Shown in pieces: positions 1 through 64,000 of a stretch of DNA of 64,000 nucleotides. The number at the start of each line of letters is the position of its first letter. The first letter of the stretch is position 1. Below the pieces are notes generated by a model. It searched no databases. It was not told the DNA's origin and worked only from the letters and a program-made list of their open reading frames with translations. Made by a program: the position numbers and the translations under genes. Origin of the DNA: an uncultured Desulfobacteraceae bacterium (lineage in GTDB: Bacteria > Desulfobacterota > Desulfobacteria > Desulfobacterales > Desulfatirhabdiaceae); assembly GCA_903953895.1 (NCBI GenBank), contig CAJBLH010000196.1, positions 1 through 64,000 on the forward strand, given 5' to 3'.

Positions 1-44
1 AGATGTGGTTTGCGAAAACACAGTCTCTAAGAAAGGACACGCCC

Positions 45-192
45 GTGAAGAACTCTTTTGTGAAACAATTCGATCAAAATATCAAGTTCAATTATTCCTG
101 TTTCGATCGTGTTGTTCTTCGCGGCTACATCATTCGTTTGTTTTTTGCCGGAGGTATTGTCGTTTTGCTTCGCGCCCTTGGGTTCAATTCGT
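45..192 (+). pseudogene. 5' fragment of a transposase-like gene
   Basis: A GTG start at 45 follows a GAAAGGA ribosome-binding site. It opens about 49 residues (VKNSFVKQFDQNIKFNYSC, then a FDRVVLRGYI stretch) that resemble, from memory, the N-terminus of a transposase-like or hypothetical protein common in deltaproteobacteria. The resemblance stops near LRALGFNSL. Downstream the same frame runs into antisense sequence of a nucleotidyltransferase gene and stops at 329. I read this as a truncated gene left by recombination. The family name is uncertain; the truncation follows from the change in sequence content. Confidence 0.5.
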
Positions 193-202
193 TGTCAACC
201 TG

Positions 203-303
203 CACTCGACGTTCCATATCGGTCACATACCCCGGGCGGCCTGAAACCGCCTCGAAGCGCAGGATGGGCGATGCATCATTTAGGACTGCCAGCAAGATTT
301 TGA
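203..303 (-). pseudogene. Stray 3' fragment of a MntA-type nucleotidyltransferase gene
   Basis: Read on the minus strand this piece encodes LAVLNDASPILRFEAVSGRP followed by GYVTDMERR. The intact mntA gene at 1912-2283 has LAVLNDASPTLRFEAVSGRP followed by VYVADMERR. The nucleotide sequences are also clearly homologous (about 200-295 against 1985-2080). There is no start codon, and the nucleotidyltransferase active-site region is absent. It is therefore a partial duplicate, joined directly to the transposase-like fragment on its left. Confidence 0.7.
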
Positions 304-632
304 AGTTTTTAGGCGATAACACCCATTGATCATGGCTGGCTCTCTTTACCAGTGCCGTATTGCATCGTTTCAGGTATCAAGTTCAAATACTTTTGTGACG
401 GGTGACTGGTAACGGATGACGGGCGGCTTGTCACTTGTCACTCCATTATACCCTCATTCACCGGCTTTTTCCCAATCCTCTCAATTAATATGTTTCCATT
501 CACAAGGCAGCAGGGATGAGATTATACTGTCGTTTATCTCCAACCGATAACGCCGCGAAATTATTTTTGCTGCTGAAAGCTATCGTCATTGTTGCACCTC
601 GCCAGTGGCTTTACATAACTGCTACAGTGATT
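304..632. other. Intergenic stretch, no gene seen
   Basis: No convincing reading frame is present. It holds short reiterated words (GTGACGGGTGACTGG, CTTGTCACTTGTCACTCC) around 395-445. The sequence CAAGGCAGCAGGGATGA at 503-519 recurs at 3301-3317. The stretch lies just past the 3' end of the CDP-glucose dehydratase gene, which runs toward it. Confidence 0.5.
503..519 (+). repeat. 17-bp direct repeat, copy 1
   Basis: CAAGGCAGCAGGGATGA occurs here and again at 3301-3317 in the same orientation. The two copies bracket the dehydratase, HepT/MntA and MarR-like genes. Confidence 0.6.
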
Positions 633-1712
633 TCACCCAGGAAACATGTTTGATGCATCTGAAATGTAATGCTGTAAATTTAAATGGCTTTGTACAAGGT
701 TGGATTGATAAAACGCCTTGTACCAGTTTGCTGTCATTTCAGTTGCGGTTTTGGCATCCCAGACAGGCATCCATTTCAATTTTGATCGAGCTTTGGAACA
801 GTCGAGCCGGAGCATGCCGGCCTCGTGAAGTTGACCAGGTGATTTCTGTATTTCATACTTGCTCTCAGGCCAGGCTGTTTGAAACTGTTCTGCAATTTCC
901 AGCACAGTTGCTGTACCGTCCTCGGATGGCCCAAAGTTCCATGCTTCGGCATATTCTTTTCGGCCTTCCAGAAGCTTTTGCCCAAGAAGCAAATAACCGC
1001 TCAAAGGCTCCAGAACATGCTGCCACGGCCGGGTCGCTTGTGGATTTCGAATCCTGACCGGTTCATTGTTGACAGCCGCACGGACCATGTCCGGGATCAG
1101 CCGGTCGATTGCCCAATCACCACCACCAATCACATTCCCTGCCCGGGCGCTGGCCAGAAGCGTGTTGTGGGTGTTGCCGTAGTCTTTGGGATTAAAAAAA
1201 GAACTGCGCCAGCAACTGGTGACAAGCTCTGCACAGGCTTTGGAGGCACTGTAGGGGTCATAGCCGCCGACAGGATCGATTTCCCGGTATCCCCAGGGCC
1301 ATTCCTGATTTTCATAACATTTGTCACTGGTAATGTTGACAATGGCCCGGACAGATTCACAGGCTCTGGCTGCTTCAAAAACCTGGATGGTTCCCATGAC
1401 ATTGCAGGAAAGTGTTTCCACCGGATCCTGATAAGAGAGCCTGACGATTGGTTGGGCCGCCAAGTGAAACACAATTTCTGGCTGATTCTCCTTACATACC
1501 TTTTTGAGTTTTTTCGGGTCACGAATATCACCGATAATTGAAGTTATGGGCAGGTCAAGCAGATGAATGTGGTTGGGATCTGTCGGTGGCTGCAGTGCAT
1601 AACCGGTTACAGCAGCACCCAGTTGAGACAGCCACAGCGCCAGCCAGGATCCTTTAAAGCCGGTATGGCCGGTGACAAGCACTTTTCTATTTTCGTAGAT
1701 GTGATTGAACAT
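633..1712 (-). CDS. rfbG: CDP-glucose 4,6-dehydratase
   Basis: This cytoplasmic enzyme of the short-chain dehydrogenase/reductase (extended) family converts CDP-glucose to CDP-4-keto-6-deoxyglucose, a precursor of 3,6-dideoxyhexoses in O-antigen or exopolysaccharide. Visible features are the Rossmann motif TGHTGFKGSWL near residues 15-25, which is diagnostic of this subfamily, and the catalytic YSASK (Tyr-x3-Lys) near residue 155. The length of 359 residues is normal. The start ATG at 1712 has only a weak ribosome-binding site. No cytidylyltransferase partner (rfbF) is in the window, so this is either an isolated gene or the edge of a surface-polysaccharide cluster, which the EPS-associated regulator at 2743-3108 also suggests. 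Confidence 0.9.
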   Translation of the reverse strand: MFNHIYENRKVLVTGHTGFKGSWLALWLSQLGAAVTGYALQPPTDPNHIHLLDLPITSIIGDIRDPKKLKKVCKENQPEIVFHLAAQPIVRLSYQDPVETLSCNVMGTIQVFEAARACESVRAIVNITSDKCYENQEWPWGYREIDPVGGYDPYSASKACAELVTSCWRSSFFNPKDYGNTHNTLLASARAGNVIGGGDWAIDRLIPDMVRAAVNNEPVRIRNPQATRPWQHVLEPLSGYLLLGQKLLEGRKEYAEAWNFGPSEDGTATVLEIAEQFQTAWPESKYEIQKSPGQLHEAGMLRLDCSKARSKLKWMPVWDAKTATEMTANWYKAFYQSNLVQSHLNLQHYISDASNMFPG

Positions 1713-1911
1713 GTGTCTTTATGGCTTAACGCCAGATTTTCCATTGAACTGAAGCAATGTCGGAGAGCATCTGGATTGTCACCTGTCCGCTTTTTTGAAT
1801 CATTCCGAAAAGTCCACCTGGTTCATTTTTTCTATTGATTGCCTTCTGGGTGATACAAGTACCCTTTTCTACCCCCCCCATGCCCGTGGCGGGCGCAACG
1901 AAGAAGGTGGC

Positions 1912-2283
1912 CTATGCGGCCAAGGCCAGTCGCCATTGCGCCATTTCGTCTTCATATTCACGGGCAGTTAATGAGGTAAAGGATGCGCGTCGTTCCATAT
2001 CGGCCACATACACCGGGCGGCCTGAAACCGCCTCGAACCGCAGGGTCGGCGATGCATCGTTCAGGACTGCCAGATCGATATCATCAAATACGAATGCATT
2101 CTGGAGGCATATCCGCAAATCGGCCAGCTCGTCAAACAACGGCTTTTTATAAAAAAACACACCTACATCGATATCTCCTCCAGGACGAACCGTTCCTCCC
2201 TGAGCTGAGCCAAAAATCCAGGCTGCAACGACATTTCTGCTATGGGACATGCAATCCGTTATCAATTGCCAGTTAATCGACAT
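1912..2283 (-). CDS. mntA: MntA-type nucleotidyltransferase antitoxin
   Basis: A 123-residue minimal nucleotidyltransferase. In HEPN/MNT modules the MntA partner neutralises the HepT ribonuclease toxin by adding AMP. The active-site signature GSAQGGTVRPGGDIDVGV (GS...GDxD) is near residues 25-42, and a third acidic residue sits in FDDIDLAVLN. The ATG at 2283 is preceded by a perfect AGGAGG at good spacing, so I prefer it to the longer in-frame GTG at 2493, which would fuse the protein to the remains of HepT. The start overlaps the stop of the HepT frame, as is usual for this pair. A partial second copy lies at 203-303. The gene looks intact although its toxin partner is broken. Confidence 0.75.
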   Translation of the reverse strand: MSINWQLITDCMSHSRNVVAAWIFGSAQGGTVRPGGDIDVGVFFYKKPLFDELADLRICLQNAFVFDDIDLAVLNDASPTLRFEAVSGRPVYVADMERRASFTSLTAREYEDEMAQWRLALAA

Positions 2284-2493
2284 TGATTGTCCTCCTGACA
2301 TAAGCCAGAATTTCATTACGAAACCCTCAAAATCCACCAGCCGATGATTCACCATATCCACCAGAATCTCATTATCCACACGCTCGTAACGATGCACCAA
2401 AAAATTGCGGAATTGGACCATTTTTGAATAGGCATCGTGCCTGCCGAGAATTCCCATCTGAATAACCCGATCCACGGCATCTCTGCCTGGCAC
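2273..2493 (-). pseudogene. hepT: HepT (HEPN toxin) remnant, truncated and frameshifted
   Basis: This encodes the last ~70 residues of a HepT-type HEPN ribonuclease. The catalytic R-x4-H motif is kept in QFRNFLVHRYERVD, followed by the typical VNHRLVDFEGFV helix. After GFV the frame breaks. The expected C-terminus (EILAYVRRTINVD, then TAA at 2273-2275) is in another frame, while the original frame reads through into mntA. The N-terminal ~60 residues are missing: the frame closes at a stop just upstream (2503-2505) and no other frame up to 2690 resembles HepT. The toxin is therefore probably dead, leaving MntA orphaned. Confidence 0.7.
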
Positions 2494-2710
2494 TGGTTCA
2501 GTTCAATGGGATTCCAAAAAATGATAACACCTGCCCCCACTGTAAAAGCGGGGAACCGAAAAAGCACACAATCTACCAAACCTGGAATCATAGGCGTAGA
2601 ACGATCATGCAATGCAAATGGTTTCAATGATCGCAAGCTATTCGGAAACGACAGATAACTGATGGTGGAGATATAGCTCCGCCGCTTGGATTACATGCCA
2701 AAAATTAATT

Positions 2711-2744
2711 CAACTATTTGATATTATAAGAAACAAATAGTTTT
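2711..2744 (-). terminator. Possible hairpin after the MarR-like gene
   Basis: AACTATTTG and CAAATAGTT form a 9-bp AT-rich stem with a 13-base loop, directly after the stop of the regulator gene. On the minus strand it is followed by GAATTAATTTT rather than a clean run of T, so termination is only possible. Confidence 0.3.
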
Positions 2745-3108
2745 AGGCGTGATCCGGAGGATCATTTGTGTTGCGTGTTGCCAGCTCCTGAGTGAGCTGT
2801 GCGATTTCCTGCTCCAGCATCTGGTATTCATTTTTCGTGCGCTGTAAAAACTGCATCAGCAGGTGCAGTTTCTCTTCGATTCCCTGTGGAGTCAGTACAT
2901 AGGAATATGCAGCCTTGTTGCGGGAATTCTTGAACCTGGAGGCTTTAACAAAGCCTTTTTTAATCAGCTCGGTCAGACAATAATGGGTCTTTCCCAAACT
3001 GAGCCCGAGATACTCTGCAAAGTCCCGCTGGGTGAGATGGCTGCTTGATGCGCTGATATGCTTCAGCAACTGGAGACGGATGTCATCTTCAACAAAATTT
3101 CTGTTCAT
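2743..3108 (-). CDS. MarR-family EPS-associated transcriptional regulator
   Basis: A 121-residue winged-helix DNA-binding protein. The helix-turn-helix is visible as LTQRDFAEYLGLSLGKTHYC (about residues 25-45), followed by the LTELIKKGFVKA recognition/wing segment. A C-terminal coiled coil (FLQRTKNEYQMLEQEIAQLT) probably dimerises it. The pattern matches the small MarR-like regulators found beside exopolysaccharide clusters. No target gene can be read from the sequence; the nearest candidate is rfbG at 633-1712. Upstream (3109-3329) there is no gene. Confidence 0.75.
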   Translation of the reverse strand: MNRNFVEDDIRLQLLKHISASSSHLTQRDFAEYLGLSLGKTHYCLTELIKKGFVKASRFKNSRNKAAYSYVLTPQGIEEKLHLLMQFLQRTKNEYQMLEQEIAQLTQELATRNTNDPPDHA

Positions 3109-3300
3109 ATCTTGAACATATAATATGGAAACGCATGGCAGTCAAGAAAATAGTGGGTGGGATAAAGGATATGGCTCCGCATAGTTTAAAGTGAGCAGGC
3201 GAAAATATCCGGGGGCTACCTACCTTAGGCGGCAATGAGCCCTGAAATTATTCTGATGTTATTCGTTCAATTGTTATAGACTTTCAGAAAATACATTTCG

Positions 3301-3317
3301 CAAGGCAGCAGGGATGA
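3301..3317 (+). repeat. 17-bp direct repeat, copy 2
   Basis: CAAGGCAGCAGGGATGA, identical to 503-519 and in the same orientation. It ends 13 bases before the stop of the ABC permease gene. Confidence 0.6.
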
Positions 3318-3329
3318 ATAGACATATCC

Positions 3330-4379
3330 TTATTCATTCCAGGAGAAAAAGCTTGCACCGATAATCAGAAAGATGGCCGTCATCGCGGATAAAATCGCGA
3401 TTTGCGGCATGACATCAGACAGGCTGGCTCCGTCATTCATGATCTTTCGCACAGCAATCAGCAGGTGGGTCAGAGGGAATGTCTCGGCGATCCACTTGAC
3501 CCATTGGGGGGCGCCTTCGGTGGAAAACCAGACTTCAGACAAGAACATCATGGGCCAGGAAATAAAATTCAGAACGCCGCTGGTGAATTCCTCGCTGACG
3601 CCACGGGATGCCAGAACCAGCCCCATGGCGGTCAGGCTGAAACATCCCACAAAAAAAACCACGGCCAGATCGAAATAAGAGCCGGCTACATCGAAGGACA
3701 ACAGGATATCACTTCCGAGCCAAACAACGATCAGGGTGAACATCAGCAGAAATATCCGTGAGAGCATCTGGGCGGCCAGATATTCCACCGCCGTCAGAGG
3801 GGTGGCCTTCAGGCGCTTCAACACACCGTTTTTACGGTATCGCACCACCACATACCCAACGCCCCACAACGCGCTGAACATCATATTCATGCCGAGAATG
3901 CCAGGAAACAGCCAGTCGATATATCGGATTTCTTTTCCCTGAACCACCTGCCGGTTCAAGAGATTCCCGGCATCTTTGGGCTGAAGGGATGCGATCAGCA
4001 TTTTTTCCAGGATGTAGCCTTTGGGAGAGGATTCGTTGATCCAGTATACAAATGGTGGGTTTCCCTGTTGAATCAGTAGATGGATTTTATGCTGGTTCAA
4101 CAGCCGCAACCCTGCCTCAAGAGATGGTACACCCACAAATTCCACATACTGCATGGATTGAAAGCTTTCGGGAACCTCGACCCGGTGATGAATTCCCCCA
4201 GGAGAATCGACGGGAAAGACCCCGGCCTTATATTCGGAAAAGGTTTTCCCACCGAAAACAATGGCGAATCCGACAATCAGCAAAAAAGGAAACAGGAAAT
4301 TCCAGCCGAATGCCGATCGGTCTCTGAAAAACTCCAGATTTCTGGCGACAAACATGGCCCACAGACGTTTAAATCGCAT
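3330..4379 (-). CDS. ABC-2 type transporter permease
   Basis: A 349-residue inner-membrane permease of the ABC-2 family, with one N-terminal membrane segment (about residues 27-43, NFLFPFLLIVGFAIVFGG). A ~130-residue extracytoplasmic domain follows, then five hydrophobic segments from about residue 155 to the C-terminus. A large loop after TM1 is typical of the YhhJ/YbhR-like exporter group. Its ATPase partner lies 4 bases upstream (4384-5178), so the two form one operon. Substrate cannot be read; lipids, drugs and polysaccharide precursors are all possible. Confidence 0.85.
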   Translation of the reverse strand: MRFKRLWAMFVARNLEFFRDRSAFGWNFLFPFLLIVGFAIVFGGKTFSEYKAGVFPVDSPGGIHHRVEVPESFQSMQYVEFVGVPSLEAGLRLLNQHKIHLLIQQGNPPFVYWINESSPKGYILEKMLIASLQPKDAGNLLNRQVVQGKEIRYIDWLFPGILGMNMMFSALWGVGYVVVRYRKNGVLKRLKATPLTAVEYLAAQMLSRIFLLMFTLIVVWLGSDILLSFDVAGSYFDLAVVFFVGCFSLTAMGLVLASRGVSEEFTSGVLNFISWPMMFLSEVWFSTEGAPQWVKWIAETFPLTHLLIAVRKIMNDGASLSDVMPQIAILSAMTAIFLIIGASFFSWNE

Positions 4380-4383
4380 GCCG

Positions 4384-5178
4384 CTACTCCCGAAGCTGCC
4401 TGCCGGTCAGTTTGATGAACACGGTTTCCAGATTTGCCTCCGCGCAGGGCCCACCGTTGCTGTCTTCACTGCAATATTCGCCGATCAAATCCGGTACCGT
4501 ACCACGGGCGATGATGCACCCATGATCCATGATGGCTACCTCATCACAGAGCGTTTGAGCCTCTCTCATATAATGGGTGGTGAGAATGATGGTTTTCCCC
4601 TGGGATTTGATGTTCAGCACGATGTCCCACAGGTTCCGCCGGGCCTGGGGATCCAGGCCCGTGGACGGCTCATCCAGAAACAGCAGCTCTGGCCGGTTCA
4701 CCAGGGCCAGGGCCAGGAGCAGTCTCTGGCGCTGGCCGCCGGAAATCTTGTCATTGTATTGTTTCTGAATTTCCAGAAGATTGCAGGTTTTCAGCAGGAC
4801 GTCGATATCTTCTGTTCTGGAATACAGTTTATGGAAGGTTTGCAGAGTTTCCCGCACCGTCAAGTAAGACAGCAGTTCCGTATGCTGGAACTGGATCCCG
4901 ATCTCTTCGTTGAAGTCTGCAGCCCGAAGGGCTCCCTTATAATACACCTCTCCGGAATCTGCAGAAATAATCCCTTCCATCATCTCGACGGTCGTGGTCT
5001 TGCCAGCACCGTTAGGGCCCAGCAGCCCGAAACAGATTCCTCTGGGGATGGCGAAACTGACATCGTCAACAGCCGTCAGAGATTTGTAGGTTTTTACCAG
5101 ACGTCGGACTTCCAGTAGAGGGGGCACGGTTTTTTGAGCGGTATCAGGCTTCATCATACTGCAGTTTATGAAAAACAC
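4384..5178 (-). CDS. ABC transporter ATP-binding protein
   Basis: Nucleotide-binding subunit paired with the permease at 3330-4379. It has Walker A (LLGPNGAGKTTTVEMMEG, about residues 53-70), a Q-loop near GIQFQHTELLSY, the signature SGGQRQRLLLA, Walker B LLFLDEPSTGLDP and the switch histidine in LTTHYM. The length of 264 residues includes a C-terminal tail after the core. The longest frame begins with GTG at 5178, but the tandem ATGs at 5157 and 5154 (MMKPDTAQK) are equally plausible; none has a strong ribosome-binding site. Confidence 0.88.
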   Translation of the reverse strand: MFFINCSMMKPDTAQKTVPPLLEVRRLVKTYKSLTAVDDVSFAIPRGICFGLLGPNGAGKTTTVEMMEGIISADSGEVYYKGALRAADFNEEIGIQFQHTELLSYLTVRETLQTFHKLYSRTEDIDVLLKTCNLLEIQKQYNDKISGGQRQRLLLALALVNRPELLFLDEPSTGLDPQARRNLWDIVLNIKSQGKTIILTTHYMREAQTLCDEVAIMDHGCIIARGTVPDLIGEYCSEDSNGGPCAEANLETVFIKLTGRQLRE

Positions 5179-5377
5179 TCATCCGTGTCAAGAATGAATC
5201 CCCAGGCCCAGCGCTGCCGCATGATAATTTATAACATCGCGCAATGTGAAACTTTCATTTTCACAAATCTATCCGGTCTCAAGTATATATTGCGATAGAA
5301 ACCACCTTATTTCAATAATATATATCTGCTTTTTTCAAAAAAAGGTAATTTACACAGTCATCACCAATAAACTGTTA

Positions 5378-7336
5378 TTACCGTCCCTTAACCCCTATGC
5401 ATTTGTTGATGAAATTCCACTGATCTTTTTTGACCCATTGGAATTTTTCCTGGAACAGCGTATCTGTCACCAGGTGATTTCCTCCGGCAATGCGCTTGAG
5501 ATATTTTTGAAAATCTCCTGGGCCGCTGTTATACATGGCATACAGGGCGCCTGCTTGAGAATCGGCATCCAGTTGGCTCGTCTGCAGATGCTTCAGCGCA
5601 TACCGGGTGAAATACTGCGCCAGAATTTCACAGCCGGCCCGAACATTGTAGTGGATGTTCCATCGCAGGTGCTTCAAGTCATAAATCCCCCGCCAGACGC
5701 GCTCATTGACCTGCATCATGCCCACAGATGTGTTGTTATAGGAAAGCAAATAGGAAATTTTCCCTTTTTTTTCGAGAAACTGGCGGAAGCAGCTTTCCTG
5801 CCAGCCCGTAGCTGAGACGGCCTGCAGGAACACCCGGCCGTAGGCAACTGGAATCGTATCCTTTTTCAGCGTCTCATCAACGGCGTCCTTCAACAGTACC
5901 TTAATCTTTTCGAGACGATCGTCTAAATTATCCGGAGACAGTACCCAGTGCCGGATGGCTGCAATCTCAGCCTCCGGGATATTGTCCACCGCCCAACAAG
6001 GTTTAACGAAAAAAGACAGAATGACCTTGGATAAGTCCATGGATTCAGTCAGCTCCGGATCAGGAAGTGTTTCTTCGATGATTTCATCCGGAATCTCCGT
6101 TCCGATGGAGTCCGCATCAAAAGCCGGACCAGGCGCCAGAATCGGCGGGCCCATTCCCAGAATATCCCGGAGCATCGGATCGACTTCGCTCTGATACAGC
6201 AGTTCGACGCCAGAACTCTGTTCTCCCAGAAGCTTGACCAGCCGTATCAGACCTTCACGGCTGATTTCAAATCCGAATGACGGACCCAGTTGATCCAGAC
6301 CGGACAACGCATCGGCGGCCGCAAAAAAGGCCAGATAGCCGAGAATAGCCTTGGATGGCTCGTTTCCAAGGTGGTTCCGAAATACAGGAGAAAGCTGCTG
6401 CCATGCTGTAACAAACTGTTCCCGAACAAAATCCTTTTTGAAAGCGGTGTTATCGGAGAGTTCCTGAACAAATCGGTACCGGACATCCAGAAGCGTGCTG
6501 AAAATGATTCTGCGTTCATCTTCAGACAAGTTTTTTTTCGAAAGAGACTGAAATATTTGAACCAGAAAAGCGTCCCATGCTTCCCAGGTATTGACGAAAG
6601 ATGTCAGCACCGCTTCGGAAATAGTTGCTGGAGCTTCGGATTCCTGCTCGATTTTTTCAGCATCTGCAATCATATCTACCGTTATGGATGCCTTCTGTAT
6701 GTCGATTTTTCCCGGCCGCAGGCTTTCCAGCATCCGGCGGGCGCGATCCGTCGCATCTTCATCAAACTGGGGAAGCAGAAATGATTTCAGATCTGATACG
6801 GGCGGCGCCAGATTGATCGTGATTCGATTCAAGTAGTCAAAAACATAGGTTTCGATAATGTTCCAGATGACATCCGGCAATTTTGTCGGATCACGGTGGG
6901 TATTCAACAGCTCCGACTCCCGATTTTCAAAAGACAATACCCAGGTTTTCCGATCGATTCTCGGATTCTGAAACAGCACCAGATACCCATCCCAGGCAAT
7001 CGGCAGGAGGCATTTACCGGCAAAATCCGTACCTGCGGTAACATGAAGCCGTGTTTCAAATCGCAATGTCGCATTTTTAACAAAAAAACGGGGCTCGGAA
7101 ATAGTGATTTTCCGACAGGGATCGGCATCATCTTCCAGTACCGCCGTCTGCCCGGGTGAAGTGAATGCAGTCTGTATAACAAGTGAGCGTAGCAGGCTAT
7201 AGTCGATCCGCAGTGGAAAAGAAACGCTATCTGCATGGGCTGTCATCGGTGCTGCCACAAGCAGACATACGGAAACGGCAGTCCACAGCCACCAGGTGAA
7301 TCGGATTGGGTATTTATGTGGAGGGGGAAAATTCAT
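5378..7336 (-). CDS. Periplasmic lytic transglycosylase-domain protein
   Basis: A 652-residue exported protein with a C-terminal SLT-type lytic transglycosylase domain (about residues 505-625), expected to cleave murein between MurNAc and GlcNAc. The catalytic glutamate is in GWQES (near 514), followed by the family motifs GMMQVNERVW and YNVRAGCEILAQY, and later ALYAMYNSGPG. The N-terminal ~500 residues match no family I recognise. I chose ATG 7336 because it starts directly with a signal peptide (WWLWTAVSVCLLVAAPMTAHA). The longer TTG frame from 7390 would begin inside the T-run of the terminator at 7388-7425. Confidence 0.8.
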   Translation of the reverse strand: MNFPPPHKYPIRFTWWLWTAVSVCLLVAAPMTAHADSVSFPLRIDYSLLRSLVIQTAFTSPGQTAVLEDDADPCRKITISEPRFFVKNATLRFETRLHVTAGTDFAGKCLLPIAWDGYLVLFQNPRIDRKTWVLSFENRESELLNTHRDPTKLPDVIWNIIETYVFDYLNRITINLAPPVSDLKSFLLPQFDEDATDRARRMLESLRPGKIDIQKASITVDMIADAEKIEQESEAPATISEAVLTSFVNTWEAWDAFLVQIFQSLSKKNLSEDERRIIFSTLLDVRYRFVQELSDNTAFKKDFVREQFVTAWQQLSPVFRNHLGNEPSKAILGYLAFFAAADALSGLDQLGPSFGFEISREGLIRLVKLLGEQSSGVELLYQSEVDPMLRDILGMGPPILAPGPAFDADSIGTEIPDEIIEETLPDPELTESMDLSKVILSFFVKPCWAVDNIPEAEIAAIRHWVLSPDNLDDRLEKIKVLLKDAVDETLKKDTIPVAYGRVFLQAVSATGWQESCFRQFLEKKGKISYLLSYNNTSVGMMQVNERVWRGIYDLKHLRWNIHYNVRAGCEILAQYFTRYALKHLQTSQLDADSQAGALYAMYNSGPGDFQKYLKRIAGGNHLVTDTLFQEKFQWVKKDQWNFINKCIGVKGR

Positions 7337-7387
7337 GAGAAAGATTTTGGATGCGTTATCTGTCGGAGATGGCTGAAAATAGGGTTT

Positions 7388-7425
7388 CAAAAAAACTCCC
7401 TATTCCGATATTCGGGATAGGGAGT
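7388..7425 (-). terminator. Rho-independent terminator
   Basis: On the minus strand ACTCCCTAT-c-CCGA / TCGG-a-ATAGGGAGT forms a 13-bp stem with one mismatch and a 3-base loop, followed by seven T. It should end the transcript coming from nfnS-nfnL and separate it from the transglycosylase gene. Confidence 0.85.
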
Positions 7426-7577
7426 GAGACGCATAATCGATGTATTCCACACTGATTTTCAGTCCCCAGGCTCTCCTTCCTGCACACACAGAGAAGAGAG
7501 ATGAGGGATCAAAGGAAAATGCATATGAGTTCAGTTTAAAGCGTAACAACGGGTTTCAGTCTGCAAGGATCGAACGG

Positions 7578-8990
7578 CTACCATCCCCAGGTCAGATAAC
7601 TGTGAATGGAGTCGGCAGAATTTCTCCCGGCGCCCATTGCCAAAATGACGGTGGCTGATCCCGTGACGATATCGCCACCGGCCCAGACCCCTTTTTTGGT
7701 TGTCTTTCCGGTTTCCGGATCTGCGGTGATGTACCCCCACTTGTTTAGCATCAAATCCGGAGTCGTCTGGGTCAGCAGCGGGTTGGCGCCAGCACCCACG
7801 GCAACGATTACCAGATCGCAATCCATCATGAATTCCGAGCCCTTAACCGGTATGGGGCGTCTTCTGCCGGATGCATCCGGCTCGCCCAGCTCCATTTTAA
7901 GGCATTCCATGCCGGTCAACCGGCCTTTCTCATCACCGACAAACCGGGTGGGTGCGGTCAGGAGAAAAAATTCAATGCCTTCCTCTTCCGCATGATGAAT
8001 TTCAGCCTTTCGGGCAGGCATCTCATCACGAGACCGGCGATAGACAATGCGTACACTGTCTGCGCCCAGGCGCATGGCGGTTCGCGCCGAATCCATGGCC
8101 ACGTTTCCGGCGCCCAGAACCACAACGTTTTTTCCCATGGGAATCGGCGTATCCACATTCGGATAGAGGTAGGCCTTCATGAGGTTTGCCCGCGTGAGAT
8201 ATTCATTGGCGGAAAGAATGCCGACCAGGTTTTCTCCTGGAATGTTCATGAATTTGGGAAGACCGGCGCCGACACCCAGATATACGGCGTTATAGCCTTC
8301 TTCAAAAAGCTCATCAAGAGACACGGTTCTTCCCACCACCTGGTTGCATTCCACTTTGGCTCCCAGTCGTTCCAGAAAAGCCACTTCGGAGAAAACGATT
8401 TCCTTGGGAAGCCTGAATTCCGGAATGCCGTAAACCAGAACACCCCCCGGTTTATGAAAGGCTTCGAGGACCGTGACGTCATGGCCTTTTCGGATCAGAT
8501 CGCCTGCCACGGTAAGACCCGATGGACCGGATCCAACGACCGCCACCTTTTTGCCAGTTGGTTTGTCCTTGGGTGGCAGTTCACCGGTGCCGTGCATCCG
8601 CTCATAATCTGCAACAAACCGTTCCAGATTTCCTATGGCAACGGCGTCACCTTTTTTGCCCACAATACAGTTGCCTTCGCACTGAATCTCCTGGGGGCAC
8701 ACGCGTCCGCAGACTGCTGGAAGGCTGTTTTTTGTCCATAAATTACGGATGGCGCCGGTCATATCCCCTTTGGTAACCAGGCTGATGAATCCGGGAATAT
8801 CCACCGCCACCGGACAGCCATCGACGCAGCCGGGCTTTTTGCATTGAAGACATCGGCTGGCTTCCGCCATGGCCTGTTCCATGGTGTAGCCAAGGGGTAC
8901 TTCCTGAAAATTTCGTCTTCTGACTTCTGGTTTCTGTTCCGACATGGATTGCCGGGGGGTCGTTTTTTTGGTATCTGCTTTTTCCGCCAT
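7578..8990 (-). CDS. nfnB: NfnL-type NADPH/ferredoxin oxidoreductase large subunit (GltD-like)
   Basis: A 470-residue flavoprotein related to the small subunit of glutamate synthase. It has an N-terminal cysteine cluster for [4Fe-4S] clusters (CLQCKKPGCVDGCPVAVDIP, then CGRVCPQEIQCEGNC). An FAD-binding Rossmann motif follows (VAVVGSGPSGLTVAGDL, about residues 148-164), then the NADPH motif VVLGAGNVAMDSARTA and a C-terminal GGDIVTGSATVILAMGAG. Stand-alone 'GltA' proteins look the same, but the adjacent small subunit at 9078-9911 makes the electron-bifurcating NADH-dependent ferredoxin:NADP+ oxidoreductase (NfnAB) the likelier role. Confidence 0.85.
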   Translation of the reverse strand: MAEKADTKKTTPRQSMSEQKPEVRRRNFQEVPLGYTMEQAMAEASRCLQCKKPGCVDGCPVAVDIPGFISLVTKGDMTGAIRNLWTKNSLPAVCGRVCPQEIQCEGNCIVGKKGDAVAIGNLERFVADYERMHGTGELPPKDKPTGKKVAVVGSGPSGLTVAGDLIRKGHDVTVLEAFHKPGGVLVYGIPEFRLPKEIVFSEVAFLERLGAKVECNQVVGRTVSLDELFEEGYNAVYLGVGAGLPKFMNIPGENLVGILSANEYLTRANLMKAYLYPNVDTPIPMGKNVVVLGAGNVAMDSARTAMRLGADSVRIVYRRSRDEMPARKAEIHHAEEEGIEFFLLTAPTRFVGDEKGRLTGMECLKMELGEPDASGRRRPIPVKGSEFMMDCDLVIVAVGAGANPLLTQTTPDLMLNKWGYITADPETGKTTKKGVWAGGDIVTGSATVILAMGAGRNSADSIHSYLTWGW

Positions 8991-9077
8991 ATAACCTCCG
9001 GGTTAATGATGAATGATGATAAATGATGAATCCATCATATAACATCCCAATTTCATGATTTATTATTCGTAATTCGG
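8991..9077 (-). other. nfnS-nfnL spacer with ATGATGAA reiterations
   Basis: An 87-base spacer with reiterated TGATGAA units (AATGATGAATGATGATAAATGATGAAT around 9005-9031). It also carries the AACCTCC complement that supplies the GGAGGTT ribosome-binding site of nfnL. Confidence 0.5.
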
Positions 9078-9911
9078 TTATGCCTGCTGAAGGGTGCAGT
9101 AATCGTTATAGCACTTTTTCTCATCTTCACAGTAAGCCTGCAGTCTTCGCATCAGCTCATCGAAATCGACCTGATGGCCGTCGAATTCCGGCCCGTCCAC
9201 ACAGGCGAATTTCGTTTCTCCGCCGACCGAAACCCGGCATCCGCCACACATGCCGGTTCCATCGACCATGATCGGATTCAGACTGACCATCGTCGGCACG
9301 TTGAAGTCTTTGGTGATTTTGGACACAAATTTCATCATGGGAACCGGACCGATGGCGACAACAAGCTTCGTGTCACCTTTTTCCAGAACCTGCTTGAGTA
9401 CTTCGGTTACAAATCCGTGATGGCCGTAAGAGCCATCGTCCGTGCAGACATGAAGCTCATGCGAAGCCGACCGCATCTGATCTTCAAGAATCAGAATGTC
9501 TTTGCTTCGGGCGCCAATGATGCTGACAACATTGTTTCCAATTTCCTTCAGCCCCCGGGTAATCGGATGCAGAACGGCAATCCCTGTTCCGCCGCCGACA
9601 CAGACCACGTTGCCCATTTTTTCCAGGTGGGTGGGTTTGCCCAGTGGCCCGATGACATCCTGATAGCCTTCTCCGACTTTCAAGGATTTAAATAAAGCCG
9701 TGCTTTTGCCGACCACCATGTAAATGATGGTGATGGTGCCTTTTTCCATGTTTGTATCCGCCATGGTCAGCGGAATACGCTCGCCGGTTTCATTGGCCTT
9801 GAGGATCACGAACTGCCCGGGTTTTGCTTTTTTGGCAATCAGGGGCGCCTCGATTTCATTAAGGACGATAGTACCGCCTGCCATTTCCTTGCGATCAACA
9901 ATTTTAAACAT
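9078..9911 (-). CDS. nfnA: NfnS-type sulfide/dihydroorotate dehydrogenase-like FAD/NAD-binding subunit
   Basis: A 277-residue protein of the ferredoxin-NADP reductase / PyrK-like family. It has an N-terminal beta-barrel FAD domain (PGQFVILKANETGERIPLT), an NAD(H) motif (VVCVGGGTGIAVLHPI, near residue 105) and a C-terminal [2Fe-2S] site (GTGMCGGCRVSVGG, then FACVDGPEFDGH). In NfnAB this subunit oxidises NADH and passes electrons to the large subunit. AGGTCTGTAATG gives a good ribosome-binding site. The start overlaps the end of the MBL-fold gene by 8 bases. Confidence 0.87.
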   Translation of the reverse strand: MFKIVDRKEMAGGTIVLNEIEAPLIAKKAKPGQFVILKANETGERIPLTMADTNMEKGTITIIYMVVGKSTALFKSLKVGEGYQDVIGPLGKPTHLEKMGNVVCVGGGTGIAVLHPITRGLKEIGNNVVSIIGARSKDILILEDQMRSASHELHVCTDDGSYGHHGFVTEVLKQVLEKGDTKLVVAIGPVPMMKFVSKITKDFNVPTMVSLNPIMVDGTGMCGGCRVSVGGETKFACVDGPEFDGHQVDFDELMRRLQAYCEDEKKCYNDYCTLQQA

Positions 9912-10770
9912 TACAGACCTCCAAAGATTCAGATGGTGATGAATTAAGCAGCACGAGTTGGCTGCAAATATCCTGAGATGAAACGGTCAATTGTGTATAC
10001 AGGGGATTGATGGCCTGGCAGACTTCCGCCAGCGCTTTTTCCGGGGTGTTGTTGGTTTCACTTAAATGGGCCAGAATGACATGCTGCAAGTGATCATGCT
10101 GAATTTCCTCAAGAAGAATCCGGGAATCCTGATTGGAAAGATGACCGGTTCTGCCATTGACCCGCTGTTTTAAATGCCAGGGATACGGGCCGCTGATCAA
10201 CATGTCCGGATCATGATTGGCTTCCAGAATCAGCAAATCGCATGACTGCAAGTGGTGCCTGACCATAGCCGTCACAATACCGAGATCGGTGGCGATGCCG
10301 ATTTTTCTTTGGTTCAGTGTAATCGTAAAACCGGCCGGATCTGCGGCATCATGGGAAATGGAAAAAGGATGGATATGTAACGTATTAATTTGAAACGACG
10401 CTCCGCAAACGTACAGAACCGTTTTCCGGATGCTTTTTACCAGGGGCAATGCGGCTGCGAGTGTTTTCGCACTGATATACACAGGAAGGTTGTAGCGCCG
10501 GGAAAGCACACCCACGCCACGGATGTGGTCCTCGTGTTCATGCGAGACAACAATGGCATCCAGAGATTCAGGATTTATATCCCTGGATTTCATCCGTCGC
10601 TCGATTTCGATTCCGGAAAGGCCTGCATCCACCAGAATGGCGGTGCGGCCATCTGAAACATAAATGGCATTGCCCCTGCTGCCGCTGGCCAGCATGCACA
10701 AGGAAATACCGGATGATTGCGGTGCCGGCGGATTGGATAAAAACGCCAGATTGTCAGACATCTTTTTCAT
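9904..10770 (-). CDS. MBL-fold metallohydrolase (YycJ-like)
   Basis: A 288-residue metallo-beta-lactamase-fold protein. The metal-binding motif SHEHEDHIRGV (HxHxDH) is near residues 77-87, and a further histidine lies in HAHxx-type position (ILAHLSETN near 245). The opening LCMLASGSRGNAIYV is typical of the YycJ/WalJ group, which are probably nucleases or phosphodiesterases. It is translationally coupled to nfnS. No regulatory partner (WalRK) is present, so the physiological role is open. Confidence 0.8.
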   Translation of the reverse strand: MKKMSDNLAFLSNPPAPQSSGISLCMLASGSRGNAIYVSDGRTAILVDAGLSGIEIERRMKSRDINPESLDAIVVSHEHEDHIRGVGVLSRRYNLPVYISAKTLAAALPLVKSIRKTVLYVCGASFQINTLHIHPFSISHDAADPAGFTITLNQRKIGIATDLGIVTAMVRHHLQSCDLLILEANHDPDMLISGPYPWHLKQRVNGRTGHLSNQDSRILLEEIQHDHLQHVILAHLSETNNTPEKALAEVCQAINPLYTQLTVSSQDICSQLVLLNSSPSESLEVCNV

Positions 10771-10841
10771 GCATCGCTCTGTCTATTCCTCAGGAAAATC
10801 AAAATATGCAAGAGCAAGCTCTTGTCAACGCTGTGTGATGG

Positions 10842-11306
10842 CTATTTTCCCGTATGGCCGAATCCACCCGCATTCCGGCAGGTTTCATCCAGACAGTCGA
10901 CTTCTTCGAGCCCTGCCTGATACACCCTGTGAATGATCATCTGGGCGATCCGATCTCCTCGATGAATCGTGTAGGCGTGTTTTCCCAGATTGATCACCGC
11001 TACCTGGATTTCTCCGCGATAATCCGCATCAATGGTGCCAGGCGAATTGATCAGTCCGATTCCGTGCTTGACGGCAAGCCCGCTTCGGGGCCGAATCTGG
11101 GCTTCATAGCCATTGGGAATGGCCATCTTCAATCCGGTTGGAATCAGGTGAATGTCACCGGGCGCCACGATCACATCCTGCGAAACAGCGGCGCATAGAT
11201 CCATACCGGCAGCCTGAGTCGTCATATAGCGGGGCAGCGGGATATCCGCATCCGCCTTCGGAGCGGTCCGGCAAAAGCGGATGGTTGGAGGTGATTCAGT
11301 ATCCAT
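10842..11306 (-). CDS. dut: dUTP diphosphatase
   Basis: A 154-residue trimeric dUTPase, converting dUTP to dUMP and pyrophosphate. The five conserved motifs are visible: [30 protein letters not shown] (catalytic Asp), RIAQMIIH and the C-terminal GGFGHTGK, which is slightly shortened. It follows the M16 peptidase gene by 29 bases in the same direction, probably as the tail of the translation operon. Confidence 0.93.
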
Positions 11307-11335
11307 AAATCATTTCCACTTAGAAAAAACCGCCG

Positions 11336-12607
11336 TCATGCAGTCATGAGCTGTTCAAATTGAGATGCTTCAATAACCGGCCCATGAAGCGTCAGTGTCA
11401 TTTGTCGATTTACAAATATTTCTGCTGCAAGCACCCGGATGTCCGCTGGGGTGACCCGGTCGATTCCATCCAGAATTTCCTGTAACGGGGTATAGCGTCC
11501 AAAATGAAATTCACCCTGAGCCAGCCGCGCCATCTGGTTTTCATTGCTTTCAGAAGCCATGAGCAGATTTCCCTTGCTAAATTCTTTGGCATGCTGAAGT
11601 TCCTCTTCCGAGACGGGGCTGTCTTTGAGACCTTGCAGCGTATTCAAAATAAGGTCTACGGTTTCAAATGCATGCACGGGATCGACACCGGCATATGCGC
11701 CGAACATGCCCGAATCCACAAACGAGGAAACATATGAATAAACCGAATAGGCCAGGCCCCGCTGTTCTCGGATCTGCTGAAACAACCGTGAACTCATGTT
11801 TCCGCCCAGAATGGTGTTCATCAGGGATGACACGTATCGTCTGGGATCCGTCGTGGATAAACCCTGGGCATTGAGACAGATATGAACCTGTTCGAGATCT
11901 TTCGGATGAATGCCTACATGGAAGTGGCCCTGAGGGACCCCGCGGCCCGGAATGGGATTTCCGGATTTTACCGCTTCAAATGCCGGCCGGGCCAGATCCA
12001 CCAGGTGATCATGTTCGATGTCGCCGACGGCTGTCACGACAATCCGATTCGGCTGGTAGAGCCGCTCAAAAAAACTGCGAATGTTTTTGGAATCGAATTT
12101 CAGAATATTGTCACGGGTTCCCAGGATCGATCGTCCCAGCGGATCATCCCCCCAGAACGATCTTGCCGCCAGTTGGTGGACATATTCATCCGGTGCATCT
12201 TCCATCATGCCGATTTCCTGAAAGATGACCGGACGCTCTTTCTCGATTTCCGCTTCGTCAAATAAAGAATTCAGGAAAATATCCGTCAGAATTTCCGACA
12301 TGGTTTCCAGGTGGTTCGCCATGACCTTGGCATGGTAACAGGTATTTTCCATGGATGTAAAGGCGTTGGTATATCCGCCGATCGCATCGAAGGCTTTGGC
12401 GATTTCAAAAGCCGATCGCTTTTGGGTTCCCTTGAATATCATGTGCTCGATAAAATGAGACAGTCCGTTCTCAGCATCGGACTCATCCCGAGATCCGATG
12501 CTGACCCAAACCCCCATGGAAACGGACTGAACGTGTGGCATTCTCTGGGAGAGAATGCGGACACCGTTTGACAGCGTGGTTTTCTCGATTCTGACAGCTT
12601 GTTTCAA
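11336..12607 (-). CDS. M16-family zinc peptidase
   Basis: A 423-residue processing-peptidase-like protein. The inverted zinc motif HFIEH (residues 51-55) lies in GLSHFIEHMIFKGT, and the downstream glutamate of the family is in the AFTSMENTCYHAKV region. The C-terminal M16 domain includes the R/Y pair region GLAYSVYSYVSSF. It begins 4 bases after the pnp stop, the usual position for this peptidase in Gram-positive and deltaproteobacterial pnp operons. No signal peptide is seen, so it is cytoplasmic. Confidence 0.9.
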   Translation of the reverse strand: MKQAVRIEKTTLSNGVRILSQRMPHVQSVSMGVWVSIGSRDESDAENGLSHFIEHMIFKGTQKRSAFEIAKAFDAIGGYTNAFTSMENTCYHAKVMANHLETMSEILTDIFLNSLFDEAEIEKERPVIFQEIGMMEDAPDEYVHQLAARSFWGDDPLGRSILGTRDNILKFDSKNIRSFFERLYQPNRIVVTAVGDIEHDHLVDLARPAFEAVKSGNPIPGRGVPQGHFHVGIHPKDLEQVHICLNAQGLSTTDPRRYVSSLMNTILGGNMSSRLFQQIREQRGLAYSVYSYVSSFVDSGMFGAYAGVDPVHAFETVDLILNTLQGLKDSPVSEEELQHAKEFSKGNLLMASESNENQMARLAQGEFHFGRYTPLQEILDGIDRVTPADIRVLAAEIFVNRQMTLTLHGPVIEASQFEQLMTA

Positions 12608-12611
12608 AAGA

Positions 12612-14696
12612 TTATTGCTCCTCTTCCAAAACCGCCTTGTGGCTTAACCGAATCTTACCGTCCCGGGAAATCTCAAGAACTTTTACCTTGAGCGTATCGC
12701 CTTCTTTTACCACATCCGTCACCTTTGTCACCCTTCGGGTGGAAAGCTGGGAAATATGAACCAGGCCATCGGTACCCGGTGAAATCTGAACAAAAGCGCC
12801 AAAATCCATCACCTTGACAACCGTGCCTTCGTAAATTCTTCCGACTTCCGGCTCCATGACGATACCTTGAATCAGCTTCATGGCGGCATCGCCTTCGGCC
12901 TTTGAAATCGCTGCGATCTTCACCAGCCCCGTATCATCGATTTCAACGCGGGTATTGGTTTCGCTTTGAATCGAGCGGATCATTTTTCCGCCCGGACCGA
13001 TGACATCCCGAATTTTATCCGGATTGATCTTGATCGTCACGATGGCCGGAGCATACTGAGAGATTTCTTCCCGTGGTTTGTCGAGCGACTCGAGCATCTT
13101 GCCGAGAATATGGAGTCTGCCGGCGCGTGCCTGTTCCAGCGCTTTTTCCATGATTGCCCGGGAAAGCTCGTGAATCTTGATGTCCATCTGAAGAGCAGTA
13201 ATGCCTTCGCTCGTACCGGCAACCTTAAAGTCCATATCGCCGGTATGATCCTCATCCCCAAGAATATCCGATAAAATCACCACGGTATCCCCGTCTTTCA
13301 CCAGCCCCATGGCAATTCCAGCCACCGGCGCCTTGATGGGAATACCGCCGTCCATCATGGCCAGGGTTCCTGCACACACCGTTCCCATGGAAGAGGAGCC
13401 ATTGGACTCCAGAACCTCGGACACCACGCGGATGGTATAGTCGAAATCAGCTTTGGCAGGCAGCACTTTTTCAAGGGCCCGTGTGGAAAGACCGCCGTGT
13501 CCGATATCTCTACGGCTTGGGCCCGAAAGTCTCTTGACCTCGCCCACGGAAAAAGGCGGGAAATTGTAATGAAGCATGAACGGCCGGGATTCTTCACCGC
13601 TCAGGGTTTCGACCCGCTGCTCGTCCTGCCCGGAACCCAGGGTCAAAACCCCGAGTACCTGGGTCTCTCCGCGGGTAAACAAGGCGCTGCCGTGTGGTCG
13701 GGGAAGTATCCCGATTTCACAGGTAATGGGCCGGATTTCATCGAATTTACGGTTGTCGATACGCCGGCCTTCTTTTAAAATCAGATTCCGGCTGATGGTT
13801 TTCTGGATGCTTTGAAGGATTTCCGTTACTTCCACTTTCCGATCGGCAAATGCATCACCCAGCTCTGCCATGACCTTGGATTTGACGGCGCGGATTGCGG
13901 CATAACGTGCGACTTTCTCAGGGATTGCCAGTGCATCCTGAATGCGCTGAAGCGCCGACAATTCGACTTTTTTCACCAGATCGGCATCTTTTTCTGGCAT
14001 GGTAAATACCCGTTTGGGCTTTCCGCAGATTTCACGAAGCTTTTTCTGAATCTCGATGACCGGCTGCATGGCTTGATGACCAAAGAAAATAGCTTCGAGC
14101 ATATCCGCTTCGCTGACAATATTTCCGCCGCCCTCTACCATGACAACACCCGTAGCGGATCCAGCAACGATAATATTGATGTCGCAGGCATCGAATTGTT
14201 GCAGGGGCGGATTGAGGACAAGCTGTCCTTCGATTCGACCCACCCGAACACAGGCGATCGGACCTTCAAACGGTATATCGGAGAGACCTAACGCAGCCGA
14301 TGCGCCGATCATGGCCAGGGTATCGGGATCATTTTCCTGATCCATGGACAGTACCGTAGCAATGACCTGGGTTTCAAAATTATACCCTTTTGGGAAAAGC
14401 GGCCGGATGGGCCTGTCGATCAGCCTGGCTGTCAAGGTTTCTTTTTCACTGCCTCTTCCGATTTCACGGCGGAAATAATTTCCTGGAATCCGGCCAGCGG
14501 CATAAATTTTTTCCATATATTCAACCGTTAACGGCAGAAAATCTCCTCCGGTGCTTTCGGTGGTGGACACCACGGTCACCAGGACGATCGTCTCTCCGTA
14601 TTGAACCACAACAGCTCCTGAAGCCTGTTTGGCGACTTTTCCGGTTTTAATGCTTAACGGTTTATCCCCGAGTGTTGCTTCGAGAACAACTTCCAT
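12612..14696 (-). CDS. pnp: Polynucleotide phosphorylase
   Basis: A 694-residue 3'-to-5' phosphorolytic exoribonuclease of the RNA degradation machinery. It contains two RNase PH domains (N-terminal from [15 protein letters not shown], second from [22 protein letters not shown]), a KH domain ([15 protein letters not shown], near 565) and an S1 domain ([18 protein letters not shown], near 630). The length is normal. It lies downstream of rpsO as in most bacteria, with a 200-base spacer containing a weak CCGGCA/TGCCGG hairpin. Confidence 0.96.
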
Positions 14697-14896
14697 ATGT
14701 TTGCCTCCTTAAAATTTTAGCGATATCATCCCGACCTGATGGGTACATGTCGCATCGGGGTCATGCTGGCTGATGGTTTGCATGAACGGCTGAGTCTCAC
14801 CATCACAAAACTTAAGCCAGCAAGCGGGCAAAGTTCTGTATGGAACCCTTGAGTTTAACAACGTCCGGCAATGCCGACGCTGCCGGTAATTCTTGA

Positions 14897-15166
14897 CTAC
14901 CTTCTCAATCCCAGGGTTTCAATAATGGTTCGATACCGTTGAACATCTTTGTTTTTGACATAATTCAGCAGTCTGCGACGCCTACCGACCAGCATCAGCA
15001 GACCTCTGCGGGAATGGTGATCTTTGGTGTGCACTTTCAGGTGTTCCGTCAGATACGTAATGCGGTGTGTGATGAGGCCAACCTGTACTTCCGGGGAACC
15101 GGTATCACTCTCGTGAAGTTTATACTGATCGATCAGTTTTTTCTTGTCTTCGGGCTTAAAAACCAC
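14897..15166 (-). CDS. rpsO: 30S ribosomal protein S15
   Basis: An 89-residue S15, the normal length, binding 16S rRNA in the platform of the small subunit. It begins [18 protein letters not shown] and has the signature [21 protein letters not shown] place the start at GTG 15166, preceded by GAGGA about 10 bases upstream. The open frame continues to 15283, but the extra 39 residues have no ribosomal-protein similarity. Confidence 0.94.
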
Positions 15167-15376
15167 TTTCTGTAATCCTCCTGTTATTCGAATAGTGAAA
15201 TGGGTGAATTCCGCTTCACCCCCGCGGGCATTCATCTCGACTTTCCATGAACTATCGGCCACGGAAAGGTAACAACATGTCACTGCTTATCAGGCCAAGG
15301 CTGAAACCCGGGTTGATGAATGCGTAGCCTCGGGCCAAGCTCCGACTATTTCAAAGGCAGCCTGCGCGTACTGTCT

Positions 15377-16300
15377 TCAGGCTGTCGCAAACGAACAGCA
15401 ATACCCAAATCCGTGTTGAACCGGGTCATAGCTGAGAATGGAGAGCAGACGATTGCTTCCGTCAAGGATCTTTACCAGATTCTCTCCGGGTAAAAGACAG
15501 GATGGCGGAACATCTGCCGCTGTAATCATCATGCCATATTTGATCTTATCCGTCAAAGCTTTATCCGCCTGAAAAGAAACCATATCCGGCAGCGATTCAG
15601 CCATACCGGTCAAATGCCGGCCGATATCACCGGTCCGGGCTGATTCTTCGAGTTCAGCGAGCGTAACGGCATCCGCAAGTGTAAAACCGCTGCTGGCAAT
15701 GCGCCGGAGATGCTTCAGGTGGCCGCCGCACCCCAGAATTTTTCCCATATCCGCACAAATTGTCCGCACGTAGGTTCCCGCGCTGCAACTTACCTCAAAT
15801 CGGACCAGAGGCAATGATATCTCTTGAATATCAAGCCGGTAAATCTGGATCTGACGCGCCGGCTTTTGAACCGGTACGCCTCTTCTGGCAAGCCGGTACA
15901 GGGGAACACCCTGGTGTTTCAATGCCGAATATACCGGCGGAGCCTGGTTCATGGTTCCTGAAAAAGATGTGATGACGGCCCGCAGAATATCTTCCGGGAT
16001 ATCGACTGCCTCAGCGGTTGCAATGATGGTTCCCGTAGAATCCTGAGTGTCTGTTTCAATCCCCAGGCAAAGTTGCGCCTGATAGGTTTTGCCGCTGTTC
16101 AGCCAGAATCGGGCCAGTTTTGTCGCCTGATTGATGCAGACAATCAGAACGCCTGTGGCAAAGGGATCGAGTGTGCCGGCATGCCCCACCTTCTTGAGCT
16201 GAAGCAGGCGCTTGATGGTAGAAACAACCTTGGCGGAAGACAGGCCGGCGGGTTTATCGATCACTAGTATCCCGTTCAGGGAATCGTCAGTTGTCTGCAC
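15377..16300 (-). CDS. truB: tRNA pseudouridine(55) synthase
   Basis: A 307-residue TruB that makes pseudouridine 55 in the T-loop of tRNAs. The catalytic motif GHAGTLDPFATGVL carries the nucleophilic Asp near residue 45, and the opening GILVIDKPAGLSSAKVV is typical. A further family motif, CSAGTYVRTICADMG, is near residue 175. It sits between nrnA and rpsO in the nusA-infB operon. Confidence 0.94.
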   Translation of the reverse strand: MQTTDDSLNGILVIDKPAGLSSAKVVSTIKRLLQLKKVGHAGTLDPFATGVLIVCINQATKLARFWLNSGKTYQAQLCLGIETDTQDSTGTIIATAEAVDIPEDILRAVITSFSGTMNQAPPVYSALKHQGVPLYRLARRGVPVQKPARQIQIYRLDIQEISLPLVRFEVSCSAGTYVRTICADMGKILGCGGHLKHLRRIASSGFTLADAVTLAELEESARTGDIGRHLTGMAESLPDMVSFQADKALTDKIKYGMMITAADVPPSCLLPGENLVKILDGSNRLLSILSYDPVQHGFGYCCSFATA

Positions 16301-16416
16301 AGCCTGCCTCGTTTATTTTATACATGTTGAGCGGTCATAAACTGTGGTTTCTTTGACTCTCTTTTTGAGTGGGCGGCGGTCATGACCGTTTACCATACCA
16401 TATCTGTTATCCCCCC

Positions 16417-17400
16417 TCATACGGATTCTGTTAAACGCAGGATATGCGCTTTGATTTCCGGCAGAGTGGATTCAATGCTGAAACCCGCAGCGCTTTGATG
16501 ACCTCCGCCGCCGAACATCGCGGCAATGGCGGCCACATCCACACTGCCATCAGATCGCAGGCTGACATGATAGGGTCGGAGGGGGGATCGCTCACTGTTA
16601 TCGTTGGACTGCTCCTGTATCAGCACAGCGATCCTGACATCCTGAATGCGCCGGGCATAGTTGATCATGCCATCCGCATCCTCGGGCTGCGTACCGGTTT
16701 CATTCATCATGGCCCGCGTCAAGGCCATGAGAGAGACTTTTCCGTCATCGGATATTTCAATGGAATCAAGTGCGAGGTTCAGCAGTTTGATCCTTCCCAG
16801 TGAATAGGTGCCGTAAACATGCTGAGCCACCTGGAACGGATCGACGCCACAGGCAACCATGTTTTCGCAGATATGAAACGTGGTCCGGTTGGTATTGGAA
16901 AAGCGAAACGAGCCGGTATCGGTCAGGATTCCGGTGTAGATACAGGTGGCCAGCTCCCGTGTAAATGGAACCTGCATGCGTTCAAACAGATGGAATAGAA
17001 TTTCCGTGCAGGCACATGCCTGTTCATCGATCAATTGGCAGGTTCCAAACCGGGTATTGGTAATATGGTGATCAATATTGATGATTTCCGGTATCCGGCT
17101 GATCGTGGCGGATGCTTCGCCAATCCGCTGTAAATCGCCGCAGTCCAGAACCACGGCCGTATCGAACTCATCGGCCGAAATCAGTCGGCTGCCGACACAA
17201 TGAACCCGAGGCAAAAAACGATATACGGCCGGAATCGGGCTTTCGTTATAGAGCGTGATCCGTTTGTGATTCCCCTGCAGCGCCAGATTCATGGCAAGCA
17301 GTGATCCGATGGCATCTCCGTCGGGACTGGCATGGGTGGTAATCAGGATATTTTTGCTATCATTCAGGCGGTGTATGAGATGATCCATCTGCTGTATCAA
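16417..17400 (-). CDS. nrnA: DHH-family oligoribonuclease / pAp phosphatase (NrnA-like)
   Basis: A 327-residue DHH/DHHA1 phosphoesterase. Metal-binding motifs include THASPDGDAIGS (residues about 22-33), VLDCGD and NIDHHITN (DHH). The C-terminal substrate motif is FGGGGHQSAAGF. NrnA-type enzymes degrade nanoRNAs and dephosphorylate pAp. It overlaps the end of rbfA by 41 bases, giving translational coupling. Confidence 0.9.
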   Translation of the reverse strand: MIQQMDHLIHRLNDSKNILITTHASPDGDAIGSLLAMNLALQGNHKRITLYNESPIPAVYRFLPRVHCVGSRLISADEFDTAVVLDCGDLQRIGEASATISRIPEIINIDHHITNTRFGTCQLIDEQACACTEILFHLFERMQVPFTRELATCIYTGILTDTGSFRFSNTNRTTFHICENMVACGVDPFQVAQHVYGTYSLGRIKLLNLALDSIEISDDGKVSLMALTRAMMNETGTQPEDADGMINYARRIQDVRIAVLIQEQSNDNSERSPLRPYHVSLRSDGSVDVAAIAAMFGGGGHQSAAGFSIESTLPEIKAHILRLTESV

Positions 17401-17734
17401 TCGATTTCAAGACTTGGTCAATCCGTGAACCGTAATCAAAAGATTCATCATAAAAAAATCGGAGTTCCGGCATGTACCTCAGTCCCAACTGTCCGGCCAG
17501 CGTGCGCTTGATATATCCCACAGCACGGTTGAATCCTTCGACAGCATCTTCACTGGTATATCTGCCCGGACTCAGGGTAAAGTAAATTCTGGCGTTTCGC
17601 ATATCTTTGGACATCTTTACCCCGGAGATGACAACGCGATTCAGCCGGGGATCACTGATATCTTTTCGAAGAATTTCCGAAATGACCCTTTGTATCTCCC
17701 CGGCAACCCGTTCCGATCTTGTATAGGATTTCAT
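17360..17734 (-). CDS. rbfA: Ribosome-binding factor A
   Basis: A 124-residue KH-fold factor for late 30S maturation and 16S 5'-end processing. Characteristic stretches are RVAGEIQRVISEILRKDISDP and the KDMRNARIYFTL segment. Its first codons overlap the stop of the DUF503 gene by 4 bases. Confidence 0.93.
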   Translation of the reverse strand: MKSYTRSERVAGEIQRVISEILRKDISDPRLNRVVISGVKMSKDMRNARIYFTLSPGRYTSEDAVEGFNRAVGYIKRTLAGQLGLRYMPELRFFYDESFDYGSRIDQVLKSIDTADGSSHTPPE

Positions 17735-18018
17735 AGCACCATCATTTCCATTTCACTGTTGATGACTTGTGCAAATCGCAGGTCATTGGCAAGATTCAGA
17801 ATTTTGTCCATTTTGGAGTTCACCACCGGCCTGCTGTTTCCGACCAGGGCAAACCCGATCTCGGCTGTCTGGTGCATATCATTGGCGCCGACTTCTGCAA
17901 CAGACACATTGAAATGGTTCTGAATCTGATGAATGACCGACTTGACGACCGATCTCTTCTCCTTGAGAGACCGGCAATCGTGCAGTCTGAAAGTAATGAT
18001 TCCGTATCCGACAACCAT
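17731..18018 (-). CDS. DUF503 (YlxP-like) protein
   Basis: A 95-residue member of the DUF503/YlxP family, recognisable by IITFRLHDCRSLKEKRSVVKS and FNVSVAEVGANDMHQTAEIG. It is commonly encoded between infB and rbfA, as here. The biochemical role is unsettled; a ribosome-related function is inferred from its neighbourhood. Confidence 0.88.
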   Translation of the reverse strand: MVVGYGIITFRLHDCRSLKEKRSVVKSVIHQIQNHFNVSVAEVGANDMHQTAEIGFALVGNSRPVVNSKMDKILNLANDLRFAQVINSEMEMMVL

Positions 18019-18026
18019 CAGCGCAC

Positions 18027-20921
18027 TTATTCAACTTCGGGCTTGAGTTCTTCCATGTAATAACATTCGATGATATCCCCAAGCTTGATATCGTTGTAAT
18101 TTTCGATGCCGATGCCGCATTCGTAACCTCCGACCACTTCTTTGACATCGTCCTTGTAGCGCCTGAGGCTGCCGATTTTACCTTCAAAGGTCACGATGCC
18201 GTCTCGCAGGAGCCGAATCATCTTGCCCCGCTGAATTTTTCCATCGGTTACGGAACAGCCGGCAATGGTTCCGACCTTGGGTACATGAAAGAGATCGCGC
18301 ACTTCGGCACGGCCCAGAATCCGTTCCAGAAACGTGGATTTCATCATGCCGACGATGGCGTCTTTCACATCCTTGATGACATTGTAGATGATGTTGTAAA
18401 AACGCATATCCACATGCTCATCAGCGGCCATGGCCTGGACTTTGGCGCTGGGCCGGACATTGAATCCGATGATGATGGCATCGGATACCGTGGCCAAAGA
18501 GACATCGGATTCGGTGATGGCGCCGGTGGCCGCATGGACGACGTTGATATTGACTTCTTCGTTGGACAACTTCACCAGGGAATCCCCGAGCGCCTCGATG
18601 GAACCGTGAACATCCGCCTTGATGATGATATTCAAATCCTTGACCAGACCATCCTTCATCTGCTCGAAGAGTTTGTCGAGACTCAGCCGGGTGGTCTTGG
18701 TCAGATCCTTTGACCGCTGTTTCTGTACACGATGCAGGCTGACCTGCCGGGCGTCTTTTTCATCCGATAGGGCGACCAGCTCATCTCCGGCCATGGGAAC
18801 ACCGGAAAGTCCGATCACTTCAACCGGCATGGAGGGTCCAGCAGACTCCACCTGCACCCCGCAATCGTTCAGCAGTGCCCGAACCTTGCCGTAGTGAACC
18901 CCGCAGACCACGGCGTCTCCTGCCCGCAGCGTTCCCTGCTGGACCAGCACCGTGGCCACAGGCCCTCTTCCGGTATCCAGTTTGGCTTCAACGACATGGC
19001 CGAATGCCGGCCTGTCCGGATCTGCTTTCAGTTCCATGACTTCGGCCTGCAGGAGGATCATCTCCAGCAACGTATCGATTCCGATATTGGTTTTTGCAGA
19101 AACCTTGACGAAAATGGTGTTCCCGCCCCAGTCTTCCGAAAGCAATCCGGCATCAGCCAGCTCACGCTGAACCCGCTCGGAATCAGCGCCGGGTTTATCG
19201 ATCTTGTTAATGGCGACAATGATCGGCACATTGGCGACTTTGGAATGGTTGATCGCCTCAAGGGTTTGGGGCATGACGCCGTCATCCGCGGCCACTACGA
19301 GAACAACCAGATCCGTGATACTGGCTCCACGGGACCGCATGGCTGTGAATGCTTCATGTCCGGGCGTATCCAGAAATACGATCTGCCCCCGGTCCGTGGT
19401 AACGTGATACGCGCCGATGTGCTGCGTGATGCCGCCTGCCTCACCTTCGGTGACACGTGTCTTTCGGATCACATCCAGAAGGGAGGTTTTTCCATGATCG
19501 ACATGTCCCATGATGGTCACAACAGGCGGCCGTTCGATCCGCTTTTCCGGGTCTTCCTTTTCAATCTTTAAAAAAGAGTCTTCTTCAAAGGCGGCTCTTT
19601 CAATCTCGAAATTGAATTCCGTCGCCACCAGCGCTGCCGTATCAAAATCGATGACCTGGTTGAGGGTCGCCATCACCCCCATGCCCATCAGTTTGACGAT
19701 GATTTCACTGGCTTTGACGCCCATGCGTTTGGCAAGCTCGGAAAGTGCGATGGTGTCATCCACTTTGATCCGTCGCTTGATTGCCTTGGGAGTAGTCAAC
19801 TGGGGTTTTTGCAGCACAGGCAACTGACGGCCTTTGCCGGCTTTGCGGCCGGCTTTGCGATTGCGCAGCGAGTCAGAATAAAGATCGGCGCCTTCAACGA
19901 TTTCTTTTTTCCGAAAGGGGACTTTCTTTTTGACCAGTTTTTTATCGACGACCTCTTCCTCGATTTCTTTGCCAACCTTCTTTTTCTTTTTATCTTTGGA
20001 AATCACTTCGCTGGGCTTTTCAGCAGCCGGAGCCGCTTCAGGAACAGCCTGGGGAAATTTATCAGATTTGAATTTAGACCTTCTATCGACCGGCTGGCTC
20101 TCAGGGGTTCGAACAGTTTCGGTTTTTCCGGCCGCCACCGCAACGGGAACTTCAAGAACCGGCATCGGCAACTTGATGATTTTGGCCGGCGTGTCTTTTT
20201 TGAGTTTCTTTTTCTTTTTCCCAGCCCTTTCCATTCGGGTTTCCGACGCCGGAACAGAGGACTCGACCGGCGGTATTTCATGAAAATCCGATGGTTGCGC
20301 AACCGGTTTTTCCAAATCGGCGGCTGTCTCCTGGTCGAACCCTGTTATTTCTGTAATCTCAGATTCAATTTCCGCTGGAACTGTTTCCACAATTTCAGCA
20401 GGGGCTTGGTCTATCTTCGTCTCTGCGACCGGATAAGCCACAATAACCGCCGGTTCTTGCGTACCGACGCGCTTTGCAGAAACAGGCCGTCCAGGTTTGG
20501 AAACATCCTGAGACGCAGCAGGTACCGCGCCAGGGGCTTGATGAATGACCGGAGTTTCGAGTTCTTCCTTGAATCTCGCCTCGACAGAAAGCGGCGATTC
20601 GGATTCTTTCACAACTGCCTCCGCCGCAATTTCGAGAACAGCTTCGGGCCCTTCCGGGAACGTCGGCGATGTTTCTTCGGGCGCAGATTCTTTGGCAATC
20701 ATCTCCCGGCGGCGTCGGATAATGGTCGGTTTTGCCGTTACGGCTTCCGCTTTCTTGTGTCTTCCTCCGACGACATTCTCCTTGATTTTGGCAACGTCTT
20801 CATCTTCCAGAGAGCTTAAATGGCTGACTACGGAAATGTCCAGATCCCGCATTCTTTCAAGCAGTACTTTGTTGGTCATGTTAAGATCCCTGGCAAGTTC
20901 AAACACTCTGATTTTTGCCAT
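18027..20921 (-). CDS. infB: Translation initiation factor IF-2
   Basis: A 964-residue GTPase that places fMet-tRNA on the 30S subunit. It starts with an IF2_N helical domain ([18 protein letters not shown]). A long low-complexity linker rich in Glu, Pro, Ala and Lys follows, to about residue 380, and then a second IF2_N module. The G domain carries GHVDHGKTS (near 470), DTPGHEAF and NKID; beta-barrel and C-terminal fMet-tRNA-binding domains follow. The 9-base gap to the DUF503 gene indicates one operon. Confidence 0.97.
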
Positions 20922-21045
20922 TTACCCCCCTTAATATTTCTGATGTTCCGGCTTTGATGACTGCCCCGAACCCGTAAGCTTTCTGACCATGCAAAAAGCC
21001 CGTTACTGTGTTAAATCTTCTTGACGCCGCGGAACAAGGACCCGC

Positions 21046-22371
21046 TCAAAGATGCTCATCCTTGTCCGATCCTTCTGTATTGGCCGGCTTATGGGGTGAA
21101 GACGATTTATCCCCGGACTTTCGTTTCCTGTGAGAACCCGTAAATGCCTGTCTGGCGGCACTTACCAGATTCAATGCCGCTTCTTCATCCAGACCTTCAA
21201 TGTCTGTAATATCTTCGGCTGATGCATGGCTGAGTTCTTCGATCGAGTAAAATCCTTTTTCACACAATGCATCGGCAAGTGAAGTATCCACCCCTGGAAG
21301 GGATGCCAAGGCATCATAATTCTCCTTCATGGTATCGGTGTATTGTTTTTCGCTTTTCACGTCCAGTTGCCAGCCGGTCAGTTTGGACGCCAGCCGGACA
21401 TTCTGGCCGCGCTTGCCGATGGCAATGGACAGAAATTCGTCCGGAACAATGACTTCCATCGCATGTTTGGTTTCATCGATGATGACTCTCAGAATTTCAG
21501 CAGGCGCCAGCGCGTTGCATACGTATTTTGCCGCGTCCATATGCCAGGGAATGATATCGATTTTTTCCCCCCGGAGTTCCTGAACGACACTCTGAACCCG
21601 GCTTCCTTTTACCCCCACGCAGGCGCCCACGGGATCGATATCCGAATCATTGGAAACCACTGAAAATTTGGCGCGGACTCCCGGTTCTCTGGCAGCACCC
21701 TTGATCACGACAATGCCTTCGCTGATTTCCGGAACTTCCGTCTTGAACAGATTGATTAAAAAATTGGGGTGTGTTCGTGATAGAATGACCTGGGGGCCAC
21801 GGGATTCTTCCTTTACATCCTGTATATAAGCGCGAATCCTGTCTCCGCGCCGATACGATTCCTTGGGGATCTGCTGATCCGCAGGAAGAACGGCCTCGGT
21901 CTGCCCCAGGTTGACGATGATGCTTCCGTGATCGATCCGCTGAACGATTCCATTGATGATATCCCCTTTTCTATCCACAAAACTGGAATACACGGCGTCT
22001 CTTTCAGCATCCTTCATTTTTTGAATGATGACCTGCTTTGCAGACTGGGCAGCAATACGGCCAAAAATAGCCGTATCCATTTTCATGCCGAGACTGTCGC
22101 CGATTTCACATTCCGGATCCAGTTTCCGCCCTTCTTCCAGAATTATCTGTGTATCAGAATCTGTTATGATATCAGCAACTTCTTTGAACTGAAAGACTTC
22201 GATTTCTCCGGTTCTGCCATTATACTGGGTTTCGATATCGATCTTGTTTCCAAATTTCTTTCGGGCTGCGGATTTCAGTGCTTCCTCAAGGGCCTTGACC
22301 AGGATATCCCTGTCTATTCCCTTGTCTCGACTTATTTGTTCAACCACGCGTTTAATATCTGTGATGAGCAT
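21046..22371 (-). CDS. nusA: Transcription termination/antitermination factor NusA
   Basis: A 441-residue RNA polymerase-associated factor. It has the N-terminal polymerase-binding domain, then S1 ([21 protein letters not shown], near 137), KH1 and KH2 ([16 protein letters not shown], near 318). A single helix-hairpin-helix module follows ([19 protein letters not shown] and [13 protein letters not shown]) and a charged tail. E. coli NusA has two acidic repeats; this shorter C-terminus is common outside the gammaproteobacteria. It overlaps rimP by one base. Confidence 0.96.
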
Positions 22372-22913
22372 CAGATGTCTCCATTATAATTGACCAGCCT
22401 TGCCCGGGTAATGTCCTGATAGGGAATCTCGATGATACGGTCTCCAACCTGAATCGCAACGGTTTCCTGCGAAACGCCGGAAAGGACACCTGTAAATTTT
22501 TTTTGCCCCTCGACAGGCTGAAGTATCTTGATTTTGGCCTGGCGCCCTTTAAATCTGACAAAATCCGACAGCTTCCCCAACGGGCGATTAATCCCCGGTG
22601 ATGAAACCTCAAGGTAGTAATTTTCGCTTACATCCAGATGAACATCCAGAAGATCCTGCAGTTGACGGCTGACATGCGTGCAATCCTGCAGGGTTGCCCC
22701 CCCGGGCTTATCGATATAGATGCGGAGAACCATCCCATGAGGTTCACGCTGGTATTCTGTATAAACCAGTTCAATCCCATCAGCATCGCACAAGGGGCCG
22801 GTCAACGCATTGACGTTGGAGATGATTTCATCCCTGGTCAAGCGAGAAGGCTTTCGCACAGGGATTTCTGTTCTTTTTCCCGTTTTCCGGGATCGGTCAA
22901 ATCGTTCAGTCAT
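22371..22913 (-). CDS. rimP: Ribosome maturation factor RimP
   Basis: A 180-residue factor for early 30S assembly. Signature segments are GPLCDADGIELVYTEYQREP, VLRIYIDKPGGATLQDC, YYLEVSSPGINRPL and a C-terminal Sm-like barrel. The N-terminal ~25 residues are basic and variable, so a later start is possible. It is the first gene of the nusA-infB operon. Confidence 0.93.
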   Translation of the reverse strand: MTERFDRSRKTGKRTEIPVRKPSRLTRDEIISNVNALTGPLCDADGIELVYTEYQREPHGMVLRIYIDKPGGATLQDCTHVSRQLQDLLDVHLDVSENYYLEVSSPGINRPLGKLSDFVRFKGRQAKIKILQPVEGQKKFTGVLSGVSQETVAIQVGDRIIEIPYQDITRARLVNYNGDI

Positions 22914-22917
22914 TCAA

Positions 22918-22943
22918 AATAAAAAAACGGGCTGGTGCCCGTT
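22918..22943 (-). terminator. Rho-independent terminator behind tRNA-Gly
   Basis: On the minus strand AACGGGC-ACCA-GCCCGTT is a perfect 7-bp stem with a 4-base loop, followed by five further T. It lies between tRNA-Gly and rimP and should end the tRNA transcript or partly attenuate readthrough into the operon. Confidence 0.8.
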
Positions 22944-23086
22944 TCCTCTCATTTGATTTGATGCAGTGAGATCAAAAAATATGTCTGATGTAATAAACCG
23001 CAAGAAGAATTACACGCTTAAACCCCACCACTTCTAGATGAAAACGCTGCATTTCATTCAGTTAAAAATGAAAAGACGAACTAGTT

Positions 23087-23162
23087 TGGAGCGGGCAACG
23101 AGATTCGAACTCGCGACACCAAGCTTGGGAAGCTTGTACTCTACCAACTGAGCTATGCCCGC
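23087..23162 (-). tRNA. tRNA-Gly (anticodon CCC)
   Basis: A complete 76-base cloverleaf on the minus strand, beginning GCGGGCATAGCTCAGTTGGT and ending with an encoded CCA. The anticodon stem CAAGC/GCTTG encloses TTCCCAA, giving CCC, which reads GGG codons. Acceptor stem GCGGGCA/TGCCCGC and T-loop GTTCGAATC pair as expected. A terminator follows at 22918-22943. Confidence 0.95.
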
Positions 23163-23266
23163 TGATTATCGCGATAAATTACGTTAAAATTACGAGATTG
23201 TCAATAATTTTCACGAATTCATATGGATCATCCAGAGCCGGAATGCCAGGATCGGATTTTCCATCT

Positions 23267-23590
23267 TCAGGTCAGCATCGATTTGATTTCTTCGAGTTCC
23301 TGCCGGATATCGTCCAGAACCGACGGCAGCGCACGGGATCTGAAGGATTTCATATGCTGCCTGGCGCCTTCGATGGTATATTTTTTGTCGTACAGCAAAT
23401 GCCTGATTTCCAGGATGACCTCAATATTCCGTCGCGTGTAGAGCCTTTGGCCGGAAGGGGTTCTATGGGGCCTTATTTTCGAGAATTCCTGTTCCCAGAA
23501 CCGAATGACATGAGACGGCAGACCGGCTATCCGGCTGACCTCGCCGATCTTATAATAGAGTTTATCCGGCCGAATATCTCGATCAGGCAT
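23267..23590 (-). CDS. MerR-family transcriptional regulator
   Basis: A 107-residue protein with an N-terminal MerR winged helix: YYKIGEVSRIAGLPSHVIRFWEQ (about residues 12-34), then the SGQRLYTRRNIEVILEI wing. A short C-terminal coiled coil follows. This small MerR gene regularly follows pheT in proteobacteria, usually with ihfA between them; here ihfA is absent. A perfect 18-bp palindrome at 23631-23648, just upstream, could be its operator. Confidence 0.88.
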   Translation of the reverse strand: MPDRDIRPDKLYYKIGEVSRIAGLPSHVIRFWEQEFSKIRPHRTPSGQRLYTRRNIEVILEIRHLLYDKKYTIEGARQHMKSFRSRALPSVLDDIRQELEEIKSMLT

Positions 23591-23630
23591 CGTGACCCCA
23601 CAACTATTCCTGACCCCACGGTGAGCATCA

Positions 23631-23648
23631 ATCCCGACATGTCGGGAT
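23631..23648. promoter_or_regulatory. 18-bp perfect palindrome upstream of merR
   Basis: ATCCCGACATGTCGGGAT is perfectly self-complementary and lies in the 78-base gap between pheT and the MerR-type gene. It could be an operator for MerR autoregulation or an RNA hairpin; no T-run follows on the minus strand. Confidence 0.4.
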
Positions 23649-23668
23649 ATTTTCCGGACAACCGCTCA

Positions 23669-26080
23669 CTAAGGCAGCTTTGCATCAAAATGCTGAATCA
23701 GTTTATCTGAAATGCCACGATGATGTGTATTGACAGCCTCATCTTCCAAAGTTCCGGCGGCGGAACGATAGATCAGCCGGAATGAAAGGCTTTTTTTATC
23801 TGAAGGCAGATGCCCGCCCTCAAACACATCGAACAGCAGGATGCGCTCCACGATCGGATCACGCATGGCCTGGACCATTTCGATAATCTGACCGGACTCC
23901 AGGGCTTTCGGTAGAATCAGCGTAATATCCCTTGCGACAGCCGGATATCTGGGAATCGCCGCAGCCTGTTGAAAATTGGGAACAGCGGCAAAAAGCTTCC
24001 GAATATCCAGCTCAAAGACATATATCGCCTGTTTGATATTGAAATATTCCAGCGTTTCCGAATGCATCTGGCCGATATGTCCCACCACCTGCCCGTTGCA
24101 CTGGATGCCGGATGCATAACCAGGTTTCAGATAGGAACAGGATTGGGCCGTATCCCTGGAAAACCGGGCGTGATGAATATGAAGTGCAGCCAGAAGCGAT
24201 TCAACCACGCCTTTGATGTCGTAAAAATCGCACGCCGTATCCGGCATATGCCACGAAACTTCCTGGCGGGCGCCTGTCCACAGCCCGCAAAGCATTTCAA
24301 TTTCGTCTGGCAGTGCATCCTGACCATTGCTGATAAATACATTACCAGCCTCAAAGAGCTTTAGATTTCTGGATTGCATCGAAAAGTTCCGATGCACGGT
24401 CTCCAGCATGCCGGGAATCAGCGAGGTGCGCATGATTGCCTGGTCTTCGCTCAACGGATTGAGAACGCCAAGAGCCCGCATTCTGAGATCACCTGGTTCC
24501 AGCCGGAGATAATTACAGGAGCTCGGGTGAACGAAACTATAGGTAATGGTTTCCGAAAACCCCAGACCGGTCATCAGCCGCAGAATCTGCTCCCGGGGGC
24601 TTTGAGACGGAGTTGAACGAGTCGATCCTGCAGAGATCACGGGAAACGTGGTCGGGATTCGGTCGTAACCGGAAATTCTGGCGATTTCTTCCACCAGATC
24701 CACCGGCCTGGAGACATCGACGCGAAATGACGGCGGCGTTACCTTTCTCTGGTCCGGGTTCATCGGCTCTACCGTAAAGCCGACAGACTCAAGCATGCGG
24801 TCCATGTCTGCAGAATCGATTTGAGTTCCCAGCAGCCGGTTTGCAGCATCTGCGCTAAAAACCAGCGGTTGTCTCTTCTGAATGATCGGTCGCTCATCGA
24901 TCAGCCCTTCAACCAGAATCCCACCACAGATATCGACCATCAGGGCTGCGGCCCGGTCCACAGCAAAAACGGCTCCTTCGGGATCCACGCCGCGCTCGAA
25001 CCGGTGGGATGCGTCCGTATTCAGTCCGAAATATTTGGCGGTTTTCCGAATGCCTGCTGGTTCGAAACAGGCGCTTTCAATCAGAATCGACTGCGTGTCG
25101 GCTTCAATTTCGGAATTGCATCCGCCCATGACCCCTGCGACGGCAACCGGTTTTTCCCCATCGCAGATCATGAGCATATCCGCAGTCAGGGTGCGCGATT
25201 TGTGGTCAATCGTGATGAACGATTCTCCTGCAGCAGCGGTCCGCACCACAATGCGCTGACCGGCCAGACGATCGAAGTCAAAAGCATGCAGGGGCTGGCC
25301 GGTTTCCATCATCACAAAATTGGTGATATCCACCACATTGTTGACTGGTCGGATGCCAACGGATATCAGCCGGTCCTGAAGCCAGAAAGGAGAAGGCTGA
25401 ACGCCGGCTCCTGTCAGAATTCTGGCTGCATAGCGGGGACAGTGGCCGGGCGCCAGGATCGAAACGGAAGTCATCTGATGAATGTCGCCTTTACCTTGAG
25501 GCAGCTTTATCACCGGGTACGATAGCGAATTTCCCTGAATCGCTGCAACCTCCCGGGCGATTCCGATCAGGCTGAGGCAATCGGAGCGGTTGGGCGTCAG
25601 GCCGATTTCAAGCACCCAATCCGACAGACTCAGGGCCGTAGCCAGAGAATCGCCGACCATCAGAGACGCATCGAGAATCATAATACCACTATGATCCGGC
25701 CCAAGCCCCAGTTCGCCCTCACTGCACAACATACCTTCAGACCCGGCCCCCCGAATCACACCGGCTTCGATGAGCGGTCCATCGGGCAGTTGTGTTCCGG
25801 GAAGCGCCAGAGCGGTTAAGCAGTCAATCTGAACGTTGGGCGCTCCACAGACAACAGCTACATGGGCTTTTCCGGAGTCCACCACGCAGCACCGCAGTTT
25901 GTCTGAATTCGGATGCGAAGTTATGCCGATAACCCGGCCGACAACCACATTTTTTAAATATTCGTAACGATCGACAAGTGCTTCAACCTCAAGACCCGCC
26001 ATGGTCAAGGCGTCGGCAAGCGCATCGACATCCATTTGGATTGGAACATAGGACTTCAACCAGTTTAAACTTATTTTCAT
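23669..26080 (-). CDS. pheT: Phenylalanine--tRNA ligase beta subunit
   Basis: An 803-residue beta chain of the (alpha-beta)2 PheRS. It begins MKISLNWLKSYVPI, the classic start, so I place the start at 26080 and not at the in-frame codon 42 bases upstream. The EMAP-II-like tRNA-binding domain is at about 45-150 (VGRVIGITSHPNSDKLRCC). The B3/B4 editing domain, the B5 domain (near VVNNVVDITNF and the following region) and a C-terminal anticodon-binding domain (FPAVARDI-type: IPRYPAVARDITLIL) are in the usual order. It is co-transcribed after pheS. Confidence 0.96.
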   Translation of the reverse strand: MKISLNWLKSYVPIQMDVDALADALTMAGLEVEALVDRYEYLKNVVVGRVIGITSHPNSDKLRCCVVDSGKAHVAVVCGAPNVQIDCLTALALPGTQLPDGPLIEAGVIRGAGSEGMLCSEGELGLGPDHSGIMILDASLMVGDSLATALSLSDWVLEIGLTPNRSDCLSLIGIAREVAAIQGNSLSYPVIKLPQGKGDIHQMTSVSILAPGHCPRYAARILTGAGVQPSPFWLQDRLISVGIRPVNNVVDITNFVMMETGQPLHAFDFDRLAGQRIVVRTAAAGESFITIDHKSRTLTADMLMICDGEKPVAVAGVMGGCNSEIEADTQSILIESACFEPAGIRKTAKYFGLNTDASHRFERGVDPEGAVFAVDRAAALMVDICGGILVEGLIDERPIIQKRQPLVFSADAANRLLGTQIDSADMDRMLESVGFTVEPMNPDQRKVTPPSFRVDVSRPVDLVEEIARISGYDRIPTTFPVISAGSTRSTPSQSPREQILRLMTGLGFSETITYSFVHPSSCNYLRLEPGDLRMRALGVLNPLSEDQAIMRTSLIPGMLETVHRNFSMQSRNLKLFEAGNVFISNGQDALPDEIEMLCGLWTGARQEVSWHMPDTACDFYDIKGVVESLLAALHIHHARFSRDTAQSCSYLKPGYASGIQCNGQVVGHIGQMHSETLEYFNIKQAIYVFELDIRKLFAAVPNFQQAAAIPRYPAVARDITLILPKALESGQIIEMVQAMRDPIVERILLFDVFEGGHLPSDKKSLSFRLIYRSAAGTLEDEAVNTHHRGISDKLIQHFDAKLP

Positions 26081-26164
26081 CGGATCAACACCTTGCAGAT
26101 CATTACTAATTCCGGATTGCACTGACGACAGACCACTCCGGCGTATTTACAGCCGCCTGAAAGG

Positions 26165-27172
26165 CTAGAACTGTTTCAAAAACCGGATGTCGTTTTCATA
26201 ATATTTTCGGATGTCGTCAATTCCGAATTTCAGCATGGCAATCCGCTCGATGCCCATTCCAAAGGCAAACCCAGAGTAGCGGGACGTGTCATAGCCGACA
26301 TTCTCGAAAACCGCAGGATGAACCATTCCTGAGCCAAGCACTTCGAGCCATCCGGTCTGCTTACACACCCGGCATCCCTTGCCCCGGCACATGACACAGA
26401 GGATGTCGACCTCCGCACTGGGTTCGGTGAAGGGGAAAAAGCTGGGGCGAAATCTCAGACTGGTCTGATCGTCGAACATCTGGTGGACAAAAGCCGTCAG
26501 AATGCCTTTCAAGTCCCCAAAAGAAATGGATTCACCCACCACCAGCCCTTCGACCTGGTGAAACATAGGCGTATGGGTAATGTCCGAATCGCACCGGTAC
26601 ACCTTGCCAGGCGCGATAATCTTGACCGGAGGGGCGTGTTTTTCCATGTACCTGACCTGAATCGGTGAAGTATGGGTTCTAAGGACGATGGACTCCGAAA
26701 CATAAAACGTGTCCTGCATGTCTCTGGCCGGGTGATTTTTGGGGATATTCAGGGATTCGAAATTGTAGTGATCCAGTTCAACCTCAGGACCTTCCGCAAT
26801 ATCAAACCCCATGGCTGTGAAAATTTCGCATATCTGTCGGGTAATCCGGGTGATGGGATGGAGTGTGCCCTGAAAGACGGTGCGGCCAGGCAATGAAACA
26901 TCTATACCGACATCTTCTGTGGCCAGACGGGTTTCAATTTCCAGAAGTGCTTTTTGCAGGGCTTCTTCCAGAATCATTTTGATCTCATTGGCTCTTTTGC
27001 CTGCCATCGGACGCTGTTCTGGCGGCAACTGGGAGATGTTTCGGAGATATTGGGTGACAAGCCCCTTTCTGCCCAGATACTGTACGGACAGTGCTTGGAT
27101 TTGCGCTGTCTGCGAAACAGACTGAAGCTCGCTCTTTGCCTGGTGTAAAATCTGTTCTATTTCTTGTTCCAC
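26165..27172 (-). CDS. pheS: Phenylalanine--tRNA ligase alpha subunit
   Basis: A catalytic class II synthetase subunit. Visible features are the N-terminal coiled coil, motif 1 region GFDIAEGPEVELDHYNF, motif 2 (HTPMFHQVEGLVVG) and motif 3 (GFAFGMGIERIAML). The open frame extends to 27307, but its first 45 residues (MGMSGSKCQPLRS...) are not PheS-like and begin in a 16-bp palindrome (27305-27320). GTG at 27172 (VEQEIEQILHQAKSEL) gives 335 residues, the normal length. It has no clear ribosome-binding site, so the exact start is uncertain. Confidence 0.92.
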   Translation of the reverse strand: MEQEIEQILHQAKSELQSVSQTAQIQALSVQYLGRKGLVTQYLRNISQLPPEQRPMAGKRANEIKMILEEALQKALLEIETRLATEDVGIDVSLPGRTVFQGTLHPITRITRQICEIFTAMGFDIAEGPEVELDHYNFESLNIPKNHPARDMQDTFYVSESIVLRTHTSPIQVRYMEKHAPPVKIIAPGKVYRCDSDITHTPMFHQVEGLVVGESISFGDLKGILTAFVHQMFDDQTSLRFRPSFFPFTEPSAEVDILCVMCRGKGCRVCKQTGWLEVLGSGMVHPAVFENVGYDTSRYSGFAFGMGIERIAMLKFGIDDIRKYYENDIRFLKQF

Positions 27173-27304
27173 GATTTTATGCTCTGCTGTAAGAAAGGCG
27201 GGGTCGGATATTCTATGGATCAGACGGTGACTTTTGGCGCCATTGGCAGGTTCCCTTTGTATTGAAATGGACCGAAGTGGCTGACATTTCGATCCAGACA
27301 TCCC

Positions 27305-27320
27305 CATCTGCCGGCAGATG
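27305..27320. repeat. 16-bp perfect palindrome between rplT and pheS
   Basis: CATCTGCCGGCAGATG is perfectly self-complementary and sits in the rplT-pheS spacer. A transcript hairpin here could affect pheS expression. It is not followed by a T-run on the minus strand, so it is not a typical terminator. Confidence 0.4.
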
Positions 27321-27386
27321 CTGGGAACTTGTCACGCCACCCCATTTATCCATCGCAATCAAGCCGGTGGTCTTGCTATTCAGCCG

Positions 27387-27737
27387 TCAGACCTGGTGTG
27401 CTGCGGTTCTGACAAGACTGCTAAATCCGGTTGGGTCTGCAACGGCCAGTTCTGCAAGAACTTTTCGATCCAGCGCAATTCCGGCAATTTTAAGCCCGTG
27501 CATGAATTTACTATAGGACAGGTCGTTCATCCGTGTCGCTGCATTGATTCTGGCGATCCAGAGGCTGCGAAAATCCCGTTTTTTGACCTTGCGATCCCTG
27601 TAAGCATAGGCAAGCGCCCGGTCAACGGTGTCTGCGGCTGTCCGGAAAAGTTTGCTGTGGCCGCCACGAAACCCCTTGGCCAGTTTCAATATCTTGTTTC
27701 TTCTTCTCCTTGCCTTAAAGCCACGTTTTACTCTCAT
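27387..27737 (-). CDS. rplT: 50S ribosomal protein L20
   Basis: A 116-residue L20, normal length, needed for early 50S assembly and often an autogenous repressor of its operon. Typical features are the basic start [20 protein letters not shown] and [10 protein letters not shown]. It follows rpmI in the infC-rpmI-rplT-pheS-pheT gene order. Confidence 0.96.
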
Positions 27738-27850
27738 ATAACTATCTCCTTAATCCTGCATCACCTGATGAAACCGCAGGATGCAATGGTACGACAATGC
27801 AAGAAATCCATCCGGCCAGGTAAGCCGAATCGGGCGAATGTGTCCGGTTC

Positions 27851-28048
27851 TTATCCGTTCGGAAGTAATAATTTCAGCTCTCTGACATTGGATTTATCGA
27901 TAATCTGACTTTTTCTCAAAGATCGTTTTCGCTTGGTGGTCTTTTTGGTCAAAATATGGCTGCCATGAGATTTTGAGAAAACGAATTTTCCGGTTCCAGT
28001 TCGCTTAAATCGCTTTGCAGCAGAACGATTGGTTTTGATTTTCGGCAT
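27851..28048 (-). CDS. rpmI: 50S ribosomal protein L35
   Basis: A 65-residue L35 beginning [20 protein letters not shown] and containing the [16 protein letters not shown] basic stretch. It lies between infC and rplT. Confidence 0.96.
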
Positions 28049-28123
28049 GGTCTATCTCCTAAGAATTTAATGCCCGACGCCGGTTAGGCCGCATCGAGAT
28101 GTAACGCATCCATCCTGGAAGGC

Positions 28124-28164
28124 ATATAAAATAGAAAGCGTGAGCCAAAATAATCTGCTCACGC
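28124..28164 (-). terminator. Hairpin between infC and rpmI (terminator or attenuator)
   Basis: On the minus strand GCGTGAGC and GCTCACGC form a perfect 8-bp stem around an 11-base loop, followed by TTTCTATTTTATAT. It lies between infC and rpmI, where L20-dependent control acts in other bacteria, so it may attenuate rather than fully terminate. Confidence 0.55.
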
Positions 28165-28237
28165 CATTACAACAACCTGGAATAACAAAAAAAAACACTT
28201 TCAGATCGGACCGGACTGTTGACGCCCGTTTCGAAGG

Positions 28238-28771
28238 CTATTTGGGAGAGAGGATCATCACCATTGTTCGTCCTTCAAACTTGGCTGCCTGCTCGACAAT
28301 GGCGATTTCCTGGGTTTCCATAACCACTTTTTCCAGCAAATCTTTGGCAGCCTGAGACAGTGTTATCTCACGGCCCCTGAAGACCACAGTCAGTTTTACT
28401 TTATCTTTTTTATCGATAAACTTTCGAATATGATCGATTTTAGTTTGCAGGTCGTGTTCGCTGGTCTTGGGACGTATTTTTATTTCCTTGATCTGGAAAG
28501 AACTCTGCTTTTTTTTGGCCTCCTGCTTTTTCTTGGTTTGCTCGTATCGATAACGGCCATAATCCATTATCTTGCAAACCGGAGGGGCCGCATTGGGTGA
28601 AATCTCAACAAGATCAAGCCCAAAATCATTGGCTACAGCCAGCGCTTTGTATGTAGGGATTACGCCTATCTGATTACCATCCGGATCGATTACCCGCACC
28701 TCTTTAGCGCGAATATCCCGGTTGATATTGGTCTTATCGGTTTTGACTGGTCTTTTGGTTGTTGGAACTAT
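28238..28771 (-). CDS. infC: Translation initiation factor IF-3
   Basis: IF-3 binds the 30S subunit and checks start codons. The N-domain (INRDIRAKEVRVIDPDG), the linker helix rich in Lys and Gln, and the C-domain (EIKIRPKTSEHDLQTKI, then VKLTVVFRGRE) are complete. I prefer an AUA start at 28771: a perfect AGGAGGT lies seven bases upstream. The alternative ATG at 28792 lies upstream of that ribosome-binding site and has no convincing site of its own. In E. coli infC starts on AUU, which lets IF-3 repress its own translation; an AUA start would work the same way. The AUA reading gives 177 residues; the ATG reading adds seven (MSSGGAG). Confidence 0.93.
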   Translation of the reverse strand: MVPTTKRPVKTDKTNINRDIRAKEVRVIDPDGNQIGVIPTYKALAVANDFGLDLVEISPNAAPPVCKIMDYGRYRYEQTKKKQEAKKKQSSFQIKEIKIRPKTSEHDLQTKIDHIRKFIDKKDKVKLTVVFRGREITLSQAAKDLLEKVVMETQEIAIVEQAAKFEGRTMVMILSPK

Positions 28772-28786
28772 GCCTGCACCTCCTGA
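28772..28786 (-). promoter_or_regulatory. Strong ribosome-binding site that decides the infC start
   Basis: AGGAGGT is followed by GCAGGC and then ATA on the minus strand. It lies downstream of the ATG at 28792 and would serve only the AUA codon. Confidence 0.55.
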
Positions 28787-28922
28787 TGACATATATTATT
28801 CTGATACCTTCTGCACCGAAGATAAAAAACAACTGTTCCGGGGCCGGTAACCATCTGAAACTTGACGAAAACAGAATTTTTTTCCGGTTCATCAAACAAT
28901 CTAAACAGTTAAATCTCTTAAG

Positions 28923-28951
28923 ATGCTATATGACAACGTTAAGAAATGCAA
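28923..28951 (-). promoter_or_regulatory. infC: Candidate sigma-70 promoter for infC operon
   Basis: On the minus strand TTGCAT, a 17-base spacer and TAGCAT match the -35/-10 pattern. Initiation near 28916 would give a leader of about 145 bases before the infC start. The rest of the 363-base gap to the ferredoxin gene (28793-29155) shows no gene. Confidence 0.45.
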
Positions 28952-29155
28952 GCGAAAAATAACAGTCTGTTGTAAATTTTGATTTTGCAGCCCTGACAAA
29001 AAGTGATCCGTTCTTGGCAGATATTATCCACCTTGACACGATCGATAATATTCCTGTAGTGAAAAAGAATCAACCCGTTTCCGATCTTACAGACTGTATC
29101 AAGGAATGTAAAGACAGCACACTGTGTTTCAACATGAAGCCACTTTCAATTATTT

Positions 29156-29362
29156 ATGGTGCAGAAGATGACACGGATCAAAAAACCCGTTATAGATTTG
29201 AGCGACTGTATTCTTTGCGGCGTATGCCAGGATGTTTGCCCGGAAGTTTTCTGGCTGAACGACGCCGGCTATATTGAGATATTGGAATTGTTGGATTATC
29301 CCTGTTCCGGGGTGGATGATGCCATCAAAAATTGTCCGGCGGATTGTATTGCCTGGGAGTGA
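29156..29362 (+). CDS. Small [4Fe-4S] ferredoxin
   Basis: A 68-residue electron carrier. Cysteines are in DCILCGVCQDVCPEVF (near residues 17-32) and in NCPADCI at the C-terminus, as in monocluster ferredoxins of the Clostridium/Desulfovibrio type. ATG 29171 (MTRIKKPVIDLSD) is an alternative start. It is divergent from infC and followed after one base by the DVU0298-family gene, so the two are probably translated together. Confidence 0.85.
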   Translation: MVQKMTRIKKPVIDLSDCILCGVCQDVCPEVFWLNDAGYIEILELLDYPCSGVDDAIKNCPADCIAWE

Positions 29363-29363
29363 T

Positions 29364-30041
29364 ATGACTGAGGCCAATTGTACGATTCGACATCTGAAAG
29401 AAAAACTGGTGACGCTGTTCTCAGAGGAGAACCCGCAAGCGACACTGATCGCCATTTGCCACATGCCGCCTCGGAAGGTTGTCAATGCGCTGTTACCTTT
29501 TTTCTGTAGCCAGGAGCCACACCATTTCTGGCAGGCCGTTACCGCAATGGGGGCGGTGGTGTCCCTTCTTGCGGCGGAAAATGCGGAATCTGCACGCGTG
29601 GTGATGCGGCGGCTGATGTGGAACCTTAACGACGAATCCGGAGGTATCGGCTGGGGCTCTGCGGAAGCCATGGGCGAAATTATGGCCAGAAACGAACTGA
29701 TGGCCGATGAATATGCTCACGTGCTGATCTCCTATATCGATCCCGGCGGCAATTTTATCGACAATCCAGCATTGCAACGGGGCATTCTCTGGGCATTGGG
29801 CAGGATGGCCCCGGAGCGGCCCCGGCAGACAGGTGCGGCATCCGAGTTATTGGTTCCATTTCTATCTTCTCCGGATACCATTCTTAGAGGGCTGGCTGCC
29901 CGGGCTGCCGCAGCCATGCCCTGCCATGCCACAAATCCCTTGATCAGAACTCTTTATAGTGATAACGAAGTGATATCCCTTTATATGAGTGGGAAACTAT
30001 GTGAAAGAACCATCGGCAGCCTGGCGCAATCGTGCCCGTGA
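29364..30041 (+). CDS. DVU0298-family HEAT-repeat-like protein
   Basis: A 225-residue helical protein resembling the DVU0298 family of sulfate-reducing bacteria. Its characteristic segment NDESGGIGWGSAEAMGEIMA is near residues 88-107, in a series of short HEAT-like helices. The longer open frame starting at 29274 overlaps the ferredoxin gene; ATG 29364 has GGGAG just upstream and is the better start. The function is unknown. Its pairing with the ferredoxin suggests a redox-linked role, which is only inference. The efflux genes start 29 bases downstream. Confidence 0.75.
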   Translation: MTEANCTIRHLKEKLVTLFSEENPQATLIAICHMPPRKVVNALLPFFCSQEPHHFWQAVTAMGAVVSLLAAENAESARVVMRRLMWNLNDESGGIGWGSAEAMGEIMARNELMADEYAHVLISYIDPGGNFIDNPALQRGILWALGRMAPERPRQTGAASELLVPFLSSPDTILRGLAARAAAAMPCHATNPLIRTLYSDNEVISLYMSGKLCERTIGSLAQSCP

Positions 30042-30070
30042 TTCATTAAAACGACCAAGGGAATTGCTCT

Positions 30071-31417
30071 ATGAAACGAATGTCTGTTCTGCTGTATGTT
30101 GCTTGTCTTTGCTTTTTTTCCATCAAACTTTCGGCCGCAGACATCCCGTCACTATCCCTGTCCGACGCCATACAACTGGCCGACAAGCAGAACCCCCGAA
30201 TCAAGGCCGCACTTTCTCAAGTTACCGCAGCCCAGCATCGGATTACCCAGGCCGAATCCGGTTATTTGCCCCAGGTATTTTTTACCGAAACCTTCAACCA
30301 TACCAACAATCCCATGTGGGCATTCGGAAACCGGATCAATCAGGCTGTTATCACTCAGAATGACTTTGATCCCGACCGGTTGAACCACCCCGACGCCATC
30401 AGTAATTTCAATTCCGCATTTTCCATGGAATGGTCTATATTCCAGGGAGGCCAGACCCGAATCGGCGTGAACCAGGCCAAGCACGACAGGGAGGCTCAGA
30501 ACCATTTTTTAAAACGAACCCGGCAGGAATCCGTTGCGGCGGCGGCAACCGCCTATACCGGGCTGGTTCTGGCCCATCACCATCTGGAGGTCATCCGCAA
30601 ATCCATGGAAACCGCTCACGTACACATGGAGATGATTCGCAAACGGTATGATAATGGTCTTGCCGTCAAAAGCGACCTGCTCCGGACCCAGGTGCATATT
30701 GCCGAACTCGATCAGGAGCGAATTCAGGCCGAAAGCCGAATCTCTATGGCGACTGCGGCCTTGAACGCCGCCATGGGCATGCCGCAGGGCAGCAACTGGC
30801 TTCTGACAACCGGCCTCATCAAAAGCGAACCCATCATCGACCCTGTCGAGGACTGGATCGCTCTGGCCCAGTCTCATCGACCCGATATGCAGTATCTTCA
30901 TATTCAGGAAACAATTGCCGACGCCGAAGTCCAAAAATCAAAAGCCGCCCATCTTCCCCATATCAACTTGATCGGCAGTTACGAACTGAATTCGCCGGAT
31001 TTCAGAAACAGCGCAGACAGTTATACTGTCGGCGCCATGATGCGGATGAATCTTTACAGCGGCGAACGGATGAGTGCTCGAACCCGGGAGGCCGAAGCCA
31101 TGCTCAGCCGAGTCCGGGCCCTGCAAAGCGATATGGCGGCAGGCATCGAAGTTCAGACCCGGGAGGCTTTTTTGCTGGCCCAAAGCGCCTGGAACCGGAT
31201 AACCGTGGCCGAAACAGCCGTTTCCCAGTCCGAAGAAGGGCTTCGCATTGTCAGAGACCGATACGAAAACGGGCTGCTCACCCTGGTCAGCCTTCTGGAT
31301 GCGGAGGTATCCCTTCAATCCGCCCTTACCAACCGATACCGGACGCTGCACGACTATCTGGCGGCGCGCATTCAGTTGTCACTGGCCAGTGGAACGCTGG
31401 ATACGAATTTTCAGTAA
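30071..31417 (+). CDS. TolC-family outer-membrane efflux protein
   Basis: A 448-residue outer-membrane channel of a tripartite exporter. A signal peptide (LLYVACLCFFSIKLSAA) precedes two OEP repeats. The first opens with LSLSDAIQLADKQNPRIKAA and contains the long helix KRYDNGLAVKSDLLRTQVHI. The second has the matching RDRYENGLLTLVSLLDAEVS. These paired YDNG/YENG helix motifs identify the family. It is followed by the adaptor and pump genes. Confidence 0.92.
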   Translation: MKRMSVLLYVACLCFFSIKLSAADIPSLSLSDAIQLADKQNPRIKAALSQVTAAQHRITQAESGYLPQVFFTETFNHTNNPMWAFGNRINQAVITQNDFDPDRLNHPDAISNFNSAFSMEWSIFQGGQTRIGVNQAKHDREAQNHFLKRTRQESVAAAATAYTGLVLAHHHLEVIRKSMETAHVHMEMIRKRYDNGLAVKSDLLRTQVHIAELDQERIQAESRISMATAALNAAMGMPQGSNWLLTTGLIKSEPIIDPVEDWIALAQSHRPDMQYLHIQETIADAEVQKSKAAHLPHINLIGSYELNSPDFRNSADSYTVGAMMRMNLYSGERMSARTREAEAMLSRVRALQSDMAAGIEVQTREAFLLAQSAWNRITVAETAVSQSEEGLRIVRDRYENGLLTLVSLLDAEVSLQSALTNRYRTLHDYLAARIQLSLASGTLDTNFQ

Positions 31418-31448
31418 TATCATCAGATGATTTACGATGGAGACGGTT

Positions 31449-32615
31449 ATGTTGAAACAACGTTTGATGTATGGATTGGCAGGCATGATGTGCATACTGG
31501 TGATCGGGTGCAGCGAAAAAATCGACCCCGGCGTCGTAAAATCATCTCAGGCGCAGTCAATCAAAACGCTGGTGGCCACAGCCGCCATCAGCCAGGAACC
31601 CATCTATTACGAGGCGACCGGAACCGTATCCGCGCTTACCGCCAGCACGCTTTCCTGTAAAATCATGGGCGTGGTGAAAGCGGTGTACGTTAAAGAAGGC
31701 GACCGGGTCCAAAAAGATCAGCTTCTTGTGGAAATCGACCCAAGACAGGTCAAAGCACAGCTCCTTCAGACGGAAGCCGCCCTGTCAGAGGCCAAAAAGG
31801 CCGAGGCGGCCGCGCTTTCTGCTCAGCAGGCGGCCAAAGCAAATGCCGATCTGGCCAGAGCCACGTATGACCGCTACGTGAATCTGATGAAAACTGAATC
31901 CGCCAGCCGTCAGGAATTTGATGAAATCAGCGCCCGGTTCCGCCAGGCTGAAGCGTCATTCGGCCAGGCTCAGTCCATGGTCGAAGCGGCCCGGTTTCGG
32001 ATTCAGCAGGCTGAGGCTGCGGTGGCCGGCGCCGGTGTCAGCGAAAAAGACGCCAGGCTATTTGCCCCTTTTGACGGGGTTATCTCCGCCAAGCTCGTGG
32101 ACCCCGGCAGCCTGGCGTCTCCCGGCGCCCCGCTCTTAAAGATTGAGAGCGCGGAAGCATTTCGGGTGGACATGAGCGTTGCGGAAAGTTTTCTGCAATA
32201 CATTACACTGGATCAAACTGTTTCGGTTTCCATTCCCGCCGCCGGCAACCTATCTGTCGAGGGAGCGGTTCAGGCCATTTACCCGGCTGCGGATGCCTCC
32301 AGCCGTTCCTTTACGGTTCAGGTCGCCATTGCCTTTCACCCGGCCATCCACACCGGTATGTTCAGCCGTGTAACCCTTTCCCGGGGCAATCAGAAGAAAC
32401 TGCTGATCCCCTCCAGCGCGCTCATCCAGCAAGGGCAACTGACCGGGATTTTTCTGCTGGATTCCGATCACATCGCCCGGTTCCGCATTCTAAGAACCGG
32501 CCAGACATCCGGGGACACGGTTGAGGCTCTGTCCGGCATCCGGCCTGGTGATCGGTTTGTGGTGATGCCTCCGCCGAATCTTATCGACGGCCTTCGGGTG
32601 GAGGTGCCGTTATGA
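31449..32615 (+). CDS. RND efflux periplasmic adaptor (membrane fusion) lipoprotein
   Basis: A 388-residue adaptor joining the inner-membrane pump to the TolC channel. The signal peptide ends in a lipobox (LVIGC), so the mature protein is lipid-anchored. A biotinyl-lipoyl half-motif ([20 protein letters not shown]), an alpha-helical hairpin rich in Ala, Glu and Gln, and a second lipoyl half ([19 protein letters not shown]) follow in order. ATG 31449 has GGAG six bases upstream and is preferred to ATG 31437. It overlaps the pump gene by 4 bases. Confidence 0.92.
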
Positions 32616-35600
32616 CTCACCCTGGCGTAGCCGGCAAGATCGCCGGCTATTTCATCAACTCCAAGCTGACCCCGCTTTTCATCATCACATCGGTCCTTCT
32701 GGGAATCGCTGCGGTCATTGCCCTGCCCCGCGAAGAAGAACCCCAGATCATCGTTCCCATGATCGATATTTTTGTAAAAATGCCCGGGGCCTGCGCCAAG
32801 GAAGTGGAAGAACGAACCACGCGGCCCATGGAGAAACTGCTCTGGGAGATCCCCGGTGTCGAGTACGTCTATTCCACTTCCAGCCCGGGCATGTCCATGG
32901 CGGTGGTGCGGTTTTATGTTGGCCAGGATGAGGAAAAATCCATTGTCCGCCTTCAATCCAAGTTGATGGCCAATATGGACCGGATTCCACCATCGGTTTC
33001 TCCGCCGTTGATCAAACCGCGTTACATCGATGATGTCCCGATTCTGGCCCTGACGTTCTGGGGGAAAGATGCCGACCACTATGTCCTTCGCCGGGTAGCC
33101 GCTGAAGTGGATGATTTGATCAAGCGGGAGGAAAATGTTTCCATTACCACCCTCATCGGCGGATACCGGCGGCAACTGACGGTTGATCTCGATCCGGTCC
33201 GGCTCTCCGCCTTTGAGCTGGATCCAGGCCGGATATCCGCCATGGTCTGTGCTGCCAATCAGGAATCCGACGCCGGCGCCTATCCTTCGCCTGAGGGCCA
33301 AATTCAGGTGCATGTCACTGGTTTTCTGAAAACCATCACCGATGTCGAAGGCATTGTTGTCGGCGTTTTTAACGGAAAACCGATTTATCTGCGGGATGTC
33401 GCCACCATCTCCGACGGCCCGGCCGACCCCGACCAGTACGTGTTTTTCGGCATGGGTCCGGCAGCTTCCGAAAAGAAACTCCGTCCGGAGGATGCCGCTT
33501 CAAACGGCGTCCATCCCGCGGTCACGCTGACGATCGCCAAGCGCAAAGGGGCCAATGCCATTTCGGTGGCGCACCAAATTTTAAAGCGGGTCGAGGATGC
33601 CAAAGGCTCTGTCATCCCAAGTGATATCCGGATGACCATTACCCGGCATTATGGGGAAACCGCAAAGGAAAAATCCGATGAACTGCTGCTTCATATGCTC
33701 ATCGCCATTGTTTCCGTCAGTATCCTCATATGGTTTACCCTGGGACACCGGGAGTCGGGTGTTGTCGCTTTTGCCATCCCGGTAACCCTGGCCCTGACGC
33801 TGACCGTATTCTATCTCTACGGCTACACACTGAACCGCATCACCTTGTTTGCGCTCATTTTCTCCATCGGCATTCTGGTGGACGACGCCATCGTGGTGGT
33901 TGAAAACATGGTGCGGCATTTCCGTCTGCCGGAAAACACCGGCCGGCCCCGACGCGATGTGGCCATCGAAGCCGTGGATGAGGTCGGCAATCCCACCATT
34001 CTGGCAACCCTTACCGTCATTGCCGCCATTCTTCCCATGGCGTTCGTGGGCGGACTGATGGGCCCCTATATGCGACCGATTCCAGTGGGAGCCACAGCCG
34101 CGATGATTTTTTCGCTTCTGGTCGCCTTCATCGTCACCCCCTGGGCGTCGTTGCGGCTCATTGGCCATCATGACGGCCCGGCCCATGCGGAAACCGAAGA
34201 CTGGAGCACCCAGCTTTACCGTAAGGTCATGACCCCCCTGATCGAAACCGCTTTCTGGCGATGGATTTTTCTGCTGGCTGTAGCGGCCATGCTGCTGATC
34301 GCCTGCGCCATGGTGGGCATCGGATGGGTGAAGGTCAAGATGCTTCCCTTTGACAACAAGAGCGAATTTCAGGTTATCCTGGACATGCCGGAATCTGCCA
34401 CCCTGGAGGAAACCACGGCTGCTAGCCTGGCTATGGGAGATTATCTGAAGACCGTCCATGAAGTGATTGACTATCAGGTACATGCCGGAATTTCCGGCCC
34501 CTTCAATTTCAACGGACTGGTCCGGCATTACGATTTAAGAAAAAGCCCGCATATGGCCGACATTCAGGTCAATCTTGTCGGCAAAGATAAACGCGACCGG
34601 CAAAGCCATGAAATCGCCAAGCAGGTCCGGCCCCATCTTGAAAAAATCGCCGCCCGCTTCAATGCCCGGGTTAAAGTGGCTGAAGTGCCGCCGGGACCGC
34701 CGGTACTGTCTACCCTGATCGCCGAAGTCTACGGCCCCGACTACCCGCGTCAGCGCGAAATCGCTCTTCAAATCCGCCAGGTTTTCGAGAATACCGCCGG
34801 TGTGGTGGATGTAGACTGGTACATGGAAGACAGCCAACCCCGATTCGATCTGGAGGTGGATAAGGAAAAAGCGGCTCTCCACGGCATCAGCGCCGCTCAG
34901 GTGTCAAGCACTTTGGAAATGGCGCTTTCCGGAAAACAGGTCGGACTGATGCACAAACCGCGGGAAAAAGAAGATGTTCCCCTCATGCTTCAGCTCCCTC
35001 TGAAGGACCGTGCCGGCATAGACAGGCTTGAGAGCATCAAGATCGCCGGAACCGGAAACCGGCTGGTTCCCCTGTCAGCATTGGTCATAGCCAACAAGAC
35101 GGAGTCTGAGCGCAGTATTTATCATAAAAATCTGATGCCGGTGGTCTACGTGATCGGAGATGTGGCCGGAGAAAAGGAAAGCCCGGTCTATGCTATCCTG
35201 GAAATGCAGAAAAAAATCGAGACCATTATCCTTCCGGAAGGATACAAGATCGAACAGCACACGGCAAACCTTCCGGACAGCGACCGAAAATTCACCATGA
35301 AATGGGACGGAGAATGGCACATTACCTATGAAGTGTTTCGGGATATGGGCCTTGCCTTTGCAGTGGTACTGGTCATTATTTTTGTACTCGTGGTAGGCTG
35401 GTTTCAGTCCTTTTCCACACCGGTCGTGATCATGATGGCCATTCCTTTTTCCCTGATCGGCATTCTGCCGGCTCACTGGTTGATGGGCGCTTTTTTTACC
35501 GCCACATCCATGATCGGATTCATTGCCGGAGCCGGCATCGTGGTTCGCAATTCCATCATTCTGGTGGATTTTATCGAACTCCGCGTGGCCCAGGGCATGC

Positions 35601-35839
35601 CCCTGGATCTGGCGGTCATCGATGCCGGAGCCGTTCGCTTCCGGCCCATGATGCTGACGGCTGCCGCCGTGGTGGTGGGCGCCTCCGTCATTTTATTCGA
35701 TCCCATTTTCCAGGGACTCGCCATCAGCCTGATGGCCGGGGAAGTGGCGTCGCTTCTGTTTTCCCGGATGACGGTGCCGATTCTGTATTACCTGGACAAA
35801 CGCTGGGAAACCTCGCATATGGTTCATCACCGTTCCTGA
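32612..35839 (+). CDS. RND-family efflux pump, inner-membrane subunit
   Basis: A 1075-residue proton-driven exporter of the AcrB/HAE superfamily. It has the expected 12 membrane helices and two large periplasmic loops. Family motifs include the early GAPKEVEE-like [20 protein letters not shown] and the first-half TM4 aspartates in [14 protein letters not shown]. The second half has [20 protein letters not shown], followed by [12 protein letters not shown]. Substrate is unknown; no heavy-metal-type marker was recognised. The next gene begins 10 bases downstream, so the operon continues. Confidence 0.93.
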
Positions 35840-35849
35840 GGAGTCAACC

Positions 35850-38800
35850 ATGCCGTTCAAATCCAGAGCTCTTGAAGTCAATCTTGCCAACTATCGTGTG
35901 GAAGTCCATATCGATCCCCGGTACTTGCCGCTCCAGGAAGTCATGTCCAGGTATTACGGCCTGATGGAGGGTGTGAATGTTTTTTTAACGGAACTGTCCC
36001 ATCCCTATAAAAATTGGAAATTCATCGTTCAGGAATGCCGGAAATACGCCCTGGATTATTTTCATATTTTTCAGAAACATGAAAAGGGTCCGGAAATCGT
36101 CGGCTTGATTATCGACGTATTTCTGACGGCCGGGGCAGACGGCCTTCCGGATGTTCGGGCCGATGCCACAGACAACCTGCTGCTGTTTCTACAAAAAACA
36201 ATCAAAGACGCCGGCGCCGACCTGCCGCGGTTGACTCCGGTTCTATACGCCGCCTTTGACCGGATCGGGCAGCTTCCCGAAGATCATTTTAAGTTTTTTG
36301 CCGAAAGTTTTTATTCCATTAAACGATTGGCCGAACTCTGTCTTCAGACGTCCCTGCCTGCCTGCAGCGCCCTGAACCGCCTCGTCCGTAAATATCTTGA
36401 TTACACGTATGCCTACTGGCTGAGCGAAGATGACCCGATGCTCTGGTTCGAAGCCGAGGCCGAAACTGAGCACCTGCCGATATTCGACGAAATATTCTCG
36501 GATATCTCCCACCGGAAGCTCTCCGGATGCCAGCACCGGATCGATGCCCTGTTCACACCGGATTCCCTGGATAGCCCCGGCCTCCTGGAAAATCTGCTGG
36601 CGCTTCCAACCTACGGCGAGATCGTCGACATTTATAAAAATCTGCCGATGACCTTGTGGAAATCAAGCGAGAACATCACCCGGCGCAATCACTGGAAGGT
36701 GATCTTTCTTTTTCATATCATGAACATTTCTGGCCTGTCTCTGATCCACGAAGAAGCTCTGCGGGAGATCAACCGGACCTTGAGCTGGCTGATCGGCAAC
36801 GAATCTCATCGCAACATCATGCGGCTGATTGAAAAAACATTTTCCATCTTGAAACACCGCACCCGGGAGTTTCCGGCCACTGCATTGAACTGCGCCCTCA
36901 ACATGGGCCATGGCGTGTATAAAACCGATGAAAGCGATCTGGTCAATTTTTTTATCGATTCGGTCATCGATCTGGGCTTCCAAACCCCCATGATCGGCGG
37001 CGTCGGAAGCGACTGGCAGATTCAGGCCAATATCGCTCACATTCAGAACATCCGCATCTGGCTGTCCCTGATCGAACTCAATCCCAAATGGTCGACCCGC
37101 CTGTTGTCCTGCCTGATCATCCATCTTTGTCTGGAAGGTGTTTTCATCAAGGACACGGATCTTTTTCCCCGCGACATCACCCAACTGCTGAACAGTGATA
37201 TCGGCCCGGTCTATAACCTGGTCAAACAACTGGCGCGGATTTTTCCCGCATTTTTCAATGATATCGGGGCCGAAGGTGAGCTTCGGGAAACATCTACCCG
37301 TCTGGATGAAACGACCCGGCGAAAGGATGTGTTGATCCATTTTCTGAGAAAACAAGCCCACGTGGAAAGCAGCAACCGGATTCTCGGCTTTATGGATGCA
37401 GTCCTCGACTTCTGGAAAGCCGGGAACAAAGCCGGCCTGGTATCTTTTGTTCCTCCGGAAATCTACCAGCAGATCGAGACAACCGGCCCTTTCATCGACG
37501 GGGTCCGGCGGATCATGACCACGCTTCGAGAACAAGGGATTTCGCTTCCGGTACAACTGCTGACGTTGAGCGACCATGAACTGAGGGGAATACTGGCAGG
37601 TGTTTCCGGAGAATCGCAGACCGATATCGACCGGATTCAGTTGATGGCCGCCTTCTATAAACTCCTTCACAACAAATATCACCTGGATTATATCGAGATC
37701 ACTCATTACCTGGAGCAACTGAAAGCAGGTGGTTTCCCGGATCTGAACCAGTTGCAAAAAGCACTGGCGCAGCCGAATACCCGAAAAAAGACAGAGATGC
37801 TGATCGACTATCTGGCCTTTTTGAAGGAGCTGATCCTGTCATCGAAAACTTATGACATTCGCGAAGATATCTATAAAAAACGGCATATCACGGTTGACAT
37901 CCCCTCGATGTACGGCAGTTATCACGAAATGAAATTTGACGCCATGGGGCTGACCTTCCGCATCGAATCCCTGGTCAATGTCCTCTTTGAAGAACTCGTT
38001 CAAACCATCGACTTGTCGCTGATCACCCATGTGACCATTCATGAAATTTCAGAGCTGCTGACCCTGTTTGACCGGGCACTGAAGGTGGACGGCATCCATT
38101 CTGTCGAATTCGAACGACAGCAGGAATTTTTAAGCCATTCCCTCGATATCCGGGGGTTTACCTTTACCCAGTACCTGGATATTTTCAAAGGTTTTTCCCT
38201 GGCGGTGAAAAACATCATTCACGACTATTTCAACAATGTCCACGAAGAAAATCTCAACCGCATCATCGCCGCCACCAGCCGGAACCTGATTCTGCCCCGG
38301 TATCTTCCCAGGGACTCGGAAATGGATTCGGAAAAGATCACCCATCGGATCACCGAGATTTTTTTCCGGGATCAGCTCGTTTTTTCATTGGGACTTCAGC
38401 AACTGGATCGGCTTCTGTCCCGGATATTGAACATCCTGTTTCACCAGTTGAACACCCTGCATCCGGATCAACTCCGGCTCCTTCTCCAATATGACCCCAG
38501 CCAGACCCTTACCACGGTGGATCAACGCGGCAAGCACCTTCCCGGCATCATTTTCGTCGGCAACAAGGGGCTCAATCTGGTCAAACTGAAACGCTTCGGG
38601 CTGCCCGTACCCCCCGGCTTCATCATCACCACGGAAGCTTTCCGGTGTCGGGACATCATCGACCATTATCCGCCGGCCCTGGAAAATTTCAGGAGTCAGA
38701 TCGTTCGCCATATTTCAGCTCTTGAAAAAATGACGGGAAAGACCTTCGGCAGCACCCTCAACCCGCTGCTGTTTTCCATTCGCAGCGGCGCCTCCATTTC

Positions 38801-40019
38801 TCAACCGGGGATGATGGATACCCTGTTGAACGTGGGTATCAACGAAGCCATTGCAGAAGGCCTGGCGACCCGAACCGGCAATGCCTGGTTCGCCTGGGAC
38901 AATTACCGGCGGTTTCTTCAGTGCTACGGTATGGCGGTCGGTCTGGAAAGAAACCATTTCGACGCCATCATCAACACTTTCAAGAAAACACTCGGTATTC
39001 CCCTGAAAAGAGAATTCACCGGCGCCCAGATGCAGGCGGTCGCCATGGCCTACAAAAGCAGCATTTCGGATGCCGGTTTTCCGATTCTGGAAGACCCGAT
39101 GGACCAGCTTTACATGACCATCAACAGCGTGTTTGATTCCTGGGAGTCGGACAAGGCCAAAACCTACCGTAAAATCATGGGCATATCCGATGACTGGGGA
39201 ACGGCAGTAACCATTCAGTCCATGGTTTTCGGCAACATTTCCCAGCAGTCCGGCACGGGCGTCATATTCACCCACAACCCCCGATGGCCTGGAGACCGTG
39301 TGCGGTTATGGGGGGATTTCACCATCGGCAACCAGGGCGAGGATGTCGTCTCCGGCCTGGTCAATACCCTGCCCATTTCCATCTTTCAGCAGGAGGTCGA
39401 AATGCGGGATACCGACATCACCCTGGAAACCCATTTTCCGGATATTTATGCCGAGCTGAAGAGCTGGGCCATCGACCTGATCGAAAAAAAAGGATGGACC
39501 CCTCAGGAAATGGAATTTACCTTTGAAAGCCCTGCCGGCAAAGACCTTTTTATTCTTCAGACCCGCGACATGTCCATGCGGGAGCGAAAAAAAGTGCTGG
39601 CTTTCAATCCAGAAGACTTGACCGACAACCGGTTTCTGGGGCACGGCATCGGCGTCAGCGGGGGGGCCATGACCGGCAGGCTGGTCTTTACCCTGGAAGA
39701 AATTGAAATGTGGCGGAAACAGGAACCCGAAGCCTCTCTCATTCTGGTGCGCGGAGATACGGTGCCGGATGATATCCGCGAAATATTCGCCGCCGACGGT
39801 CTGCTGACCGCCCGGGGCGGGCTTACCTCCCACGCGGCCGTAGTGGCTCACCGGCTGGGAAAAACCTGTGTGGTCGGATGCGGAACCCTGATCTGTCACG
39901 AAAAAGAAAAGCAATGTGAATTCAGCGGCCGGTTGCTGTTGTCCGGAGATGCCATCAGCATCGACGGTTTGGAAGGCTCGGTGTATCAGGGGCGTATCCG
40001 GATCAGGGAAGCATCGTAA
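35850..40019 (+). CDS. PEP/pyruvate dikinase-like protein without the PEP/pyruvate barrel
   Basis: A 1389-residue protein. Residues 1 to about 895 are mostly helical and match nothing I recognise. From about 900 it carries a dikinase ATP-grasp domain (VGNKGLNLVKLKRFGLPVPPGF; SIRSGASISQPGMMDT; later QSGTGVIFTHNPRW and the PQEMEFTFE region). At about 1295-1385 comes the phosphohistidine swivelling domain with the catalytic His in LTARGGLTSHAAVVAHRLG. The C-terminal TIM barrel of pyruvate phosphate dikinase and PEP synthase is absent. The architecture resembles glucan-water dikinase or rifampin phosphotransferase logic, so the phosphoryl acceptor is not obviously pyruvate. It follows the RND pump by 10 bases and precedes GAPDH by 28. 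Confidence 0.75.
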   Translation: MPFKSRALEVNLANYRVEVHIDPRYLPLQEVMSRYYGLMEGVNVFLTELSHPYKNWKFIVQECRKYALDYFHIFQKHEKGPEIVGLIIDVFLTAGADGLPDVRADATDNLLLFLQKTIKDAGADLPRLTPVLYAAFDRIGQLPEDHFKFFAESFYSIKRLAELCLQTSLPACSALNRLVRKYLDYTYAYWLSEDDPMLWFEAEAETEHLPIFDEIFSDISHRKLSGCQHRIDALFTPDSLDSPGLLENLLALPTYGEIVDIYKNLPMTLWKSSENITRRNHWKVIFLFHIMNISGLSLIHEEALREINRTLSWLIGNESHRNIMRLIEKTFSILKHRTREFPATALNCALNMGHGVYKTDESDLVNFFIDSVIDLGFQTPMIGGVGSDWQIQANIAHIQNIRIWLSLIELNPKWSTRLLSCLIIHLCLEGVFIKDTDLFPRDITQLLNSDIGPVYNLVKQLARIFPAFFNDIGAEGELRETSTRLDETTRRKDVLIHFLRKQAHVESSNRILGFMDAVLDFWKAGNKAGLVSFVPPEIYQQIETTGPFIDGVRRIMTTLREQGISLPVQLLTLSDHELRGILAGVSGESQTDIDRIQLMAAFYKLLHNKYHLDYIEITHYLEQLKAGGFPDLNQLQKALAQPNTRKKTEMLIDYLAFLKELILSSKTYDIREDIYKKRHITVDIPSMYGSYHEMKFDAMGLTFRIESLVNVLFEELVQTIDLSLITHVTIHEISELLTLFDRALKVDGIHSVEFERQQEFLSHSLDIRGFTFTQYLDIFKGFSLAVKNIIHDYFNNVHEENLNRIIAATSRNLILPRYLPRDSEMDSEKITHRITEIFFRDQLVFSLGLQQLDRLLSRILNILFHQLNTLHPDQLRLLLQYDPSQTLTTVDQRGKHLPGIIFVGNKGLNLVKLKRFGLPVPPGFIITTEAFRCRDIIDHYPPALENFRSQIVRHISALEKMTGKTFGSTLNPLLFSIRSGASISQPGMMDTLLNVGINEAIAEGLATRTGNAWFAWDNYRRFLQCYGMAVGLERNHFDAIINTFKKTLGIPLKREFTGAQMQAVAMAYKSSISDAGFPILEDPMDQLYMTINSVFDSWESDKAKTYRKIMGISDDWGTAVTIQSMVFGNISQQSGTGVIFTHNPRWPGDRVRLWGDFTIGNQGEDVVSGLVNTLPISIFQQEVEMRDTDITLETHFPDIYAELKSWAIDLIEKKGWTPQEMEFTFESPAGKDLFILQTRDMSMRERKKVLAFNPEDLTDNRFLGHGIGVSGGAMTGRLVFTLEEIEMWRKQEPEASLILVRGDTVPDDIREIFAADGLLTARGGLTSHAAVVAHRLGKTCVVGCGTLICHEKEKQCEFSGRLLLSGDAISIDGLEGSVYQGRIRIREAS

Positions 40020-40047
40020 TCATTGTTAACTGTTTTCTGGAGGAGGT

Positions 40048-41313
40048 ATGACAATGGAACAGAATGCAAAAAACGCCGTAAAGCTCGGCATCAACGGTTT
40101 CGGCAGGATCGGCAAATTGACCGTCTGGCATCATGTGGGGCGCGGACATTTTGACGAACTGGTGGTGAATATCGGCAGACAGGCCGGTATATCCCTGAGT
40201 GATATCGCCCACTATATCGAAAGGGATTCCACATACGGCAACCTGCAAATGTATTTGCATGGTTATCAATCCACCGCCGTGATTCGGGATATAAACGAAA
40301 CAGACGGTTCGATGATCATCAACGGCGTGAAAGTCACATTTTTGAGATCCTACCGCAACCCCCGGGATCTTCGCTGGAAAGATCACAACGTCAAGGTTGT
40401 GGTGGATACCACAGGCCAGTTTCTGGACCCGACACAGAGTGCGGATCAACCCGGTGGATCGCTCCGGGGACATCTTGAAGCTGGCGCTGAAAAAGCGATT
40501 GCCTCCGCCCCGTTTAAAATCAAGGACAAGGGGCGGCCCATGCCCGATGACGCCGTTACCACGGTCATGGGAATCAACGATAATGCCTACGACCCGCGGC
40601 GACACAAGCTCATCTCGAATGCCTCCTGCACCACCACGTGTCTGGCCCACATGATGAAACCGCTGATTCAGGCATTCGGTCCAAAAAAAATCCTCTCTGC
40701 CTCCATGGCGACCGTTCATGCTGCAACCGGCACCCAGGCTGTGCTTGACAGGCTACCCAAAGCAGGGGCCACAGACCTTCGAAAAACCCGCAGCATCATG
40801 AACAATATCATCCTGACATCCACAGGTGCCGCCAGCGCTCTCAGGTTGGTAATTCCGGAAATGGAGCAGATCGGTTTCATCGCGGAATCTGTCCGGATTC
40901 CGACAGCCACGGGTTCCTTGATCATTCTGGTGGTCAATCTTCAGGAAGAGCTTTTCGGCGGCGCCATCCGAAGAGAAATGATCAACGGGATTTACCGGCA
41001 GACAGCTCAAGACGACCCCCGCGGTTATCTGATATATTCCGACAAACAGAACGTGTCGGCGGACATCATTGGCCTGCCCCGGGCCGCCGCCATCATCGAA
41101 GGCCATGAAACCCACACACGTACCGCCGATGTCACCATCGATCTTGCCAAGGTTCCGGGCCTGGATAAAGCCATCTTGGGCTCACTGACCGAATCCGTCA
41201 TCAAGATTCCGGTAACCCAGACCGTGATTTACGGCTGGTACGACAATGAGATGGGCAGTTACGTCAATATGCTCGGAGACCGGACCGTATCCATTGCCGA
41301 GCATTTAAAATGA
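40048..41313 (+). CDS. gap: Glyceraldehyde-3-phosphate dehydrogenase, long form
   Basis: A 421-residue enzyme against about 335 for the usual type. The NAD-binding start KLGINGFGRIGKL, the catalytic cysteine in SNASCTTTCLAHM, the active-site His in MATVHAATGTQ and the C-terminal WYDNEMGSYVNM are all present. The extra length includes residues ~135-190 (QSADQPGGSLRGHLEAGAEK and onward), between the NAD fold and the catalytic domain. The NAD/NADP preference cannot be read. It follows the dikinase-like gene, suggesting central carbon metabolism, with a GGAGGAGGT ribosome-binding site. Confidence 0.88.
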   Translation: MTMEQNAKNAVKLGINGFGRIGKLTVWHHVGRGHFDELVVNIGRQAGISLSDIAHYIERDSTYGNLQMYLHGYQSTAVIRDINETDGSMIINGVKVTFLRSYRNPRDLRWKDHNVKVVVDTTGQFLDPTQSADQPGGSLRGHLEAGAEKAIASAPFKIKDKGRPMPDDAVTTVMGINDNAYDPRRHKLISNASCTTTCLAHMMKPLIQAFGPKKILSASMATVHAATGTQAVLDRLPKAGATDLRKTRSIMNNIILTSTGAASALRLVIPEMEQIGFIAESVRIPTATGSLIILVVNLQEELFGGAIRREMINGIYRQTAQDDPRGYLIYSDKQNVSADIIGLPRAAAIIEGHETHTRTADVTIDLAKVPGLDKAILGSLTESVIKIPVTQTVIYGWYDNEMGSYVNMLGDRTVSIAEHLK

Positions 41314-41406
41314 AATGGACGGCCGAATCCCGTACTGCTTGCCGGAAAACTGGGCAGACACCCTAAACTGGTCCGTGAGCTTTCCGGCGTTTTCAGCCAG
41401 GAAGTC

Positions 41407-42132
41407 GTGCTGACCATCGTCAAGGAAAAAAGTATGCATTTACAGAAATTGATGGATATCACCGCAGCGCAAGGCGGACATGAACCCTTCACCTGCATCA
41501 AGGATATTGTTAAAAATGGTCTTTCTCCGGACAGGTTCGCAGAGGGTGAACATAAGCCGGCCCGGAATGAATTAACCATTTTCCTGGCTGTCTGGTGTAA
41601 ACACATGGGATTTACCCCGGACATTTATGGTGACTGGCTGATAGATTTCACAGTGGATGTCTTGTCTCGAATTTCATCGAGCAAACCCTCAGCAATCCGT
41701 CATAGCACCAAATCCATCATCAAGTACGTTCATCGCAGTAACGTCGATTTTTCCTGTAAATGCCGGAACAATGATTTTAAAGCCGTCTGTTCTTCGGATT
41801 GTCCGATATATGGGGAGATGGCAGAAATTTATTTACGGGATATTGAGATAAAGCAAAAAAGAATTGAAGAACTCCAAAAAAAAAGTGTGGCAGATGATCC
41901 GGTTCCGGATATCGACCCGGAATCTCTGCCGGTCACCAAACGATACAGGAAGCAGTTCGAAGAAGCGGTAAGCCTTATCACACAATATCTAAATGAAGGG
42001 CGCTCCAAAAAGGAAATTTTAGCAATGCTCAACAATATAGGATACCGGACGATCACCGGTCGCGCATGGAAACTGAGCAATCTTTCGCTGTTTATCTCGA
42101 CACATGGACTCAGGTCCGACCAGGAGAAATGA
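41407..42132 (+). CDS. Protein of unknown function with Cys cluster and recombinase-like C-terminus
   Basis: A 241-residue soluble protein I do not recognise. A cysteine cluster (CKCRNNDFKAVCSSDCPIYG, about residues 118-137) may bind zinc. A coiled coil follows (EIKQKRIEELQKK), then a C-terminal helical part (LNEGRSKKEILAMLNNIGYR and TITGRAWKLSNL). That last part resembles the helix-turn-helix of serine-recombinase-like proteins. The frame is open back to the GAPDH stop but has no good start there; GTG 41407 or ATG 41434 are the options. Confidence 0.55.
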   Translation: MLTIVKEKSMHLQKLMDITAAQGGHEPFTCIKDIVKNGLSPDRFAEGEHKPARNELTIFLAVWCKHMGFTPDIYGDWLIDFTVDVLSRISSSKPSAIRHSTKSIIKYVHRSNVDFSCKCRNNDFKAVCSSDCPIYGEMAEIYLRDIEIKQKRIEELQKKSVADDPVPDIDPESLPVTKRYRKQFEEAVSLITQYLNEGRSKKEILAMLNNIGYRTITGRAWKLSNLSLFISTHGLRSDQEK

Positions 42133-42226
42133 TTGATCGGATCGATCCTTCTCCGCCGGTCAGTCCACCAACCGACAAGAAAGCCGCATAAGATCAACCT
42201 GCAATTCTGTCAGAGGTTTTTTTTCC

Positions 42227-43540
42227 ATGATTTATCTTGAAATATCCGCTGTCATTCTCCTGACGTCAGTAAACGGCCTGCTCGCCATGTCCGAGCTCGC
42301 CGTGATCTCCTCGCGAAAAAGCCGCCTTGAATATCTGGCGAATCAGGGCAGCCGAGGCGCCCATACCGCGATTGGCCTCATAGACGATCCCAGCCGCTTT
42401 CTCTCGACGGTTCAGATCGGCATTACACTTATCGGTATCGTTGCCGGTGCATTCAGCGGTGCAACCCTGGGCCAGCGGCTCGGCGGCTGGCTCAATACGT
42501 TTTCGGTGATTTCACCGCACGGAAACGCCATGGCCATCGGTGTCACAGTCGTTGGTATCACCTACCTGTCGTTGATTCTGGGGGAGCTGGTGCCAAAGCG
42601 CATCGCACTGGCCCAACCCGAGCGGATCGCCGCTTTCGTCGCCGGGCCGATGCACAGTCTTTCCCTGATTGCCGCGCCGGCGGTATGGGTGCTTCATGTA
42701 TCAACCGAGCGGGTTCTGCACATACTCGATTTATCGGGCTCCCGAGAAACCACCATCACCGAGGATGAGGTCAAGTCGTTGATTGCCGAGGGAACCCAGG
42801 CTGGTGTTTTCGTTCCACAGGAACAGGAGATGATCCAAGGCGTGCTGCGCCTGGCGGATCGACCGGTCCGGGTGATCATGACCCCGCGCCCGAAAATCGT
42901 TTGGATCGATACCCGGTCCGACCGGAACACCATCCTTGAGATGTTTGAATCGAACCGCTTTTCACGTCTTCTTGTATGTGATGGAACCGTAGATCGCCCT
43001 GTCGGCGTTGTCCATACCAAAGACCTTCTTCCCGAGGCGCTACGATGCGTCGATGTCAGCCTCACTGCGTTGATGAAGCCGCTTCTCTGCGTTCCAGACG
43101 GCACACCGGTTCTGAAACTTCTCAGTCGGTTTAAAACCGAAAAAGCACACATTGCCGTTGTCGTCAATGAATACGGTTCCACAGACGGGCTTATAACTCT
43201 CACTGATGTGATAGAAGCCATTGCCGGAGACCTGCCGGAGAGAGGTGAAGACGCTGAACCGCGGATTGTTCAACGAGAAAACGGATCATGGCTGGTGGAC
43301 GGAACGCTTCCAACGGATGAAGTCGAATCCGTTACGGGCATCAGCATGGGAAAAGATGTTAAGATGACAGCGGGTTTCGTGCTGAACCACCTGGGACGGA
43401 TACCCGAAGCCGGCGCTGGTTTTGATTACGAAAATGCTCGTTTCGAGGTTGTCGATATGGATGGCAACCGCATTGACAAGATTCTTATCGAAATCCGCAG
43501 CAGCCACTCCGAACCGCCCGACCCCGGAGCGCATGACTGA
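42227..43540 (+). CDS. CBS-domain membrane protein, hemolysin C/CorC family
   Basis: A 437-residue inner-membrane protein. The DUF21 (CNNM) transmembrane domain occupies about residues 1-190 (MSELAVISSRKSRLEYLA; VQIGITLIGIVAGAFSG). Two CBS domains follow (about 205-330, PVRVIMTPRPKIVWID and LMKPLLCVPDGTPVLKLL), then a CorC_HlyC domain (about 345-425). Relatives are linked to Mg2+/Co2+ homeostasis. The 'hemolysin' label is historical and should not be taken as function. Confidence 0.9.
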   Translation: MIYLEISAVILLTSVNGLLAMSELAVISSRKSRLEYLANQGSRGAHTAIGLIDDPSRFLSTVQIGITLIGIVAGAFSGATLGQRLGGWLNTFSVISPHGNAMAIGVTVVGITYLSLILGELVPKRIALAQPERIAAFVAGPMHSLSLIAAPAVWVLHVSTERVLHILDLSGSRETTITEDEVKSLIAEGTQAGVFVPQEQEMIQGVLRLADRPVRVIMTPRPKIVWIDTRSDRNTILEMFESNRFSRLLVCDGTVDRPVGVVHTKDLLPEALRCVDVSLTALMKPLLCVPDGTPVLKLLSRFKTEKAHIAVVVNEYGSTDGLITLTDVIEAIAGDLPERGEDAEPRIVQRENGSWLVDGTLPTDEVESVTGISMGKDVKMTAGFVLNHLGRIPEAGAGFDYENARFEVVDMDGNRIDKILIEIRSSHSEPPDPGAHD

Positions 43541-43595
43541 TGGCCAAGGTGGCCACAATCACAGGATGCGCCGAACGCCCCATGGATCATCTCAC

Positions 43596-43643
43596 TCTCT
43601 CAAAATGAGAGACTCAAACATCTTGTCTCTCATTTTGAGAGAC
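43596..43643. promoter_or_regulatory. Paired dyad sites, probable activator-binding sequence
   Basis: TCTCTCAAAATGAGAGA (43596-43612) and GTCTCTCATTTTGAGAGAC (43625-43643) are perfect dyads with 3-base spacers. Their centres are 30 bp apart, about three helical turns, so bound dimers would lie on one face of the DNA. No T-run follows. The spacing and the position about 165-200 bases upstream of the -24/-12 element fit an upstream activating sequence of a sigma-54 activator. Confidence 0.6.
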
Positions 43644-43793
43644 TTTCCGGATCAGAGTAAGGTTGAAAGAAAACATCCCTCTGCAATCCAAATTTTTAAA
43701 GACACCTTCTTGTATCCACAAACTCACATTATTCTATTATGTTATTCTTCAATCTCCGTTTTGATGTTTTCGCATTGTAAAAATACTCAGCAA

Positions 43794-43809
43794 TGGCATG
43801 ATTTTTGAT
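43794..43809 (+). promoter_or_regulatory. Candidate sigma-54 (-24/-12) promoter
   Basis: TGGCATG-ATTT-TTGAT matches the consensus TGGCACG-N4-TTGCW in spacing and in the GG at -24. It departs at -12, where GA replaces GC. Initiation would fall near 43820, about 80 bases before the first kinase gene. Confidence 0.4.
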
Positions 43810-43900
43810 TATTGGTTTCGAGTTCATGGGTTTTTCCGTATCGACCCATTTTTATCAGAGAGTTTTTTCTTCAGATGACTCATAACGAAAGAGAGAAGAT

Positions 43901-46900
43901 ATGAAACCAACTACGAAGATGCGAATTTTTGTCAGCGCTCTGACCGGCGCCACCATCTTGGGAAGTATTTTGGCTATCGTTCCGACCATGCGAATCGAAG
44001 GCCACTCACTGTTCAATCTGGCCATCGTCTGTGCAATTACACTCTTTCTTGGTTTTTTTATAACGGAAAGGGTCAACAGCGATACAGAGAAAGTCATAGA
44101 GATCACAGATGGGCCTCCGCAGGTTCTGAACACTGATCAAACCAATATGCGGACTTACAGGCTCGACATCCTTGAGAGCATCATCGAACCACTCCTAATA
44201 TTGAATCATGAAGGCAATGTCATTACCGCGAACCAAGCTGCGGCAATTGCAGTGGAAAAAGACCGATCAAGCCTGTCTGGAACCCCCTTCATGGATTTTT
44301 TCACCGACCCTGAGGCTGCTATGAGTATATTGGATAAAGCCAAGTCCCGCGGATCGATCCGCGAGGTGACGCTGCCAATCCGGCGCACTCAGCGTGAGCC
44401 GCGTGTGATGACCATCAGCGCCGCCATCATGGCCGCCGCCGGGTCCGAACCTTGCAGGGTTCTTGTTTCCCTCCGGGACGTCACGGATGCCATAAAGAGG
44501 GAACAGCATGCCCAGAACCAAGCGAATTATTTACGCAACCTGATCGAAGTGTCGATCGACCCGTTGTTTGCGATCAGTCCGGAAGGCACGATCACCGATG
44601 TGAACGATTCCACCGTCGCCAAAACAGGCATTTCAAAAGAGAGACTCATCGGCTCCGATTTCATCAAACTTTTTGCCGATCCTGAGGCTGCCCGTCAGGG
44701 CTATGAGCGCGTCTTAAGTGAAGGAAAGGTGCTGGATTATCCGCTTAAGTTTCGAAGCATTGCCGGCGCCACAACCTTTGTATCGTTCAACGCTTCGCTT
44801 TATCGAAATGAGCAGGGGTCCGTTGCCGGCATTTTCGCCCAGGCGCGGGATGTCACCACGGCAAAGCTCGGGGAAATCGATCGCGACAGAAAAGAATGGG
44901 TTTCAAACGGGATCGCAAAGCTCAATGCGGTATTCCAGGTGCAGGGAAACACAATCGACCTGGCAGGCCGGATCATATCCACATTGACGGAATATGCGAG
45001 TGCTCAGATGGGCGCATTTTACATTCAAGATACCGCCATTGATACCAGCGCTCTCACACTCATTGCCAGCCACGCCTACACCCGGCGGAAAAACGTTTCC
45101 TGTCGATTCATACCCGGTGAAGGAATCATCGGCCAGTCAGCCCTGGAGCGAAAACAGATCCTGATCTCCGATGTGCCTGATGACTATGTCCGGATCGTCT
45201 CCGGCCTTGGCGAGTCAGCGCCCCGCTACCTGTGCGTAACCCCCCTCCTGTTCGAAGACGCAGTGAAAGGCATGGTCGAGATCGCATCATTTAACCCAAT
45301 AACCGACAGCGCATTGGAGTATCTGCGGCAAGCGGCCCCAATGGTGGCGGTCGCGATCGAGGCCACCCAGTCTCGCGAGCGCGTGACCCAGGCGCTGCAA
45401 AAGGCGCAGCAGCTTACAGTGGAACTCGAAGCGCAACAGAAAGAGCTGCAACAAACCAATGCTGAGCTTGAAGAGCAGACCGCACAGCTTAAGATATCGG
45501 AACAAAAGCTTCAGCAGCAGCAGGCCGATCTCGAGCGGTTCAACGCTGAACTCGAAGAGCAGACCGCGCAGCTCAAGATATCGGAACAGAAACTCCAGCA
45601 GCAGCAGACCGAACTCGAGGTGGCTAACGACGAGCTTACCCAGACCAACAATCTTCTCGAACGCCAGAAGGCGGAGATCGAACTGGCGCGTAAAAATATC
45701 GCCGTGCAGGCCGAAGAAGTCGCACTGGCCAGCAAGTATAAGTCCGAGTTCCTTGCCAACATGTCGCACGAGCTACGGACTCCCTTGAACAGCCTGCTGC
45801 TTCTGGCGCGTTCGCTGCGGGAAAACATCTCCGGAAACCTCACGGAAGAGCAGGTGGAGTCTGCAAGTGTCATCTTTGAAAGCGGCAGCGACCTGCTGAC
45901 CCTCATCAACGAGATACTCGACCTCTCCAAGATCGAGGCCGGCAGGATGGAACTCCGCCTGGAAGAAATCGACCTGATGGATGTCGAGCGCACCATCCTC
46001 TCGCAGTTCGATCATATGGCCAAGGCGCAGAAGCTTAGCCTCCAGGTCGTATCTGAACCCGGTGCGCCCACCCGCATCGTTTCCGACATCCAGCGTCTGG
46101 GTCAGGTACTCAAAAACCTGATCGGCAATGCACTCAAGTTTACGGAAACAGGAGGCGTCACCCTTTCCTTCGCCATCCCGGCAGCCGGGGTACAGCTCTC
46201 CCGAAGCGGGCTGGACCCTGAACACACACTGGCAATTCACGTTACCGACACAGGGATCGGCATCCCCCAGGACAAACAGAAGATCATTTTTGAGGCCTTC
46301 CAGCAGGCAGACTCGGGGGACAAGCGTCGTTTCGGCGGCACAGGTCTTGGCCTGTCAATATCCAGAGAGATCACCGCCCTGCTTGGTGGCGAGATCCAGT
46401 TGACAAGCGAACCTGGAAAAGGATCGACATTCTCTATTTATCTTCCCCTTCGGATTGGAGAGCCAGGCGTGCGCGTGGGCAAGAAGTCAACTCCAGCCGC
46501 TCCAGCAGGCGCCGGTATGGAGACGGCTCCGATCTCCCCACATCCGATCGCCCCTCCTCCTCCTGCACATGCGCCAGCGGCGGTCAGCATCAAAGACGAC
46601 AGAGACGCCATCAGTGAAACGGATCGCGTGATGCTGGTCGTCGAGGATGACCTGCGGTTCGGCAACATTCTTTCTGGAATCATCCGTGAACGGGGATTTA
46701 AATGTATTCGGGCGGCAACGGGGGAAGAAGGCATCGACCTCGCCAGGGAATACAAACCCAACGGCGTTATCCTCGACATACAACTGCCGGGCATGGACGG
46801 ATGGGCGGTTTTGAACGCGCTCAAGCACGATGTATCGCTCCGGCATATCCCCGTACATATCATATCGGTCGAGGAAGCCACCGCAAAGAACCTTGGCGTG

Positions 46901-47791
46901 GGAGCCATCGGCCATGCCGCCAAACCCATCGGCCGGGAGCAGATCATGGAAGTCCTCGAACGCCTCGAAGCCGCCTCGGCACTGGCGCCCAAGCGGGTTC
47001 TCGTGGTTGAGGATGACGAGCGTATGCGAAAGGAAACCGTACGTATCATCGGAAACGGAAACGTCACCGTCGAGGAAGCGGGAACCGGCCAAAAGGCCAT
47101 CGAGGCGCTTCGCACACAGACATTCGCCCTCGTGATAATGGACCTCGGACTGCCCGATATGCAGGGACTCGACCTGTTGAAGCAGATCGCTGCCGAAAAA
47201 ATTTCTCTTCCTCCGGTAATCATTCATACAGTTCGTGAGTTGACGATCGAGGAGGAATACTTTCTGCGCAATTACGCAGATTCCATTATCATCAAAGATG
47301 TCCGGTCTCAGGAACGGCTGATTGACGAGGTCGCCCTTTTCCTCCACCGCGTGGTTCGAGACCTGCCCGAGGAAAATCGGCGGGCCATCCTGCATCTCCG
47401 CGAATCGGACGAACCGCTGCGCGGCAAGAAAGTACTCATCGTCGAAGACGATATGCGCACAATGTTCGCCATGGCGCGGATACTTGCCGGGCACGGTGTC
47501 AACCCGCTCAAGGCTGAACACGGGGAACGGGCATTGGCGATTCTTGATGAGCAGCCGGACATCGATCTGGTGCTGATGGATGTCATGATGCCGGTCATGG
47601 ACGGATATGAAGCCACCCGACGCATCCGGAGCCAGGATCGCTTCGCAAAACTTCCCATTATCACGCTGACGGCCAAGGCCATGAAAGAGGACCGCCAGAA
47701 GTGTCTCGAGGCGGGTGCGACCGACTACCTCTCCAAGCCTGTCGATCCGGACCGCCTCACCTCGCTCATGCGGGTTCTGCTATGTCGGTAA
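43901..47791 (+). CDS. Hybrid sensor histidine kinase with three receiver domains (kinase 1)
   Basis: A 1296-residue inner-membrane hybrid kinase. Domains in order: two membrane segments (about 8-29 and 38-56), PAS (87-200), PAS (209-325), GAF (345-495) and a long coiled coil (495-605) with a 28-residue tandem repeat. HisKA follows (phospho-acceptor in NMSHELRTPLNSL, near 623), then HATPase (NLIGNALKF, DTGIGIPQ, GGTGLGLSIS) and three receivers. The receivers start near 910 (VVEDDLRF; ILDIQLPGMDG), 1032 (VVEDDERM; IMDLGLPDMQG) and 1177 (IVEDDMRT; LMDVMMPVMDG). No Hpt domain is seen. It overlaps the CheR-type gene by 10 bases and is first in the cluster. Confidence 0.9.
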   Translation: MKPTTKMRIFVSALTGATILGSILAIVPTMRIEGHSLFNLAIVCAITLFLGFFITERVNSDTEKVIEITDGPPQVLNTDQTNMRTYRLDILESIIEPLLILNHEGNVITANQAAAIAVEKDRSSLSGTPFMDFFTDPEAAMSILDKAKSRGSIREVTLPIRRTQREPRVMTISAAIMAAAGSEPCRVLVSLRDVTDAIKREQHAQNQANYLRNLIEVSIDPLFAISPEGTITDVNDSTVAKTGISKERLIGSDFIKLFADPEAARQGYERVLSEGKVLDYPLKFRSIAGATTFVSFNASLYRNEQGSVAGIFAQARDVTTAKLGEIDRDRKEWVSNGIAKLNAVFQVQGNTIDLAGRIISTLTEYASAQMGAFYIQDTAIDTSALTLIASHAYTRRKNVSCRFIPGEGIIGQSALERKQILISDVPDDYVRIVSGLGESAPRYLCVTPLLFEDAVKGMVEIASFNPITDSALEYLRQAAPMVAVAIEATQSRERVTQALQKAQQLTVELEAQQKELQQTNAELEEQTAQLKISEQKLQQQQADLERFNAELEEQTAQLKISEQKLQQQQTELEVANDELTQTNNLLERQKAEIELARKNIAVQAEEVALASKYKSEFLANMSHELRTPLNSLLLLARSLRENISGNLTEEQVESASVIFESGSDLLTLINEILDLSKIEAGRMELRLEEIDLMDVERTILSQFDHMAKAQKLSLQVVSEPGAPTRIVSDIQRLGQVLKNLIGNALKFTETGGVTLSFAIPAAGVQLSRSGLDPEHTLAIHVTDTGIGIPQDKQKIIFEAFQQADSGDKRRFGGTGLGLSISREITALLGGEIQLTSEPGKGSTFSIYLPLRIGEPGVRVGKKSTPAAPAGAGMETAPISPHPIAPPPPAHAPAAVSIKDDRDAISETDRVMLVVEDDLRFGNILSGIIRERGFKCIRAATGEEGIDLAREYKPNGVILDIQLPGMDGWAVLNALKHDVSLRHIPVHIISVEEATAKNLGVGAIGHAAKPIGREQIMEVLERLEAASALAPKRVLVVEDDERMRKETVRIIGNGNVTVEEAGTGQKAIEALRTQTFALVIMDLGLPDMQGLDLLKQIAAEKISLPPVIIHTVRELTIEEEYFLRNYADSIIIKDVRSQERLIDEVALFLHRVVRDLPEENRRAILHLRESDEPLRGKKVLIVEDDMRTMFAMARILAGHGVNPLKAEHGERALAILDEQPDIDLVLMDVMMPVMDGYEATRRIRSQDRFAKLPIITLTAKAMKEDRQKCLEAGATDYLSKPVDPDRLTSLMRVLLCR
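45464..45631 (+). repeat. 84-bp tandem repeat inside kinase 1 coiled coil
   Basis: Two direct copies, starting at 45464 and 45548, encode ELEEQTAQLKISEQKLQQQQ plus an eight-residue tail. The period of 28 residues is exactly four heptads, so the duplication keeps the coiled-coil register. Confidence 0.85.
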
Positions 47792-48645
47792 TCGCTCATC
47801 CATCGGCAACGCTGCCGGTTCCCACTGCTGAAATTACACGCATCGAGATCGACCTGCTGCTTGAGGCGATCTTCAGAAGGTACGGGTATGACTTCCGGGA
47901 CTACATGCGGGAAACGATCGACCGGCGTATCGAGCAGTTTCAGGATGAATACGGCATCACGACACTTTCTGAAGTATTGGGTCGTGTTCTGCGTGAACCG
48001 ACCCTTTTTTTCAGTCTGATTGCATACTTCTCGATCAATGTGACGGCATTGTTCCGCGATCCCTTCGTGTACGAAGCGTTGCGACGGCATGTGATGCCCA
48101 TGCTTCGTACCTGGCCGCACACCAAGATCTGGGATGCGGGGTGCGCTACCGGAGAAGAGGTATACTCGGTGGCGATCATGCTTTTTGAGGAAGGGCTCCT
48201 CGGCCGCACTGCCATATATGCCACCGACATCAATGTATCGGCGCTGGAGACCGCAAAGGCAGGGATATACCCGCTGAACATCATTCAGCAGGGGAGCAGA
48301 AATTACCAGGAGTCCGGAGCGAAATCATCTTTTTCCGACTATTATTTTGCACAACAAAATGCAGCGATCATTGATTCCAGATTGCGCAAAAACATCACCT
48401 TCGCCCGCCATAACCTGGCAATGGATGCGTCTTTCGGTGAAATGCAGGTTGTGATATGCCGTAACGTCTTGATTTATTTTAATAATGATCTACAGAATCA
48501 TGTTCTTGAGATGTTCTGGGACAGCCTCGAGAACGGCGGATTTCTGTGTTTGGGCGATAAAGAAACAATCGCCTACACCTCGGTGACGGACAGGTTCGAG
48601 GTCGTAGATAACAAAGCGAAAATTTATAAAAAGAGGGTGCTATGA
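47782..48645 (+). CDS. CheR-type protein-glutamate methyltransferase
   Basis: A 287-residue SAM-dependent methyltransferase of the CheR family, which methylates glutamates on chemoreceptor-like coiled coils. The N-terminal helical domain has DFRDYMRETIDRRIEQF. The SAM site is WDAGCATGEEVYSVAI (near 116), and the core ends with VICRNVLIYFNNDLQNHVLEMF. I start it at ATG 47782, which overlaps the stop of kinase 1, rather than at the frame opening at 47701. No CheB, CheA or chemoreceptor is present nearby, so the substrate may be a kinase of the cluster. It overlaps kinase 2 by 4 bases. Confidence 0.87.
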   Translation: MSVIAHPSATLPVPTAEITRIEIDLLLEAIFRRYGYDFRDYMRETIDRRIEQFQDEYGITTLSEVLGRVLREPTLFFSLIAYFSINVTALFRDPFVYEALRRHVMPMLRTWPHTKIWDAGCATGEEVYSVAIMLFEEGLLGRTAIYATDINVSALETAKAGIYPLNIIQQGSRNYQESGAKSSFSDYYFAQQNAAIIDSRLRKNITFARHNLAMDASFGEMQVVICRNVLIYFNNDLQNHVLEMFWDSLENGGFLCLGDKETIAYTSVTDRFEVVDNKAKIYKKRVL

Positions 48646-51600
48646 CGACAAAAATCGACGGCTTATTGCCCCGTCAAGAGGCGCAGAATCAGAAGGAAAT
48701 GCTGATCCTTGCCGTCGACGACAAAGAGGCGAATCTGATCGCTCTGGAACGCACACTCGCGCGGATTCCAGCCAGACTCGTCAAGGTGACCAGCGGCGAA
48801 GAGGCGCTGGCTGCAACATTAAAGCACGAATTCGCTCTGGCCATCCTGGACGTGCAGATGCCCGGTATGGACGGCTACGAACTGGCCGAATTTCTTCTTT
48901 CGGACCCTGCCACCGCACGCATGCCCATTATCTTCGTTACGGCGGCGTACCTGGATGAAGGCCATCAGTTCAAGGGGTACAGCAGTGGTGCGGTGGATTA
49001 TCTGGCCAAACCCTATGATCCGGCTATTCTGATCGCCAAGGTCAAAGTATTCCTGGATCTGGCCCGCCATCGTCTTGACCTGCAACAGGCGCAGGAAGCG
49101 CTGAAGTACGAACGCACCCAACTGCTTTCCATTCTTGACAACATGAGCATTTCTGTTTTTGTCGTGGATCCGAAAAATAGCGAAGTCCTGTTTGCAAACC
49201 GCTCGATGGTCGATCTGCTGGGCGCCGACCCGGTCGGAAAACATTGTTTTAAGGTGATTCATGGGCTTGATGAGCGATGTCCATCCTGCATGGAAAAATT
49301 CAACCAGCGACAGAACTGTCAATTACCCGACTGTAAACGCGAAGCCCTGATAAACGGCAGGACGATCCACCTGACTGAACAGATCATCCTCTGGCCCGAC
49401 GGTCGCGATGTCTGTCTGGTTCTTGGTAACGACATTTCAGCGCAAAAACAGGCTGAAGCGGCATTGGCGCGGAGCGAGGCGAACTACCGCACTTTTTTCG
49501 AGACCATCGGTGATATGATCGTCGGCGTCAGTCGTGATGGCCGAATCCTTTTCACCAACAAGATTCTTGAGTATAAACTGGGTTACACTGCCGAAGAAAT
49601 CACCCACATGGACATGCTTGATTTATATCCGGCGCTCCAGCGCAAGGAAGCCGAAGATATATTCAACGCCATGCTGACCAGCAGTAACGATACATGCTCG
49701 TTACCGCTGGAAACCAAAACCGGCGCCCTTATTCCGGCTGAAACCCGCATCTGGTCCGGTGTCTGGAACGAACATGAATGCATTTTCGGCCTGATCCATG
49801 ATTTAAGCATAGAAATCGAGGCCAAACAGCGTTTTGAACGGCTGTTTCGTGGCAACCCGTCGCCGATGGCGCTCACGAATATTCCGGATCAACGATTTTT
49901 CGACGTTAACGAAGCGTTTACAGCCGCAGTCGGCTATACGCGGGAAGAAATCGTCGGTAAAACGAGTCAGGAACTCGAGTTGTTCGAGAACATCGCAGAG
50001 CAACAGGTGATCCGGAACAAACTGCTGAAAGATGGACGTATCGCAGATATCGAACTGCCGATCCGGTGCAAGGACGGCAGGATCATCGAGGGACTTTTTT
50101 CCGGAGACATCATCGGCAGTCAGGGCAGCGAGTACTTCCTGACCGTCATCGTAGACATCACAGCCCGTAAGCGGACCGAAAAAGCCCTCGAGCAGACGCT
50201 GGCCCTGCAGCGACTGCTCGCCGACATATCGGCCGCTGGTGTGGAACCGGTCAAGCTTCACCGTTATCTGGACGAAAGCCTGGCCCTGATGGGCCATGTG
50301 CTGGATGCCAGCAGGGCCTATATATTTGAGATGAGTTATGAGTCCGCTGTTATGAACAATACTTTCGAGTGGTGCGCAGAAGGCGTCGAACCGCAGAAAG
50401 ACAATCTGCAGCGGCTGCCCCTGAATCTGTTCGAATGGTGGATCGAAACTCTGCGCAAAGAAGACATTATCTCCTATGCAAAAATCGAAGATATTCCGGA
50501 TGAGGCAAGGAAGGAAGTTTTGCGGCTGCAAGGCATCCGCTCTCTGTTAGTTGTGCCGATCCATCTTGGCGGCCACTTCTATGGCTTTATCGGCTTTGAT
50601 GAATCCAGACGGTACAGAATCTGGGCCAATGAACATGTATCTCTGCTGAAGGCCATGGCCAGGGTTATTGCCGGCGTCATACAGCGAACGATCGGAGAAG
50701 AGTTCCTGCGCCAGGCCACAGCCAGAAAACAACGGCAGGCAGAGATCCTCTCCACCCTGGCCGTTTCCCCCTGGCTGGCAGACGGCGCCGTGCGTCAACT
50801 GGCTACCCTGTTGACGGAATCCGTTTCGGCGGCGTTCAATATCGGCAGGGTCGGGGTGTGGCTTTTCGAAGAAAATCAGACATTGCTGGCCAATGTTGAT
50901 AACTACAATGCCGCCGCCAGGGCTCACACCTCCGGCATGGTGCTGGTTGAACGCGATTTTCGGGAAACGTTCACCGTACTCAAAAGAGATAAATACGTGG
51001 ACGGAAACGACCCGCTGACCGACCCCCGCCTGGCGGGCTATGTGGAAAGTTATTTAAAGCCAGGCCGAATCACGGCCATACTGCTTGCCGTCATTCGTCT
51101 GGGCGGCAATGCATTGGGAACCATCTGTTTCGAACATATCGACAAGATTCACCGCTGGGAGGAAGACGAGATTACGTTTGCCTGTCAACTTGCCGATCAG
51201 ATGGCCCTTGCGGTTTCGAATTCCGAACGCAGAAAGGCGGAAGCGGCACTCATAGAAAGTAACAGGATGCTTGAAAAGGCAATTACGAAGACAAATCGGA
51301 TGGCGCGGGCGGCTCAGGCTGCCAATGTGGCCAAAAGCGAGTTTCTGGCCAACATGAGTCATGAATTGCGCACGCCGCTCAATGCCATCCTAGCCTTCAG
51401 CGAGGCACTGATCGAACAGGTCCGTGGGCCATTGAACGAACGCCAGCAGGCATCGCTACGCAATATCGAAGCAAGCGGGCGCCATCTGCTCGAGCTGATC
51501 AACGATGTTCTCGACCTTGCCAAGGTGGAGTCCGGACATCTGGACATTGCGCCTCAATGGGTGGCAATTTCGGAAGTGTGCGAGGCCTGTCTGTCGTTCG

Positions 51601-52502
51601 TCCGAGAGATGGCAATCGCTAAAAATCTGGAGCTGGTGTTTCATGCCGACAATATGTCGATCCGAATCCATGCAGACCCAAGACGCCTGCGACAGATGCT
51701 GGTAAACCTGTTGAGTAACGCCGTCAAGTTCACTCCAGCCGGCGGCAGGGTAAGCCTTGATGTTACGTATATCGCCGATACAGATGCGGTTTCTTTTGCG
51801 GTGGAAGACACCGGTATCGGAATCTCGGCTGAGGATATGAATCGACTTTTTAGACCCTTCACCCAGCTCGATTCCAGTTTGAGTCGCCGCCATGAAGGCA
51901 CCGGATTGGGGTTGGTACTGGTGCAACGCCTGGCGGAGAGGCACGGTGGCAGCGTTTCTGTGGAAAGCACGCCCGAAAAGGGCAGCCGCTTTAGTATCAT
52001 CCTGCCGGCTGGAAATTCAGGCACGCATGAAGAATCGAGCAGATCATCCACATCCGGTGTACAACGGGCGACCCCTTCACGCAAGGTGCTGCTGGTGGAG
52101 GGATCGGGATTGCCCGTGCAGACAAGCGTCAAGGTACTGCTGGCCGAGGATAACGAGGCCAATATCGATGCGCTTGGCGAATATCTGGAAGACAGGGGCT
52201 TTGTGCTGACGATTGCCCGCGACGGCAAGGAAGCCCTGGCACGCGCCGGAGAAACGCGGCCGGATGTCATCCTCATGGATATCCAGATGCCGGAGATGGA
52301 TGGCCTCGAAGCAACCCGCCGACTGCGAACCATGCCGGAATGCAGGGATATCCCCATCATTGCGCTGACAGCGCTGGCCATGCCGGGCGACCGGGAACGC
52401 TGCCTGGATGCCGGGGTGGACGAGTATCTGCCCAAGCCAGTAAGCCTGAACACACTGATTAAAACCATACAACAGTTGCTTGAAGAAAGGAATAACGTTT
52501 GA
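48642..52502 (+). CDS. Soluble hybrid histidine kinase with N- and C-terminal receivers (kinase 2)
   Basis: A 1286-residue kinase with no membrane segment. Order: receiver (21-140; AVDDKEANLIAL, ILDVQMPGMDG), a PAS with a cysteine cluster (161-275; CFKVIHGLDERCPSCMEKF) and two more PAS domains (280-395 and 396-510). GAF (521-690) and a second GAF (700-860) come next, then HisKA (MSHELRTPLNAIL, near 906) and HATPase (NLLSNAVKF, DTGIGIS, GTGLGLVL). A C-terminal receiver (1163-1286; LLAEDNEANID, LMDIQMPEMDG) ends it. The second GAF to HATPase section is nearly the same as in kinase 4. An N-terminal receiver suggests that it takes phosphoryl groups from another kinase. Confidence 0.9.
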   Translation: MTTKIDGLLPRQEAQNQKEMLILAVDDKEANLIALERTLARIPARLVKVTSGEEALAATLKHEFALAILDVQMPGMDGYELAEFLLSDPATARMPIIFVTAAYLDEGHQFKGYSSGAVDYLAKPYDPAILIAKVKVFLDLARHRLDLQQAQEALKYERTQLLSILDNMSISVFVVDPKNSEVLFANRSMVDLLGADPVGKHCFKVIHGLDERCPSCMEKFNQRQNCQLPDCKREALINGRTIHLTEQIILWPDGRDVCLVLGNDISAQKQAEAALARSEANYRTFFETIGDMIVGVSRDGRILFTNKILEYKLGYTAEEITHMDMLDLYPALQRKEAEDIFNAMLTSSNDTCSLPLETKTGALIPAETRIWSGVWNEHECIFGLIHDLSIEIEAKQRFERLFRGNPSPMALTNIPDQRFFDVNEAFTAAVGYTREEIVGKTSQELELFENIAEQQVIRNKLLKDGRIADIELPIRCKDGRIIEGLFSGDIIGSQGSEYFLTVIVDITARKRTEKALEQTLALQRLLADISAAGVEPVKLHRYLDESLALMGHVLDASRAYIFEMSYESAVMNNTFEWCAEGVEPQKDNLQRLPLNLFEWWIETLRKEDIISYAKIEDIPDEARKEVLRLQGIRSLLVVPIHLGGHFYGFIGFDESRRYRIWANEHVSLLKAMARVIAGVIQRTIGEEFLRQATARKQRQAEILSTLAVSPWLADGAVRQLATLLTESVSAAFNIGRVGVWLFEENQTLLANVDNYNAAARAHTSGMVLVERDFRETFTVLKRDKYVDGNDPLTDPRLAGYVESYLKPGRITAILLAVIRLGGNALGTICFEHIDKIHRWEEDEITFACQLADQMALAVSNSERRKAEAALIESNRMLEKAITKTNRMARAAQAANVAKSEFLANMSHELRTPLNAILAFSEALIEQVRGPLNERQQASLRNIEASGRHLLELINDVLDLAKVESGHLDIAPQWVAISEVCEACLSFVREMAIAKNLELVFHADNMSIRIHADPRRLRQMLVNLLSNAVKFTPAGGRVSLDVTYIADTDAVSFAVEDTGIGISAEDMNRLFRPFTQLDSSLSRRHEGTGLGLVLVQRLAERHGGSVSVESTPEKGSRFSIILPAGNSGTHEESSRSSTSGVQRATPSRKVLLVEGSGLPVQTSVKVLLAEDNEANIDALGEYLEDRGFVLTIARDGKEALARAGETRPDVILMDIQMPEMDGLEATRRLRTMPECRDIPIIALTALAMPGDRERCLDAGVDEYLPKPVSLNTLIKTIQQLLEERNNV

Positions 52503-55492
52503 TTCGAAAAAAAGAGAGTTTCTTGCGTTTGACAGGTATGGTGGCGGCCCTACTGGTCGCTGGTACACTGCTCGCTTTGCTGGATTTGGATCATCCTGCA
52601 CTCATCGGCCTGGTTCTTACGGTCGTACTTGTTTTTACAATTGACATGGTTTATCACCACCGAAAGGAACTTGAGCTGCTGGCTGTACAGCGGGCCCATG
52701 ATCTGCAGGAAAGCGAGGCCAACTTCAGAACCTTTTTTGACACCATTCCCGATCTGATTCTGGTGGGAACGCATGAAGATCGTATACGCTTCGTCAACCG
52801 GGCCGTTACACGAAAACTTGGATATACCGTGGATGAACTCTGTTCAATGCAATTCCCTGATATTTATCCGCCGGAAACCCACGGTGAGACAAATGCCGTT
52901 TTCACCGCCATGTTACGCGGCGATCAGGAGAGTTGCTCCTTGCCCATGAGGACAATAGCCGGCACGCTGATTCCGGTGGAAACCCGCATCTGGCCCGGCA
53001 AATGGAGCGGCGAAAGCTGTATCTTTATCTTCAGCAAAGACCTCAGTATTGAAAAGGAAGTCCAGCACCGCTTCGAGCGGCTCTTTCACAACAATCCCGC
53101 TCTCATGGCGTTATCCACCCTGCCCGACGGCCGCTTCATGGATGTCAATGACGCCTTCCTGAAAACCCTTGGTTATGTCAGGGAGGACATCATAAATGCA
53201 ACATCCACTGAACTTGCATTGTTTCCGGACATGGGCCAGTCTGCCCCCATGGTAGAAACCTTCGAAACCGAGGGTCGAATCATCGGCACAGAGCTGAAGG
53301 TTCGCGCCAAGGACGGACACATTCACGACTGCCTATTTTCAGGAGAGGTCATCAGCGGCCAGGAACATCGATACTTTCTTACCGTCATGAGCGATATCAC
53401 CGAACGCAAGCAGGCGGAGAAATCTCTTCAACAACGGGAATCCTATCTTTCTGCAATCATTGAAAATCAACCAGGGCTGGTTTGGTTGAAAGATGCTGAA
53501 AGTCGATTTCTCACCGTGAATCACGCTTTTGCCCGCTCTTGTGGAAAAACGATGGCAGAAGACCTTGCCGGCAAAACAGATTTCGATATCTGGCCAAGGG
53601 AGCTTGCCGAAAAATATCGAGAGGACGACATTGCTACCATGCAGGGCGGCAAGCCCATCATCGTTGAAGAACCGATCTTCCACGAGGGGGAAACACGCTG
53701 GTTTGAAACATTCAAAACACCCGTTTTGAACGGGCAGGGCGAAGTTCTCGGCACAACAGGATATGCACGTGATATCACAGAGCGAAAGCAAGTCGAAACA
53801 CGCACCATGGAAAGCAACAAACAGCTTCAGGCTGCCATTGAAAAGGCCGGCCGGATGGCCCGGGCAGCCCAGGCTGCCAATGTGGCCAAAAGCGAGTTTC
53901 TGGCCAACATGAGCCATGAATTGCGCACGCCGCTCAATGCAATTTTAGCGCTGAGCGAAACACTTCTCGAACAGGTCCGCGGGCCGCTGAACGAGCGCCA
54001 GCAAGCATCGCTCAGGAATATCGAGGCCAGCGGACGCCACCTGCTTGAACTGATCAACGACGTCCTTGATCTGGCAAAGGTGGAGTCCGGACACCTCGAC
54101 ATTTCTCTTCAGTGGGTACCGATTTCAGAGACATGCGAGGCATGCCTGACCTTTGTCCGGGAGATGGCATTGACCAAGAACCTGGAGCTTGCGTTTCATC
54201 CGGACAAAACAATGACCCAGGTATTCGCCGATCCCAAGCGCCTGCGACAGATGCTGGTGAACCTGCTGAGCAATGCCGTCAAGTTCACCCCTGCCGGGGG
54301 GAAGATAACGCTTGAAGTTAAGGCGATTGTCGATCAGGACGCTGTTTGTTTTGCGGTGCAAGATACCGGGATCGGGATAACGCATGAGGATCTGAATCGC
54401 CTTTTCAGGCCATTCACGCAACTGGATTCCAGTTTGAGCCGCCGACATGAAGGTTCCGGGTTAGGCCTGGTGCTGGTGCAGCGACTTGCAGAGATGCACG
54501 GCGGCAGTATCACTGTGGAAAGCGAGCCGGGAAAGGGCAGCCGGTTCATGATTATCCTGCCGTTGGGAAACGCTGCCGAACGTATGCGTGTAAAGGAGCC
54601 GGACGATTTGAAATTGGGAAAATCGCTGACCAAGCGCACGGTCCTGCTGGTGGAAGACTCGGAAATCGCAGCGATGCAGTTGGCTGTCTATCTCGAGGAA
54701 ATGGGATTTGCGGTCATGCGGCACCCGCGCGGAATGGGTGCCATGGAAGAAGCCATCCGCCTTCAACCTGGGGTGATCGTCCTCGATCTGCTGCTCCCCG
54801 ATCTGTCGGGTTGGGAAGTCCTTGAACGACTGAAGGCGGAGCCACAATCAAGAGACATTCCGGTACTCATCGTTTCGGTAGTGGACGAACCGGCAAGGGC
54901 GCGTGGGGCGGGCGCAGCAGGCTATGCGCTCAAACCCGTATCCCGGCAGTCCCTGCGAAAGGCGATGGAGGCGGCCATCGGCGCCCATCTTTCCAGTGAA
55001 GCTCCGAAACAGCCTTCTGCTGCCGTTCAAACAAGCGTTAATGTCCTGCTGGCTGAGGACAACGAGGCGAATATCGATGCCGTGGGTGAATACCTGCGGG
55101 ATGTGGGATTCCAGGTAACGGTCGCTCACGATGGAAAGGAAGCCCTGGCGCGCGCAGAAGATATTCATCCGGATGTTATTCTCATGGACATTCAGATGCC
55201 GGAAATGGACGGCTTGGAAGCGATCCGCCGATTGCGTCAGATGCCAGCACTCAAATCCACGCCCGTAATTGCGCTGACGGCATTGGCAATGCCAGGAGAT
55301 CGGAATCGTTGTTTGAAAGCCGGAGCGGATGAGTATCTTACCAAACCGGTAGGCTTGAAAAATCTGGTTGCAACCATACGACGGTTGCTGAAACTGGAAA
55401 AGGACGATGATACCATAAACAAGTCCAATTCTGATCCGAGTTGGACTGCGAAGTTATACAACCCCTGTACATTAAAAGGAGAAAGAGAATGA
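52499..55492 (+). CDS. Membrane hybrid histidine kinase with two C-terminal receivers (kinase 3)
   Basis: A 997-residue kinase starting on TTG at 52499, in a TTGA overlap with the stop of kinase 2, with AGAAAGG upstream. Two membrane helices (about 13-31 and 38-55) are joined by a very short loop, so there is no periplasmic sensor. Three PAS domains follow (73-185, 190-305, 314-430), then HisKA (NMSHELRTPLNAIL, near 470) and HATPase (NLLSNAVKF, DTGIGIT, GSGLGLVL). Two receivers end it: 714-830 (LLVEDSEIAAMQL, VLDLLLPDLSG) and 847-970 (LLAEDNEANID, LMDIQMPEMDG). It overlaps the solute-binding protein gene by 4 bases. Confidence 0.9.
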   Translation: MIRKKESFLRLTGMVAALLVAGTLLALLDLDHPALIGLVLTVVLVFTIDMVYHHRKELELLAVQRAHDLQESEANFRTFFDTIPDLILVGTHEDRIRFVNRAVTRKLGYTVDELCSMQFPDIYPPETHGETNAVFTAMLRGDQESCSLPMRTIAGTLIPVETRIWPGKWSGESCIFIFSKDLSIEKEVQHRFERLFHNNPALMALSTLPDGRFMDVNDAFLKTLGYVREDIINATSTELALFPDMGQSAPMVETFETEGRIIGTELKVRAKDGHIHDCLFSGEVISGQEHRYFLTVMSDITERKQAEKSLQQRESYLSAIIENQPGLVWLKDAESRFLTVNHAFARSCGKTMAEDLAGKTDFDIWPRELAEKYREDDIATMQGGKPIIVEEPIFHEGETRWFETFKTPVLNGQGEVLGTTGYARDITERKQVETRTMESNKQLQAAIEKAGRMARAAQAANVAKSEFLANMSHELRTPLNAILALSETLLEQVRGPLNERQQASLRNIEASGRHLLELINDVLDLAKVESGHLDISLQWVPISETCEACLTFVREMALTKNLELAFHPDKTMTQVFADPKRLRQMLVNLLSNAVKFTPAGGKITLEVKAIVDQDAVCFAVQDTGIGITHEDLNRLFRPFTQLDSSLSRRHEGSGLGLVLVQRLAEMHGGSITVESEPGKGSRFMIILPLGNAAERMRVKEPDDLKLGKSLTKRTVLLVEDSEIAAMQLAVYLEEMGFAVMRHPRGMGAMEEAIRLQPGVIVLDLLLPDLSGWEVLERLKAEPQSRDIPVLIVSVVDEPARARGAGAAGYALKPVSRQSLRKAMEAAIGAHLSSEAPKQPSAAVQTSVNVLLAEDNEANIDAVGEYLRDVGFQVTVAHDGKEALARAEDIHPDVILMDIQMPEMDGLEAIRRLRQMPALKSTPVIALTALAMPGDRNRCLKAGADEYLTKPVGLKNLVATIRRLLKLEKDDDTINKSNSDPSWTAKLYNPCTLKGERE

Positions 55493-56403
55493 AACCAACA
55501 GCAGGAACAAGACTTTTTATATTCGCTTTGGTCGCTGCAGCCTTATTGATTTCCGGGATGCAGTCCGCCCTGGCCGACCTCAAAGACATACAGGCCAAAG
55601 GAGAGCTGCGTCACATCGGCATTCGCTACGCCAACTTTGTAACCGGCGCCGGCGACGGATTTGATGTTGAGCTGACACAGGGATTTGCCAATCATATCGG
55701 CGTGAAGTACAAGCTGGTTTATTCGGATTTTTACAACGTGATTCGTGATTTACTAGGTAAAGACGTGGTCCGCCAAGGTAACGATGTCTCTTTGTCCGGC
55801 AACTTCCCGGTGACCGGCGACATGATTGCCACCGGTTTCACCGTTCTGCCCTGGCGTGAAAAAGTGCTTCTCTATTCGACCCCCACCTTCCCTTCTCAGG
55901 TGCTGCTGGTGGCACGCGCGGAGTCTCCGGTACGGCCCATTAAAGGTTCCGACAATTTGCCTCAAGATATCATCGAGACCAAACAACTGATCGGAGACAA
56001 AAGCCTATTGGTCATGGAACGCACCTGCCTCGATCCTGGGAACTACGGACTCAAGGGTACAAGCATCAACCTGCACGCTTACACCCGGAGTACCAACATC
56101 AACGAAATGGTTCCGGCCCTGCTGGCCGGGGAGGCTGAATTTACCCTGCTTGATGTTCCGGACGCGGTTCTCGATCTGCAAAAATGGGCCGGTCGGATCA
56201 AGGTGATCGGCCCGATCTCGGAGGAACAGATCCTTGCCGCTGCTTTTCCGAAGACTTCGCCGGAACTGCGTGACGCTTTTGATGCATATCTGGTGAAAGT
56301 GCGGTCGGACGGCACCTATGATCGCCTGGCTCAGAAGTATTATCCGGGCATCGAGAACTGGTTTCCGACATTTTTTCAGAAGTACAAGGCTACAAGCAAA
56401 TGA
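55489..56403 (+). CDS. Periplasmic solute-binding protein, family 3
   Basis: A 304-residue exported protein with a signal peptide (LFIFALVAAALLISGMQSALA). The mature part has the bilobed family-3 pattern: RHIGIRYANFVTGAGDGFDVE, then ELTQGFANHIGVKYKLVYSD, and later the second-lobe LLAGEAEFTLLDVPDAVLDL. I place the start at ATG 55489, with AAAGGAG just upstream. No ABC permease or ATPase accompanies it. Its position between two kinase genes, with 4-base overlaps on both sides, suggests it presents a ligand to a kinase rather than to a transporter. That is inference. Confidence 0.87.
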   Translation: MKPTAGTRLFIFALVAAALLISGMQSALADLKDIQAKGELRHIGIRYANFVTGAGDGFDVELTQGFANHIGVKYKLVYSDFYNVIRDLLGKDVVRQGNDVSLSGNFPVTGDMIATGFTVLPWREKVLLYSTPTFPSQVLLVARAESPVRPIKGSDNLPQDIIETKQLIGDKSLLVMERTCLDPGNYGLKGTSINLHAYTRSTNINEMVPALLAGEAEFTLLDVPDAVLDLQKWAGRIKVIGPISEEQILAAAFPKTSPELRDAFDAYLVKVRSDGTYDRLAQKYYPGIENWFPTFFQKYKATSK

Positions 56404-58796
56404 ATTCTTCTCTGATGCAGCGCTTTCCCCAATACTTTCTGCACCGGTTGCCCATTTTCGTCGCAGCGGGTTTTTGTATTTATATCGTGGCACTTCTCAG
56501 TTACTCGGTGTACTCCTGGCGACAGATGAAAAATGAAACCGATACATATCTCCTGGCGGATGTCGCCCGCCGGGCTGCATCGGTAGCCGACACCGCCAAT
56601 TTATTACTCACCAACGCCGGGGCCAAAGCCGACCTGCCTGAAATCCGCACCTATCTGCTCAACCGTGATTTGGGTATGTCCATGCGATATGGACTAGGAG
56701 CCAGTCTGTTGGAAATAAATTGCCGTTTTAGCAGCCAGCTTGCATCAGGCCTGGCCAGCCGCATCATTTTTCTATCAGAGGATGGCACCCCTCTTGTCGA
56801 TACACTGGCAGGGAATCCCCTGCCGGCCCTGCCGCCGGAAAATCTTGAACAGGTAATCGATCACACAAATGGTGTAATCGTCACGTCTATGCCGGTCAAG
56901 TATAAAGGCATGTCTCACGGTATCGTGGTCACTGTAAGTTCCATTCAGTTGCTCTATCGAAATTTAATCCACAAAGGGTCGAACAACATCCAGGATGTGC
57001 TGATAACCCCAACGGGCGAGGAACTGATTTTTATCGACTCCAAATCCTTACCTCCCAGTTTGACCCGCCAATTTCTTCTGATCCCGTCGGAGAAGGTGGA
57101 AACTTCAGACAATCTGAGCAAGGCAGATGTTGCCCTGCTCGATTTGGAAGACATGTTGCTGGTGAAGATGCCTATTCCCGACGTTTCTCTGTATCTGGTC
57201 ACCCTGATCCCGGCAAAGCGCGCCTATGGCCATATCGCACCGACGGGCATCTTGGTGACTGCGGCGGGGGTACCGTTATTGTTGCTCTGGAGCGCCTTCC
57301 GGATGGAACGCATGCGAAAGGCCGCTCACCTGGCAGCAATGCGAAAACAGCAACAGGCTGAGATTGCGGCCAGCCTTGCGGTTTCCCCCTGGCTGGCCGA
57401 AGGGAATGTCCGTGAATTGTCAGCCCTGTTGACCGAATCCGTGTCGGTGGCATTCAATATCGGCCGGGTGGGCGTGTGGCTCTTCGAAGAAAACAGATCG
57501 CTGCTGATGAATGTGGACAATTACAGTGCTGATACCGCAGAGCATACTTCCGGAACGGTGCTGTCCGAGTACGAGTTCCGGGACGAGTTCAAGGTACTCA
57601 AGCAAGACAAATATGTGGACGGAAACGATCCGCTGACTGATCCGCGCCTGGCGGGTTATGTGGAAGGATATATCAAACCCAACCGCATTACTGCCATGTT
57701 GGACGCAGTTATCCGGCTGGGAGGCGATGCTCTGGGAGCCATTTGTTTTGAACATGTTGATAAGCCTCACCACTGGGAGGAAGATGAGATCGTCTTTGCC
57801 TGTCAACTGGCCGATCAGATGGCGATCGCCGTCTCGAATGCCGAGCGGAGAAAAGCGGAAACGGCGTTGCGGGAGAGTAACATCAGGCTTGAAAAGGCAA
57901 TTGCCAGGAGCAACCGGATGGTGCGGGCAGCCCAGGCGGCCAATGTGGCCAAAAGCGAATTTCTGGCCAACATGAGTCATGAATTACGCACGCCGCTGAA
58001 TGCTATTCTAGCCCTGAGTGAAACCTTGCTCGATCAGGTCCGCGGCCCTTTGAACCCAAGGCAGGCGGCTGCAATGCGAAATATTGAGTTCAGTGGACGC
58101 CATCTGCTTGACCTGATCAATGACGTCCTCGATCTGGCTAAAGTAGAGGCCGGACGTTTGGATATCTTTCCCGAATGGGTGTCGATTGCCGAGGTATGCG
58201 AAGACAGTCTGAGATTCGTCAGTGAAATGGCCACGGCCAAGCAACTGGATATTGGCTTTCAGATGGATAATATGATAACGCATTTGCAGACGGATACAAA
58301 GCGACTCCGACAGATGCTGGCGAACCTGTTGAGCAATGCCGTCAAGTTTACCCCTGTTGGGGGAAGGGTGAGCCTTGATGTAACGATGACCGCTGAACGC
58401 AACACGGTGTGTTTTGTGGTGGAAGACACCGGAATCGGAATCACCTCGGAAGATATGAATCGCCTTTTTAAACCCTTTACGCAGCTCGATTCGAGCTTGA
58501 GCCGCCGTCACGAGGGCTCCGGATTGGGGCTGACGCTGGTGCAGCGCCTGGCGGAACTGCAAGACGGCAGCATCATGGTGGATAGTCATCCAGGAAAGGG
58601 CAGCCGGTTCACCCTTGAGCTTCCGATTAGAAGTCGAAAAAAACAAGGGGTTTCACCGGAGAAGCGCCCCCTGAAGACAGAAAAATCGACCCCAGGCGGT
58701 CTTATGACGGGTGAACGTGTTCCCGAAACCGTCATATCGTATAGTTCTTTTATGGAGATAGACGATAATCAAGCGAATATCACTGCGGTCGGCTGA
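56400..58796 (+). CDS. Sensor histidine kinase with periplasmic domain and vestigial receiver (kinase 4)
   Basis: A 798-residue kinase. TM1 (about 18-38) and TM2 (about 280-298) enclose a ~240-residue periplasmic, Cache-like domain, the likely contact for the adjacent solute-binding protein. A GAF domain (331-481), HisKA (NMSHELRTPLNAIL, near 525) and HATPase (NLLSNAVKF, DTGIGIT, GSGLGLTL) follow. The tail after 740 is a linker that ends with MEIDDNQANITAVG and a stop. This matches the first strand and helix of the receivers in kinases 2 and 3 (LLAEDNEANID), so a receiver has been cut off. The kinase core itself is intact. It overlaps the solute-binding gene by 4 bases. Confidence 0.88.
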   Translation: MNSSLMQRFPQYFLHRLPIFVAAGFCIYIVALLSYSVYSWRQMKNETDTYLLADVARRAASVADTANLLLTNAGAKADLPEIRTYLLNRDLGMSMRYGLGASLLEINCRFSSQLASGLASRIIFLSEDGTPLVDTLAGNPLPALPPENLEQVIDHTNGVIVTSMPVKYKGMSHGIVVTVSSIQLLYRNLIHKGSNNIQDVLITPTGEELIFIDSKSLPPSLTRQFLLIPSEKVETSDNLSKADVALLDLEDMLLVKMPIPDVSLYLVTLIPAKRAYGHIAPTGILVTAAGVPLLLLWSAFRMERMRKAAHLAAMRKQQQAEIAASLAVSPWLAEGNVRELSALLTESVSVAFNIGRVGVWLFEENRSLLMNVDNYSADTAEHTSGTVLSEYEFRDEFKVLKQDKYVDGNDPLTDPRLAGYVEGYIKPNRITAMLDAVIRLGGDALGAICFEHVDKPHHWEEDEIVFACQLADQMAIAVSNAERRKAETALRESNIRLEKAIARSNRMVRAAQAANVAKSEFLANMSHELRTPLNAILALSETLLDQVRGPLNPRQAAAMRNIEFSGRHLLDLINDVLDLAKVEAGRLDIFPEWVSIAEVCEDSLRFVSEMATAKQLDIGFQMDNMITHLQTDTKRLRQMLANLLSNAVKFTPVGGRVSLDVTMTAERNTVCFVVEDTGIGITSEDMNRLFKPFTQLDSSLSRRHEGSGLGLTLVQRLAELQDGSIMVDSHPGKGSRFTLELPIRSRKKQGVSPEKRPLKTEKSTPGGLMTGERVPETVISYSSFMEIDDNQANITAVG

Positions 58797-58873
58797 CGCC
58801 TGACCAGACCGACTTACCTGAAAGAACGGATCGGCAACCATATCCCGGTTGTTGAAAGAAGGAGAAAATATAG

Positions 58874-59866
58874 ATGATATTACAGAACAGTACGATTTTG
58901 ATCGTGGATGACAACCCACTGGGTCGCGAGGCCCTTGGCGATGTACTGGAACCGGAGGGCTACATCGTGGCCTTTGCCGCAGACGGCCCCGAGGCGTTGC
59001 TTAAGGCATCCGAACTTCAGCCGGACGTGGTTTTGCTCGATGTCATGATGCCGGGCATGGACGGTTACGAAGTTTGCCGTCGTTTGCGATCCGATGAAAG
59101 GCTGGCCGAAATGCCGGTACTTATGGTGACAGCACTCGACGATCGCGCCTCGCGACTGCGCGGCATCGAGGCGGGGGCTGACGATTTCATCTCCAAACCC
59201 TTTGATCGGATCGAGATGCGCGCCCGCATGCGGACCATCACCCGCCTGAACCGCTACCGAAAACTGCGAGAGGAACATATCCGGCTCGAGCAGGCCTATG
59301 ATGAACTGCAACAAACCCATGAAGCAACCCTTAGCGGCTGGGTCAGAGCCCTTGATTTACGCGACAAGGAAACTGAAGGGCACTCCGAACGTGTCGTCGA
59401 ATTGGCGATACGATTGGCGCGGGCCGCCGGGATCGAAGGCGATGATCTGGTTCATATGCGGCGCGGTGCTCTGCTTCACGATATTGGGAAATTGGGCGTT
59501 CCGGACGCCATCCTGCTGAAGCCCGGCAGTCTGACATACGAAGAGTGGATCATCATGCACCGCCATCCGGTATATGCGTACGAGTGGTTATCCCCCATCC
59601 CCTACCTCCGTATGACCGTCGACATCCCTTACTGCCATCACGAGAAGTGGGATGGCACCGGTTATCCGCGCGGCTTGCAGGGCGAACAGATTCCGCTGGC
59701 CGCTCGTCTTTTCGCACCGGTGGATGTGTGGGATGCCTTGCGATCCGATCGGCCGTATCGTGAAGCCTGGCCAAAGGAAAAAACGCTCGAACATATCCAG
59801 AACGGCAGCGGCAAACATTTTGATCCGGCGGCAGTGAAGTTGTTTCTGGAGGTGATGCACGAATAG
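58874..59866 (+). CDS. Response regulator with HD-GYP c-di-GMP phosphodiesterase output
   Basis: A 330-residue regulator. The receiver (1-120) has IVDDNPLGREAL and the phospho-acceptor Asp near 55 in VVLLDVMMPGMDGYE. A short coiled coil links it to an HD-GYP domain (about 145-330). That domain carries HSERVVELAIRLA, LLHDIGKLGVPD (HD), HRHP, and HHEKWDGTGYPRGLQGE with the GYP signature. HD-GYP proteins hydrolyse c-di-GMP to pGpG/GMP. It has a GAAGGAG ribosome-binding site and lies 77 bases after kinase 4. It is the only clear output in the cluster. Confidence 0.93.
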   Translation: MILQNSTILIVDDNPLGREALGDVLEPEGYIVAFAADGPEALLKASELQPDVVLLDVMMPGMDGYEVCRRLRSDERLAEMPVLMVTALDDRASRLRGIEAGADDFISKPFDRIEMRARMRTITRLNRYRKLREEHIRLEQAYDELQQTHEATLSGWVRALDLRDKETEGHSERVVELAIRLARAAGIEGDDLVHMRRGALLHDIGKLGVPDAILLKPGSLTYEEWIIMHRHPVYAYEWLSPIPYLRMTVDIPYCHHEKWDGTGYPRGLQGEQIPLAARLFAPVDVWDALRSDRPYREAWPKEKTLEHIQNGSGKHFDPAAVKLFLEVMHE

Positions 59867-59910
59867 GCATGGCGTGAATAGAAATACAAATATTAAACCA
59901 TTTTTATTGA

Positions 59911-60600
59911 TTATGCAGTTAGGCCTTTCCGATCCACCGAAGAAGGAGCCGAAGCGTTGCTGTGGATGCCAGATTTCCGAAGCACAGCCCGATGCCGCCG
60001 ATGGACAGGGGAAGGTTGAAAAAAATATCTCTTCCATGCAGAAGCTGCAACCTCAAGACCCACGGGAAAACTCAGACAGACAACGCCCAGAGGGGCCCGG
60101 GCGTTATACATGGCCACCTGAAAGGGAATTCTGGCAAAAAAGAGAAACTCCAGCGGAACGGTGGCCAGCAACGTCATCACAGCCGGTTTCGATAGAGGCG
60201 GCAGACCGATCAGCCGTCCAAAAAGAAGACGGGCTGCCTGGGGTATGCACAGCAGCCCTTGAATCAATGTGACCAGCAGGCCGATGCGCAACACGACGGC
60301 CCGAAACTGAAAATATATCCCAGCCGCGTTTTGCCGAGCACCATGCCGGCGGTAACCAGCCCGAACCCAGAGGTTCCCGGCATGTACATCAACGTGTTGG
60401 ACTGAGCCAGCCCTGCGAGATCAGCGGGCGCGACCCCTCGGGGGCGCCATCAAACCAGCGGGTAGGTCAAACCCTGTGATGCGGCATGAAGCGCCAGGGG
60501 GGCAAAAACCGGGTATAAGCCGACATGCCAGGACTGATCGAGGAGTCGTCAATCATCACCATGAGAATGTAATCGTTTTCTCTTGACTCACGATGGCACA
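59911..60600 (-). pseudogene. Decayed polytopic membrane-protein gene
   Basis: On the minus strand a hydrophobic protein can be followed through several frames. One frame gives NTLMYMPGTSGFGLVTAGMV, ending near 60270. A second gives LRIGLLVTLIQGLLCIPQAA followed by LLATVPLEFLFFARIPFQVA, to about 60025. After a T7 run near 60018-60024 a third frame gives NLPLSIGGIGLCFGNLASTA and a stop near 59922. At least two frameshifts and no clean start make it a pseudogene. I do not recognise the family; a transporter is possible. The rest of the stretch to 60710 holds no gene. Confidence 0.6.
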
Positions 60601-60710
60601 TACACCATCATACCATGAGGAAGGCGAACATATTTCTCAGCACATCGATAGGAAACCATCAGCCTTGTTTGGCGACAAGTGATAATTTCAAATAAACAAA
60701 GTTAGTTAAA

Positions 60711-60787
<77 letters not shown>

Positions 60788-61164
60788 TTATATTTCGTTT
60801 GTTATTTATCATGCTTTCAAGGTTCAGGCAAGACATAAACTTTTCAGAGGACTGATTTTTTTCAGATTCGCGTTTCGGTGTCACTAAGAAGTTTGACGCC
60901 GTTTTTTTTTAACGCGACAACCAATTGTACAAAATAACGACACCAAGAAGTCATAAAGTGCAAACCTGACACTTGCCGGTCTCGGGTAAACAGATTTTTC
61001 AGAGCAGACCAGCATCAATAAATTATTCGAACATATTGACATTACAAGACGTTTTTGATTTATCCTTGACACATTCAACTTTTTAGATTATCTTACAGGG
61101 ATTTTAGAGGAATGGATGATAGTCTGATTGTGGTTTATTCAATCAATGACTGTTTAACCCGTGG
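60788..61164. other. Intergenic region between tRNA-Pro and tRNA-Leu
   Basis: No gene is supported; the short minus-strand frame at 60884-61078 is low in information and has no known relatives that I recognise. The region ends with the sigma-70 promoter at 61066-61094. Confidence 0.5.
61066..61094 (+). promoter_or_regulatory. Sigma-70 promoter for tRNA-Leu
   Basis: TTGACA, a 17-base spacer and TATCTT. The -35 is perfect. Initiation near 61101 gives a 64-base leader before tRNA-Leu and could also read through to tig. Confidence 0.7.
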
Positions 61165-61251
61165 GCGAGAGTGGCGGAACTGGCAGACGCACTGGACTTA
61201 GGATCCAGCTCTGGAAACAGAATGGGAGTTCAAATCTCCCCTCTCGCACCA
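61165..61251 (+). tRNA. tRNA-Leu (anticodon TAG)
   Basis: An 87-base class II tRNA with a long variable arm, beginning GCGAGAGTGGCGGAACTGGC and ending with an encoded CCA. The anticodon stem CTGGA/TCCAG encloses CTTAGGA, giving TAG, which reads CUA and related leucine codons. The tig gene starts 190 bases downstream. Confidence 0.95.
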
Positions 61252-61440
61252 GCTTACTCAATTCCCCGTTCCCTTCTGCTGATAATGCAAGCTGTCCAGG
61301 CCGGGGCAGAGATGAAGTCTGCCTGGACTTGTAACGACCGGAATCCTCAATCCTCCTATAACTATATCTTATTAAATGTTTTTGCCACACGGACGAACAT
61401 CATCCGTCAATACTGATTAAAGGGAAATGGAAACAATCTC

Positions 61441-62769
61441 ATGAAATTTACGGTAGAAGACACCAGTGCAGTAAAAAAAGTACTTCATATTGAAATCCCC
61501 CAAAATGAGGTGCTAAGCGAAATTGAGAGTGCCTATAAAGAATTGAACAAAACTGCCAAGATTAAAGGATTTCGCCCCGGAAAAGTCCCAAGATCGGTTT
61601 TGGACCGGCTCTACAAAAAAGAAGTCTATGAAGATGTAAGATCCCGGCTTATCAATATTTCTTTTACAGATGCCATTACCAAGTCGGGTTTCAACCCGCT
61701 GCGGCAACCAGATATCGCCCCCCCGGAACTCAGCACTGACAGTGCCTTTTGTTACACCGCGACCATAGAGATTAATCCTGAAATTCCCGATATTGATTTT
61801 AAGGGCCTTACCCTGAAAAAATCCCTTTATAAACCGTCGGATGATGAATTTGAAGCTCAACTGAAAATGCTCCAGAAAAATCTTTCGGAACGCAAACCGG
61901 TTGAACCCCAACGCGCTTCTCAGAAAGACGATTATGTCGTTTTGGATTACGAAGGATGGAAGGATGGAACCCCCCATCCAGATCTCCAGAAAACGGAAAA
62001 TTTGACGTTAAAAATCGGAACAGCAAAGATATCTCAAGATTTTGATGCACAGATCGTTGGCATGATGCCGGGCGATGATAAGAATTTTTCAATAAAATTT
62101 CCCGAAGACTATCCAAATACCGACCTTGCCAGTCAGGAAGTGACATTTCATGTTCACATGCATGAAATTCGTGAAGAGATTCTTCCGGAAATCAATGATG
62201 ATTTTGCCAAGAGACTCGGCTCCTTCAACACGATCGCAGATGTGAAGACCGCCATAAAAAACAACCTGCAGCAAGGTTACAACAAGCGGGCGGATCAGGA
62301 AATAAATGAACAGATTTTTTCAGCATTGATTGAAAAAGCACCGTTTGAAACACCCGACTCTTTGATAGATTTAGAGCTTGCTGGAATCATTCAGGAGGTC
62401 GAACAATCCTTCGAATATCAGCAGATCAATATGGAAAGCATTGGTATGACTCGCGAATCACTTGCCGCAACATATCGGGATACCGCAAAAAAACAGGTCA
62501 AGAGGCATCTGATTCTTGGGAAAATCATTTCGCAGGAAAAACTGATGCTTTCCGATTCTGATCTGGACAGAGCCCTACAAGACATGGCGATCACTTACGG
62601 AAGGCCCGTTGCAGAAATCAAATCCCACTACGATAAGCACCCCGAGGCACTGGACTTATTTAAACATACGCTCCTTGAAAAACAGGCGATAAAACTTATC
62701 CTTGATAGCAGTACGATTCAAGAAATCGAACCTGTTTTGGAAGATCAGGCAGCTTCACCGTCTGAATAA
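61441..62769 (+). CDS. tig: Trigger factor
   Basis: A 442-residue ribosome-associated chaperone and peptidyl-prolyl isomerase. The ribosome-binding signature is in KIKGFRPGKVPRSVLDRLY (near 39-57). The FKBP-like domain is at about 150-240 (DDYVVLDYEGWKDG; FSIKFPEDYPNTDLASQEV), and a helical C-terminal domain follows. It precedes clpP and clpX, the classic tig-clpP-clpX order. Confidence 0.95.
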   Translation: MKFTVEDTSAVKKVLHIEIPQNEVLSEIESAYKELNKTAKIKGFRPGKVPRSVLDRLYKKEVYEDVRSRLINISFTDAITKSGFNPLRQPDIAPPELSTDSAFCYTATIEINPEIPDIDFKGLTLKKSLYKPSDDEFEAQLKMLQKNLSERKPVEPQRASQKDDYVVLDYEGWKDGTPHPDLQKTENLTLKIGTAKISQDFDAQIVGMMPGDDKNFSIKFPEDYPNTDLASQEVTFHVHMHEIREEILPEINDDFAKRLGSFNTIADVKTAIKNNLQQGYNKRADQEINEQIFSALIEKAPFETPDSLIDLELAGIIQEVEQSFEYQQINMESIGMTRESLAATYRDTAKKQVKRHLILGKIISQEKLMLSDSDLDRALQDMAITYGRPVAEIKSHYDKHPEALDLFKHTLLEKQAIKLILDSSTIQEIEPVLEDQAASPSE

Positions 62770-62774
62770 TCATA

Positions 62775-62803
62775 TTGGTACGATACTTGCTTAACCATAT
62801 CAT
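62775..62803 (+). promoter_or_regulatory. clpP: Candidate promoter for clpP-clpX
   Basis: TTGGTA, a 17-base spacer and TATCAT lie in the 59-base tig-clpP gap, before an AAGGAGAAC ribosome-binding site. Only 20 or so bases would separate initiation from the start codon. Confidence 0.4.
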
Positions 62804-62828
62804 GTTGTCAACATAAGGAGAACATCCC

Positions 62829-63443
62829 GTGCCATTAATACCCATGGTCATTGAACAGAGCAGCCGGGGAGAACGTGCCTACGACATTTATTCGCGGCTT
62901 CTTAAAGACAGGATCATTTTTCTGGGAACTCCCATCAACGATGAAGTTGCCAATCTTCTAATCGCACAACTGCTCTTTCTGGAATCGGAAGATCCTGGAA
63001 AAGAAATCAATTTTTACATCAATTCTCCTGGCGGGTCTGTTACGGCAGGGCTGGCGGTTTATGACACCATGCAGTACATCAAGCCGGACATCACCACCGT
63101 GTGCATTGGTCAGGCAGCCAGCATGGGGGCGTTGCTTCTGGCAGCCGGCACAAAAACGAAGCGCTACTCGCTGCCGAATTCCAGGATCATGATCCACCAG
63201 CCCATGGGCGGATCTCAAGGGCAGGCATCGGATATTGCCATTCAGGCAAAAGAAATCCTTCGGTTGAAAGACACCCTGAACGACATTCTGGCTTTTCATA
63301 CCGGAAGAGATCTGGAACAGATTCGTAAAGATACGGACCGTGATTTTTTTATGTCCGGCTTGGAATCCAAAGAGTACGGCCTGATCGATCATGTCATCGC
63401 CAATCGGGATGATTTAGATCGACTGGTCAAAACGGAGGGATAA
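62829..63443 (+). CDS. clpP: ATP-dependent Clp protease proteolytic subunit
   Basis: A 204-residue serine protease forming the barrel partner of ClpX. Catalytic Ser is in [14 protein letters not shown] (near 98), catalytic His in [10 protein letters not shown] (near 123), and the Asp follows in the [14 protein letters not shown] region. It starts with GTG 62829 after AAGGAGAAC. The propeptide is short. It ends one base before the clpX start. Confidence 0.96.
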
Positions 63444-63444
63444 C

Positions 63445-64000
63445 ATGGCTAAAAAAGATGATTTGACGGACAATCTCTTCTGTTCTTTCTGCGGCAAGAA
63501 CCAAAAAGAAGTGGCCAAGTTGATTGCCGGGCCTGCAGTCTATATCTGCGACGAATGTATCCAGTTATGCAGCGAAATCATTGAAGAGGAAACTGAACAA
63601 AACACCGCTTCCCAACAACGGACACTGGTACCGAAGCAGATCAAGGAAATGCTGGATGATTATGTCATTGAGCAGGAACAGGCCAAGAAAATTCTGGCTG
63701 TTGCGGTTCACAATCACTATAAGCGGCTGGATTCATTTGTCAGCCCAAATGATGTCGAAATTCAAAAAAGCAATATCCTTCTGATCGGGCCGACCGGAAG
63801 CGGAAAAACCCTTCTGGCTCAAACCTTGGCCAGATTTTTGAATGTACCGTTTACCATCGCTGACGCAACCAGCTTGACAGAAGCCGGATATGTGGGAGAA
63901 GATGTCGAAAATATTATTTTATCTCTGCTCCAGAATGCGGACTATGACCTGGACAAAGCCAAACGCGGTATTGTCTACATAGACGAAATCGACAAGATTG
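63445..64000 (+). CDS. clpX: ATP-dependent Clp protease ATP-binding subunit (partial)
   Basis: The 5' part (185 codons) of clpX, cut by the window edge. It encodes the C4 zinc finger ([18 protein letters not shown], then YICDECI), the Walker A GPTGSGKT, and runs into Walker B (VYIDEIDKI) at the last bases. ClpX unfolds substrates for ClpP. It begins one base after clpP, so the two are co-translated. Confidence 0.95.

Follow-up and report, generated by a model that had tools for sequence, protein, structure and literature searches.

The window, by which we mean the whole stretch of 64,000 nucleotides that was analysed, comes from a Desulfobacterales bacterium and carries infC, the gene for IF-3, on its minus strand, followed in order by rpmI, rplT, pheS and pheT. 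The features on which the analysis draws are the following.

28238–28771, minus strand: infC (IF-3) coding sequence, with AUA as first codon 177 codons long, followed by a stop.
28769–28771, minus strand: predicted AUA start codon, at a near-fixed spacing from the Shine-Dalgarno sequence that is conserved in close relatives, in the order and in about half of the further phylum families sampled.
28778–28784, minus strand: Shine-Dalgarno sequence AGGAGGT, invariant in the 7-sequence alignment.
28790–28792, minus strand: upstream ATG in the same frame, rejected as the start and absent from the six closest relatives.
28796–28798, minus strand: TAA stop in frame, the upstream limit of the open frame as read from the sequence.
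28923–28951, minus strand: putative promoter (TTGCAT, 17 bases, TAGCAT; TATCAT in relatives), inferred from a block conserved in the 7-sequence alignment.
27851–28048, minus strand: rpmI (bL35), ATG start, control gene.
27387–27737, minus strand: rplT (bL20), ATG start, control gene.

The infC product scores 220 bits against the NCBIfam infC equivalog (cut-off 60), matches Pfam IF3_N and shares 49% identity with E. coli IF-3 across 171 positions; if read from AUA, its N-terminus would be fMet-V-P-T-T-K. Read along the minus strand, the start region runs from the TAA (28798–28796) through the ATG (28792–28790) and AGGAGGT (28784–28778) to GCAGGC and the ATA (28771–28769). The first-pass annotation had placed a perfect AGGAGGT seven bases before the ATA at 28771, and this was confirmed in the sense that AGGAGG ends seven bases before it. 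Its remark that the ATG at 28792 has no good ribosome-binding site also holds, the nearest upstream purine run being an AAGG 14 bases away, and this ATG is the sole ATG, GTG or TTG between the in-frame stop and the ATA.

The putative promoter, a block that was not listed by a scan for consensus promoters, would yield a leader of about 145 nt. A leaderless start at the ATG at 28792 was considered and rejected, the conserved promoter-like block (an inferred promoter) lying 131–159 bases upstream of it. The infC genes of the window and of E. coli are orthologous, with rpmI, rplT, pheS and pheT downstream in both genomes, and differ in the upstream gene, which is thrS in E. coli; in the window thrS is not directly upstream, and a small 4Fe-4S ferredoxin-like gene (29156–29362, plus strand) diverges from infC instead. 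The longest frames of pheS (26165–27307) and pheT (23669–26122), both on the minus strand, extend upstream of the starts given by the family profiles (residues 87 and 15, respectively), and the choice of first codon for these frames may be wrong too.

Few start codons are as rare as AUA, and the motif that precedes it here is not strong when taken from a single sequence. AGGAGGT alone occurs in the window at chance level (4 matches against 4.92 expected); AGGAGGT followed by six bases and ATA occurs once against 0.07 expected, and at least once in 7 of 100 shuffles. Across the whole of the organism's own genome AGGAGGT-N5-7-ATA shows no enrichment, with 10 matches against 14 for the reversed control, under a pattern strict enough that weaker sites would escape it. 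One of the ten places is infC, four (L243, L245, L246 and L247) have a canonical start in frame upstream, and four (L242, L244, L248 and L249) stay open for fewer than 30 codons; the last, L251, has an open frame of 66 codons that lacks a canonical start. The single-sequence statistics for the predicted AUA start are thus weak and the case rests on conservation, for which reason relatives were compared.

The closest relatives (L002–L007) comprise six distinct sequences whose IF-3 proteins are 86 to 97% identical; five of these coincide with the loci of five genomes of the same genus (L082–L086), and the infC search gave no match in a sixth genome of that genus (G005). All six retain AGGAGGTGCMGGYATA and AGGAGGTGC(A/C)GG(C/T)ATA. 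In the 7-sequence alignment GGAGGT is immediately preceded in each of the six by an in-frame stop, TGA or TAA, which prevents any codon further upstream from starting infC there, and no ATG, GTG or TTG is left in any of them before the conserved domain.

The comparison was extended to 239 infC loci, the window included, collected by a protein search (80 loci) and an IF3_N search reaching from the organism's own genome to the phylum. Removal of 24 repeats of identical stretches (23 called ATA and 1 ATC) left 215 distinct loci. The caller scored Shine-Dalgarno match and spacing alike for in-frame ATG, GTG, TTG, CTG, ATT, ATC and ATA, and considered a codon only if it stood 12 or more positions ahead of an anchor residue. 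It called ATA at 173 loci, ATC at 19, ATT at 10 and CTG at 6, with TTG, GTG and ATG at one locus each and no call at four (L033, which is truncated at the end of its contig, L142, L144 and L216). The ATA calls were clear-cut at 159 of the 173 loci, where the Shine-Dalgarno score reached 6 or more and every competing codon scored lower by 2 or more. These totals include eight ambiguous loci (L095, L134, L137, L140, L141, L179, L204 and L212): L179, at which ATT and ATA score equally, is entered as ATT; L095, with GCA where L126 has ATA, is a weak call counted as TTG; and family f125 (L137, L140 and L141) ties between ATA and GTG and is counted as ATA. At L133, L153, L155, L208 and L225, infC apparently starts on CTG after a Shine-Dalgarno-like site.

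Within the order, ATA leads in 49 of the 52 families sampled by family code, a count that omits 14 of 66 family codes (because they repeated named loci, gave no match or were not retrieved); two families have ATT, one of them tied with ATA, and one has ATC. The phylum sample is non-random, made up of the better-scoring loci plus one or more for each listed family, and its 49 further families divide into 25 with ATA, 11 with ATC, 4 each with ATT and CTG, 1 each with GTG and ATG, and 3 with no call. Twenty further loci were also called; five gave ATG, all in family f92, where AUG is the call at all six loci (L215 and L252–L256), and the other 15 gave 9 ATA, 4 ATC and 2 ATT, some of them weak. 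On a FastTree tree of the short IF-3 protein for 211 loci, from which the ambiguous loci were set aside for the count, the fewest changes were approximately 15 with all codons as states and approximately 14 for ATA against the rest.

Three observations support reading the conserved ATA as a start codon rather than as an isoleucine codon. ATA makes up 173 of the 202 ATH calls at the start position, against 515 of the 2029 isoleucine codons counted from the anchor onwards in the same 173 genes. Where the call is not ATA, it is ATC, ATT or CTG in 35 of 38 cases, each one base from AUG. Lastly, 108 distinct loci (91 ATA, 10 ATC and 7 ATT) contain no ATG, GTG or TTG at all from the in-frame stop to ten codons before the conserved-domain anchor, and thus offer no canonical alternative. 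Of the 173 ATA loci, 68 do have some ATG, GTG or TTG in frame upstream (ATG at 20), and in single genomes, the window included, the sequence by itself is compatible with an upstream start.

The same caller behaves differently on the neighbouring genes, where it called ATG at 215 of 233 rpmI hits and at 213 of 227 rplT hits, in both cases with repeats and a single E. coli gene among the hits. Applied to E. coli itself, it returned ATT for infC, which is the known start, and ATG for rplT; for E. coli rpmI it made no call. The Shine-Dalgarno score of infC was higher than that of rpmI in 146 of 169 pairs and lower in 13, and higher than that of rplT in 131 of 161 pairs and lower in 13, in a comparison that favours infC somewhat, since for infC the best-scoring candidate was taken, whereas rpmI and rplT were tied to a start near the expected position. 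The complementary 16S tail, GGATCACCTCCTT, was present in five of the ten related genomes searched, and a longer form of it was not found in the organism's own draft genome.

Nine IF-3 positions that we take to be important for codon discrimination were compared by alignment with the E. coli protein. Six are kept in the window protein (Y70, Y75, R99, K110, R131 and R168), and R129, R116 and R147 are replaced by V, K and K, respectively.

Sequence comparison shows where the start lies and that it is conserved, how infC contrasts with rpmI and rplT in the same operon, that its Shine-Dalgarno sequence is the stronger one, and that the organism's own genome has one ordinary initiator tRNA. Translation at AUA, and feedback by IF-3 upon it, are likely by analogy with E. 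coli. We consider it very probable that infC starts on AUA 28771, where the initiator tRNA would be the ordinary one with anticodon CAU and IF-3 would exert autogenous feedback. The near-perfect Shine-Dalgarno sequence, at a good spacing, would hold the 30S subunit in place while the initiator tRNA reads AUA despite a third-base mismatch. As IF-3 rejects third-base mismatches, plentiful IF-3 would lower initiation on the infC mRNA and scarce IF-3 would raise it, the same autogenous control as is established for E. coli infC and the simplest reading of the data here. The AUA start would thus probably let IF-3 limit its own production. The start codons of the two genes, AUU in E. coli and AUA in the window, both differ from AUG at the third base, and the infC Shine-Dalgarno sequence scores 5 in E. 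coli against 8 in the window. That the E. coli AUU start carries negative feedback is stated in the accessible part of one report (PMC5472188). In the accessible part of another, which does not extend to AUA with CAU, initiation in vitro at weak third-base pairs is reduced by IF-3 (PMC10158994).

An alternative is that the AUA start only fixes a low rate of initiation, on which the level of IF-3 exerts no feedback in this group. The strong Shine-Dalgarno sequence might do no more than compensate for a weak codon, and one lineage, f92, does have AUG. We nevertheless regard this alternative as unlikely: a single A-to-G transition would convert AUA into AUG, yet AUG was found at only 1 of the 215 loci and in one family, which points to selection, and the in vitro behaviour of IF-3 at weak third-base pairs also speaks against it. 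The persistence of AUA fits selection for a codon against which IF-3 discriminates, as autogenous feedback from an AUA start would have it. By these calls, such feedback is not indispensable in the phylum, because f92 has AUG throughout and f125 ties with GTG. Since ATA is the codon in 49 of the 52 sampled families of the order, one might go further and suppose that the Desulfobacterales keep AUA for its own sake, a very strong Shine-Dalgarno sequence combined with an especially IF-3-sensitive codon giving a feedback so steep that it is replaced neither by AUG nor by AUU or AUC, which are just as near; this extension is tentative, and we think it rather doubtful.

Far less probable is a start at the ATG at 28792, with AUA as an internal isoleucine codon and the Shine-Dalgarno-like sequence as part of the coding sequence. 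This ATG is in frame and open, and a caller limited to ATG, GTG and TTG would pick it; the N-terminal IF-3 peptide would then contain SSGGAGIVPTTK, as opposed to (M)VPTTK from the AUA. However, the ATG lacks a ribosome-binding site, it is missing from all six closest relatives, which have an in-frame stop there instead, and isoleucine codons elsewhere in these infC genes are mixed. As it is not common to these relatives, the ATG is most likely a chance occurrence. The proposal of the first-pass annotation that infC starts on AUA is therefore supported: AUG is not conserved at 28792, and the orthologue comparison that it had suggested finds ATA recurring at the same spacing in the close relatives and through the order.

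A dedicated initiator tRNA with a UAU anticodon is very improbable, for although the UAU form of the anticodon-stem pattern occurs in two related genomes (twice in G030, once in G049), neither ARAGORN nor Rfam recognises a tRNA at any of the three places and all three were rejected, and the organism's own genome has a single match to the initiator pattern, a tRNA with anticodon CAT. The CAT form is listed in 57 of the 58 genomes searched, the organism's own included, and only the GAT form in G057, in a search by exact anticodon-stem pattern that would miss an initiator tRNA with another stem. The tRNA that reads AUA would thus probably be the ordinary CAU initiator.

Non-AUG starts of infC have precedents. 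In Myxococcus xanthus, likewise a former deltaproteobacterium, infC (dsg) has a non-AUG start, but it is AUC; our literature search brought no confirmation of it. The available portion of a 2026 study gives an AUA start for Staphylococcus aureus infC by ribosome profiling, with autoregulation suggested (PMC13009471). As described there, that case shares with the window the gene, the AUA codon and an extended Shine-Dalgarno motif; it comes from a different phylum and was shown by profiling, whereas the AUA of the window is supported by comparative evidence. Excerpts of other papers give AUU for Bacillus subtilis infC (PMC1805508) and ATC for Streptomyces, where the gene is likewise non-AUG outside the gammaproteobacteria, but not ATA, and where annotation often misses the ATC start (PMC5472188). 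The first-pass annotation had offered the locus as a useful example outside the gammaproteobacteria; the AUA stands, but a non-AUG infC had, according to the accessible parts of these sources, already been stated for B. subtilis, Streptomyces and S. aureus, in the last case with AUA itself. Our results suggest that infC may often be misannotated in these genomes too, as the available text reports for Streptomyces (PMC5472188).

Both the principle of autoregulation and an AUA start of infC are thus already known, and the element that may be new is the breadth of AUA use in the Desulfobacterales and the phylum. Order- or phylum-wide use of AUA for infC was not met in our literature search, which had most subscription journals beyond its reach. 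AUA looks like the rule for infC in the order and is the commonest choice in the sampled part of the phylum. Being one transition from AUG yet seldom changed, it would make these lineages, including f92 with its AUG, a large natural experiment on IF-3 feedback.
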